Source: an uncultured Planctomycetia bacterium (lineage in GTDB: Bacteria; Planctomycetota; Phycisphaerae; Phycisphaerales; SM1A02). Taken from it: DNA of 38,516 nucleotides. This document shows positions 1 to 38,516 of the stretch, one piece after another; within the stretch, counting starts at the first letter, position 1; every line of letters starts with the position of its first letter. A program made the translations under genes and the position numbers. A model generated the notes under the pieces. That model had not been told where the DNA came from. It saw only the letters and a program-made list of their open reading frames with translations, and searched no databases. The stretch lies in assembly GCA_937919205.1 (NCBI GenBank), contig CALFOZ010000055.1, forward strand, positions 1-38,516, in the 5' to 3' direction.

Positions 1-247
1 GCTCCGGCTTGGGCGAAAGCAATCGACTTTTCATCTCCACCAATGTGGCCGCCAGCACAAGAAATTCCCCCGCTTGCTCCACATCCATGTCATCGGTTGT
101 CTTGAGAACGTCAAGATATTGCGTGGTGATCTGGGCGATTGGAATATCGTGGATGTCAACTTCGGCGCGACGGATTAAAAACAAAAGCAGATCAAGCGGC
201 CCTTCAAATGCCGAAAGTTTGACCTGGTATTCGTCCACGCTTGCCAC
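1..247 (-). CDS. scpA: Segregation and condensation protein A, N-terminal part (cut by window edge)
   Basis: ScpA is the kleisin subunit that bridges the SMC heads in the bacterial condensin complex with ScpB and helps compact and segregate the chromosome. About 82 codons are visible. They contain the signature ScpA opening FEGPLDLLLFLIRRAEVDI, followed by DIPIAQITTQYL and the helix FLVLAATLVEMKSRLLSPKPE, which is diagnostic for the family. The 3' end lies outside the window. An in-frame TGA upstream limits the start to TTG 253, GTG 247 or GTG 238. I chose GTG 247 because a TACAGT hexamer ends 6 nt before it and no Shine-Dalgarno is present, which fits the leaderless pattern seen elsewhere here. 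The gene is divergent from kdsD with only 48 bp between starts. Family assignment is very secure; the start is moderately secure. Confidence 0.93.
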   Translation of the reverse strand, partial: MASVDEYQVKLSAFEGPLDLLLFLIRRAEVDIHDIPIAQITTQYLDVLKTTDDMDVEQAGEFLVLAATLVEMKSRLLSPKPE

Positions 248-259
248 GGGCAAACTGTA
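245..259 (-). promoter_or_regulatory. Predicted -10 box of leaderless scpA transcript
   Basis: On the minus strand TACAGT (259-254) is followed by 6 nt and the GTG start at 247. Transcription would begin on or next to the start codon. There is no recognisable -35 TTGACA and no Shine-Dalgarno. Confidence 0.45.
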
Positions 260-282
260 CCAAAGTCATGGTTGGTTTTCGC

Positions 283-298
283 TATCATTTTGCGCATG
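283..298 (+). promoter_or_regulatory. Predicted -10 box of leaderless kdsD transcript
   Basis: TATCAT (283-288) is followed by 7 nt and the ATG at 296. The predicted start point falls on the ATG. It lies only about 24 bp from the opposing scpA -10 box, so the two divergent promoters overlap almost completely. Confidence 0.45.
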
Positions 299-1309
299 AC
301 TGAAAAGATCGTCAATGACGAGGCCGCATTTATTTCCGATGTGCTTCGATCAGAGGCCGAGGCCATTACGCGCTTGGCCGTGCGGATTTCGCGCGACAGT
401 CCCGACTCATTGGACTTTACGAAAGCCGTTGATTTAATCTGCGCCTGCGACGGCCATCTGGTGGTGAGCGGTATGGGCAAATCCGGCTTGATTGGCACTA
501 AACTTTCCGCAACTTTCGCAAGCCTGGGTCAGCCAAGTCATTTTGTGCATCCCGCGGAGGCGGTGCATGGCGACTTGGGCCGCATTCGCTCCAACGATGT
601 GGTTTTGCTTCTTTCCTATAGCGGCGAAACCGAGGAACTTCTTAACTTCGCGGCGATCCTAAAGGCTGACGGCGTGGCGGGAATTGCAATTTCCAAGCAC
701 GCCCAAACCAATCTGGCCAAAATTTCAACTGTGCATATTTCGCTAGGCGACATCGAGGAGGCGTGTCCATTAAATTTGGCACCCACCGCCACAACCGCCA
801 CCATGCTTGCCGCAGGCGACGCGTTGGCGCTGGCCGTGGCGCGCCGGCGCAATTTTAAGGCCGATGACTTTCACAAGATTCACCCGGGTGGAATGCTGGG
901 AATTGGTCTTCGGCCAGTCATTGAGGCGCTTCGCTTTCAGGTGGGAAAGAATTTGACATGCGTTGCGTTAACCGCAACCATGAAAAGCGCCCTGCAATCA
1001 TGCGGTGATGGGCGACGATCAGGCGCGTTGATGGTGGTGGATTCGCACGGGCGCCTTGCGGGCATCTTGACCGATGGCGATGTGCGCCGCTTGATCAACC
1101 AGTTTGGCGCGGCCGCGTTGGAAAAACCAATCGCCGATTGCATGACCAAACATCCGCGTTGCTTGCCGGCGCAATCATTGGTGCGCGACGCGGTGCGAAT
1201 GATTCGCGAATTGCGCGTGGATGAATTGCCCGTGGTGGACACCGATGGCAAACCGATTGGCTTAATCGACATTCAAGATTTGATCGCGCTGAAAGTTGTG
1301 CGGGACTAA
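296..1309 (+). CDS. kdsD: Arabinose-5-phosphate isomerase (KdsD/KpsF/GutQ family)
   Basis: Interconverts ribulose-5-phosphate and arabinose-5-phosphate, the first step toward Kdo for lipopolysaccharide. The 337-residue product has the full family layout. An N-terminal SIS sugar-isomerase domain (about residues 30-190) contains VVSGMGKSGLIGTKLSATF, VHGDLGRI and LLSYSGETEE. Two C-terminal CBS domains follow, with LAGILTDGDVRRL in the first and VDELPVVDTDGKPIGLIDI in the second. Length matches E. coli KdsD (328). An upstream ATG-like start at 272 would add 8 residues, but ATG 296 matches the family N-terminus and the -10 box spacing. The STAS gene follows after 3 nt, so the two are co-transcribed. 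With gmhA at 26693 it indicates a Gram-negative outer membrane. Capsule (KpsF) or sugar-alcohol (GutQ) paralogue roles cannot be excluded. Confidence 0.93.
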   Translation: MTEKIVNDEAAFISDVLRSEAEAITRLAVRISRDSPDSLDFTKAVDLICACDGHLVVSGMGKSGLIGTKLSATFASLGQPSHFVHPAEAVHGDLGRIRSNDVVLLLSYSGETEELLNFAAILKADGVAGIAISKHAQTNLAKISTVHISLGDIEEACPLNLAPTATTATMLAAGDALALAVARRRNFKADDFHKIHPGGMLGIGLRPVIEALRFQVGKNLTCVALTATMKSALQSCGDGRRSGALMVVDSHGRLAGILTDGDVRRLINQFGAAALEKPIADCMTKHPRCLPAQSLVRDAVRMIRELRVDELPVVDTDGKPIGLIDIQDLIALKVVRD

Positions 1310-1312
1310 ATT

Positions 1313-1660
1313 ATGCAGACCTACATCACCGAACGAGATGGTTTGATTTTGGTTGTCGCCGCCGATGGCGGATTGAACCGCGGCACGGCGCAACAGTTGA
1401 TTGAGGAAATTTCCAAGCATGTTGAAAGTGGCGCCACGCAAGTCGTGGTGGATTGCGCCAAGCTTGATATTTTGTCCAGCATGGGTCTTGGAGCCCTCCT
1501 GCAAATCCACAACAAGCTCAAGAAGCATGGCGCGCAAGTGCGCTTGTGCGGGCTTCGTAGCTTGATGGTGCAAGCCATATTGATTTCACGACTGGACAAG
1601 ATCTTTGAGGTCTATCCAGACGTCAACGCGGCTAAAATTTCGTTCCGCCCCCTTTCCTAG
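1313..1660 (+). CDS. STAS-domain anti-sigma factor antagonist-like protein
   Basis: A single STAS domain of 115 residues. This fold is found in SpoIIAA/RsbV-type antagonists that bind anti-sigma kinases and are switched by serine phosphorylation. The conserved loop before the regulatory helix reads VVVDCAKLDILSSMGLGALLQIHN. The serine pair at 55-56 sits where the phosphorylated Ser lies in SpoIIAA; the usual DSSGLG is here SSMGLG. It starts 3 nt after the kdsD stop and is probably translated from the same mRNA. No partner kinase (RsbW-like) or sigma factor is in the window, so its partner is unknown. A role in transporter-type STAS or lipid-asymmetry (MlaB-like) complexes is an alternative. 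Family is secure, function is not. Confidence 0.85.
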   Translation: MQTYITERDGLILVVAADGGLNRGTAQQLIEEISKHVESGATQVVVDCAKLDILSSMGLGALLQIHNKLKKHGAQVRLCGLRSLMVQAILISRLDKIFEVYPDVNAAKISFRPLS

Positions 1661-1678
1661 CCAAATTCAGCCAATACA

Positions 1679-1740
1679 CGCCACTTGTGGCGGCACGCAA
1701 TGCGCCCCACAAGATGCTGTGGAGAGACCGCATACGGTCT
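1679..1740. other. Intergenic region with two small hairpins after the STAS gene
   Basis: The 174-nt gap between the STAS gene and the next start contains CGCCA-CTTG-TGGCG (1679-1692), a 5-bp stem with a stable CUUG-type loop. It also contains AGACCG-CATA-CGGTCT (1725-1740), a 6-bp stem followed by a U-rich stretch. The second may act as a weak terminator for kdsD-STAS or as a leader element of the small gene at 1835. Neither has a clean T-run. Confidence 0.3.
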
Positions 1741-1834
1741 TGAAATTTATTTCGTGATACAAAAAAATTGTGCGGCAAGCGACGCGCTTGGTTCGATGAA
1801 GAATCACGCCAATTCGGCAAGGAGCGCAACGCAC

Positions 1835-2038
1835 ATGCAAAGCAAAGAACAATTGATCGAATGCATTCAACGAATCAACCCATCCGCTCTGCGTGAATTT
1901 TTATCATCATTTGATTGGCATGCGCTTCGTAGATATCTAGATCATTTAAGCATGACGCTTGAGCCGCGCGGAGTGGACAGCCACTGGACGCGCTTGGGCG
2001 ACACCCCGGCAGTTGTGTGGCGGCGGTCCGCGGCTTGA
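1835..2038 (+). CDS. Small protein of unknown function (67 aa)
   Basis: A 67-residue protein with a good Shine-Dalgarno (AAGGAG, ending 10 nt before the ATG), which is unusual in this window and fixes the start. The upstream extension of the open frame is uncharged with start signals and is likely not translated. The sequence is mostly two predicted amphipathic helices (LIECIQRINPSALREFLSS and DWHALRRYLDHLSMTL) with a charged tail. There is no signal peptide or membrane segment. I recognise no named domain. The composition suggests a small cytosolic helical protein, perhaps a protein- or RNA-binding adaptor, but that is a guess. It converges on the response regulator at 2097. Confidence 0.6.
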   Translation: MQSKEQLIECIQRINPSALREFLSSFDWHALRRYLDHLSMTLEPRGVDSHWTRLGDTPAVVWRRSAA

Positions 2039-2054
2039 CCCCCAAGGACCGCCG
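2021..2054. repeat. 9-bp inverted repeat at the end of the small gene
   Basis: CGGCGGTCC (2021-2029) and GGACCGCCG (2046-2054) are perfectly complementary with a 16-nt loop that contains the TGA stop of the small gene. No T-run follows on either strand, so it is not a canonical terminator. It lies between two convergent genes and may slow or end transcription from either side. Confidence 0.4.
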
Positions 2055-2096
2055 TCCCACCAACCTCGTTGCAAAAATAAATTTATAAAAGTATTT

Positions 2097-2576
2097 TCAT
2101 AGACGCGGATTTCGTAGCAACGCTTCCACGCGCCGCTTCAGCAATCGCACTCGTAGCAAACTTCGCACGCGCGTGATCAATTCCAATTTGTTCACGGGCT
2201 TGGTGAGAAAATCATCACAGCCACATTCCACGGCGCGCTCAAAATCACCAACCTCGTTCAGCGCCGTCACCATGATGATCACCGTGTCGCGCAAGGCTGA
2301 ATCCTGCTTGATTTTGCGACATACTTCAAAGCCGCTCATGCGCGGCATCATCACGTCCAGCAAAATTAAATCGGGTTTGCAACGCGCCACGGCTTCAATG
2401 GCCTCAACGCCATCGTGCGCGGTCTCCAGTTTGCACTCCAGCGATTCCAACCACGCCTGCATCAACTCCACATTTTGCAGATTGTCATCCACCAACAAAA
2501 GAACAGCGCTCTTGAGCTCCTCGCTGGAAGGTTCTCGTTCGATGGCTTGTTCCAATTCATCTTGTGGTGTGGGCAT
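2097..2576 (-). CDS. Single-domain response regulator (CheY-like receiver)
   Basis: A 159-residue receiver domain without an output domain. All catalytic residues are present: the acidic pair D30-D31 in LLLVDDNLQN, phospho-acceptor D74 in LILLDVMMPRMSGFEVC, switch T104 in IIMVTAL, and K126 in FLTKPVNK. About 25 residues precede the domain and a short basic tail (LLRVRLLKRRVEALLRN) follows, which may extend the last helix. No histidine kinase lies nearby, so the partner is unknown. DivK/CheY-type phosphorelay or output through protein contact is likely. The gene has no Shine-Dalgarno; TAAGAT ends 6 nt before the ATG. Confidence 0.9.
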   Translation of the reverse strand: MPTPQDELEQAIEREPSSEELKSAVLLLVDDNLQNVELMQAWLESLECKLETAHDGVEAIEAVARCKPDLILLDVMMPRMSGFEVCRKIKQDSALRDTVIIMVTALNEVGDFERAVECGCDDFLTKPVNKLELITRVRSLLRVRLLKRRVEALLRNPRL

Positions 2577-2588
2577 GGAAGCATCTTA
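2574..2588 (-). promoter_or_regulatory. Predicted -10 box of leaderless response-regulator transcript
   Basis: TAAGAT (2588-2583 on the minus strand) then 6 nt then the ATG at 2576. The start point is predicted on the start codon. Confidence 0.42.
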
Positions 2589-2646
2589 GCTTGGGCTGAA
2601 GGTTTCATGCGCTGGGCGAAAATCGCCTAGTTCAACGGGGTTTGCT

Positions 2647-5600
2647 TCATGTGTCGGTGCAATGCGTTGATACTAATTTCGCCAGCAGTTCAATCGGATG
2701 CAATGGTTGCGCGTTGGTGCCATCCCGAATTTGCTGGCGGCAACTGGTGCCTGATGCAACCACCACGGAGTCAGACGCTTTACGAATTGCTGGAAACAAA
2801 GATTGCTCGCCAATGCGCATGGACAAGTCATAGCGATGCATGGCATAGCCAAATGAGCCCGCCATGCCACAGCAACCAGAGTCAAGCGCGGTGAGTCGAT
2901 CGCCAAAAATTCGCCCAAGCAAACGCGCGCCGGATTCGCTACCCCACAGCGCTTTTTGATGGCAATGTCCGTGAAAAATCACGCTTTCATTTCCAGGGAC
3001 TATGTCTGGTCTGCGTGGGTGGTCTTGCCAACGCGCATCAAGAAACTCCTCCACCAACATGCCCCGCGCCGCCAATTCGTTCAGTTGCTTCACGTCCATG
3101 CCCATGTTCAGATCCAACCAATCATCTTTGATCGCGCTCAAGCACGATGGCTCAAGCGCAAGCAACGCCACGGCGTTCTCCTGGCGCAAGGCGGCAATAA
3201 GTTTTTTGGCGGTTTGCGCGCAAGTGCGGGAGGCCTCGGCCAACATTCCCACGCTGATCAAAGTGCGTCCACAGCATCCCGCGTCGGGCATCACAACTCG
3301 ATAGCCAAACGCCTCAAGCAGTTCAACCGCGTGGCGCGCGATATGTGTCTCTGAAAAATTGGTGAAGCAATCGGCGAACAGCAACACGGTTGGCCGCGAC
3401 GCGAAGCCACCTTCACTGGATTGATCCATTGCGTTGTTGGCGGAATGTGCGGCGAGATTGTCCGCGCGATTTTTGCGCGCCACCCAACGATGCGTCGCGG
3501 GACCAAATACAGGAACAGTTCGAGCTGGATGAAAGCCAAGCGTGGAGCGAATCACGCCTGCAAGCGGCGTGTATTGAAGCAACGCGTTGGCGATGGGCCA
3601 CACGCGCGAACCTATGCGATTTGCCTTACGAATACGCCCAATCAAGCGAGTTGCAAAGGGAATTTTTCCACGTGCGGCAAATTCTTGCGCCTGAAATTCA
3701 GCCTTCATCTTGGAGATGTCAACGTTGCTGGGGCACTCCCTTTGACACGCCTTGCATGAAAGACACAGATCAAGCGTGGCTTTGGTTTCTGGATCGCTCC
3801 AGATCTGCCCAGGAGAACTGATTTGATCCGGTGCGTTCATCTGCCCCGACAGTGCCAGGCGAAGCGCGTTGCCGCGGCCGCGGGTGGAGTGGCGTTCATC
3901 AAGCGTTGCGCGGTACGAGGGACACATCACGCCAGTGGGTTGCGTCTTTCTGCACAACCCCGCGCCATTGCACGACTGAATCGCATGATCAAATCCATGC
4001 TCTTTCTCAAAGCGGAAAAACGTGTTGATCTTGGGAATTTGAATCTCTTGATCGAGCGGCTTCACGCGCAGGGATTTCATGATCAGCGATGGATCGCCGG
4101 TGGCGATCAAGTTGCCTGGATTCATCAGGCCAACGGGATCAAATATATTTTTAATCTGGCGAAATAGTTCGCATAATTTTTGGCCAAGCACGCGATCAAG
4201 CAATGGCGTGCGCAAGCGGCCGTCGCCATGCTCGCCGGAAAGCGCCCCGCCATATTTAGCCACCAAGTCGGCAACCTCAACGGCGATCAATGTGATCTGC
4301 TCGCGGTCGGCTTGGGTGGCGACTTTCACCAATGGACGAATGTGCAAACAGCCAACGCTGGCATGCGCGTAGTAGGCCGCCGTGGTTCCATGGCGGGTTA
4401 CAATTGCCTTGAAATCCCGCACAAAGCTGAGCAATTTGCTTGGATCAACCGCGGTGTCCTCCACAAAAGTCAGGGGCTTTCGATCGCCAGGAACATTGTG
4501 TAGCAACGGTTCGCCGGCCTTGCGCAACTTCCAGGCCGAGGCAATGGAGGTGGGCGTGAGATAGCGTTGCATCGGCGCGCCAGGCAACACGGCCGCCAAC
4601 GCGTCGAATGATGCGTTTAAATCCGACTCGCTGGTTCCTTGATATTCCACATACATCACCGCGCCTAATTTTCCACTGGAAGGCTTGGGCATCAAGTCCA
4701 CGTAGTGGGTGTATTCCGAGTTGTCGCGCGCGGCGTCAAGCACAACTTCATCGATCAACTCCACGGCGCTGGGCTTGGTGTTGATCATGTTCATCAATGG
4801 CGTAAGCGCGTCCTCAATGCTGGCAAAGCCAACGATAGCCAAGCCCGTGCGCTTTGGTTTGGGAACAATCTGAAGCGTGGCTTTCATCATCACCGCCAAG
4901 GTGCCTTCTGATCCACACAACAGTTGCGCCAAGTTCACGCGGTCAAATGTGCCGGGAGTGCTCTCTTGCAGTTGACGTAGAAGAATGTCCACGTTGTAGC
5001 CATCCACATGGCGCATGATTTTGGGAATGCGTTTATGAATCTCATCGGCTAGCGGCAGAACAATGGCGGCCAAGCGCCGCGCCAAGAGCGCTTGCGCTGG
5101 ATCGCTTTCGCAAGAGCCTTGGAACAATTTCATCACCGCCCCCTCCGCCGTGACCACGCTCATGGACACCACATTTTCAACCGTGCGGCCATACAAAATA
5201 CTGCGTGCGCCCGCTGAATTATTGCCGATCATGCCGCCAAGGGTTGCGTGGCTACTGGTGGCAACATCGGGTCCAAACATCATGCCGTGCGAACTTAACG
5301 CGGCGTTGAGTTGATCAAGCGTCACGCCAGGTTCAACCGTGACGGTGCCCGCCGCCACGTTCATTTCAAGAATGCCACGGCAACGCGCGCTCATGTCCAA
5401 CATCAGCGCTTGGTTCACGCACTGACCCGCCAAACTTGTTCCGCCGCCACGGGGCAATATTGGAATTTTTCGCTCGCGGCAATAGCGAACAATATCAACC
5501 GCGCATTCAGGTCGATTCAGAATCACCACGCCAATCGGTTCAACTTGATACATGCTGGCGTCGGTGGAGTACAACATGCGATCATGTTTTTCAAAGCGCA

Positions 5601-5670
5601 CCTCGCCCACATCCATCGCGCGCAAATCATCGGCGGCGCTTTGGCGCAATTGAGTCAACGTGGCAACCAT
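2647..5670 (-). CDS. FAD-linked 2-hydroxyacid dehydrogenase fused to Fe-S/CCG domains (YdiJ/Dld type)
   Basis: A 1007-residue fusion close in length to E. coli YdiJ (D-2-hydroxyglutarate dehydrogenase, 1018). The N-terminal half is a PCMH FAD-binding domain (ILPRGGGTSLAGQC; SSHATLGGMIGNNSAGARS) and FAD-oxidase C-terminal domain (SGEHGDGRLRTPLLD). The C-terminal half has a 4Fe-4S region (SCNGAGLCRKT...CPSYRAT; LCLSCKACQRECPSNVD) and two GlpC-like cysteine-rich repeats (PDAGCCGRTLIS; GHCHQKALWG; LDSGCCGMAGSFGY). It should oxidise a D-2-hydroxyacid (2-hydroxyglutarate, lactate or glycolate) and pass electrons through the clusters to the quinone pool. ATG 5670 gives a normal N-terminus and leaves 91 nt to the upstream gene; TTG 5727 preceded by TATTGT is an alternative. 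Substrate is not decided by the sequence. Confidence 0.9.
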   Translation of the reverse strand: MVATLTQLRQSAADDLRAMDVGEVRFEKHDRMLYSTDASMYQVEPIGVVILNRPECAVDIVRYCRERKIPILPRGGGTSLAGQCVNQALMLDMSARCRGILEMNVAAGTVTVEPGVTLDQLNAALSSHGMMFGPDVATSSHATLGGMIGNNSAGARSILYGRTVENVVSMSVVTAEGAVMKLFQGSCESDPAQALLARRLAAIVLPLADEIHKRIPKIMRHVDGYNVDILLRQLQESTPGTFDRVNLAQLLCGSEGTLAVMMKATLQIVPKPKRTGLAIVGFASIEDALTPLMNMINTKPSAVELIDEVVLDAARDNSEYTHYVDLMPKPSSGKLGAVMYVEYQGTSESDLNASFDALAAVLPGAPMQRYLTPTSIASAWKLRKAGEPLLHNVPGDRKPLTFVEDTAVDPSKLLSFVRDFKAIVTRHGTTAAYYAHASVGCLHIRPLVKVATQADREQITLIAVEVADLVAKYGGALSGEHGDGRLRTPLLDRVLGQKLCELFRQIKNIFDPVGLMNPGNLIATGDPSLIMKSLRVKPLDQEIQIPKINTFFRFEKEHGFDHAIQSCNGAGLCRKTQPTGVMCPSYRATLDERHSTRGRGNALRLALSGQMNAPDQISSPGQIWSDPETKATLDLCLSCKACQRECPSNVDISKMKAEFQAQEFAARGKIPFATRLIGRIRKANRIGSRVWPIANALLQYTPLAGVIRSTLGFHPARTVPVFGPATHRWVARKNRADNLAAHSANNAMDQSSEGGFASRPTVLLFADCFTNFSETHIARHAVELLEAFGYRVVMPDAGCCGRTLISVGMLAEASRTCAQTAKKLIAALRQENAVALLALEPSCLSAIKDDWLDLNMGMDVKQLNELAARGMLVEEFLDARWQDHPRRPDIVPGNESVIFHGHCHQKALWGSESGARLLGRIFGDRLTALDSGCCGMAGSFGYAMHRYDLSMRIGEQSLFPAIRKASDSVVVASGTSCRQQIRDGTNAQPLHPIELLAKLVSTHCTDT

Positions 5671-5761
5671 CGGCAAATGAATCGCCGCCGTGGAATTGGA
5701 AAGAGAGTTGGAGTGCGCCTGGCTCAAGACGTCACAATAGTAGTTGCCTAAACCGCATCCG

Positions 5762-6661
5762 TCATTGACTTTGTGTTTTTTGCAAATCGGGCTTAGGCGC
5801 TGGAACAGTTTTGGGTTCTGAATTTGGCTGTTTGATTGACCGACTCGCGTCTTTGGATCCCTCATCGGCCTTGGGCGTGGATTGTTGCGAAAGATCATTC
5901 AAGCGCTCAACACGGCGCAGATCCCCCACCTTCAATGTCAACATTTCAGCGGCAATGGGCTGTGAATCAAAGACCATGCGCCATTCAATCGCGGCATGTT
6001 GTGGAACCCGTGGGCCACTTTCAATTCGACGCGTGGCGGCGATCAACATGGCGGCTTCAGTATTGAAGGTCAGTTCAAGCCAGCCATTTTTACCAGCGAG
6101 CAACACAATACTTGTTCCATCATCTTTTTTCACGCATGATTTCAACGCAAGCACGCCAAGCTCTGGGTCCATTTCTTTCCACCACTGTTGCGACGAATTT
6201 CGCAGGGCCAATCCAAGTTGCGGCCAGGGACTTTCGGGAATTTCTTGCCGCCAAGCGGAAGCCGGATCGCTTGTCACAGGGCGGTCCACGGCGGCGGAAA
6301 CACCATCGCGCACGCCAATAATTCTTTGTACATCAACAAGCACGCGGAGGGAGCCTTGCGTGAAAGCAAATGCATGCTCCGCGCCGTTCCATGCGATCAC
6401 GCAGGGCGCGGCTTCTTGTTCTGATGCCAAGTCGCCATCTTGAACCGCGACGACAACCTTGCAACGTGCCGCGCCTGTGGTGGCAGACCACGCTTGGCAC
6501 AAGAGTGTCCAACGATGATCATCCGTTTCATCCAGCGCCTTGGCGCATTGAACCCAAACCAACGTCCAAGCACATGCGCACATCAACAAGCGCCGCATCT
6601 TCGCATTGAACATTTCATCCACGTCGGATGGCGTGGTTGATTTCAATCGCGCCAAATTCAA
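5762..6661 (-). CDS. Exported protein of unknown function, coupled to TlpA-like thioredoxin
   Basis: About 299 residues from a TTG at 6661 that overlaps the TGA of the upstream tlpA-like gene (TTGA). ATG 6613 or 6598 would give shorter forms. A signal peptide is visible from MRRLLMCACAWTLVWVQCAKA, cleaved before LDETDD. The mature part is Trp-rich and beta-like. It ends in a basic, Pro/Ser/Lys-rich tail (about the last 45 residues, with ...KPDLQKTQSQ) that looks disordered. I recognise no domain. Four or so cysteines remain in the mature chain. Tight coupling to an outer-membrane-facing thioredoxin suggests both work in the periplasm on the same process, but this is inference. The 28-residue n-region implied by the TTG start is long, so ATG 6598 is plausible. 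Confidence 0.7.
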   Translation of the reverse strand: MNLARLKSTTPSDVDEMFNAKMRRLLMCACAWTLVWVQCAKALDETDDHRWTLLCQAWSATTGAARCKVVVAVQDGDLASEQEAAPCVIAWNGAEHAFAFTQGSLRVLVDVQRIIGVRDGVSAAVDRPVTSDPASAWRQEIPESPWPQLGLALRNSSQQWWKEMDPELGVLALKSCVKKDDGTSIVLLAGKNGWLELTFNTEAAMLIAATRRIESGPRVPQHAAIEWRMVFDSQPIAAEMLTLKVGDLRRVERLNDLSQQSTPKADEGSKDASRSIKQPNSEPKTVPAPKPDLQKTQSQ

Positions 6662-8073
6662 CCCTTGGTCGCCAAGGCAGTTTCAACATCGCGTTTCAAA
6701 TTTTCAATTGTTTTCTCGTCAAAACCCATGTGAACGGCGGCAATTTTGCCCTCTGGCGTAATGACCACGGTGAACGGAATTCCAGAGAGTTTGTAATCCT
6801 TGCCCACTTGCTCATCGGAATCAATCAAGGTTGGAAATGAAAATGCCTTGCTCTGCCAAAATTCACCGACTAGCTTTTCACGAGCGCCGGCGAGATTCTT
6901 ATCCACTTGCTCCATCACATTCACGCCATACACGACGATTGGCTTTCCACTTTGAGTTGACCACTGCGCAAATTTGTCCAGCAAAGGCAGAGCCATCATG
7001 CATGGCTTGCACCATGTGGCCCAAAAATCAAGTACCACAACTTTGCCTTTTAAATCCGCGAGCGTGATTTTACCGCCATCCATTTTCTGCAGTGTGAAAT
7101 CCGGCGCCGGGTCGCCCACATCAAAGGGTTGATCAAGTGAATCAACCGTGGCGACCATTTTTCGATCCCCGGCAGTAAAGGAGATTGGGGTTGGCAAATC
7201 CGAGTTATAGACACTGCGCTTAAACGTAATGTCCATGGGCAACCGCACTCCCGGTGGAAATTGCGGATTGGTCAATGACATGTTGATGGAAGTGAGCAAT
7301 CCGGTCTTGGAGTCAACAAAGGCTACGGCCTCTGTGCCTTGGGGATCGATCAATAAAATTTGATCGGGATTGCCGTCGGTACCGGTGCGAAATCCTGCAG
7401 GCATGATGTTTGGGTTTTGCCCCAACGTCATGGCCGCGGCGGCGTCTGAGGATTCTCCACCCATCAAAATCAGCGTAGGCAAAGGCAATTTTCCACCCAT
7501 CACCTCACTGATCGCCTTCACGGCGGTACCTGATTGCGTGATTTGCGCGTACTTGTTTTTGCCATCCAGTTCCACGTACACCTGATCTTTCAAACGTGTC
7601 AATATAATTCCCGGCATGATTACTTTGGCATCACCCGACTTGGTGGCCATCAGTTGAACCGTTTGATCTTGTCCTTGAAATTGTGGCGAACGAATGATTG
7701 TGGTTTCTTCAAGCGCCGCAATAGCGGCATACTTGGCTGGCAAACCATTCACAAGCGCGGTGGCTTTGGCACTGGATGCGGCTGATTTTTCATCTGCGGT
7801 CCACGTTGTGGAAGGCGCGGGCGCTTTGAACTCTGGGGGAATATCCATTGGCGCGTTGGGTGGCGGAGCCATTTGATCTTGCGGCTCGGCTGAATCCATC
7901 TCTGGAGCAGCGGCTGGAGTCGCGGCTGGAGTCGCAGTCGGCGCCGCAGTTGGAGCCTTTGCCGCTGGCGTGTCAGAAGGATTTTGAGCGAGACAAATTG
8001 GCGCGCAGGCCAAGCTGATCCCAAATACAAAGGTGAACATGGCTGACTGGGCGGACAACGATGACTTTTTCAT
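6658..8073 (-). CDS. Periplasmic TlpA-like thioredoxin with N-terminal DUF2092-like domain
   Basis: A 471-residue exported protein. It has a signal peptide (residues 1-29, cleavage near CLA-QN) and an Ala/Pro/Thr low-complexity linker (38-90). A middle domain (about 95-310) resembles the DUF2092/LolA-like region often found before TlpA in Planctomycetota. The C-terminal thioredoxin fold (318-471) has DPAPDFTL, FWATWCKPC with the redox pair C354/C357... C358 and cis-Pro region SGIPFTVVI. It probably reduces or isomerises periplasmic disulfides, or serves cytochrome c/copper maturation. A good ribosome site (TTGGAG, 6 nt from ATG) is present. It is the first gene of a minus-strand run and its stop overlaps the next start. 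Confidence 0.85.
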   Translation of the reverse strand: MKKSSLSAQSAMFTFVFGISLACAPICLAQNPSDTPAAKAPTAAPTATPAATPAAAPEMDSAEPQDQMAPPPNAPMDIPPEFKAPAPSTTWTADEKSAASSAKATALVNGLPAKYAAIAALEETTIIRSPQFQGQDQTVQLMATKSGDAKVIMPGIILTRLKDQVYVELDGKNKYAQITQSGTAVKAISEVMGGKLPLPTLILMGGESSDAAAAMTLGQNPNIMPAGFRTGTDGNPDQILLIDPQGTEAVAFVDSKTGLLTSINMSLTNPQFPPGVRLPMDITFKRSVYNSDLPTPISFTAGDRKMVATVDSLDQPFDVGDPAPDFTLQKMDGGKITLADLKGKVVVLDFWATWCKPCMMALPLLDKFAQWSTQSGKPIVVYGVNVMEQVDKNLAGAREKLVGEFWQSKAFSFPTLIDSDEQVGKDYKLSGIPFTVVITPEGKIAAVHMGFDEKTIENLKRDVETALATKG

Positions 8074-8152
8074 ACGAGCTCCAATTTAAATAAATTTTTC
8101 AACCACTATTTCGCCACACGGAGAAATATTCACCACTCATTTAGATCATGCT

Positions 8153-8668
8153 TCAAGCTTGAAGCGGACCCACACAACACTCGATCGCCGTCTGATCCAG
8201 CGATGCGAGGAGAGAGTGTACGCTCTCTTTTTGCGTGGGAAGGATCAATTCCCCGGCTATTTCCGAAAGCGGTTTCAGCACAAATTGCCTTGTAAACATG
8301 CGCGGATGTGGCAAAATTAAACCAGGCTCCACCACTTGGCATTGCCCGTAAAACAACACATCCAAATCAATGGAGCGAGGTCCGCCCTGCCCCTCCACTG
8401 CGCGATTTCTCCCCAGCGCGCTTTCAACACTCATGCAAACAGCGAGCAACTCGCCCGGCGTGAGCGCGCACAAGCCCGTGATTGCGGCGTTGATAAATTT
8501 TCCACCAGCGCGTTCTCCAACCGCGATTGTTTCATACATGGAACTAGCGCGAATTTGGGTCAGCACTTTTTTATCAATGATCATGCTCAACGCTTGTCGC
8601 AGAAATTTCTGGCGATCACCCACATTTGATCCAAGCGCTATGCCAACACGTTCTGCGACTACGCTCAC
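8153..8668 (-). CDS. folK: 2-amino-4-hydroxy-6-hydroxymethyldihydropteridine pyrophosphokinase
   Basis: FolK (HPPK) transfers pyrophosphate from ATP to hydroxymethyl-dihydropterin in folate synthesis. Motifs present: IALGSNVGDRQ near the N-terminus, ASSMYET and FINAAITG, LGRNR..., and the hallmark GPRSIDLDVLFYG followed by LILPHPRM. The 171-residue length is normal. I place the start at GTG 8668 because GTG and the cinA stop form a GTGA overlap (8668-8665); TTG 8683 is the alternative. It is the last gene of the pyrF-SBP-cinA-folK operon. No other folate gene is nearby. No obvious terminator is seen between its stop and 8073. Confidence 0.95.
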   Translation of the reverse strand: MSVVAERVGIALGSNVGDRQKFLRQALSMIIDKKVLTQIRASSMYETIAVGERAGGKFINAAITGLCALTPGELLAVCMSVESALGRNRAVEGQGGPRSIDLDVLFYGQCQVVEPGLILPHPRMFTRQFVLKPLSEIAGELILPTQKESVHSLLASLDQTAIECCVGPLQA

Positions 8669-9930
8669 TTGCTCCACTCCCAAATAAATGGGGCCGCGAA
8701 TGCATCCTTGCCAAGAATCGCGAAGCGCACTAACGCTAACGCTGTCTTGGCGCTTCGATCACGAATAGATGCGCGGTCGCCTGGATAGTGAAATCTTCTT
8801 ACCGCTTCGAATCGCGGGCCACATATTCCAATGAACACCTCGCCCACGGGTTTGGATTCACTGCCACCATTTGGGCCAGCGATGCCGGTGATGCTGGCGG
8901 CCCACTCTGTCTTTAACAACGCCGCGCATCCACGCGCCATAGCCAGCGCAACTGGCGCACTTACTGCGCCATGCTGGGACAACAGATCATGGGGCACGTG
9001 TAACAAATCCGTTTTCGCGACGTTGGCGTACGTGATTGCGCCACCCGCAAACCATTCGCTTGATCCGCTCTGAGCCGTCACCAAACTTCCCGCAAGTCCG
9101 CCAGTGCAACTTTCCGCAAGCGAGAGCCTTTCTGACCTAGAAACAAGCAGTTTTCCAAGCGCGCCCGCAAGCGTTTCCTGATCGCGCCCATATGCGTAGG
9201 GCGCCCACAATTTTTCAATCTCCTGCATCGCCCTTTCCATGGACTCGGCTTTTGCGGCGTCTTGAACTCCGCGAATGCGCGCGCTGACAATGGATCCACT
9301 GGCGGTGGTTCCAATCAACGGATTGCGATCGCGCAACATGAGTGAACCAAGTTGTTGCGCCAAGAAACTTTCACCTTGACCAAAGGAGTGCACCGCCGCC
9401 GTGGACATTGCCACAGTGGGAAGATGCACAGCGACTTGCGCGTCGAACATGGGCTCCATTTCGCGCGGAGGTCCAGGCAAGCACCAAATACGCGCCGCGC
9501 CAATATTGGCGAACAAACCTGGGGCAGTGCCCAAGACATTTTTTAAGCAACTCGCGCCCTTGGGCCGCAATGCTTGCACCTTATTGTTGACGGTCATAGG
9601 TCGAGCGCGATCAATGAACCAGCGATCCAGATCGGCCAGCGCTTGCGGATCAACCTCCAGTGGTTCACTGACATCCATCGCGCGACGCAACGCCTCGCGC
9701 GTGAGATCATCCTCCGTGGGACCAAGTCCCCCCGTCATCACAATAATGTCATAGCGGGCGGCCAGTTCCCGCATCGCGGATTCCGTAGCCACCACGTCAT
9801 CCAACACAATTCTGATTTCTCCCACCAACACTCCATGCTGGGCGAAGCGAGACGCCAGCCACTTGGCGTTGGTGTCCTGGGTTTGACCCAGCATCAACTC
9901 ATCGCCCACCGAAAGTATGGCGGCGCTCAC
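8665..9930 (-). CDS. cinA: CinA family protein (nicotinamide mononucleotide deamidase / competence-damage type)
   Basis: 421 residues. The N-terminal MoaB/MogA-like (COG1058) domain has ILSVGDELMLGQTQDTNAKWLA and MTGGLGPTEDDLTREAL. The C-terminal NMN-deamidase domain has LSLAESCTGGLAGSLVT, AGGAITYANVAK and ASITGIAGPNGGSESKPVGEVFIGI. The family recycles NMN to NaMN and clears damaged nucleotides such as ADP-ribose. I choose GTG 9930, which overlaps the upstream stop as GTGA and gives the family N-terminus. An upstream ATG at 9966 would reach 36 nt into the previous gene. Its own stop overlaps the folK start in the same way. Confidence 0.93.
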   Translation of the reverse strand: MSAAILSVGDELMLGQTQDTNAKWLASRFAQHGVLVGEIRIVLDDVVATESAMRELAARYDIIVMTGGLGPTEDDLTREALRRAMDVSEPLEVDPQALADLDRWFIDRARPMTVNNKVQALRPKGASCLKNVLGTAPGLFANIGAARIWCLPGPPREMEPMFDAQVAVHLPTVAMSTAAVHSFGQGESFLAQQLGSLMLRDRNPLIGTTASGSIVSARIRGVQDAAKAESMERAMQEIEKLWAPYAYGRDQETLAGALGKLLVSRSERLSLAESCTGGLAGSLVTAQSGSSEWFAGGAITYANVAKTDLLHVPHDLLSQHGAVSAPVALAMARGCAALLKTEWAASITGIAGPNGGSESKPVGEVFIGICGPRFEAVRRFHYPGDRASIRDRSAKTALALVRFAILGKDAFAAPFIWEWSK

Positions 9931-11543
9931 GCCGATTTTTGTTGTGCCGCTTGATCCACGATCCACTGGTAATTCTCCTTAAAAAATGGGGCAAACAGTT
10001 GTCGAAGCGTGTCGCCTGGCGCTCCTTGCTTTGGCCAGAGCCCTTGATCTTTCCATTCACCCCAAAGCCAACCATTACGAAGTGATTTCAGTTGATGCAT
10101 ATCCGCGAGATCCACGTCTCCATTTGGAGTGGCGACCATTGGCAGAGCGTCAAATTTTTCCAACCAACTTTTCAACTGCGTGTCGCTCACATCGCACGCG
10201 CGCACCACGCCAAAATTATTCTTGGGATAGGCGGGATGCGCCAAGATGGCTTTCCATGCCTCCTTCAATTGCGGGTGCGTGTCCATGGACATGGTCTGAA
10301 ATAAAATTGGCGTGAAGGCGCGCATGCCAGGATTGTTAAAGATTGGAGCGGTGGCGATGGCCATGGGATCGACTTGGTCTATGAACTGCGGGAAGTCCTG
10401 GATGTACAACGAGCGCATCACCGGCATGCGGCGCAATTCAAATCGTTGCGGACCACCGAGCGCGCCTGCGCGAAATTGCCAGAGGCGCTGGGCGTCTTTG
10501 GAGAGGCAAAATTCCATGAAGCGAATCGCGGTCTCGCGGTGCGGCGGATTGCGCAACATTGCAATCGGATCGGGGTCCACGGAACTTTGACCCGCGGGCG
10601 CGGTGAAAATAACTTTGGGTTCGCTCCCCTTTCGACCCGCGCTCATGGCCGCGTCGATCATGGATTGAATTTGAAATCGCGCGTAAAAGTCAATCGCCAC
10701 GCCGGCCGCGGCGTCGCCACTGGCGACATCAATTGGAACGCGCGTGCCACTGGCGGCAAATCCCCTGGCGTTGGCGCTTGCTCGGCGCAAAATTGCGATG
10801 GATTCAACCCAACCAACCCTTTGCGAAATCGATTCAAACGCCGACAAAACACTGCCCGATTGCGATGGATTGACCAAGCTCACCCAACCCAGCAAGCGCG
10901 GATCAGCCAAGTCGCTCCACGATTTCAACTGGGGCACATGGAGCGCGTCAAGGGCGTCCATGTTCATGACAATTCCAAATGTCGCCAGCGCAACTCCGTA
11001 CCAATATCCATCGGGGTCGTACAAATTTTGCCCGGCAATTTGTTTCACGCCATAGCAATCACGGATCAAGGATTCGGGCAATTGAACCGGCTCCAAAATA
11101 GTCGCCGAATATTTTTTTGCCTGCTCACCCGCGCCCACGGTCACGGTCACTTCTTTTTTAAGCGTGTCAAATTCGTAACTGCCCCCTCCAAAAATTAAAT
11201 CGGCGTCGCCACCCACTGGAATGTGTTGCGCAAGGCGCGCCTCCCATGTCGACACAAGCATGCGCCGAATCTCAACCGCGCCGCCCGGCGTGCTCCACAC
11301 CACGCGCGCGGGTTGGCCATATGTCTTCTCATGCCAAACGCTGAATGCATGGGCAAATTCAATGCGCATCTGCTCGTTGCTTGGCGTGAGAATCACCACC
11401 TCAGGTATCGCGCGGTTGGTGCTGGCGCCGGCCGGGGCGATTGCGGAAACTTGCGTGGTGACCTGTGAATTGCGCCAACGCAACAGCAAGGGCGTGGCCA
11501 ACAATGCCACAAACGCGATTGCAAACAGCGCGATTCGATTCAT
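9927..11543 (-). CDS. ABC transporter extracellular solute-binding protein (family 1, iron/thiamine-type)
   Basis: 538 residues with an N-terminal signal anchor (MNRIALFAIAFVALLATPLLLRW). It has a type-2 periplasmic binding fold: EVVILTPSNEQMR, ADLIFGGGSYEFDTL, YGVALATFGIVMN, SLVNPSQSGS, AAGVAIDFYAR, and FMEFCLSKDAQRLW. These are typical of Fe3+/spermidine-type binding proteins. About 100 extra C-terminal residues extend beyond the usual 340-400. It should capture a small ligand for import, but no permease or ATPase gene is in the window. It sits oddly between pyrF and cinA. The start codon is the last of three ATGs in a 14-bp tandem repeat (11540-11571), so its translation probably depends on pyrF. 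Ligand not predictable. Confidence 0.85.
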   Translation of the reverse strand: MNRIALFAIAFVALLATPLLLRWRNSQVTTQVSAIAPAGASTNRAIPEVVILTPSNEQMRIEFAHAFSVWHEKTYGQPARVVWSTPGGAVEIRRMLVSTWEARLAQHIPVGGDADLIFGGGSYEFDTLKKEVTVTVGAGEQAKKYSATILEPVQLPESLIRDCYGVKQIAGQNLYDPDGYWYGVALATFGIVMNMDALDALHVPQLKSWSDLADPRLLGWVSLVNPSQSGSVLSAFESISQRVGWVESIAILRRASANARGFAASGTRVPIDVASGDAAAGVAIDFYARFQIQSMIDAAMSAGRKGSEPKVIFTAPAGQSSVDPDPIAMLRNPPHRETAIRFMEFCLSKDAQRLWQFRAGALGGPQRFELRRMPVMRSLYIQDFPQFIDQVDPMAIATAPIFNNPGMRAFTPILFQTMSMDTHPQLKEAWKAILAHPAYPKNNFGVVRACDVSDTQLKSWLEKFDALPMVATPNGDVDLADMHQLKSLRNGWLWGEWKDQGLWPKQGAPGDTLRQLFAPFFKENYQWIVDQAAQQKSA

Positions 11544-11582
11544 GCTGAAGTGGTCATGCTGAAATGGTCATGCTGAAGTTGG
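11540..11582 (-). repeat. Triplicated 14-bp ATGA start/stop element between pyrF and the SBP gene
   Basis: Three copies of TTCAGCATGA spaced exactly 14 bp apart. The first ATGA (11571-11568) holds the pyrF stop. It opens ATG ACC ATT TCA GCA TGA (11571-11554). That stop overlaps a second ATG, which opens ATG ACC ACT TCA GCA TGA (11557-11540). Its stop overlaps the real SBP start at 11543. The copies differ at one position, so this is a tandem duplication of the junction. Confidence 0.85.
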
Positions 11583-12446
11583 GGCAGTGGAAAGATGATC
11601 TTTCACACCGATGGAAATCTCACGGGCGAATGATTTTGCGGCATCAGCGACATGTTGCGACCATTCGCCATCGCGATCTTCAAAGGCCTGCATCACGGAG
11701 CGGCTGGCGGTGATCAACGCGCCGCGGCCATGTATGAAACAGCGCAACGCGTCGGCGAGAGCGCCACCTTGGGCGCCAAATCCGGGAACTAAAAATGGCG
11801 CGTGTGGCATGCGTTGGCGCAGTTGCAACGCGTCGGCGGATTTGGTCGCTCCAACAACGGCGCCAAGCGCGCTAAATCCGCAAGCACCCATGTGGCGCGA
11901 ACCGGCTTCCACGAGCACATCGGCGACACTCTGCGCAACCGTGCGTCCATCCCGAAGAAATTCACCCTGCACCGCGTCGCCCGAAGGATTGCTGGTTCTT
12001 ACAAGCGCGAACACTCCCAGCCCCGCTTGCAGAAATGGCGAAAAACCATCCACCCCCAAATAGGCGTTGGCGGTGACCCAATCAGCTTGAAAATGATCAC
12101 GCACGGCCGCGGCGTAATGCTCGGCGCTTATTCCAATATCACCGCGCTTGCCATCCAGAATCACAAGAAATTTTCCGCGCGCATGGGCCAGCAATTTCGC
12201 CAGCGCCGCCATGCCCGCAACTCCGTGTCGCTCAAAGCACGCAGACTGAAATTTTACGGCAGGCACATGTTGCTCAATCGCGTCGAGAAATGTTTTTCCC
12301 CACAACTCAAATGCCCGCGCTGGATCATGCTTTTGACACGCGGGAGCGAGCCGCTCAAACACTGGATCCATGCCCACGCATACCGGCGCCCCGCGAAGTT
12401 TGATCCAAGACTCAAGAAGATCCGCGGGGTGATGGTGGGCGACCAT
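11568..12446 (-). CDS. pyrF: Orotidine 5'-phosphate decarboxylase, type 2
   Basis: Converts OMP to UMP in pyrimidine synthesis. The 292-residue product is of the longer type-2 subfamily. CVGMDPVFERL near the N-terminus, the catalytic loop VILDGKRGDIGISAEHYA with the Lys/Asp tetrad, NAYLGVDGFSPF, LVRTSNPSGD and LVPGFGAQGG near the phosphate site are all present. ATG 12446 is preferred: TATGAT ends 6 nt before it and the domain begins soon after, whereas longer frames run into the divergent DUF971 promoter. It heads the pyrF-SBP-cinA-folK unit. Its stop overlaps the first ATGA of the tandem repeat. Confidence 0.95.
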   Translation of the reverse strand: MVAHHHPADLLESWIKLRGAPVCVGMDPVFERLAPACQKHDPARAFELWGKTFLDAIEQHVPAVKFQSACFERHGVAGMAALAKLLAHARGKFLVILDGKRGDIGISAEHYAAAVRDHFQADWVTANAYLGVDGFSPFLQAGLGVFALVRTSNPSGDAVQGEFLRDGRTVAQSVADVLVEAGSRHMGACGFSALGAVVGATKSADALQLRQRMPHAPFLVPGFGAQGGALADALRCFIHGRGALITASRSVMQAFEDRDGEWSQHVADAAKSFAREISIGVKDHLSTAPTSA

Positions 12447-12458
12447 CCCCACATCATA
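12444..12458 (-). promoter_or_regulatory. Predicted -10 box of leaderless pyrF transcript
   Basis: TATGAT (12458-12453 on the minus strand), one mismatch from the consensus, then 6 nt and the ATG at 12446. No Shine-Dalgarno. The start point is predicted at the start codon. Confidence 0.5.
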
Positions 12459-12548
12459 GAGTCGAAAATTGAACAAGATCACCGCGTGTTTGCGGCGCGC
12501 CCTGCAATCGGTTTTCTTCGGGCATACATGAAACGTGTGAAAATCATC

Positions 12549-12565
12549 TACCATGCGTGGCCGTG
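12549..12565 (+). promoter_or_regulatory. Predicted -10 box of leaderless DUF971 transcript
   Basis: TACCAT (12549-12554) then 8 nt and GTG 12563. It is divergent from the pyrF promoter, about 90 bp away. Confidence 0.35.
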
Positions 12566-12904
12566 AACTCTCCAAACGAGCCAACCGAGCCGCCGCCGCA
12601 GTCTTTGCACCTGGAAAAATCAAAGGGGCTCGCCGTGACATGGCGCGATGGCACCAAGGATTTCATTGATGTTGTCACCCTTCGGCGCATGAGCCAAAGC
12701 GCCGACGCGCGTCAAGAGCGCGAGTCCATGTCAAGCAATCCACTGCATATTTTAAAGCACTCTTCCTCTGAGCCGCTCACCGCTTTAACCGCCGAACTGG
12801 TGGGTAATTACGCCGTGCGAATTCGATTTTCCGACGGCCACGACACGGGTTTATTTACGTGGCACTATCTGCGATCGCTTGCCAGCACTGCCCCGCAAGC
12901 TTGA
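12563..12904 (+). CDS. DUF971 / gamma-butyrobetaine hydroxylase N-terminal-like domain protein
   Basis: 113 residues. The core LHLEKSKGLAVTWRDG, LRRMSQSADARQER, LTALTAELVGNYAVRIRFSDGHDTGLFTWHYLRSL matches the small DUF971 domain. That domain occurs alone in bacteria (near Mrp/ApbC Fe-S carriers) and at the N-terminus of gamma-butyrobetaine hydroxylase. The closing GHDTGLFTWHYLR is the diagnostic part. An Fe-S or metal-handling role has been suggested for the family but is not shown here; the usual zinc-site cysteines are absent. GTG 12557 is a possible alternative start. No Mrp gene is adjacent. Confidence 0.8.
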   Translation: MNSPNEPTEPPPQSLHLEKSKGLAVTWRDGTKDFIDVVTLRRMSQSADARQERESMSSNPLHILKHSSSEPLTALTAELVGNYAVRIRFSDGHDTGLFTWHYLRSLASTAPQA

Positions 12905-12958
12905 ATCGATGCAGTTGCAAAGGCATGTATAGTTAGCGCATTTTAAACAAAGTGCGGG

Positions 12959-12974
12959 TACAAATCTCGCCATG
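12959..12974 (+). promoter_or_regulatory. Predicted -10 box of leaderless metallophosphoesterase transcript
   Basis: TACAAA (12959-12964) then 7 nt and ATG 12972. No Shine-Dalgarno precedes the ATG. Confidence 0.38.
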
Positions 12975-14972
12975 CAAACAACAACTTTGCCGCGTGACAG
13001 ACTGGCGTTGGTGCGCAAGCTATTGCTCGTGCTATTTTCAAATATGTTCACGAAATTCTTTCGCCAACTATTGACCACAATCACCGTGCCATTCGCCTTG
13101 CCATGCGCCTATACATTCAGCTTGTTCGCAATCGCTGTGTGCGTTGCCAACGCGTCCGCCACTCCGCCGCCATTTATTCGCGAGGGCAAACCATATATAG
13201 ATCAACAAGTTGTTCCAGTGGCCATTCCCGATCGTCCGTTTCGCATCGCCATTCTTCCTGACCGCACCACCGGACGCGATTGGGGATTGCCCTATCTGCA
13301 AGCCGCGGTGCGCGACCTGAATCGCATTCAGCCCGACGCCGTCTTCACCGTTGGCGACATGGTTCAGGGCTACACCCGCGATCCAGCGACGTGGGAAAAA
13401 GAAGTTGCCGTGTACAAATCAATCACGGAAAAAATAAACGCGCCCTTTCTTCCCGTGGCCGGAAACCACGATGTCATCAGCGGCACTCGGGTGGCTGGCG
13501 ACCGAACGTTCGCGGATTTGTATCTGCAACAATTTGGCCCACTGCAATACATGGCGGAGCTTGATGGAGCCAGCGTGATTGCCATGTTCTCCGACGAGGG
13601 CCTTGGCGACAGCAAGATGCAGGTGAACGATGGCCAATTGAATTGGTTGCGCACTTCGCTTGATCGCGCGGCGGCGCGCGGCAAACCCATCATGATCTTG
13701 ATGCATCGACCACTGTGGCGCTATGACAGCGTGAAATGGTTCGAGCGCATTCATCCGCTGTTGGCTAAGGCCAAAGTTGCGGCAGTCATTGCGGGACATT
13801 TGCATAGTTTGCAAGACGATCCCGCCAAAGACGGCGTGAAATATTTGGTGGTTGGAACGTGTGGCGGCGCGATTGATCAACACCCACTTGCGGGACAACT
13901 GCAACATCTCACCTTTGTGCAAATCGCGCCCGATGGAGCGCTGGACATTTTCCACCAACCAGTCGGCATGACATTGCCAGAGGATTTTGTGGTGCGCGAA
14001 GATCAAGATTGCGTGTACGCGCTACGGGAAAATCCAGGATGCCTTTCTCTGCTTGGCGAACTGCCGGACCCATGCATGGCCAGCAGTTCCGTCTCTGGCG
14101 TGGCCACTCTTCGGGTGGTCAATCCACTGGATCGAACGATCGCAATCACTACTTCCATCGCACGCGAACCCGCGCCATGGATTGTGGATGGCGAGCAATT
14201 TGTAAGCCGCACTCCAATCGACTCGTTTAATCCATTCACCACGGACGTCAACACCACATGGACGCTGAACGCGCCGGCAAGCGTTGTTGTTCCCGCCAAG
14301 GGATCGGTTGACATTCCGCTGACATTTCAAAGCGTGGCTACAAAAATAAATTCACAGCCTCCGACCATCGAGTGCGTGATCAAGATGAAGGACACCAAGG
14401 GACGATCCGTTCCCATCTACGTGCAGTTGCGGCCCGACATACTTCGCAAGGCGCAGTATTCAACCGATGCCGCCAAACCCGCCGCGAAGTCGCCCATTTG
14501 TTCATGGAAGCCATCGCCCTATGACACGCTTGAGGCTGATCCCACGGTTGAATTCAAGGCGGTGACCTCCGCAAATTCCAAGTCAATGGTGATGCGAGTG
14601 CAAGTACCGGATCAATCGCAAAGCGAGTATCCCGACGACCAGCGCGACACGAAGGATCGCCGAAAAAATCCTGCCGCCGACGCCGTGCAAGTGCTTTGGA
14701 GCGACGCGCAAGGCGAGGCCTGGCTCTTCATAGAACCATTCTCGCCCTGGACCGCGTGCAGTCGAAAGGATTGGAAACCCGTCACTCGCACTGGCACACT
14801 TGAAGGCGCGCCGGGATGGTGGTTGGAAGTGGAACTTCCCGAGTCCACCCAAACCGTGAACGTGGGAGTTGCGGATAATGATGAGACATATCACACACAA
14901 TGGCGGTGGCTGGCGCCCGAAAATCGCCAAGCCAAATTGTGGAGTCAAACGCCTGGCACTGATCCAAAATAA
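12972..14972 (+). CDS. Exported calcineurin-like metallophosphoesterase
   Basis: 666 residues. A hydrophobic segment at about 40-63 acts as a signal sequence after a long n-region; Met25 (13044) is an alternative start that would give a normal signal peptide. The phosphoesterase domain (about 88-320) has ILPDRTTG (D97), FTVGDMVQGY (128-130), PVAGNHDV (164-167), ILMHRPLW and VIAGHLHSL. The first motif is D-x-T rather than D-x-H, a variant I believe is frequent in this subgroup. The second half (330-666) is beta-rich and may hold a sandwich domain that binds sugar or polymer. It should act outside the cytoplasm on a phosphoester of unknown nature. Strong paired Cys residues occur in the linker (CVYALRENPGC, LPDPC). 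Confidence 0.82.
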   Translation: MQTTTLPRDRLALVRKLLLVLFSNMFTKFFRQLLTTITVPFALPCAYTFSLFAIAVCVANASATPPPFIREGKPYIDQQVVPVAIPDRPFRIAILPDRTTGRDWGLPYLQAAVRDLNRIQPDAVFTVGDMVQGYTRDPATWEKEVAVYKSITEKINAPFLPVAGNHDVISGTRVAGDRTFADLYLQQFGPLQYMAELDGASVIAMFSDEGLGDSKMQVNDGQLNWLRTSLDRAAARGKPIMILMHRPLWRYDSVKWFERIHPLLAKAKVAAVIAGHLHSLQDDPAKDGVKYLVVGTCGGAIDQHPLAGQLQHLTFVQIAPDGALDIFHQPVGMTLPEDFVVREDQDCVYALRENPGCLSLLGELPDPCMASSSVSGVATLRVVNPLDRTIAITTSIAREPAPWIVDGEQFVSRTPIDSFNPFTTDVNTTWTLNAPASVVVPAKGSVDIPLTFQSVATKINSQPPTIECVIKMKDTKGRSVPIYVQLRPDILRKAQYSTDAAKPAAKSPICSWKPSPYDTLEADPTVEFKAVTSANSKSMVMRVQVPDQSQSEYPDDQRDTKDRRKNPAADAVQVLWSDAQGEAWLFIEPFSPWTACSRKDWKPVTRTGTLEGAPGWWLEVELPESTQTVNVGVADNDETYHTQWRWLAPENRQAKLWSQTPGTDPK

Positions 14973-15049
14973 ATAAAATTTCACCTTACCTTGGCAAATA
15001 CGCTTGACGAACCTCACTTCGATATGATTCAATATCCACGGAGACATCT

Positions 15050-15247
15050 ATGAAAAAAATCGCACTTACAGTTACAACCCTCTCGCTCCTCACACTTGGC
15101 GCGTGTGGTCCAAGCGCCCCAACCCCGGGCAAGCAAGCTATCACTCCGCGCAAAGTTGACACCTCAAAGAAGGTGGAGATGAAAGCTGGCGGCAGTTTGA
15201 ATTCCAAAGAAGGCGCGGATCCTGCAAGCACCAAAAAAGGTCCCTGA
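15050..15247 (+). CDS. Small lipoprotein (65 aa)
   Basis: A 65-residue secreted lipoprotein. The signal MKKIALTVTTLSLLTLGAC ends in a clear lipobox (LGAC, Cys19 lipidated). The mature chain of about 47 residues is Lys/Pro/Ser-rich, hydrophilic and probably disordered. A Shine-Dalgarno (GGAG) ends 7 nt before the ATG. No homologous family is recognised. It lies alone, 77 nt after the metallophosphoesterase, which it may serve or simply follow. Confidence 0.75.
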   Translation: MKKIALTVTTLSLLTLGACGPSAPTPGKQAITPRKVDTSKKVEMKAGGSLNSKEGADPASTKKGP

Positions 15248-15337
15248 TCTTTTGGGTGATTGATTGGGAACGTGCATTGACTTGCCGCATGTGGGCGAGC
15301 ACGAGTACTAAGGTTTGATCATTTCAATACGCCACGC

Positions 15338-16807
15338 CTACCGCTTAGCGTTGGAATGAACTTGCGAACGCTGTCGCACCAAATCAAATGTGGCGCTGGA
15401 GATATTTTTCACGCCATCCTGTGCGTGGGCCATGTGCTCCTGCAACATGGCGTACATCATTCGACATGACTCGCGCGGATTTGCGCAATCCGCCAACGCC
15501 AGCTCCACTTTGGGGCGGCCCACATTTGCATCAAACAATGTTTCAACAGCTACGGCCGAAGATGGACGCTTCGAGGCCGCGCGAATTCTGGCGTCGCAAA
15601 CTTTGGCCAGCATTGATCCTGACCACTGCAAACGCTCAACCGTATTTTGTTTGTCCATGCGCGCCGCCCTGAAGAACGCGCCGTCCTCGCGACTAAAACG
15701 GTCGCCAAGTTCCGCGGGTAAAAGCAATTTCACGGCCAGGCCGCGATGCTGTAAGAAGCGGCTAGAAAGCAGAGGAACAACAAGGCTTCGCATGTGATCC
15801 ACATCGCCGGCCACCACGGTTGGCTCGTCAACACGGTCAACCAAAATTGCGATGCTGGAATACTCCACCACACGCAGGACAGCCAGCAATCGATCAAGCA
15901 TCGCAAAGCGCGAATCATCGCCGCAGTCCGTTGGCATGCTTGCCGAACCAATGTTCACTTCTATGTGGTGCAAACTTTCACGAAAGCTTGATGCACTGCG
16001 ATTGACGCATCGAATTCCCTTGTGCATTCCGCGGGCGATAATGCCCACGCGGGTTTGGCAACGAAGCCACGACCAACCCATGGTCAACGAGCCAGCCGCC
16101 AACAAGACAGCCACTGCAAGCAACGCGCGTTTGGGTTCCTGCGTCAAACTCATTACGGAAAAAACGAGGGCGAAACATGCTAAAACCATGGACCAAGTCG
16201 CCGCAACCTTACTGCCGCTTGAACCACCCAGACCAAGCGCGGACTTTAATTGGCGCGTGCGCTTGGCGGCGATGGGCGTGTGGTCATACGCCATTTGCAA
16301 AAGCAACATCTCACGGCGCGCCAAGGATGGCGCCTTGCGCAACTGCTTGCGAAAGTTGGAAACTTGCAGTGGCACTCGATCGCTTGCCCCAAGCAATTGA
16401 TCCACAAGTTGCGGAACAATTCCATGTAGCACAATGTCCACATGGTCGCTCAGCGTGATTGAATCAAGCGCGGCGGATTGATTCTTCAGGCGCTCATGGC
16501 GCGCGATGCGACCAATCATGGCGTCAAAGTTGTCGTGGCCGATCACCAACACGCGGTTGTCGGATTGCCCATTGTTGTAGGCGCGGTAGGCCGCCTCCAT
16601 TTGCAAACGCAATGCCGTCTTGCCCGCGCCGCGTTCGCCAAACACAACCGCGGGCGATGGATGCGTTGGCTCGCCAAAGATTTTTCCAAAGTCAGGATGG
16701 CGGCACGAATCACCAGACTGCGTCAACACCGGATCTTGCGCGGCCTCCTCGGCGGCGAAAGGATTGGATTCAAGTCCATGCTTGCCTAGGAATTCGGAAA
16801 GATTCAT
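15338..16807 (-). CDS. P-loop NTPase with two membrane helices inserted in the domain (KAP-like)
   Basis: 489 residues. Walker A GERGAGKT at 57-64. Two adjacent hydrophobic helices follow at about 203-222 and 228-247, separated by a short basic turn, and then Walker B-like IAILVDRVDEP at 319-329. Having membrane segments between Walker A and B, and a positively charged inter-helix loop, is the hallmark of KAP-family NTPases. Those are STAND-related, membrane-tethered, and in bacteria are sometimes linked to phage defence. Overall similarity to KAP is by architecture only. The C-terminal third is helical. It stands alone between a lipoprotein and the phosphomannomutase, so function is open. 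The start ATG 16807 has no Shine-Dalgarno. Confidence 0.7.
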   Translation of the reverse strand: MNLSEFLGKHGLESNPFAAEEAAQDPVLTQSGDSCRHPDFGKIFGEPTHPSPAVVFGERGAGKTALRLQMEAAYRAYNNGQSDNRVLVIGHDNFDAMIGRIARHERLKNQSAALDSITLSDHVDIVLHGIVPQLVDQLLGASDRVPLQVSNFRKQLRKAPSLARREMLLLQMAYDHTPIAAKRTRQLKSALGLGGSSGSKVAATWSMVLACFALVFSVMSLTQEPKRALLAVAVLLAAGSLTMGWSWLRCQTRVGIIARGMHKGIRCVNRSASSFRESLHHIEVNIGSASMPTDCGDDSRFAMLDRLLAVLRVVEYSSIAILVDRVDEPTVVAGDVDHMRSLVVPLLSSRFLQHRGLAVKLLLPAELGDRFSREDGAFFRAARMDKQNTVERLQWSGSMLAKVCDARIRAASKRPSSAVAVETLFDANVGRPKVELALADCANPRESCRMMYAMLQEHMAHAQDGVKNISSATFDLVRQRSQVHSNAKR

Positions 16808-16911
16808 TGTGTGCGTTTACCTTTAATTATTGGGCAATCATTGGTCAATCCATGATCAATGTAGTTCATTCCAACACACTCAACACGGAGCGCGCTCGAC
16901 AATCTGCGCTA

Positions 16912-18312
16912 TCAATGCGCCACGCGATGGCCAAGCAACGGACTCAACTTTGCAACCACCGCGTCAACGGTGGCCTGATCCTTGGCCTCAAGATTCAAAC
17001 GCAGAAGCGGCTCCGTGTTGCTCATGCGCACATTGCACCACCACTCTCCCGCGTCCAAACTTAATCCATCCAGCTCATGCGTCTTGGCGTTTGGATATGC
17101 CGCACGCAACGCGCCAATGGCGCCAAGCTTGTTTTCATTCTCAAAATTAATCTCGCCGCTTTGCGCGTAGCGGCGAAATGGCTTCACCAATTGCGACAGC
17201 GTTTTGCCGCCGCCGTCCACCAAGGCGTTGATGACGCAAATAAATGCGCGCGCGCCGGAATCCGTGGCGAACATGTCCTGAAAATAAAAGTGCCCGCTCA
17301 GTTCGCCGCCAACTGGCGCGTTAACTTCAGCAAGTTTGGCCTTCATAAACACGTGGCCCACGCGGCTTTCCACCTCAATGCCGCCCGCCTCACGAATGGC
17401 CTCGGCAACACTGCGGCTGGAACGCAAGTCGTACACCACGCTGGCGCCCGTTTGTTGCGCAAGAAATTCCTTCAACATGACGGCCAGTAAAAGATCGCAA
17501 CCAATCGGCTCGCCCAATTCATCGATCACCATGCAACGATCCGCGTCGCCGTCGAAGCACACGCCAAAGTCCGCCTTGGTTTCACGAACGCGCGCGCGCA
17601 CCTCGGCCAAGTTGGCCTCCACCAATGGATTTGGCTCGTGCACAAATTCGCCGCTTGAATTGTCAAAGTGAATCGGATCAATCTTCAAGCCCGCCACGTC
17701 GCCAAAAACATTCGGCACCATTGTTCCCGCCATGCCGTTGCTGGCATCAATGGCCACGCGCAATTTCTTGGCGCCACTTTTGGTTTTGTCGTTCAGCAAT
17801 CGCAACAAGTGCGCCTTGTACTGCGCCCACACATCGCGCCTTTCGATGCGACCACCACGCGGCTCGCATTTTTCTTTTTCAACCAGCGCGGCGAAGCGTT
17901 GAATGTCGATCAAGCCAGTGTCTTGCCCCACAGGCTTGGCGTGCGCGCGGCTTATTTTAAAGCCATTGTAATTGGCGGGATTGTGGCTGGCCGTCACTTG
18001 AATTCCACCGGCGCACCCAAAATGATTGATGGCGAAATACACAACCGGCGTGTCCACCATTCCAATATCAATCACGTTGGCGCCGTAATCACGCATGCCT
18101 TGCGCCAACGCATCGGCCAACGACGGACTGCTCTTGCGCATGTCGCGACCCATGACAATATTGCGCATCATGGGGTCGTCATGACCCTCGGCTTTGGCTT
18201 GCGTCAGCAAAAATTGCGCGGCGCCGTAGCCAATGTTCCACGCCAACTTCTCGTTGAGTGGCTTGGGATAGGTCGCACGGACGTCGTATGTTTTGAACAC
18301 TTTGGCCAGCAT
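16912..18312 (-). CDS. manB: Phosphomannomutase / phosphoglucomutase
   Basis: 466 residues of the alpha-D-phosphohexomutase superfamily, interconverting hexose-1- and hexose-6-phosphates for cell-surface sugars. The active-site phosphoserine loop is GGIQVTASHNPANYNGFKIS, the metal loop FGVCFDGDADRCMVIDE, the sugar loop VGGELSGHFYF, and the phosphate loop MSNTEPLLRLNLEAK. Length and order match AlgC/ManB. ATG 18312 is chosen because GGAG ends 6 nt before it; a TTG at 18324 overlaps that Shine-Dalgarno. With kdsD and gmhA it fits envelope polysaccharide synthesis. Which hexose it prefers is not visible. Confidence 0.9.
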   Translation of the reverse strand: MLAKVFKTYDVRATYPKPLNEKLAWNIGYGAAQFLLTQAKAEGHDDPMMRNIVMGRDMRKSSPSLADALAQGMRDYGANVIDIGMVDTPVVYFAINHFGCAGGIQVTASHNPANYNGFKISRAHAKPVGQDTGLIDIQRFAALVEKEKCEPRGGRIERRDVWAQYKAHLLRLLNDKTKSGAKKLRVAIDASNGMAGTMVPNVFGDVAGLKIDPIHFDNSSGEFVHEPNPLVEANLAEVRARVRETKADFGVCFDGDADRCMVIDELGEPIGCDLLLAVMLKEFLAQQTGASVVYDLRSSRSVAEAIREAGGIEVESRVGHVFMKAKLAEVNAPVGGELSGHFYFQDMFATDSGARAFICVINALVDGGGKTLSQLVKPFRRYAQSGEINFENENKLGAIGALRAAYPNAKTHELDGLSLDAGEWWCNVRMSNTEPLLRLNLEAKDQATVDAVVAKLSPLLGHRVAH

Positions 18313-18388
18313 GAAATTCTCCAAATAGAGGTTTAATTAGAAATCTTAGCCGATAATTCAGGGGAATAAATGATTTATAGATGCATGC

Positions 18389-18418
18389 TTGCCTTTGTGG
18401 GGTGAGTTTGGTTACAAT
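18389..18418 (+). promoter_or_regulatory. Promoter of rpsB-tsf
   Basis: TTGCCT (18389-18394), 18-nt spacer, TACAAT (18413-18418) in a GTTACAAT context. The same GTTACAAT occurs upstream of the tRNA-Arg gene, as expected for strong promoters. Predicted start near 18425 gives a leader of about 185 nt. Confidence 0.5.
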
Positions 18419-18487
18419 CGCCCTTCGCCCACATTTTTCATGTGACGCGCCTGAGGCGGACCCCGTGGTGTTGCCTCTGTTCACTTC

Positions 18488-18514
18488 TTCGACAACTCAC
18501 AGTGAGAAGTCGAA
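18488..18514 (+). promoter_or_regulatory. Symmetric hairpin in the rpsB mRNA leader
   Basis: TTCGAC-AA-CTCA-CAG-TGAG-AA-GTCGAA: a 6-bp stem, a symmetric AA/AA internal loop, a 4-bp stem and a CAG triloop. It lies in the untranslated leader about 95 nt before the ATG. It is a candidate binding site for S2 autoregulation, as leaders of rpsB are regulated by S2 in other bacteria. That role is inference. Confidence 0.55.
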
Positions 18515-18609
18515 TTTCTTGTTCAAAGCGCCCTACAGCATTTGGACCACGGACAAACGCCGGTGTCGCTGCACAGTGCATTCAAATGAATGCAAGAAGG
18601 AATCGCCCC

Positions 18610-19494
18610 ATGGCATCACTCGCGCAAGAACTCGTAGAAGCTGGAGCACACTTTGGTCAACGCCGAAGCAATTGGAATCCACGCATGGCGCCGTACATTC
18701 ACGGTGTTAAAAACCAAGTGCATGTGATTGACGTGCGCGAAACCATCAAGGGCATTCTGCTGGCCAAGCGATTCATCGCCAAGTTGGTCGCTGAAGGCAA
18801 GGACATTTGCTTCGTGGGCACCAAGCGCCAAGCGCGCGGTTGCATTGAGACGCGTTGCACCGAGGCGCGCATGCCATACGTGACCGAGCGTTGGTTGGGT
18901 GGAACACTCACCAATTTCCGAACCATTCGCGAGCGACTTCGCCGCCTTGAGGAGCTTGAGACTCTCACCACCAGTGGCGAGATCCGCAACTACTCCAAGA
19001 AAATGGAAAGCCAACTTTCACGTGAGCAGAAGAAAATTTTCCGCAATCTCAATGGCATCCGCAACATGGCCAAGTTGCCTGGCGCCTTGGTGGCGATCGA
19101 TGTTGGACGCGAGATGAACGCTCTGCGCGAGGCTAAAAACCTTGGAATTCCAACGATTTGCTTGATCGACTCAGACGGCAATCCAGAATTTTCAGACATT
19201 CCAATTCCAGGAAACGACGACAGCATGCGCGCCATTGACATTGTGGTGCGTGAGTTGTGCGCCGCTGTTGAAGAAGGTCGATCCGCGCGCGTTGAAGCCG
19301 CCGCAACCCAAGGCGAACGCGCCGAGGGTGCAACGGAAGCAACCGAAGGTGACGCTCCTGAAGGCGAAGCCGCTCCACGATCAAGTCGTGGCGGACGAAG
19401 TTTGTTTAGAGGCCGCGCCCGTGGTGATGATGCGCGCGCTCCTGAATCAACAACCCCCGCCGATGCGGCGCCAGCTGGCGCTGACAAGGTCTGA
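18610..19494 (+). CDS. rpsB: 30S ribosomal protein S2
   Basis: 294 residues. The typical S2 core begins MASLAQELVEAGAHFGQRRSNWNPRMAPYI and continues FVGTKRQARGCIETRC, RWLGGTLTNFRTI, LPGALVAIDVGREMNALREA, and ICLIDSDGNPEFSDIPIPGNDD. A Shine-Dalgarno (AAGGA, 8 nt before ATG) and the conserved N-terminus fix the start at 18610, not the longer frame from 18442. From about residue 228 a 65-residue extension rich in Ala, Glu and Gly (with GERAEG, GDAPEGEAAP, then RSSRGGRSLFRGRARG) follows. Such C-terminal extensions of S2 occur in several phyla and are probably disordered. The gene leads into tsf as in most bacteria. Confidence 0.97.
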   Translation: MASLAQELVEAGAHFGQRRSNWNPRMAPYIHGVKNQVHVIDVRETIKGILLAKRFIAKLVAEGKDICFVGTKRQARGCIETRCTEARMPYVTERWLGGTLTNFRTIRERLRRLEELETLTTSGEIRNYSKKMESQLSREQKKIFRNLNGIRNMAKLPGALVAIDVGREMNALREAKNLGIPTICLIDSDGNPEFSDIPIPGNDDSMRAIDIVVRELCAAVEEGRSARVEAAATQGERAEGATEATEGDAPEGEAAPRSSRGGRSLFRGRARGDDARAPESTTPADAAPAGADKV

Positions 19495-19502
19495 ATTTAA
19501 TC

Positions 19503-19535
19503 TGGCGACGCTTGGGAAAACCCCAGGCGTCGTCA
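19503..19535 (+). terminator. Hairpin between rpsB and tsf (attenuator or partial terminator)
   Basis: TGGCGACGCTTGGG (19503-19516) pairs with CCCAGGCGTCGTCA (19522-19535) with a 5-nt loop, including two G-U wobbles. It is followed by a U-rich but interrupted tract (ctctttcatttcgattattttt). This is a strong stem with a poor U-tract, so partial termination or RNA-stability function is likely. It would lower or tune tsf relative to rpsB. Confidence 0.55.
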
Positions 19536-19596
19536 ACTCTTTCATTTCGATTATTTTTACTTCAATTTTATCTTTAACTTTTCTAGGAGAAACCAA

Positions 19597-20397
19597 ATGA
19601 CAACTGTTCAAGTGAATGCCAAAGACGCAATGGCGCTTCGTCAACGAACTGGACTTGGATTGATGGATTGCAAAAACGCGCTTGCAGAAAATGCCTGCGA
19701 CATGGTGAAAGCCGAAGCATGGCTACGCGAAAAACTCAAAGGCAAAATGGACGCGCGCAGTGATCGCCCCGCTGGCCACGGCACCATTGCCATATTCAGT
19801 CAGCCTGGTCGCGCCGCCATTATTGAACTTCGCTCAGAGACTGATTTCACCGCTAAAAACACTGAGTTTCGCGCGTTGGCTAATACGCTGGCCAAGCACG
19901 CCGCTGAACAAAGTGGCGAGATCACCATGACCGCGCCAATGACCGCGGCGCTGGACGAGATTCGTATCAAGACTGGCGAAAATATTTCCTTTGGCCGTGG
20001 CACCTGCCTGCAAGGCGGAAACTTTGCCAACTACATCCATCACGACGGCAGACTTGCCGTGTTACTGCAGTTTGAGGGCGAACTTGCCAATGATATTGCC
20101 ACTGGCATTTGCCAAAGCGTGGCCGCCGCCGTTCCAACTCCAATTGCCGTGGATGAATCAGGCGTGGCCGCGGACATTATGGCGCAGAAGCGCAAAGAGG
20201 CGCAGGAAGAAGCTAAGGCCGCCGGCAAGAACGAGCAAATCGCCGCCAAGATGGCCGAAGGCAAGGTTCGCAAGTTCCTTGAGGAAGTCACTCTGCTTGG
20301 CCAAGTGTATGTGAAGGACGAAACCAAGAAGTTGAAGGACCTCTTGCCCGCCGGCACGCGCGTGCTTCGCTTTGTGCGCATGACTGTTGGCGGTTGA
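19597..20397 (+). CDS. tsf: Elongation factor Ts
   Basis: 266 residues. EF-Ts exchanges GDP for GTP on EF-Tu. The diagnostic N-terminal UBA-like segment is DAMALRQRTGLGLMDCKNALAEN followed by AEAWLREKLKG, and the core IELRSETDFTAKNTEF matches the EF-Tu contact helix TDFVAK. The C-terminal KVRKFLEEVTLLGQVYVKD is also typical. Shine-Dalgarno AGGAG lies 8 nt before the ATG. It follows rpsB by 102 nt and ends at a strong terminator. Confidence 0.97.
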   Translation: MTTVQVNAKDAMALRQRTGLGLMDCKNALAENACDMVKAEAWLREKLKGKMDARSDRPAGHGTIAIFSQPGRAAIIELRSETDFTAKNTEFRALANTLAKHAAEQSGEITMTAPMTAALDEIRIKTGENISFGRGTCLQGGNFANYIHHDGRLAVLLQFEGELANDIATGICQSVAAAVPTPIAVDESGVAADIMAQKRKEAQEEAKAAGKNEQIAAKMAEGKVRKFLEEVTLLGQVYVKDETKKLKDLLPAGTRVLRFVRMTVGG

Positions 20398-20417
20398 TTG
20401 AATGTGATTGACACTTC

Positions 20418-20448
20418 AAACCTCCGTGCGCAAGCGCGGAGGTTTTTT
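20418..20448 (+). terminator. Intrinsic terminator of rpsB-tsf
   Basis: AACCTCCGTGC (20419-20429), GCAA loop, GCGCGGAGGTT (20434-20444): 11 bp with one U-G wobble, then TTTT. The loop is a GNRA tetraloop. Spacing 20 nt after the tsf stop. Confidence 0.9.
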
Positions 20449-20531
20449 ATGCGTATTTGTATTTGAGTATTGCAGAGACACCGTTGTGTGATGCGACGGA
20501 TTGTGTTGCGTGCGACTGCGCGCGGAATTTT

Positions 20532-20987
20532 TCACGCACGTAAAAATTGCGTGATCAACTGAAATGTTTTTTCATGCGCGGCTTGGTCGGCGGGCGCTGT
20601 GGCGCCACTTTGCACGTGTCTATATACATCCGCCACGGCCCAGCCTTGCGTTCGCGCATCGCTTTCATGGCGCGGCGCAATGTGCGCATGCACTTGGCGG
20701 TAGGCCTGCGCGAAACAAGTCACGTAGGCGCGCTCACACTTGGTGGCCTCGCGCACCGCGGCGCTCACTTTGCTTAAAATCAAGCCAAATTCCTGCGATT
20801 CCTGCGCAGTGAGTTCATCCAACGTGGCCGCCTTGCGCGTGAGTTCCAGCACGCACCAACCCGCGATGGGCGCGGGCGCCGGGTGCGCGCGCAATGTCCA
20901 AGAGGCGCTGGCGTCATGGGCAACCGAAACGCGCGCATCTTCACCAAGCGAAACATGCAAGCCAACCGACGTGACCGTGGGATTCAC
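20532..20987 (-). CDS. HIT-family (histidine triad) protein
   Basis: 151 residues resembling HIT nucleotide hydrolases/transferases. The N-terminal half (WTLRAHPAPAPIAGWCVLEL, AQESQEFGLILSKVSAAVREA) and the C-terminal active-site strand RQVHAHIAPRHE are family-like. The motif is H100-A-H102-I-A104, so the third histidine of the HxHxH triad is Ala. Substrate is unknown (dinucleotide polyphosphates or nucleoside phosphoramidates in relatives). The start is GTG 20987, forming a GTGA overlap with the mazG stop. It converges on the tsf terminator. Confidence 0.75.
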   Translation of the reverse strand: MNPTVTSVGLHVSLGEDARVSVAHDASASWTLRAHPAPAPIAGWCVLELTRKAATLDELTAQESQEFGLILSKVSAAVREATKCERAYVTCFAQAYRQVHAHIAPRHESDARTQGWAVADVYRHVQSGATAPADQAAHEKTFQLITQFLRA

Positions 20988-21271
20988 TTCTCACCCTTGG
21001 GTCCGCCGTCGGCGCCAAAATATTTATCTTTGATGGCCTTCTCCAAATCTACGCCCGTGATGTTGGCCAGCGTGCACAACCACGCCATGCAATCCGCGAA
21101 CTCCTCCTCCAAATTGGCGTGATCGGGCTCGCCCTTGGCGGCCTTGCCCAATGCGTGCGCCAGTTCGCCAATCTCCTCGCTGAGCCAAAGAAATGTTCCA
21201 GGAATTCCGCGCGCGTTGTCGGTTGCGAAGTAGCGGTCACGAATTCGTTTTTGAAATTCAGCCAGTTGCAT
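20984..21271 (-). CDS. MazG-like nucleotide pyrophosphohydrolase
   Basis: 95 residues. The single MazG/all-alpha NTP-PPase domain has the metal motif EEIGELAHALGK (E-x2-E) and the second helix EEEFADCMAWLCTLANI (E-x2-D). These enzymes hydrolyse canonical or oxidised (d)NTPs to monophosphates. It is a stand-alone short form as in phage and Planctomycete genomes. TAGCCT ends 6 nt before the ATG. It lies 28 nt downstream of the tRNA-Arg gene on the same strand and overlaps the HIT gene by 4 nt. Confidence 0.88.
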   Translation of the reverse strand: MQLAEFQKRIRDRYFATDNARGIPGTFLWLSEEIGELAHALGKAAKGEPDHANLEEEFADCMAWLCTLANITGVDLEKAIKDKYFGADGGPKGEK

Positions 21272-21299
21272 GCGCGCAGGCTAGCACGAGTGAAGAAAA

Positions 21300-21373
21300 C
21301 GTCCTTGGTGCGGGTCGAACGCACAGCCTTCGCCTTCGGAGGGCGACGCTCTATCCAGTTGAGCTACAAGGAC
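21300..21373 (-). tRNA. tRNA-Arg (anticodon CCG)
   Basis: On the minus strand: acceptor GTCCTTG/CAAGGAC, D-arm GCTC/GAGC, anticodon arm TCGCC-CTCCGAA-GGCGA (anticodon CCG, reading CGG), T-arm GTGCG-TTCGACC-CGCAC with a 7-nt loop. Discriminator G. The 3' CCA is not encoded. All four stems pair perfectly. Confidence 0.97.
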
Positions 21374-21427
21374 ACACAATCATTTCCAACGACTCGCGCC
21401 ATGGCACATGCTCGCACGTCGTTGAAA

Positions 21428-21433
21428 ATTGTA
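21428..21433 (-). promoter_or_regulatory. Predicted -10 box of tRNA-Arg promoter
   Basis: TACAAT in a GTTACAAT context on the minus strand, same as the rpsB promoter, giving a start near 21421 and a 5' leader of about 48 nt. An imperfect dyad (CAACGAC at 21387-21393, GTCGTTG at 21418-21424) flanks the start point. Confidence 0.4.
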
Positions 21434-21522
21434 ACACTCGTACCATGATAAAAAGCATGACTTTGCTGGGCTTTCACATTGTGTGCCAATGCGTTGGCCA
21501 CAGCACATACTTTGCAGGTTCG

Positions 21523-21538
21523 TATGCTTGCTTACATG
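21523..21538 (+). promoter_or_regulatory. Predicted -10 box of leaderless MFS transcript
   Basis: TATGCT (21523-21528) then 7 nt and ATG 21536. No Shine-Dalgarno before this ATG. Confidence 0.45.
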
Positions 21539-22813
21539 TCTGAAAGTTTGAGCACACAGCCGCAACCCACGCCAGAGTTAAACGCTCAACTGCGATCTAG
21601 CGCGAGCGAAACCACCACTGCCACGCGCCCCACTCCGCTGGTCGCGTTATTGATTCTCACGTTCGCATGCTCGCTCGGAACCGGCTCCATGTGGAACGCG
21701 CTCCCCTTTGTAACTGAGCATGATTTTCATTTCACAAAGTTTGAAAATCTTGCGCTGGCAATCATGGAAGCCGTGGTGTACATCGCCGCGGCGTTTCACT
21801 GCGGACGCATTGTGAAAAGTCTGCGCGGACACCTTTCGCCACGCGGCGTGATTCAAGCCACGCTGTGGGCGCAAGCGTTGGTGTGCCCACTGCCTCTGTT
21901 CTTTGGCGTGCCCGGCATCATCATCACGGCGTTTGTTACCAGCATTGTGGGCGCGATCATGTGGGCGTCCATTGAAAGCTTTTTGTCCGCGGGCCGACAT
22001 GGCCACGCACTGCGAGCAAGCATTGGCCTGTTCAATGTCACATGGACCGCCGCGGTGGCGATCGCGTTCTACCTCATGGCGCCGCTGTTTCTTACCGATC
22101 AATCACGCATCGCCATCTTGGCGATTGGCCCGTGCTGTTTCATCGCGGCAATATGTTTGCGCTGGTTTCCAAAAAATCCGGCGCCGCCATCGGATGCGCC
22201 GCACGCCACGTTTATTCCCGCGGTGTATCGACCACTGCGAAGCGCGTCGCGATTTCTTATTCTAACTTCATACTTGCTCATTGGCGCGCTGTTGCCGCTT
22301 CTGCCATACGTGATTGAGCGGCTTGAAATTATTCCAGTGCTGGCCACGCCTGTTGCGGCGACATGGCTAACCATGCGCGTGATCACCATCACCAGCATGT
22401 GGCGGCTTCACTTTTGGCATGGCCGCTGGAGCACGCTGGCAGTTGGCGCCGCGTTGATGACCATTGGCTTTGCAATGGCGGTGCTCGCAAATTCACTCAC
22501 CATGCTCGCCATTGGTTTGATGGCGTTCGGCGCGGGACAAGCGATCTTGTATTACGCGAGTTTGTATTACGCGCTCAGCGTTGGCCACGGCGATGTGGGC
22601 GACGCCGGAACTTTTGAAGCGCTGGTTGGCGGCGGATATTTGCTTGGACCCATCGCAAGTTTGGCGGGCGTTGCCATGGGCGGCGGCGTGAATGTGGTGT
22701 GGTGCGTGCTTGCGGTTGCGGGCTTGGCTTCGCTGTTGGCGCTTCGTGAATGGTGGCGATGGCGGCGCAATCCGCCGCACGATGATCAACCGCACAGCGC
22801 GTTGCTGCATTGA
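21536..22813 (+). CDS. Major facilitator superfamily transporter
   Basis: 425 residues, with about 12 hydrophobic helices between residues 33 and 410 and a central cytoplasmic loop near 185-210 (RWFPKNPAPPSDAP). The opening LVALLILTFACSLGTGSMWNALPFV resembles sugar/drug MFS carriers. No signature tells the substrate. I place the start at ATG 21536 because of the -10 box spacing; ATG 21524 or GTG 21479 would add N-terminal residues. It stands alone, facing the SOUL gene. Confidence 0.75.
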   Translation: MSESLSTQPQPTPELNAQLRSSASETTTATRPTPLVALLILTFACSLGTGSMWNALPFVTEHDFHFTKFENLALAIMEAVVYIAAAFHCGRIVKSLRGHLSPRGVIQATLWAQALVCPLPLFFGVPGIIITAFVTSIVGAIMWASIESFLSAGRHGHALRASIGLFNVTWTAAVAIAFYLMAPLFLTDQSRIAILAIGPCCFIAAICLRWFPKNPAPPSDAPHATFIPAVYRPLRSASRFLILTSYLLIGALLPLLPYVIERLEIIPVLATPVAATWLTMRVITITSMWRLHFWHGRWSTLAVGAALMTIGFAMAVLANSLTMLAIGLMAFGAGQAILYYASLYYALSVGHGDVGDAGTFEALVGGGYLLGPIASLAGVAMGGGVNVVWCVLAVAGLASLLALREWWRWRRNPPHDDQPHSALLH

Positions 22814-22895
22814 AAATAATATGTCGCAAGCGGGTTTGCGGCAATCGCCGCCGCCAACAACTATTGCAGGTGAATACCTTCAGCGTGATTTCCAA

Positions 22896-23564
22896 TCACG
22901 ATGCAGTCTTGGCGCTCGCAACGACTGGCACTTGCACTTCGCCGTACTTCCAAAACCAAGGAATCAACGGGCTGTTGTACCCAAAGAATCGCGGCGTGCC
23001 ATCAGCTCGCCACTGCGGATTCGCGGCGATCCAAGCATTGACGATCACCAATCCGTGCTCAAAGTTCTTGTCGTTAATACTGCCACGAACACCAACACTT
23101 GCATATGTGCGCGGCGCGACCTCGCGCACCACGACTTGGCCATCGTTTCCCAGAGTTCCCGTTTCGCTCGTGCGATACAGAAACGCCATCGAAGTCATCG
23201 CACGCGAATCCTGTTGTGAATATTCCATCTCAACTGGAGATGTCATTGGAATGTCGTTCTTCGAGATGTGACTGAACAGCGTGCCGAACATCGATCCCAT
23301 CTTTTCGTCGCTGGCCGCGCCATCATTCTTGCTCACGACTGCCTCGCGGTACTGAGGATATTCCTTCACTTCGACCACGCCGACTTCCGTCAAGAGCGGC
23401 CATCCCTTCGGCAATTCTGCTTCGTGAAAATAAATAACCTTGCCTGATTGCCGCACGCAACTAATGACCGTCAGCGCGCTACCCACAGCGATCAAGATGC
23501 CAATGATTGTGCGAGGTCGCAGTCGTGCGCGCTTGGGAGTTGAGGGAGTTGTTGGTGCGTTCAT
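22896..23564 (-). CDS. SOUL family heme-binding protein, predicted membrane-anchored
   Basis: 222 residues. The SOUL/HEBP core begins VGVVEVKEYPQYREAVV and has the typical LFSHISKNDIPMTSPVEMEY, where the family has FxxLxxYIxGxNxxxxxIxMTxPV. An N-terminal hydrophobic stretch (about 19-35) ends in VISC, which could be a lipobox or an anchor. Plant, animal and bacterial SOUL proteins bind heme or tetrapyrroles. It is the third gene of the SDR-photolyase-SOUL run, starting 30 nt after the photolyase stop. Start is uncertain by a few codons. Confidence 0.85.
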   Translation of the reverse strand: MNAPTTPSTPKRARLRPRTIIGILIAVGSALTVISCVRQSGKVIYFHEAELPKGWPLLTEVGVVEVKEYPQYREAVVSKNDGAASDEKMGSMFGTLFSHISKNDIPMTSPVEMEYSQQDSRAMTSMAFLYRTSETGTLGNDGQVVVREVAPRTYASVGVRGSINDKNFEHGLVIVNAWIAANPQWRADGTPRFFGYNSPLIPWFWKYGEVQVPVVASAKTAS

Positions 23565-23594
23565 GGGAGTACGTACATGCTAAGGCGCGGTGGA

Positions 23595-25058
23595 TCACTC
23601 GGCATCTAGTGCGGCGCCGCGTGATGCGTTGCACATTTTTAGCGCGGCCAATGCGCCGTTACGCGCTTGGACATGATCAACAATCGGACGCGGATAAGTT
23701 TTTCCAAGTTCAACACCCGCCATCTGCAATTCTTCGCTTGAAGCGTTCCACGGTTGATGAATATATTTGGGCGAGAGGTTTTTTAATTCTGGGATCCAGC
23801 GCTTCACATAGTCGCCTTGTGGATCAAACTTTTCGCCCTGCAACATTGGATTGAAGATGCGGAAGTACGGCGCGGCGTCGGCGCCGCAACCAGCGCTCCA
23901 CTGCCAGCCCAAGGAATTGCTGGCCAAGTCCGCGTCCACCAAGGTTTCCCAAAACCATTCGGCGCCGCGAAGCCAATGCTGGCGCAAATGTTTCACCAAG
24001 AAACTGCTCACATTCATGCGCACACGGTTGTGCATCCAACCCGTGGCGTACAACTGGCGCATGCCGGCGTCGATCAGTGGGTAGCCAGTCATGCCGCGTT
24101 GCCACGCGCGTAAATGCGCGGCATTGTCTTGCCACGGAAATTGCTTAAATTCGGCGCGCAGTGGCTCATTGGCGGTGCGCGGAAAGTTGCTCAACACGTT
24201 GTAGCCAAAGTCGCGCCAGCCAAGCTCGGCGCGAAATTTGTCGGCGTTGTCGCGAAATGTTTTGGTCTCATCGTGCATGCGCGTTTGCGTTGCCTGCCAC
24301 ACGCGGCGCACGGAGATTTCACCAAAGTGCAAATGCGCGCTCAACAAACTTGTGCCGCGAACGCCTGGAACATCGCGGCCCACGCTGTAGTCGCCCACCG
24401 CTTGCTTTAAAAATGCGCGCACGTTGACCGCGCCGCCAGACTCGCCAGGCGTCCATGCGTCGGCAAGACCTTTGATCCACGGCTTGTTGGGTAGCAATTG
24501 TAAATCGGAAAGTTCAAGCGACTTGGGCCATTGCGTTGGCGGCGTGATTTTTGATGGCGCGGGGCGCGGCGCATCCGGCGCGGCAAGCGAGCGGCAATTT
24601 TTCCAGAAGGGCGTGAATACTTTGTAGGCCAAACCACTGCCTGTGCGAATGACATCAGGATTAAACAACAATGAAGATTCAAAGCGATGCAGGGAAATTC
24701 CGCGTGACTGCGCCGCGGTTTGCAACGCTTCTTCTTGCTCGCGCACCCATGGCTCGTAGCGGCGGTTGAAAGCGATTGATGTTGCGCCGGTTTCTTTGGC
24801 CAGGGCCAGCAACTCTTTCACGGTGTCGCCACTGCGCAAGATCAAGCGCGAACCTTTGGCGCGCAGAGATGCGTCAAGCGACTTGAGGGATTCGTGTAGC
24901 CACCATTTGCTTGCGCCAGCGGGCGCCCATTTGCTTTCGCGCGCAATGTCTAGGCAATACACAGGAATAACGGCGTTGCCAGCGGCCACGGCAAAACCTA
25001 ATGCGGGTTGATCATCTAGTCGCAAATCAAGTTGGAACCAAACAATGGTCGCGCTCAT
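23595..25058 (-). CDS. phrB: Class I deoxyribodipyrimidine photolyase
   Basis: 487 residues. It repairs UV pyrimidine dimers with light and FAD. The N-terminal Rossmann domain begins ATIVWFQLDLRLDDQPALG (canonical W/FRxDLRxxDN region with a Q for R). The C-terminal FAD domain has TSLLSAHLHFGEISVR, GWRDFGYNVL, YPLIDAGMRQLYATGWMHNRVRMNVSSFL, DADLASNSLGWQWSAGCGADAAPYFRIFNP, a strong family signature. Its ATG overlaps the upstream SDR stop by 1 nt (TAATG), so it is translationally coupled. The next gene is SOUL. Confidence 0.95.
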   Translation of the reverse strand: MSATIVWFQLDLRLDDQPALGFAVAAGNAVIPVYCLDIARESKWAPAGASKWWLHESLKSLDASLRAKGSRLILRSGDTVKELLALAKETGATSIAFNRRYEPWVREQEEALQTAAQSRGISLHRFESSLLFNPDVIRTGSGLAYKVFTPFWKNCRSLAAPDAPRPAPSKITPPTQWPKSLELSDLQLLPNKPWIKGLADAWTPGESGGAVNVRAFLKQAVGDYSVGRDVPGVRGTSLLSAHLHFGEISVRRVWQATQTRMHDETKTFRDNADKFRAELGWRDFGYNVLSNFPRTANEPLRAEFKQFPWQDNAAHLRAWQRGMTGYPLIDAGMRQLYATGWMHNRVRMNVSSFLVKHLRQHWLRGAEWFWETLVDADLASNSLGWQWSAGCGADAAPYFRIFNPMLQGEKFDPQGDYVKRWIPELKNLSPKYIHQPWNASSEELQMAGVELGKTYPRPIVDHVQARNGALAALKMCNASRGAALDAE

Positions 25059-26464
25059 TATTTTTCCGTGGTTGAAGTGGAATTGTTTTTCATTCTGCCC
25101 AATTCAAATCGCAACACGGATTCTAATTTGGGAAAGTCAAAACGGAATCCATGCTCAAGCAATTTCTTTGGTTGCACAAACGCGCCCTGCAAAAGTAATT
25201 CTTCGCCCATCTCGCCAAAGATGGCGCGCACAACAAATGCAGGAAGCGGCGCCAAGAATGGCCGATGAAGAACGCGGGCAAGCACGCGCCCAAAGTCGCG
25301 GTTGGACAATGGCATTGGCGAGGTGGCGTTGAGCGCGCCAGAAATATTTTCATTGTCAATCGCAAATGTGATCGCGGCGATCAAATCATCCAGCGCGATC
25401 CAGCTCATGCCTTGGCGGCCGCCTGCAATTGGACCGCCCGCGCCCAACAGAAATGGCGTGAGCAATTTCGTAAGCACGCCGCCTTGCGCGCTGATGACAA
25501 TGCCAATGCGCATGTGCACAACGCGAATGCCCGCGTCGCTTGCGGCTTGCGTTGCCGACTCCCATTCCTTGCAAATTTGCGCCAGAAATCCCTCGCCAAG
25601 CGCGGAAGTTTCATCAAATTGTTTGTCATCGCCCGCGCCGTAAAAGCCAACCCCGCTGGCGCAGATTAATACCTTTGGTTTGTTTTTCAAACGCGCAAGC
25701 GCTTGGCACAACTGACGCGTTCCATCAACACGACTGGACAGAATGAGTTTCTTGCGCTGATCGGTCCAACGACCGCCCGCGATATTTTCACCTGCCAAAT
25801 GCACCACAGCGTCGCAACCTTCCAACTTTGCAAGATCAAATTCGCCGCTGGTTTGATTCCATAAAATATCGCTGTCGCGCGCGCCTTTTGTTGTGCGAAC
25901 AATACGCCGCACAGTGTCGCCGGCGCAACTTAAGAAACCCGCAAGTTGCCGACCAACCATTCCAGTGGCGCCACTGATGGCCACAGATTTAGGCGCGCCG
26001 TTGTTTCGTTGCGCGCTTCGGCGCAAATCATTAAAGGTGCGCGCATGACGAAATTGAAATTGCCGGTTGAGTTCGCCGCGAATAAATCCAGCGCCAAACC
26101 AACGGCCAAGTGGCGGGAATGGCTCTTGATAATTCACACAATCTTCTAGCGTGCTCTTACCAGATTCAAGCGGTTGAAAGCGATGCTCGTGCACCCATTT
26201 GTGAAACGGGCCCTTCTGTTGCGTGTCGCGAAATCCTTTGCCCGGCTCCACACGATCATGAATTGCGTGCCAATGAATTTTCACGGGGCCTTTGCGCAAC
26301 TCAATCACCACCAGACTGCCGTTGGCAAGTGGACCTGAAGTGCGGATCACGCGCGCATTTTCCCACGGCGGTATCAAGCGAGTGAGCGCGCCTTCACGAA
26401 AATGCCACGCCGACAATTCATCGGCGGACACGGGCATTTCACTTCGTTGATTCAATGTAGACAT
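25058..26464 (-). CDS. Fusion of START/SRPBCC-like domain and TIGR01777 SDR epimerase (YfcH-type)
   Basis: 468 residues. N-terminal part (about 1-150) resembles SRPBCC ligand-binding domains (LSAWHFREGALTRLIPPWENARVI, GPFHKWVHEHRFQPL). C-terminal SDR (about 158-455) has SVAISGATGMVGRQLAGFL (Gly-rich NAD(P) site), VVHLAGENIAGGRWTDQRK, CASGVGFYGAGDD, and RIGIVISAQGGVLTKLLTPFLLGAGGPIAGGRQGMSWIALDDL, all diagnostic of the TIGR01777 family. The fusion is a known architecture. Such genes are often found next to photolyases; here photolyase starts at its stop. Substrate unknown. TATAGT ends 11 nt before the ATG, so the leader would be only a few nt. Confidence 0.88.
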   Translation of the reverse strand: MSTLNQRSEMPVSADELSAWHFREGALTRLIPPWENARVIRTSGPLANGSLVVIELRKGPVKIHWHAIHDRVEPGKGFRDTQQKGPFHKWVHEHRFQPLESGKSTLEDCVNYQEPFPPLGRWFGAGFIRGELNRQFQFRHARTFNDLRRSAQRNNGAPKSVAISGATGMVGRQLAGFLSCAGDTVRRIVRTTKGARDSDILWNQTSGEFDLAKLEGCDAVVHLAGENIAGGRWTDQRKKLILSSRVDGTRQLCQALARLKNKPKVLICASGVGFYGAGDDKQFDETSALGEGFLAQICKEWESATQAASDAGIRVVHMRIGIVISAQGGVLTKLLTPFLLGAGGPIAGGRQGMSWIALDDLIAAITFAIDNENISGALNATSPMPLSNRDFGRVLARVLHRPFLAPLPAFVVRAIFGEMGEELLLQGAFVQPKKLLEHGFRFDFPKLESVLRFELGRMKNNSTSTTEK

Positions 26465-26692
26465 GGAAGCGGCAAACTATAGGTCAACTTTACACTTGAA
26501 GATGAGCGTTGGCATTCATACAAATCACAAGATATTTCCAAAGTAAGTGCGATGCGTTCGGCCCGCGCGCCGCACTATAAAATGTGTGATCTTTCCTTGC
26601 ACAATTACAAACCTGCACTCCGCCTGCGCGCCGCCATTGGATGCGACAATTCGGAACACGCAATGTCAAAGTCCCCGTAGAATTGCGTACAC

Positions 26693-27271
26693 ATGGACCA
26701 CTCCGCAATGATCGATCTGCGTTTGTCAGAAAGCCGCAAAGCCATTGACGCATTGGCCGCGCAGAAAGCGCGCGTGAACACGGCGATTGAATTGCTGACC
26801 AACACGCTTAAGGCTGGCGGAACGGTGTTCACCTGCGGCAATGGCGGTTCCGCCGCGGAGGCACTGCACTTGGCGGAGGAATTGACCGGCCGCTACAAAA
26901 TAAATCGCGCCGCGCTTCGGGCAATTTCATTGTGCGCCGACCCAACCGCGCTGACCTGCATTGCCAATGATTTTGGCTTTGAACAAGTGTTCGCACGCCA
27001 ACTCGAGGCGCTTGGACGCGCCGGTGATTTGCTGGTTGTGTTCTCCACCAGTGGCAAAAGCCCCAACCTTCTGCGTGTTCTAGAAGTGGCCAAGCGCTTA
27101 AACATTTCCACATTAGGACTTCTTGGCCGCGACGGCGGTCCAGCCTTGGCGCACTTCACCCACGCGCTTGTGATTGACGGCGTTGACAGCGCCGCCATTC
27201 AAGAGGCGCATCAAATGATCATGCATATCTTGTGCGAGGCGTGCGAACACTTCAGCGCTCCTGTGCGTTGA
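26693..27271 (+). CDS. gmhA: Phosphoheptose isomerase (GmhA-like SIS protein)
   Basis: 192 residues. Converts sedoheptulose-7-phosphate to D-glycero-D-manno-heptose-7-phosphate for LPS core or S-layer glycans. SIS domain motifs: VFTCGNGGSAAEALHLAEELTGRYK, SLCADPTALTCIANDFGFEQVFARQLEAL, LLVVFSTSGKSPNLLRVLEVA, and IQEAHQMIMHILCEACE, all matching GmhA. ATG 26693 or 26708 are both possible; TAGAAT ends 9 nt before the first. DiaA-like SIS proteins are similar, but the heptose motif set favours GmhA. It is followed by the MauE-thioredoxin gene after 63 nt. Confidence 0.9.
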   Translation: MDHSAMIDLRLSESRKAIDALAAQKARVNTAIELLTNTLKAGGTVFTCGNGGSAAEALHLAEELTGRYKINRAALRAISLCADPTALTCIANDFGFEQVFARQLEALGRAGDLLVVFSTSGKSPNLLRVLEVAKRLNISTLGLLGRDGGPALAHFTHALVIDGVDSAAIQEAHQMIMHILCEACEHFSAPVR

Positions 27272-27322
27272 CGGCTTTCACGTGACGCGTCTGACAGATC
27301 TTGTATCTACACTTTTTGCAAC

Positions 27323-27337
27323 TACAAAGCAACAATG
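27323..27337 (+). promoter_or_regulatory. Predicted promoter of leaderless MauE-thioredoxin gene
   Basis: TTGTAT (27301-27306), 16-nt spacer, TACAAA (27323-27328), then 6 nt and ATG 27335. This is the only leaderless candidate here with a fair -35. Confidence 0.42.
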
Positions 27338-28600
27338 ACAACTTCCAATCCATCATCTGATCATGCAACTGGCGATTCGCGCAATTCTTCAAGCGGTGCT
27401 TCTGCGGTGCGAACAGGATCGCTGTTTGGAACCATCATGTGCCGCGGAATTGTTCCAGCGTGGTTGTTCACCGGCGCGTTGGTGAAATTGCTTGACGGCA
27501 CGCCCGCGCTTCTACCCAAGCCAGTACGCGCCATGTACACATGGATGGCCAACTTGTATGGCATGGGCGCGGAGGCGGACTTAACGCGCTTCTTTGACAT
27601 CGCGCTACGCGGCACAATTTCAATGGAATTTACGCTGGCGGCCGCCATGATCTTGCTACCAAAATTCAGCCGCGCCCTGGCCGCGTTGGTGTTGATGCTC
27701 TTTGTCGGCATTCTTACAAGCGTGGTTATTTCTGGCGACGCAAGTTGTGGATGCTTTGGAAGCAAAGGCCCGCCACCTATCGTAGTGCTGATCATTGACG
27801 CAACGATGTTGGCGTGCGTGTTGTTGTTCAAGCCACGGCTTTCAACAACACCATTCAAAAGTACTGGCGCGCTTGCGGGCGCGTGGGTTGCCGTAAGCGC
27901 GTTTGCGGTGGCGATCACTTTTGGTTTGCCCGCAAAGATGATGGTGCAGGCGCAACCTATTGAAAACGCGCCGCCATCAACCACAGCAATTGCCTCGACA
28001 CCAATTCCTGCGCCATCGACAACGACCGCAACGAGTGCAACAAACACAAGCACAGCTTCACCAACAATTCCTGCGCCAACAACGACGGCAAACACAAGCA
28101 CAGCCGCGCCCATTTCAAAGCAATTGCCCACGCAAACTGCCGCAACCGCATCATCAAGCGCGCCATCAAGCGCATGGCCTAAACCGCCCGCGCAACTACA
28201 GCCTTATTACATGCCGCAAGTGGAGCAATGGGTTGGCAAACCGTTTCGATCACAACCATTGGCGGCGTTGATTCAGCAACCACTGCCCGCGAATTTGGAG
28301 CAAGGCCGATGGATTGTCATGTTCTATCGAAAAGATTGCGACCACTGCCACGAGGTGCTTGAAAAATATTTCATGGTGAAACTGCCAGCGCCCACATTGT
28401 TGATTTCTATTCCAGATACAAATCCAGCGGCTGAGTTGCCCAATCCATGCGCCGATTGTATTGATACATCGTTCATCAAGGGACCGGAATATGTGGTGGG
28501 TACGCCCATTCTTCTGTCCATAGAAAATGGCATTGTGAAACGCGTGTGCATTGACTCAGAGAATCGCGAAAGCTTGGAAGCGACGTTGCAGTTTCGTTAA
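27335..28600 (+). CDS. MauE/DoxX-like membrane domain fused to thioredoxin-like domain
   Basis: 421 residues. Membrane part (about 30-200) has four to five helices and the MauE-type redox motif SCGCFGSKGPPP (C138, C140) at the end of the third or fourth. A Thr/Ser/Ala/Pro linker (210-285) contains an imperfect tandem repeat. The C-terminal thioredoxin-like domain has VMFYRKDCDHCHEVLEKY with CxxC C335/C338 and a second CxxC, NPCADC (C372/C375). The layout suggests a self-contained relay that moves reducing power across the membrane into a periplasmic thioredoxin. MauE assists disulfide formation in methylamine dehydrogenase biogenesis; no mau genes are here. Topology places the thioredoxin in the periplasm. 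Confidence 0.78.
   Translation: MTTSNPSSDHATGDSRNSSSGASAVRTGSLFGTIMCRGIVPAWLFTGALVKLLDGTPALLPKPVRAMYTWMANLYGMGAEADLTRFFDIALRGTISMEFTLAAAMILLPKFSRALAALVLMLFVGILTSVVISGDASCGCFGSKGPPPIVVLIIDATMLACVLLFKPRLSTTPFKSTGALAGAWVAVSAFAVAITFGLPAKMMVQAQPIENAPPSTTAIASTPIPAPSTTTATSATNTSTASPTIPAPTTTANTSTAAPISKQLPTQTAATASSSAPSSAWPKPPAQLQPYYMPQVEQWVGKPFRSQPLAALIQQPLPANLEQGRWIVMFYRKDCDHCHEVLEKYFMVKLPAPTLLISIPDTNPAAELPNPCADCIDTSFIKGPEYVVGTPILLSIENGIVKRVCIDSENRESLEATLQFR
28002..28110 (+). repeat. Imperfect tandem repeat in the linker of the MauE-thioredoxin gene
   Basis: Two copies starting CAATTCCTGCGCC at 28002 and 28065 (63 and 46 nt), sharing AAACACAAGCACAGC near their ends. The second copy lacks an internal segment. 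Encodes IPAPSTTT.../IPAPTTT..., a Pro/Thr-rich disordered spacer between the membrane and thioredoxin domains. Confidence 0.7.
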
Positions 28601-28728
28601 GACGTTGACAAACACGCACTCAACGAGCAGTCGTTAGGTCACACAAAAAATTCAACAACCTGTTCGCTCGCGAAACGATGAACAGTTTCCAATGCGATTG
28701 TATTTTTATGAATTTCAAGCGCGCAAAC
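28601..28728. other. Convergent gap without a recognisable feature
   Basis: 128 nt between the convergent MauE-thioredoxin and tilS genes. I see no hairpin with a T-run, no small gene and no RNA gene here. Confidence 0.5.
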
Positions 28729-29721
28729 TTATTTGCATGCGTTCAGCCGAACATCATGCGCGCTCACGCTGAGTGAATTTTTTCCAACGTGAAACACGCG
28801 AGGTTTGCTCACTCGATCGCGGATGGCGGCAACGACCACTTCTAATTCACGCTCGTTGGCTTCAACATTAAAGCGCTTTAGCGCCGTTGCAAGAAGCGCT
28901 GGTCCGTGGGCGCGCAACTGCTCGCGAGGCCATGGACCAACTCCAGCCATCACATGGCGCGCCGTTTTCTGCAGTAATCGACCGCTTTCACGCAGGCGCC
29001 TGCCCGCTCGACTTGCGCGAACTGCGGCGCCTTTGTGAATGGACTCAAGCACTGGAAGAATTTGCGCGCGGATGCGGGCACGCGGCTTGGCCACATTGGC
29101 GTTGGTGGGGTCTTCGCACCAGGGAACATTGGCGCGCGTCAACAGCGAGCGTAAATCTTCGCGCGACACTTCAAGAAGTGGCCGCAACAGAATCACGCCA
29201 GATTTTAATTTTCGCCGCGCGCGCATTCCTCCAATCGCTTTTGGTCCAGCGCCGCGGGCTAAGCGAAGCAACATTGTTTCAAGTTGATCTTGCGCATGAT
29301 GCGCCGTAAGCAAAGCGACAGCTCCCGCTTTCAGCGCCGCTTGGCTCAACGCCTCGTACCGATGTTTGCGCGCGCGATCGGCAACTCCAGCGCCCGCAGT
29401 TGGATGCACCTGCGAAATACTGCACCCAACATCCATCCACGCGGCTAATCGTTGCGCGAACTCTGCTTCGCCCTGTGCCTCATCGCGCAAATTGTGATTC
29501 ACGGTGGCAAGACACATGTTCCACTGTCCACGGCGCAACACCGCCTTGGTCAACAACGCCAACGCCGTTGAATCCGCCCCGCCACTAGCGGCCACGCAAA
29601 TGGTTGCGCCACGTGGAATTGCTTTCAACGTCTTGGTCAACACCGCCGCGCATTTGTGGCGCGAGGCTTTTAACAAAGCTTCGGCAAGCGGCGGAAATTC
29701 TGTTTGTTGTGCAGGCGTCAC
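28729..29721 (-). CDS. tilS: tRNA(Ile)-lysidine synthase
   Basis: 330 residues. TilS modifies C34 of tRNA-Ile(CAU) to lysidine so it reads AUA. PP-loop ATP site ICVAASGGADSTALALL (SGGADS 46-51), VNHNLRDEAQGEAEF, RKHRYEAL, HHAQDQLETMLLRLARGAG (canonical HHADDQ, here Gln at 144), LLRPLLEVSREDLRSLL and EDPTNANVAKPRARIRAQILP. Length suits the short form without the C-terminal tRNA domain. The start is GTG 29721, with TAACAT ending 7 nt before it. It starts 23 nt downstream of the B12-domain gene stop. Confidence 0.93.
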   Translation of the reverse strand: MTPAQQTEFPPLAEALLKASRHKCAAVLTKTLKAIPRGATICVAASGGADSTALALLTKAVLRRGQWNMCLATVNHNLRDEAQGEAEFAQRLAAWMDVGCSISQVHPTAGAGVADRARKHRYEALSQAALKAGAVALLTAHHAQDQLETMLLRLARGAGPKAIGGMRARRKLKSGVILLRPLLEVSREDLRSLLTRANVPWCEDPTNANVAKPRARIRAQILPVLESIHKGAAVRASRAGRRLRESGRLLQKTARHVMAGVGPWPREQLRAHGPALLATALKRFNVEANERELEVVVAAIRDRVSKPRVFHVGKNSLSVSAHDVRLNACK

Positions 29722-29734
29722 GCTTGCAATGTTA
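29719..29734 (-). promoter_or_regulatory. Predicted -10 box of leaderless tilS transcript
   Basis: TAACAT (29734-29729 on the minus strand) then 7 nt and the GTG at 29721. The match to the pattern with a GTG start supports the start choice. Confidence 0.42.
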
Positions 29735-29744
29735 GTCGAGCACC

Positions 29745-30497
29745 TTACGCAACCGCGCGCATTGATCTTTGCTTGTCAGCGCTTGCCACTGGCGAACGCG
29801 CGATTTCCTTTTTTGGCTCTTGCAGTGTGGACACAAGATGCGCCGGACTTTTCGCCACACGACTGGCGCCAATTTCCTCGGCCAAACCATCGGCGCGATT
29901 GAACACGCCGCCCCCCACCACAATTTCCATGCCTGGCAGAGCGTTCACGCCTTTGACCGCGTCAATGATGGCGCGAATGCTTGGCGCGTCGCTTGCCGCC
30001 GAAGCAAAGAGCACCAAGAAATCTGGCCGGCGCTGATGAACCTCTCCAAGAATTTCGTCATGCGACACTCCGCCGCCGCCAAAAGTCACTTCAAATCCAG
30101 CGGCTTCAAGCAAGTCCGCGGCAAGTTGACCGCCCAAATCCTCGTTCTCATTTGGCCCGCAGAACAAGATCACGCGCTGACCGTTACGTTGCTGACGGTG
30201 GTACCCCAGTTGCAAGTGATCAACCACATTGCGCAGAGCGCGCGTTGCATAGTTGAACGCCACTTGCTCAATTTGATCCTTGCGTGAAAGCTTATGAAGC
30301 GTCTCATGAATCGGCCACGCCACGCACTCCGCCATGGTCTCGCTGGAAACGCCGCCAGCCAAAGCGCGCGCGACAATCGCGCGGACATCCTCACGATTGC
30401 CTTCGATTAATTTTGGAAGAAGCCGATCGACAATCATGTCGGGCGCAAATTCCGCGTTGAGTTCTGAAGTTGCATTGTTGTTCTTTGTTGTGTTCAT
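29745..30497 (-). CDS. Cobalamin-binding-domain protein lacking the axial histidine
   Basis: 250 residues. N-terminal helical cap (about 20-100, MIVDRLLPKLIEGNREDVRAIVARAL) then a Rossmann-type B12 domain (108-230): VILFCGPNENEDLGGQLAADLLEAAGFEVTFGGGGVSHDEI, PDFLVLFASA, and ALPGMEIVVGGGVFNRADGLAEEIGA. The fold matches stand-alone B12 regulators and corrinoid proteins. In the usual DxHxxG loop the His is absent (NENEDLGG, 116-123). No helix-turn-helix is seen, so it resembles AerR/PpaA-like antirepressors more than CarH. A good Shine-Dalgarno (GGAAG) is present. The C-terminal 25 residues are basic. It may act as a light or oxygen regulator, not proven. Confidence 0.8.
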   Translation of the reverse strand: MNTTKNNNATSELNAEFAPDMIVDRLLPKLIEGNREDVRAIVARALAGGVSSETMAECVAWPIHETLHKLSRKDQIEQVAFNYATRALRNVVDHLQLGYHRQQRNGQRVILFCGPNENEDLGGQLAADLLEAAGFEVTFGGGGVSHDEILGEVHQRRPDFLVLFASAASDAPSIRAIIDAVKGVNALPGMEIVVGGGVFNRADGLAEEIGASRVAKSPAHLVSTLQEPKKEIARSPVASADKQRSMRAVA

Positions 30498-30749
30498 GAT
30501 TGGTGTCTTCCAAAGTGATTCGTGTAGACCTCTTGTCGAGCGAATCGAGTTGCTTCACCGCAACTCCGTGCGGCAGGAACAAATCGGACGCATGCGCACG
30601 CCATCGCCAACACTTGTTTAAAAATGAATATCGGAACCTGCGCCATTGGTTATGCGACACATAGCCCCGTATTTAAGCCTAAAAACGCTGTTTTAAAGCG
30701 TGAGCACGTGGCAACGAAATACACGGCAACTGCCCGTAGGATCAAAGCC
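30498..30749. other. Divergent intergenic region between the B12-domain gene and ubiE
   Basis: 252 nt. Contains the Shine-Dalgarno of the B12 gene, a TTGGTT-18-TATTTA candidate promoter (30646-30675), an ACGCT-GTTTTAA-AGCGT dyad, and TAGGAT ending 7 nt before the ubiE ATG. No small gene seen. If the B12 protein is a regulator, this is the first place to look for its target. Confidence 0.35.
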
Positions 30750-30752
30750 ATG
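30737..30752 (+). promoter_or_regulatory. Predicted -10 box of leaderless ubiE transcript
   Basis: TAGGAT (30737-30742) then 7 nt and ATG 30750. The AGGA inside could instead be a Shine-Dalgarno; spacing 9 nt makes the -10 reading better in view of the pattern elsewhere. Confidence 0.4.
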
Positions 30753-31526
30753 ACAAATGTTGGTCCATCATGGACGCCGGATCAATTGCACAGCGACCCG
30801 CACGCTAATCCAGAGAAGGCCACGCGCGTGCAAAGCATGTTCAGCGCCATCGCGCCAAGTTACGACTTGAACAATCGCATTCACTCATTTGGTTTGGATC
30901 AATCATGGCGCAAGCGCACTGTGCGCGAAGTGCGCGCGCGCCTAGGTTCACTGCGCGACAAAAATATTCTTGATGTGGCATGCGGCACCGGCGACTTGAC
31001 GGAATTGTTTTATAAAGCTGGTGCCAACACCACTGGTGGCGACTACACGCCAGCCATGTTGGAGATTGCCGAGATCAAGTCGCGCAAGCTGAACAACTCA
31101 AGCGACCGCATTCGCTATGTCAATGCTGACGCCACCAAACTTGCGTTCGACAACGCGTCATTCGACGTGGTCACCATCGCGTTTGGATTGCGCAATGTTT
31201 CCAGCCCCGACCAAGCCATCGCGGAATTTTTTCGCGTGCTTCGTCCAGGCGGCGTGCTTGCCATTCTGGAATTTGATCAACCACAATCAAAGTTCGTGCG
31301 ATTTTTTCACAACCTTTACACCGAGCGCATCATGCCGTTCACCGCCACGCTGATCGCGCGCGATCGCTCTGGCGCATACAAATATTTGCCGCGCAGTGTG
31401 GCCACATTTCTTTCTCCGCAAGGAATTGCCCAATTTGCCGCGGCTTCTGGCTTTGAACACATCCAGCATTATTCGCTGACATTTGGCACATGCGCCCTCA
31501 CGCTGGCCACGCGTCCTCTCGTATGA
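30750..31526 (+). CDS. ubiE: Demethylmenaquinone / ubiquinone methyltransferase (UbiE/MenG)
   Basis: 258 residues. SAM-dependent C-methyltransferase of quinone synthesis. Family motifs: MFSAIAPSYDLNNRIHSFGLDQSWRK, NILDVACGTGDLTELFYKAG (SAM motif I), YVNADATKLAFDNASFDVVTIAFGLRNVSSPDQAIAEFFRVLRPGG, LEFDQPQ, and YKYLPRSVATF near the C-terminus. I use ATG 30750; the open frame continues upstream to 30624 but that part has no family match. In a Planctomycete the quinone is probably menaquinone. The degenerate amidohydrolase follows after 12 nt. Confidence 0.94.
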   Translation: MTNVGPSWTPDQLHSDPHANPEKATRVQSMFSAIAPSYDLNNRIHSFGLDQSWRKRTVREVRARLGSLRDKNILDVACGTGDLTELFYKAGANTTGGDYTPAMLEIAEIKSRKLNNSSDRIRYVNADATKLAFDNASFDVVTIAFGLRNVSSPDQAIAEFFRVLRPGGVLAILEFDQPQSKFVRFFHNLYTERIMPFTATLIARDRSGAYKYLPRSVATFLSPQGIAQFAAASGFEHIQHYSLTFGTCALTLATRPLV

Positions 31527-31538
31527 TGAAATTCAACA

Positions 31539-32432
31539 ATGGCTTTTGATTCGCTCACCTACGCGTGGAATCACTCCGAATTGCTTCGGCCCGCGCTTGA
31601 AGGCCGCTTTGCCGCCGACGCGCATTCGGGTTGGAGCCGTCTTGACACCAGCTTTGACACGCTTGCAGAAGCCGTGCGCCCACTCACTGGCGCCATTGTG
31701 TGCGGCATCCATTGTGACACACTTGGCGTACGCGTTCCACACGCCGACATCGCCGCGGCTGTGGCGCGCAATCCATTTCGACTTGTTGGTTTCGCGGGCA
31801 TCGATCCGCTGGCGCCTGATTGGAGTGAGCAACTTGCGCAGGCGCGCTCGCACAACTTGCAAGGAATTTGCGTGGCGCCCGCGGCGCAAGGCATTCATCC
31901 CTCGCATGACACCGCCATGAAATTGTGGGAGCGCTGTCAAGCCGATGGCATACCCGTGATCTCGCTTCCATTGGGCGCGTCGATTGGAAGCGCGCCAATT
32001 GACTTTGCCCGACCAAGCGCGTGGGATGAACCGGCGCGGCACTTTCCAAAATTAAAAATTGTCATTGGCGGATTTGGTTGGCCGTGGACCGACGAATGCT
32101 TGGCCATGTTGACGCGACATCCGCAACTGTTCACGGAAACTTCCATATTGGTGGCGCGCCCTTGGCGCTTGTTGCCGGCGCTTGCCGACGCGCAATCACT
32201 TGGAGTGCTGGAGCAAATTTTGCCGGGAAGCGGATTTCCATTTCACACACCAAGCGCCGCGTTGCAAAGCATTTTGACTGTAAATCGCTGGGCAAACGAG
32301 GCTGGACCACGCCTCAGCCCGGTGTCACTGCGAGCGATCACCCAACGCAATATCTTTAACATATTGGCCATCAGCCCCCCGCTACTTGCGCCCAAAGATG
32401 TGGCCGCACCAATTTCGGAAGAACCACTGTGA
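31539..32432 (+). CDS. Amidohydrolase-2 fold protein lacking metal ligands (probable pseudoenzyme)
   Basis: 297 residues. The TIM-barrel amidohydrolase_2 framework is clear: RLVGFAGIDP, LQGICVAPAAQGIHP, LWERCQADGIPV, and HFPKLKIVIGGFGWPWTDECLAML. Three ligand positions are changed. The His of the usual VLxHxG is missing (VISLPLG), the His of AHLGGPW is Gly (IGGFGWPW, 177-183), and the Asp of GSDYP is Gly (GSGFP, 230-234). The N-terminal D-x-H-x-H is also not visible. It keeps the fold but should not bind the catalytic metal. It sits between ubiE and a lipoprotein whose start overlaps its stop (GTGA). Confidence 0.75.
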   Translation: MAFDSLTYAWNHSELLRPALEGRFAADAHSGWSRLDTSFDTLAEAVRPLTGAIVCGIHCDTLGVRVPHADIAAAVARNPFRLVGFAGIDPLAPDWSEQLAQARSHNLQGICVAPAAQGIHPSHDTAMKLWERCQADGIPVISLPLGASIGSAPIDFARPSAWDEPARHFPKLKIVIGGFGWPWTDECLAMLTRHPQLFTETSILVARPWRLLPALADAQSLGVLEQILPGSGFPFHTPSAALQSILTVNRWANEAGPRLSPVSLRAITQRNIFNILAISPPLLAPKDVAAPISEEPL

Positions 32433-33145
32433 AAAAAACTCCACGCACTAATTTAGAAAAAAAATTCGCAAACACATTGCGAAATTATTTTAGAAATGTG
32501 TTCGCGCTTGCAAGCACCGTGATCCTTGCGGGCGTGCTTCCAGGCTGTTACAGCTTTCAGTGGCCGTGGTCCGCAGGAACAAGTTTGGTGACCGCGGGTT
32601 TGGCGCCCAATCCAATCAAGCTTCCATTTGAACCCAAGCAATGCGTCTACACCGTGGAGCCCGCGCAGACAACATTTTTTCTAAGCGACTTCACGCCCGA
32701 GGAACTTGCCGCGGGCGGTGACTTGACCGGCCAAGTGATCAACATTCAATTGCTGTGGGAGCCACGACCTGGCTACACACCGCTTGATCCCACCACCACC
32801 AATGTGTCCATTCGTCTACTTGTGTTTTCAAATGGCGAGGTTGGCATGTACGGTGGCGGCGGATTTGCGTGGCCGCGTGGCACGCCTGGTGAATCCAACA
32901 TGGAACTGCGCATGACTGGAAGTAATCTTTCCTTGATCGCCAAGACCAAGGACTTTGTGGATTTGCTGAGTCCCGGTGAAATGTTGGGTAGCGTGGACGC
33001 GACGTTCAATGAGCAAGCGGCAATTGTTCTGCGACGAACCGCCAGCCAACTTATTTCAAACAAGTTGGGCGTTGTGCGATGGGTTGACTCGATGCCGCTG
33101 ACGGATTTTCATGTGGCGGTGGCCGATGAAACCGCGCCGCGCTGA
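32429..33145 (+). CDS. Lipoprotein of unknown function
   Basis: 238 residues from GTG 32429, which overlaps the amidohydrolase stop as GTGA (32429-32432). Signal with lipobox: ...VFALASTVILAGVLPGC, Cys about 42, preceded by a charged n-region of about 22. The mature domain is mostly beta-strand and Gly/Pro-rich, with YGGGGFAWPRGTPG and SPGEMLGSVDATF. No named domain seen. The coupling to a dead amidohydrolase fold suggests the pair act together at the envelope, but that is inference. Confidence 0.75.
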   Translation: MKKTPRTNLEKKFANTLRNYFRNVFALASTVILAGVLPGCYSFQWPWSAGTSLVTAGLAPNPIKLPFEPKQCVYTVEPAQTTFFLSDFTPEELAAGGDLTGQVINIQLLWEPRPGYTPLDPTTTNVSIRLLVFSNGEVGMYGGGGFAWPRGTPGESNMELRMTGSNLSLIAKTKDFVDLLSPGEMLGSVDATFNEQAAIVLRRTASQLISNKLGVVRWVDSMPLTDFHVAVADETAPR

Positions 33146-33213
33146 ACTTGAACGGCACATTTCATTCATACACAGTGCAAGGAAGAATGAGTGTTGAATC
33201 TTCGCGCGTGTTT

Positions 33214-33915
33214 TTACTGCGTATCGTGCGCAACTGAATTTCCTACAATTCTCAGGGCAATCTCTAGCATTTGCCGCGTGCATGCGGACATGGGCTCTGG
33301 CATGTCGGCAACAAAAATCATTTCAAGCTTTTGATATTCCCAATTGGGCGGTGCGTCGGGCGGTTGCACCATGGCAAGTTCATGCGCAATTTCCCACGTG
33401 GCAACCACTGGATCAAAGAACAAAGCGTGCGCAATGGCACGACTTTTGGCTTGCACGCCACACTCCTCTAGCAATTCGCGCTCAATGCCAATGGCGGCGT
33501 CCTCATCCGGCTCAACACTGCCCGCGGGCGCGAACTCCCATTGATTGGGATAGCTGGCGCAATTGGCGGCGCGTAAACCAACAAGGCACTTGCCGTTGCA
33601 GTGCGCAACAGCGCGAGTGCCAAGGCCCACAAAGCCGCTCTTGATTCCCGCAAGTCGCACCGCGTTCATGCGATAGGTGGTGCGCGCAACATGAATGGTG
33701 GCGCCGCCGTGTCCATCACGATGAACTCCCACAACATGAAAAACCGGACCGTCGCTGAGCTTGGGATTGCGCTGGCACAATTCGCGCCACGTGTCATCAA
33801 TGAGATGCGTTTCACATGCGGGAACAAATGCATCGGTGCCCACAATAATTCGCGGCGGACGGCGAAGCCAGATCAGACGTTGCGCGGAATTGGCTTGGTG
33901 CAGATTCTCGGTCAA
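33214..33915 (-). CDS. Nudix hydrolase
   Basis: 233 residues. A perfect Nudix box, G-x5-E-x7-REL-x-EE-x-G (GSVEPDED... 132-154), preceded by PNQWEFAPAGSVE. It should hydrolyse a nucleoside diphosphate linked to another moiety. A further N-terminal region (1-90) of about 90 residues precedes the domain, as in MutT/NudF-like or plant-type NUDIX with an extra domain. Start is a TTG at 33915, which is weak. It lies 51 nt after the POT transporter on the same strand. Substrate unknown. Confidence 0.85.
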   Translation of the reverse strand: MTENLHQANSAQRLIWLRRPPRIIVGTDAFVPACETHLIDDTWRELCQRNPKLSDGPVFHVVGVHRDGHGGATIHVARTTYRMNAVRLAGIKSGFVGLGTRAVAHCNGKCLVGLRAANCASYPNQWEFAPAGSVEPDEDAAIGIERELLEECGVQAKSRAIAHALFFDPVVATWEIAHELAMVQPPDAPPNWEYQKLEMIFVADMPEPMSACTRQMLEIALRIVGNSVAHDTQ

Positions 33916-33966
33916 TGCATTTCTTTCGCAATGATCAATGGTGGCGTGTCTGAACTGTTCGCCACA

Positions 33967-35589
33967 TCAATGCGCGGACGCGGCGTCGGGATCGTCCTGT
34001 AAATATTGACGCGGCTTATAGAGCACCACCACAAAGATGAACAACACCGTGGCGCCAATCATGACTTTGGTGAAAAACCAGTAGTAATTGGCTCCAATCA
34101 GCGTTGAATTTCCGCTGGCGTCCATGGTGAAACGGTTCACCGCCGCGGTGAATAAATTTCCAAGCGACACCGACAATAAATAGAAACTCATGATCAGCGA
34201 CTTCATTTGTTTTGGCGCTTGCGTGTAGCTGAACTCAAGGCAGGTGATGGACACCAATACTTCAGCCGCCGTGATGACCACCCACGCCAGAAGTTGCCAG
34301 CCCACCGTTGGCCAATTGGCGCGTTGGGTTGTGCCGTCTTTCATAACCGCAACACCCGCGCGAATGATGGGCTTGGCCATGGCGGCATACTTTGAATTCT
34401 CGCCACTTTTGTCCGCGGGCAGGGCAACCGCGCTCTCCAATTGCTCCGCGCAAGAATTATGCTCCTCGGCGCGCATGGCCTTGCATGTGGCGACAACATC
34501 AACATCACCACGCAACATCATTGGCAGAATGGTCTCGTCAAAATGCGCTTCTTCTTTTTCAATCAAGCCTTGGGCATACCCAGCGATGGAGAATGAAACC
34601 ACCGTGAGCGCGAACCCAATCAGTATTTTTCGCAGAGGCGTGAGCTTGATCACCTTTGACGCAAGCGGGTAAATCACATACGCAAACAGCGGAATGTAAA
34701 TTAGAATGAGCAGTGGATTGATGGCCTGCACTTGGCTTTCAAGCCAAACGATGCCCATAAAATGCAAATTCATTTGCTGGGCTTGCTCAACCCAAGCGGA
34801 ACCGCCTTGGTCATACAGAGACCAGAACATGGCCACAAATAAATACAGCGGCACCAATTTAAAAATAGATTTCAAACCCGACATGCCAAAGGTCTCACCG
34901 AAATATCGCAAGCCGCGCGGCTGAATGTGGGTGAATTTATTGCGTCCCATCCAGAACACAAAGGTGGCCAGCGCCATTAAAATTCCAGGCACGCCAAAGG
35001 CCCAACCCGCTCCGTAATTTTTAAGCAACCACGGCGTGAGCAACGTGGAGAAGAATGATCCAAAGTTGATGGCGAAATAAAACCAGCCGAATATTTTTTC
35101 TATGAGATGTTTGTTGGCGTGTCCAAATTGATCGCCCACATGCGCGCTGACGCACGGCTTGATCCCACCAGAACCAATCGCGATCAATACAAGTCCAGCC
35201 ACCATCCAACCTTTGGGATCCAAGGTTGCACTAAGCGCGGCCGAAGGCAAATCGATCAGTGCCAAGCATAAATGCCCCGCGCAATACACCATGGAGAGCG
35301 CGAGAATAGTGACGTACTTCCCCAGGAACGCATCGGCAATGATTGCGCCAATGACTGGAAAGAAATAGGCGCTTGCAACAAACAGATGCATCCACTCGCG
35401 CGCCTGGGTGTCGGTCATATAGTTGGGCTGCCCTTGAGCCGACAATAAATATTGCGTCATGAACACCACAAGAATGGTTTTCATTCCGTAAAACGAAAAA
35501 CGCTCGGCGGCTTCGTTCCCCACGATATAGGGAATTCCCGCGGGAATCCCCTTGGTTTCAATGGGCGCGGTTCGATAGGGTGTGCTCAT
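33967..35589 (-). CDS. POT family proton-dependent oligopeptide transporter
   Basis: 540 residues with 12-14 helices. Signature segments: GNEAAERFSFYGMKTILVVFMTQYL (ExxERFxYYG-type proton/peptide motif), GAIIADAFLGKYVTI, GSGGIKPCVSAHVGDQFG, FGWFYFAINFGSFFSTLLTPWLLKNYG, all typical of PTR2/POT. A non-conserved loop of about 60 residues (near 345-410, with MRGDVDVVATCKAMRAEEHNSC) splits the C-terminal half. ATG 35589 (MSTPYRT) gives the natural N-terminus; 35631 is an alternative. It takes up di- and tripeptides with protons. The asparaginase and DUF255 genes are upstream on the same strand. Confidence 0.9.
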   Translation of the reverse strand: MSTPYRTAPIETKGIPAGIPYIVGNEAAERFSFYGMKTILVVFMTQYLLSAQGQPNYMTDTQAREWMHLFVASAYFFPVIGAIIADAFLGKYVTILALSMVYCAGHLCLALIDLPSAALSATLDPKGWMVAGLVLIAIGSGGIKPCVSAHVGDQFGHANKHLIEKIFGWFYFAINFGSFFSTLLTPWLLKNYGAGWAFGVPGILMALATFVFWMGRNKFTHIQPRGLRYFGETFGMSGLKSIFKLVPLYLFVAMFWSLYDQGGSAWVEQAQQMNLHFMGIVWLESQVQAINPLLILIYIPLFAYVIYPLASKVIKLTPLRKILIGFALTVVSFSIAGYAQGLIEKEEAHFDETILPMMLRGDVDVVATCKAMRAEEHNSCAEQLESAVALPADKSGENSKYAAMAKPIIRAGVAVMKDGTTQRANWPTVGWQLLAWVVITAAEVLVSITCLEFSYTQAPKQMKSLIMSFYLLSVSLGNLFTAAVNRFTMDASGNSTLIGANYYWFFTKVMIGATVLFIFVVVLYKPRQYLQDDPDAASAH

Positions 35590-35714
35590 AGGTGGCACAA
35601 GTGTAAAGAAATATCTTGATGCGTGCGACATGCGTCAATTCACATTGTGTCGAACCTATGCCGCTCAATCGCGGAAGCGGCTTGAAACAGCGCGCGCGTT
35701 TGAACAAGACCAAT

Positions 35715-36233
35715 TCAGTTTTTTTTCACAAACGTCATAGTGTCCAGGTCTTTGGTGACGCCAGGAAATTGCAACACATGATTGTGCATGACCACATACA
35801 CGCCAGGCGAAACAATTTGCACGGCCAGCAATGCCTCTGTGAGATTTTGCGTGGCGTCGGTCTTGCGAAGTTCCCACGGACGCATGGCACCAGTAAAAAT
35901 AACGGGCTTCATTGGCGCGCCACTAGCAAGCAACCGCTCCAATGTGCGCTCGCCACTTTTGGCCAGGCGATCGGTGCCATGAACCACAATCACGCCATCG
36001 TGGCTTTGGCATTGCTTCACCACTTCGTCGGCGATCAAGTTGTGGTCGGCGTCGCTCATTTCCAAACTGTCCTTGTTCATCAGCGCCACGCGCGTCACGG
36101 AATCCACGCCGCGCAATTCAAGTTGCGTCAACATGACATCAAGCACGCTGACGTGATTCTTCAGCGTGCCGCCAAGTTCCTGATAGGTTTTTTCAATGGT
36201 GCCGCCGGTGGAAATAAGCGCGATTCGTTTCAT
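35715..36233 (-). CDS. Short asparaginase (N-terminal domain only)
   Basis: 172 residues, about half a normal type I/II asparaginase. It retains IALISTGGTIEK (T12), HGTDRL (T87, D88) and the downstream VTK lysine in GVTKDLDT, so the T-T-D-K catalytic set is present. It lacks the C-terminal domain that completes the neighbouring active site in the tetramer. Comparable short proteins are annotated in several proteobacteria. TATGCT ends 8 nt before the ATG. POT transporter lies downstream, suggesting peptide/amide use. It could be an active small amidohydrolase or a degenerate one. Confidence 0.8.
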   Translation of the reverse strand: MKRIALISTGGTIEKTYQELGGTLKNHVSVLDVMLTQLELRGVDSVTRVALMNKDSLEMSDADHNLIADEVVKQCQSHDGVIVVHGTDRLAKSGERTLERLLASGAPMKPVIFTGAMRPWELRKTDATQNLTEALLAVQIVSPGVYVVMHNHVLQFPGVTKDLDTMTFVKKN

Positions 36234-36247
36234 GGTTGATGAGCATA
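36231..36247 (-). promoter_or_regulatory. Predicted -10 box of leaderless asparaginase transcript
   Basis: TATGCT (36247-36242 on the minus strand) then 8 nt and ATG 36233. The same hexamer is used before the MFS gene. Confidence 0.35.
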
Positions 36248-36307
36248 GAAAGTTTCAGAATTTTGTTTGCGACTGACACACTTTTGATCTTCGCAAATCA
36301 ATTTAAA

Positions 36308-38516
36308 TCATCCTTCAATGTGTCGATGCTCGGGAGCCAAACAAGAAATATCGCTACAAATCTGCAGGCGCACGCTTAAACGAAGTGGCCGTGGCGTGGG
36401 CCGTGGCGCGATCACGCTCACTTGAATCACCGCGCGTCCTTCATAGCACTGGGAACCATCAGCGCGGCGCGTGGCTGTGGGAAAAATACATTTCAACTGT
36501 ACGCCGCTGTCGCGCGCGGAAATATCCATGCCAATGAGCGCGGCAAATTCGTTGGCCGCCGGCGTGGTGATTGCAGATGCATGGAAGTTTGTATTTGCTG
36601 AGTCACTTGCCTTGACTGCGGCATTGCCTACGGAAGTAGCGACATTGTCGTGCGCCGCCACATGGTGGCCCGCTTCAATGTCAAGGCGCAATTCAAATTC
36701 ATCAAAGGAATGATTCATGGCGACAAGTTGCATGTCAACAGGCGACGGCAATGCGCCACCTGGCACTCGTTCAGGCAACAACGTGCGCAACTCACGCGCC
36801 GCCATAAATGAACGCGCGGCGGAAGTTGGCTTCTGCGCAATGGCGCCACTGGCGCGGTCCAGTCCGTCAAAGGCGCGCTCCGCCCACATCATATTTTTTG
36901 TCAACTGCGCCAGCGTGACCAAGCACTGCGTGATCACTCCCGCGCCCGAAGGAACCGCGCCATCATCAATGCCAGCGATGGGCAGAATGCGGCCGCTGTT
37001 ATTGGCGAGCGCCTCTACCCAACCCGAATCTTGGCGCCAAAATTTCTCGCACGCGCTTTGCGCAATCACCGTGGCGCGCGCCAACCAGCGCGGGTCATGT
37101 GTGGCTTGCGCCAATGCCAGCAAACCCGCGGTAAAACATGCGTAATCCTCTAGAAATCCTGGACCACTGACCACGCCATCTTTGGCGGAGCGATTCAACG
37201 TGTCGCTTTGAAACGCGGCCTGGGAAATTTTCTGCGGGGCGGATTTCACGTGCGTGCCGTTGGCTGTCTGCGCGTTCAACTGATTCAACACATCGTCGGC
37301 CGCGCGCGCCGCGGCTTCAATCCAGCGCGGCTCATTGCACAATCGACCAGCCTCGGCAAGACCCTCGATGGCCAAACCGTTCCACCCCGCGATAAGCGTG
37401 GTGTCCATGCGCGGAGATTTTCGCAACGCGCGCTCGGTCAACAACGCGTGGCACATTGCGCTGTAGCGCGTTGACCAGTGCGTGAAATCAATATTCATTT
37501 TCGCCGCAAGCTCGCGCGGCCGCGCCCGCAATCGCAACACAAACTTTGGCTCATCTTCAGGGTGGTGCGGATCGCGAAAGTTGGGCGAAGCATCCAGGCC
37601 AAACGCGTCAACGGCCAAGGGCATATCTTTTTCAAGGCCAGCACGCTGTAGCGCGCGCGCAACCTCATGCTTGGACCAAATATAATTCAACCCCTCGCGC
37701 CCATCCACCTCGGCGTCAATGGCCGCCATGAATCCACCACTGGGTAAGCGCATCACATTGAGCAAAAATTCCGCAAGCTCGCGCGTGACCGCCATGAAAA
37801 ATTCGTCGCCATCAATTGTGGCTTGCCGCGCGTACAACAAAAGTAGTTGCCCTTGGTCGTACAACATCTTCTCAAAGTGCGGCACGGTCCATGTCTCATC
37901 CACCGCATAGCGATGAAAGCCGCCATCAAGTTGGTCGCGCACGCCGCCAAGCGCCATGCCATCAAGCGTGCGAACCAGCGCGGATTGCGCCATGTGCGGC
38001 GCCACGGCCTGCAAAAATAGCGGCAACGAAGGCTGTGGAAATTTGGGCGCGCCACCAAATCCGCCATTGACCGAGTCATGAAATGTCAGCAACGCGCGCA
38101 CGGTGTTGATCTCCAACTCCTGATCAAGTTGCTTGCGCGACGCCGCCAGTTGCAACTCTTGCTCAACCAAGCGCGTGAGTTCGTTGGCTTGCGCCTCTAC
38201 TTGCGCGCGATTGCGTAGCCATGCATCCGACATGCGCGAAAGCAATTGCGGAAAACTAATTCTTCCATGCGCGGGCGTGGGTGGAAAATATGTCCCGGCA
38301 AAAAATGGCCGCAATGTTGTTGGCTCCAGAAATACATGCAGTGGCCAGCCACCGCTTGAGCGACCTTCGGTCACGGCCGTGAATACTTGACACGCGGCCA
38401 TCCACAGCGCGTCAAGGTCGGGCCTCTGCTCGCGGTCCACCTTCACGCACACAAACTTCTCGCCCATCAAGCGCGCGATGTCGGGGTTCTCAAAACATTC
38501 GCGCTCCATCACGTGG
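36308..38516 (-). CDS. DUF255 thioredoxin-domain protein (YyaL/spermatogenesis-associated 20 type), 5' end missing
   Basis: About 736 codons visible; the N-terminal CHWCHVM segment starts just beyond the window edge, since the frame reads HVMERECFENPDIARLMGEKFVCVKVDREQRPDLD at the right end. Thioredoxin-like domain, then a long six-hairpin-type barrel with GGWPLHVFLEPTTLRPFFAGTYFPP, GGFGGAPKFPQPS, DGGFHRYAVDETWTVPHFEKMLYDQGQLL, AIDAEVDGREGLNYIWSK, AGWNGLAIEGLAEA. After the barrel, about 60 C-terminal residues include VRLQICSDISCLAPE, resembling the DsbD N-terminal (alpha) domain cysteine pair. The function of DUF255 is not established. Its downstream neighbour is the short asparaginase, 74 nt away. 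Confidence 0.9.
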   Translation of the reverse strand, partial: HVMERECFENPDIARLMGEKFVCVKVDREQRPDLDALWMAACQVFTAVTEGRSSGGWPLHVFLEPTTLRPFFAGTYFPPTPAHGRISFPQLLSRMSDAWLRNRAQVEAQANELTRLVEQELQLAASRKQLDQELEINTVRALLTFHDSVNGGFGGAPKFPQPSLPLFLQAVAPHMAQSALVRTLDGMALGGVRDQLDGGFHRYAVDETWTVPHFEKMLYDQGQLLLLYARQATIDGDEFFMAVTRELAEFLLNVMRLPSGGFMAAIDAEVDGREGLNYIWSKHEVARALQRAGLEKDMPLAVDAFGLDASPNFRDPHHPEDEPKFVLRLRARPRELAAKMNIDFTHWSTRYSAMCHALLTERALRKSPRMDTTLIAGWNGLAIEGLAEAGRLCNEPRWIEAAARAADDVLNQLNAQTANGTHVKSAPQKISQAAFQSDTLNRSAKDGVVSGPGFLEDYACFTAGLLALAQATHDPRWLARATVIAQSACEKFWRQDSGWVEALANNSGRILPIAGIDDGAVPSGAGVITQCLVTLAQLTKNMMWAERAFDGLDRASGAIAQKPTSAARSFMAARELRTLLPERVPGGALPSPVDMQLVAMNHSFDEFELRLDIEAGHHVAAHDNVATSVGNAAVKASDSANTNFHASAITTPAANEFAALIGMDISARDSGVQLKCIFPTATRRADGSQCYEGRAVIQVSVIAPRPTPRPLRLSVRLQICSDISCLAPEHRHIEG

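Follow-up and report, generated by a model that had tools for sequence, protein, structure and literature searches.

The window analysed here, a stretch of 38,516 bases that constitutes the entire contig C55 of a genome of 2.49 Mb (241 contigs, 95.6% complete), encodes an Amidohydro_2 protein without metal ligands (hereafter AMH), which we believe, with somewhat more confidence than doubt, to be a retained cytosolic pseudoenzyme. The protein probably binds something rather than catalyses. Its relatives in the same order form a graded series, from five active-site residues to none, of one protein next to the same neighbour gene.

The window protein (Table 1) matches the Pfam model PF04909 (Amidohydro_2) over residues 64-250 with an E value of 3.3e-15 (57.1 bits for a cut-off of 26.4), as do, at E <= 0.01, all 79 members of A1, our AMH alignment and profile (79 of 86 sequences). 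No NCBIfam model matched the window AMH at E <= 0.1. Against the PDB, the AMH sequence profile found 3irs with an E value of 1.1e-18 and LigW with one of 1.7e-4. An AlphaFold2 model based on 11 sequences (mean pLDDT 59.7) is good over much of residues 84-230 and mostly below 50 over residues 1-82. With this weak model as query, poor in its N-terminal quarter, Foldseek again placed 3irs (BB4693) first (E 1.1e-9), with structures of gamma-resorcylate decarboxylase (gamma-RSD), ACMSD and LigW lower, and the 50 matches listed are mostly entries titled amidohydrolase or decarboxylase. The open frame around the window AMH is only 300 codons long and thus leaves no room for a leader. Similarly, with the starts of homologues placed by aligning them to that of the window protein, no hydrophobic leader was detected in any of the 79 A1 members, the 12-residue mean hydropathy staying below 2.0 throughout the first 40 residues (highest value 1.86). 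The same genome carries a second PF04909 protein, L001 (contig C105, positions 1453-2502 of the minus strand, 349 aa, E 1.1e-43), which, unlike the ligand-less AMH, keeps all five site residues. A search of plasmid proteins with AMH returned 97 records, all below 60% identity (25-31% among the ten matches listed), and none of the open-licence papers listed for this topic deals, by title or abstract opening, with this AMH family.

Table 1. Positions in the window of AMH, its active-site columns and the neighbouring genes.
Feature	Position	Strand	Remarks
ubiE/COQ5-type methyltransferase	30624..31526	+	PF01209, E 1.1e-51; 12 bases upstream of AMH; start not certain, as the match to Pfam starts only at residue 65
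AMH, Amidohydro_2 protein without metal ligands	31539..32432	+	ATG start; 297 aa plus stop
Strand-1 HxH position, here Leu6-Thr7-Tyr8	31554..31562	+	Alignments
Strand-5 His position, here Leu143	31965..31967	+	Alignments
Strand-6 His position, here Gly178	32070..32072	+	Alignments
Strand-8 Asp position, here Gly232	32232..32234	+	Alignments; Gly shared by 43 of the 48 thinned rows without ligands
Lipoprotein	32429..33145	+	GTG start; 238 aa; no Pfam or NCBIfam match; four-base overlap with the AMH stop
Lipobox Cys40 of the lipoprotein	32546..32548	+	Cys conserved in all 79 sequences, each with Gly, Ala or Ser as the preceding residue

Active-site columns were assigned in the window protein by alignment, through intermediates, to full-site relatives. 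Alignment A2 shifts the strand-1 motif of two far relatives (L041 and L042) by four residues with respect to the wide alignments, and the wide ones were trusted. The strand numbers of these columns are those that we take to apply to the family, and the strand-6 His, which we count as a fifth site column, presumably lies near the metal. The accessible text of PMC8187880 describes characterised relatives in which one divalent metal is held by such residues, and gives as metal ligands Glu8, His10, His164 and Asp287 in gamma-RSD and His12, His14, His195 and Asp323 in IDCase; the strand-6 His is absent from its ligand list. In AMH, the metal ligands of the ACMSD, gamma-RSD and LigW type are missing, with Leu6, Tyr8, Leu143 and Gly232 in their place, and the strand-6 His is also missing (Gly178). 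An earlier note on this DNA had read VISLPLG, IGGFGWPW and GSGFP at the ligand positions. These motifs are found at residues 140-146, 176-183 and 230-234, and the claim that all visible ligands are lost is not only borne out but widened, the strand-1 HxH (Leu6, Tyr8) being gone as well. Among the 16 rows from the same genus (window included), all five site residues are gone in 15, which read LYLGG (nine rows) or LYAGA (six rows) at columns 6, 8, 143, 178 and 232, the order used for all five-letter patterns below; the sixteenth, a fragment at a contig end, reads --LGG. Site loss in AMH thus appears to be more than chance, and not the peculiarity of one odd gene.

We found an AMH homologue in 85 of the 101 related genomes, the window genome included, and none in the other 16; the match is free of stop codons in 85 of 88 match rows. 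Of the 85 homologous loci studied with their flanks (L043-L127), 83 are best matches and two, L094 and L096, are second copies; genome G055, in which the AMH gene is split across two contigs, lies outside this set. Across the 86 aligned sequences, His is found at column 6 in 32, at column 143 in 11 and at column 178 in 10, and Asp232 in 9. The full site (HHHHD) occurs in L062, L067 and L080, all of family f5, and in the paralogue L094; L056, L065, L070 and L077 read HHHQD, and L053 and L075 read HHHHG. For families f1-f4 (the window belongs to f1), we used a thinned set of 48 ligand-free rows, which excludes 15 close copies as well as L095, L107, L096 and L001: no site residue remains in 30 rows, one in 12, two in five and three in a single row. 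Without thinning, His143 and Asp232 are missing in all 64 f1-f4 rows (L001, L096 and the window excluded). Our search of the phylum covered 294 genomes, and site columns were read at 20 loci outside the order (L165-L184). Of the loci from the wider phylum, nine, L184 among them, read HHHHD, three HNHHD (L178, L180, L181) and one WQQHN (L183). Seven loci belong to sister families within the class (L165, L168, L169, L170, L173, L175, L182) and read HHLHD, HHHRG (four loci), HHHGG and HHHSG; these erode partially on their own, with the strand-1 HxH present in all seven.

The direction of change was read from a 93-row tree, which was built with the site columns left out and in which full-site relatives from the phylum served as root. 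Sixteen of the 109 rows were omitted, namely the fragment L107, the paralogues L096 and L001, the far L095, L041, L042, L183 and L184, and eight close copies. An earlier tree, in which L041 and L042 were the sole outgroup and L107, L096 and L001 were omitted, had long branches and open forks. In the 93-row tree, the outgroup side is made up of 11 rows from the phylum plus the paralogue L094, which comes from a genome of the order and is the single row counted on the wrong side by the program; H6, H143, H178 and D232 are present in all 12 rows. The remaining order rows form a clade of 74 (support 92/83). The f1-f4 clade contains 55 rows (support 99/98), with His143 and Asp232 in none of them and His178 only in L046. 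The fewest state changes needed for columns 6, 8, 143, 178 and 232 are 17, 14, 7, 6 and 6, respectively. Such counts are silent on loss versus gain, and it is the state of the outgroup that makes loss the natural reading. Thus, the intact site is the older state and has repeatedly changed later. The rooted tree also establishes descent from proteins with a catalytic site, as expected of a pseudoenzyme, and the loss is both broader and older than the earlier note could see.

The downstream neighbour of AMH is predicted to be a bacterial lipoprotein, with a hydrophobic leader and a lipobox Cys. In A3, our lipoprotein alignment and profile (70 of 79 sequences), the 12-residue mean hydropathy reaches 2.0 within the first 40 residues in 66 of 70 members. 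Searched member by member, these 70 sequences gave an attachment-site model of Pfam in one case and two chance-level matches, the A3 profile found no PDB chain at E <= 0.1 (best E 0.15), and the window lipoprotein found no match in NCBIfam. A structure model of the lipoprotein, with a mean pLDDT of 33.8, was rejected as meaningless. The gene is present in 94 of the 101 related genomes. In the phylum draw of 294 genomes (E <= 1e-6, ten candidates scored per genome), it was found in 13 of the 15 genomes of the order and in none of the 279 others, and no lipoprotein was seen within the short flanks examined at the 20 outgroup loci. The lipoprotein thus represents an order-wide family undescribed in Pfam and the PDB.

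The two genes are closely associated. As the earlier note had observed, the AMH stop overlaps the lipoprotein start, the TGA at 32430-32432 and the GTG at 32429 sharing four bases (GTGA). At 78 of the 85 AMH loci, AMH is followed on the same strand by a lipoprotein homologue, including L056, where a long open frame suggested an upstream position but the lipobox follows the AMH stop; no such homologue follows at the other seven, namely L090-L093, L095 and the paralogues L094 and L096. At all 78 loci the lipobox Cys codon lies 34-169 bases after the AMH stop, and start and stop overlap by four bases in 45. At the level of genomes, 80 of 101 have both genes, 14 only the lipoprotein, five only AMH and two neither (G026, 82% complete, and G060, 55% complete). 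Two of the 14 lipoprotein-only genomes, G051 and G073, carry weak A1 matches away from the lipoprotein gene, which we counted as paralogues. Five f1 genomes, from the family of the window, are devoid of AMH (L141-L145), and in these ubiE directly adjoins the lipoprotein gene; in G073, a GcvH gene (PF01597) directly precedes the lipoprotein gene, and a GcvH gene precedes AMH at L083. Next to AMH, ubiE is found upstream in the same orientation at 19 of the 85 loci and on the opposite strand at 31, so that the three-gene order of the window is one of two arrangements. A protein with a B12-binding domain (PF02310) is encoded at positions 29745-30497 of the minus strand of the window, and a homologue lies upstream at 36 of the 85 loci.

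The pairing is also seen with intact sites, as L062, L067 and L080 keep all five residues and have the lipoprotein downstream. Full sites being older in the rooted tree, these three loci imply that the two genes were paired before the site was lost. In addition, since the lipoprotein has a leader and AMH has none, the membrane should separate the two products. Their conserved adjacency suggests shared regulation or a shared pathway, not a complex.

Inside the genus, AMH has a median dN/dS of 0.127, ubiE one of 0.146 and the lipoprotein one of 0.140 (Nei-Gojobori, 51 pairs each, filtered at dS between 0.02 and 1.5), which indicates that AMH is under purifying selection and in use; retention by selection, another mark of a pseudoenzyme, is thus observed as well. 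Selection does not bear on the former site in a uniform way. When the 295 columns are ranked by entropy over the 48 f1-f4 rows (rank 1 being the most conserved), columns 6, 8, 143 and 178 rank 244, 171, 242 and 187; columns 6 and 143 are clearly variable, and columns 8 and 178 only middling. At column 232, Gly is now fixed, not drifting. Nine columns are invariant in the 48 rows: Asp4, Asp89, Pro90, Pro114, Pro159, Gly180, Ser231, Pro234 and Pro238.

AMH might nevertheless catalyse a reaction without a metal, using other residues at the mouth of the barrel, as does LigI, a metal-independent lactonase of the same superfamily. Purifying selection would fit such an enzyme, as would the presence of Asp89, Glu186, Ser231 and Asn249 in 48, 47, 48 and 44 of the 48 ligand-free rows. 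However, these four residues are also found in full-site relatives and need not mean new chemistry, and LigI retains its strand-1 His and strand-8 Asp, neither of which is left in AMH (Leu6, Tyr8, Gly232), which leaves this explanation rather unlikely. Metal chemistry could also persist if the site had been relocated to H120-x-x-H123 in the strand-4 loop, together with Asp89, Glu186 or Cys133. We screened for replacement ligands by comparing columns with a polar, charged or Trp residue in at least 60% of the ligand-free rows with the full-site rows, and counted 19 of these columns a second time. The columns that differ are H123, C133, W162, R158, R167, R265, W209, E69, E243, Y246, R261 and E269, of which E69, E243, Y246, R261 and E269 are missing from the window AMH, and the only usual metal-binding residues among them that it has are H123 and C133. 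Column 123 is His in 37 of the 48 ligand-free rows and Asp in 11 of the 15 full-site rows, Cys133 is found in 42 of 48 versus 2 of 15, and His120 and His123 occur together in 35 of 48, including the window, which has all three residues. This pattern makes a rebuilt metal site possible. Yet some rows whose old site is complete or almost complete (L067, L053) already carry H123, which thus did not originate as a replacement, and H120 or H123 is missing in 13 of the 48 ligand-free rows; we consider relocation decidedly unlikely. Ligands supplied from other positions would, according to the earlier note, have overturned its reading, and on this point the evidence is divided: the nine invariant columns are old and argue against such a supply, whereas H123 and C133, far more frequent where the ligands are gone than in full-site rows, leave room for it.

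Under another explanation, AMH would be a functionless gene in decay and heading for loss. The 14 genomes that keep the lipoprotein without AMH are consistent with this, as is the direct contact of ubiE with the lipoprotein gene in five f1 genomes, but neither the low dN/dS inside the genus nor the invariance of nine columns across 48 rows from four families is, and decay seems very improbable to us. The reading put forward in the earlier note, namely a non-enzymatic AMH that forms an envelope-associated unit with the lipoprotein, draws on the adjacency of the two genes, the short and consistent distance to the lipobox and the frequent four-base overlap. It does not agree with the leaders, as a hydropathy of 2.0 is reached by 66 of 70 lipoproteins and by none of the 79 AMH proteins, nor with the separability of the genes, as 14 of the 101 genomes have only the lipoprotein and five only AMH, nor with a pairing that predates site loss. 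Moreover, homologues that retain the ligands in the same context, which that note had itself named as contrary to its reading, do exist in the literal sense (L062, L067 and L080). An envelope unit is, in our judgement, the most improbable of the explanations weighed here. As for the proposal that ligand loss on an intact scaffold points to a binding role, its first half, loss on a conserved scaffold, is confirmed, and a binding role is also what we consider most likely.

Returning to a retained pseudoenzyme in the cytosol, the following course of events may be proposed. The ancestor of the AMH gene encoded an Amidohydro_2 enzyme, mononuclear and metal-dependent, of the kind of ACMSD, gamma-RSD and LigW, a step based on homology, with the fold taken from a weak model and the polarity from the rooted tree. 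In this planctomycete order, the f1-f4 clade as a whole and, independently, parts of the other families now lack the metal site, the rest of the barrel having stayed under purifying selection. The gene overlaps the lipoprotein gene and, in the genus, follows a ubiE-type gene (order, spacing and overlap are observed). The mouth of the barrel may be largely kept (Asp89, Gln117, His120, Trp183, Trp209, Ser231, Asn249), and AMH could bind a small molecule or a protein there without metal chemistry, perhaps as a sensor or an accessory in a pathway where the lipoprotein works, with co-expression, not a stable complex, as the tie between the two. Its function would be useful but dispensable, as 16 of the 101 genomes lack the gene.

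That columns 143, 178 and 232 each changed state six or more times within one class, with the operon neighbour and the scaffold kept, would mean a parallel shift to binding. A more tentative proposal, which we regard as possible without expecting it to hold, is that the selected function of AMH is not metal catalysis, and that a binding role of the ancestral enzyme became the sole function in parallel lineages, tied to the order-wide lipoprotein. The graded series provides natural intermediates and allows one to ask when and why an enzyme turns into a non-enzyme. It also calls for caution in annotation, as Pfam calls all 79 A1 members 'Amidohydrolase' and most of them are without the site.

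Among known proteins, AMH shares its Pfam family and fold matches with gamma-RSD, ACMSD, LigW and IDCase, all of which we take to be members of PF04909. The difference lies in the metal ligands, which gamma-RSD and IDCase carry according to the accessible text of PMC8187880 and at whose positions AMH has Leu6, Tyr8, Leu143 and Gly232. The top match in both sequence and fold is BB4693 of Bordetella bronchiseptica (PDB 3irs and 3k4w), an uncharacterised TIM-barrel protein on which we found no literature among open-licence papers. In the profile alignment, BB4693 likewise looks site-poor, its strand-5 column holding Met and its strand-8 column Ala; it differs from AMH in having His at the strand-6 column, and its strand 1 lies outside the alignment. 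L042 (Sulfolobales) and L041 (Spirochaetes) read AHFGWPWTDE where the window AMH reads GGFGWPWTDE and, unlike AMH, retain the HxH and both other His, with Asp at strand 8 in L042 and Asn in L041. Finally, the amidohydrolase superfamily includes pseudoenzymes, CRMPs and inactive dihydroorotase subunits, which belong to another branch and are not known to have a lipoprotein neighbour; like AMH, they have kept the barrel, lost the metal site and been retained. We rate AMH as a putative but well-defined pseudoenzyme family with natural intermediates, not as a new class of system.
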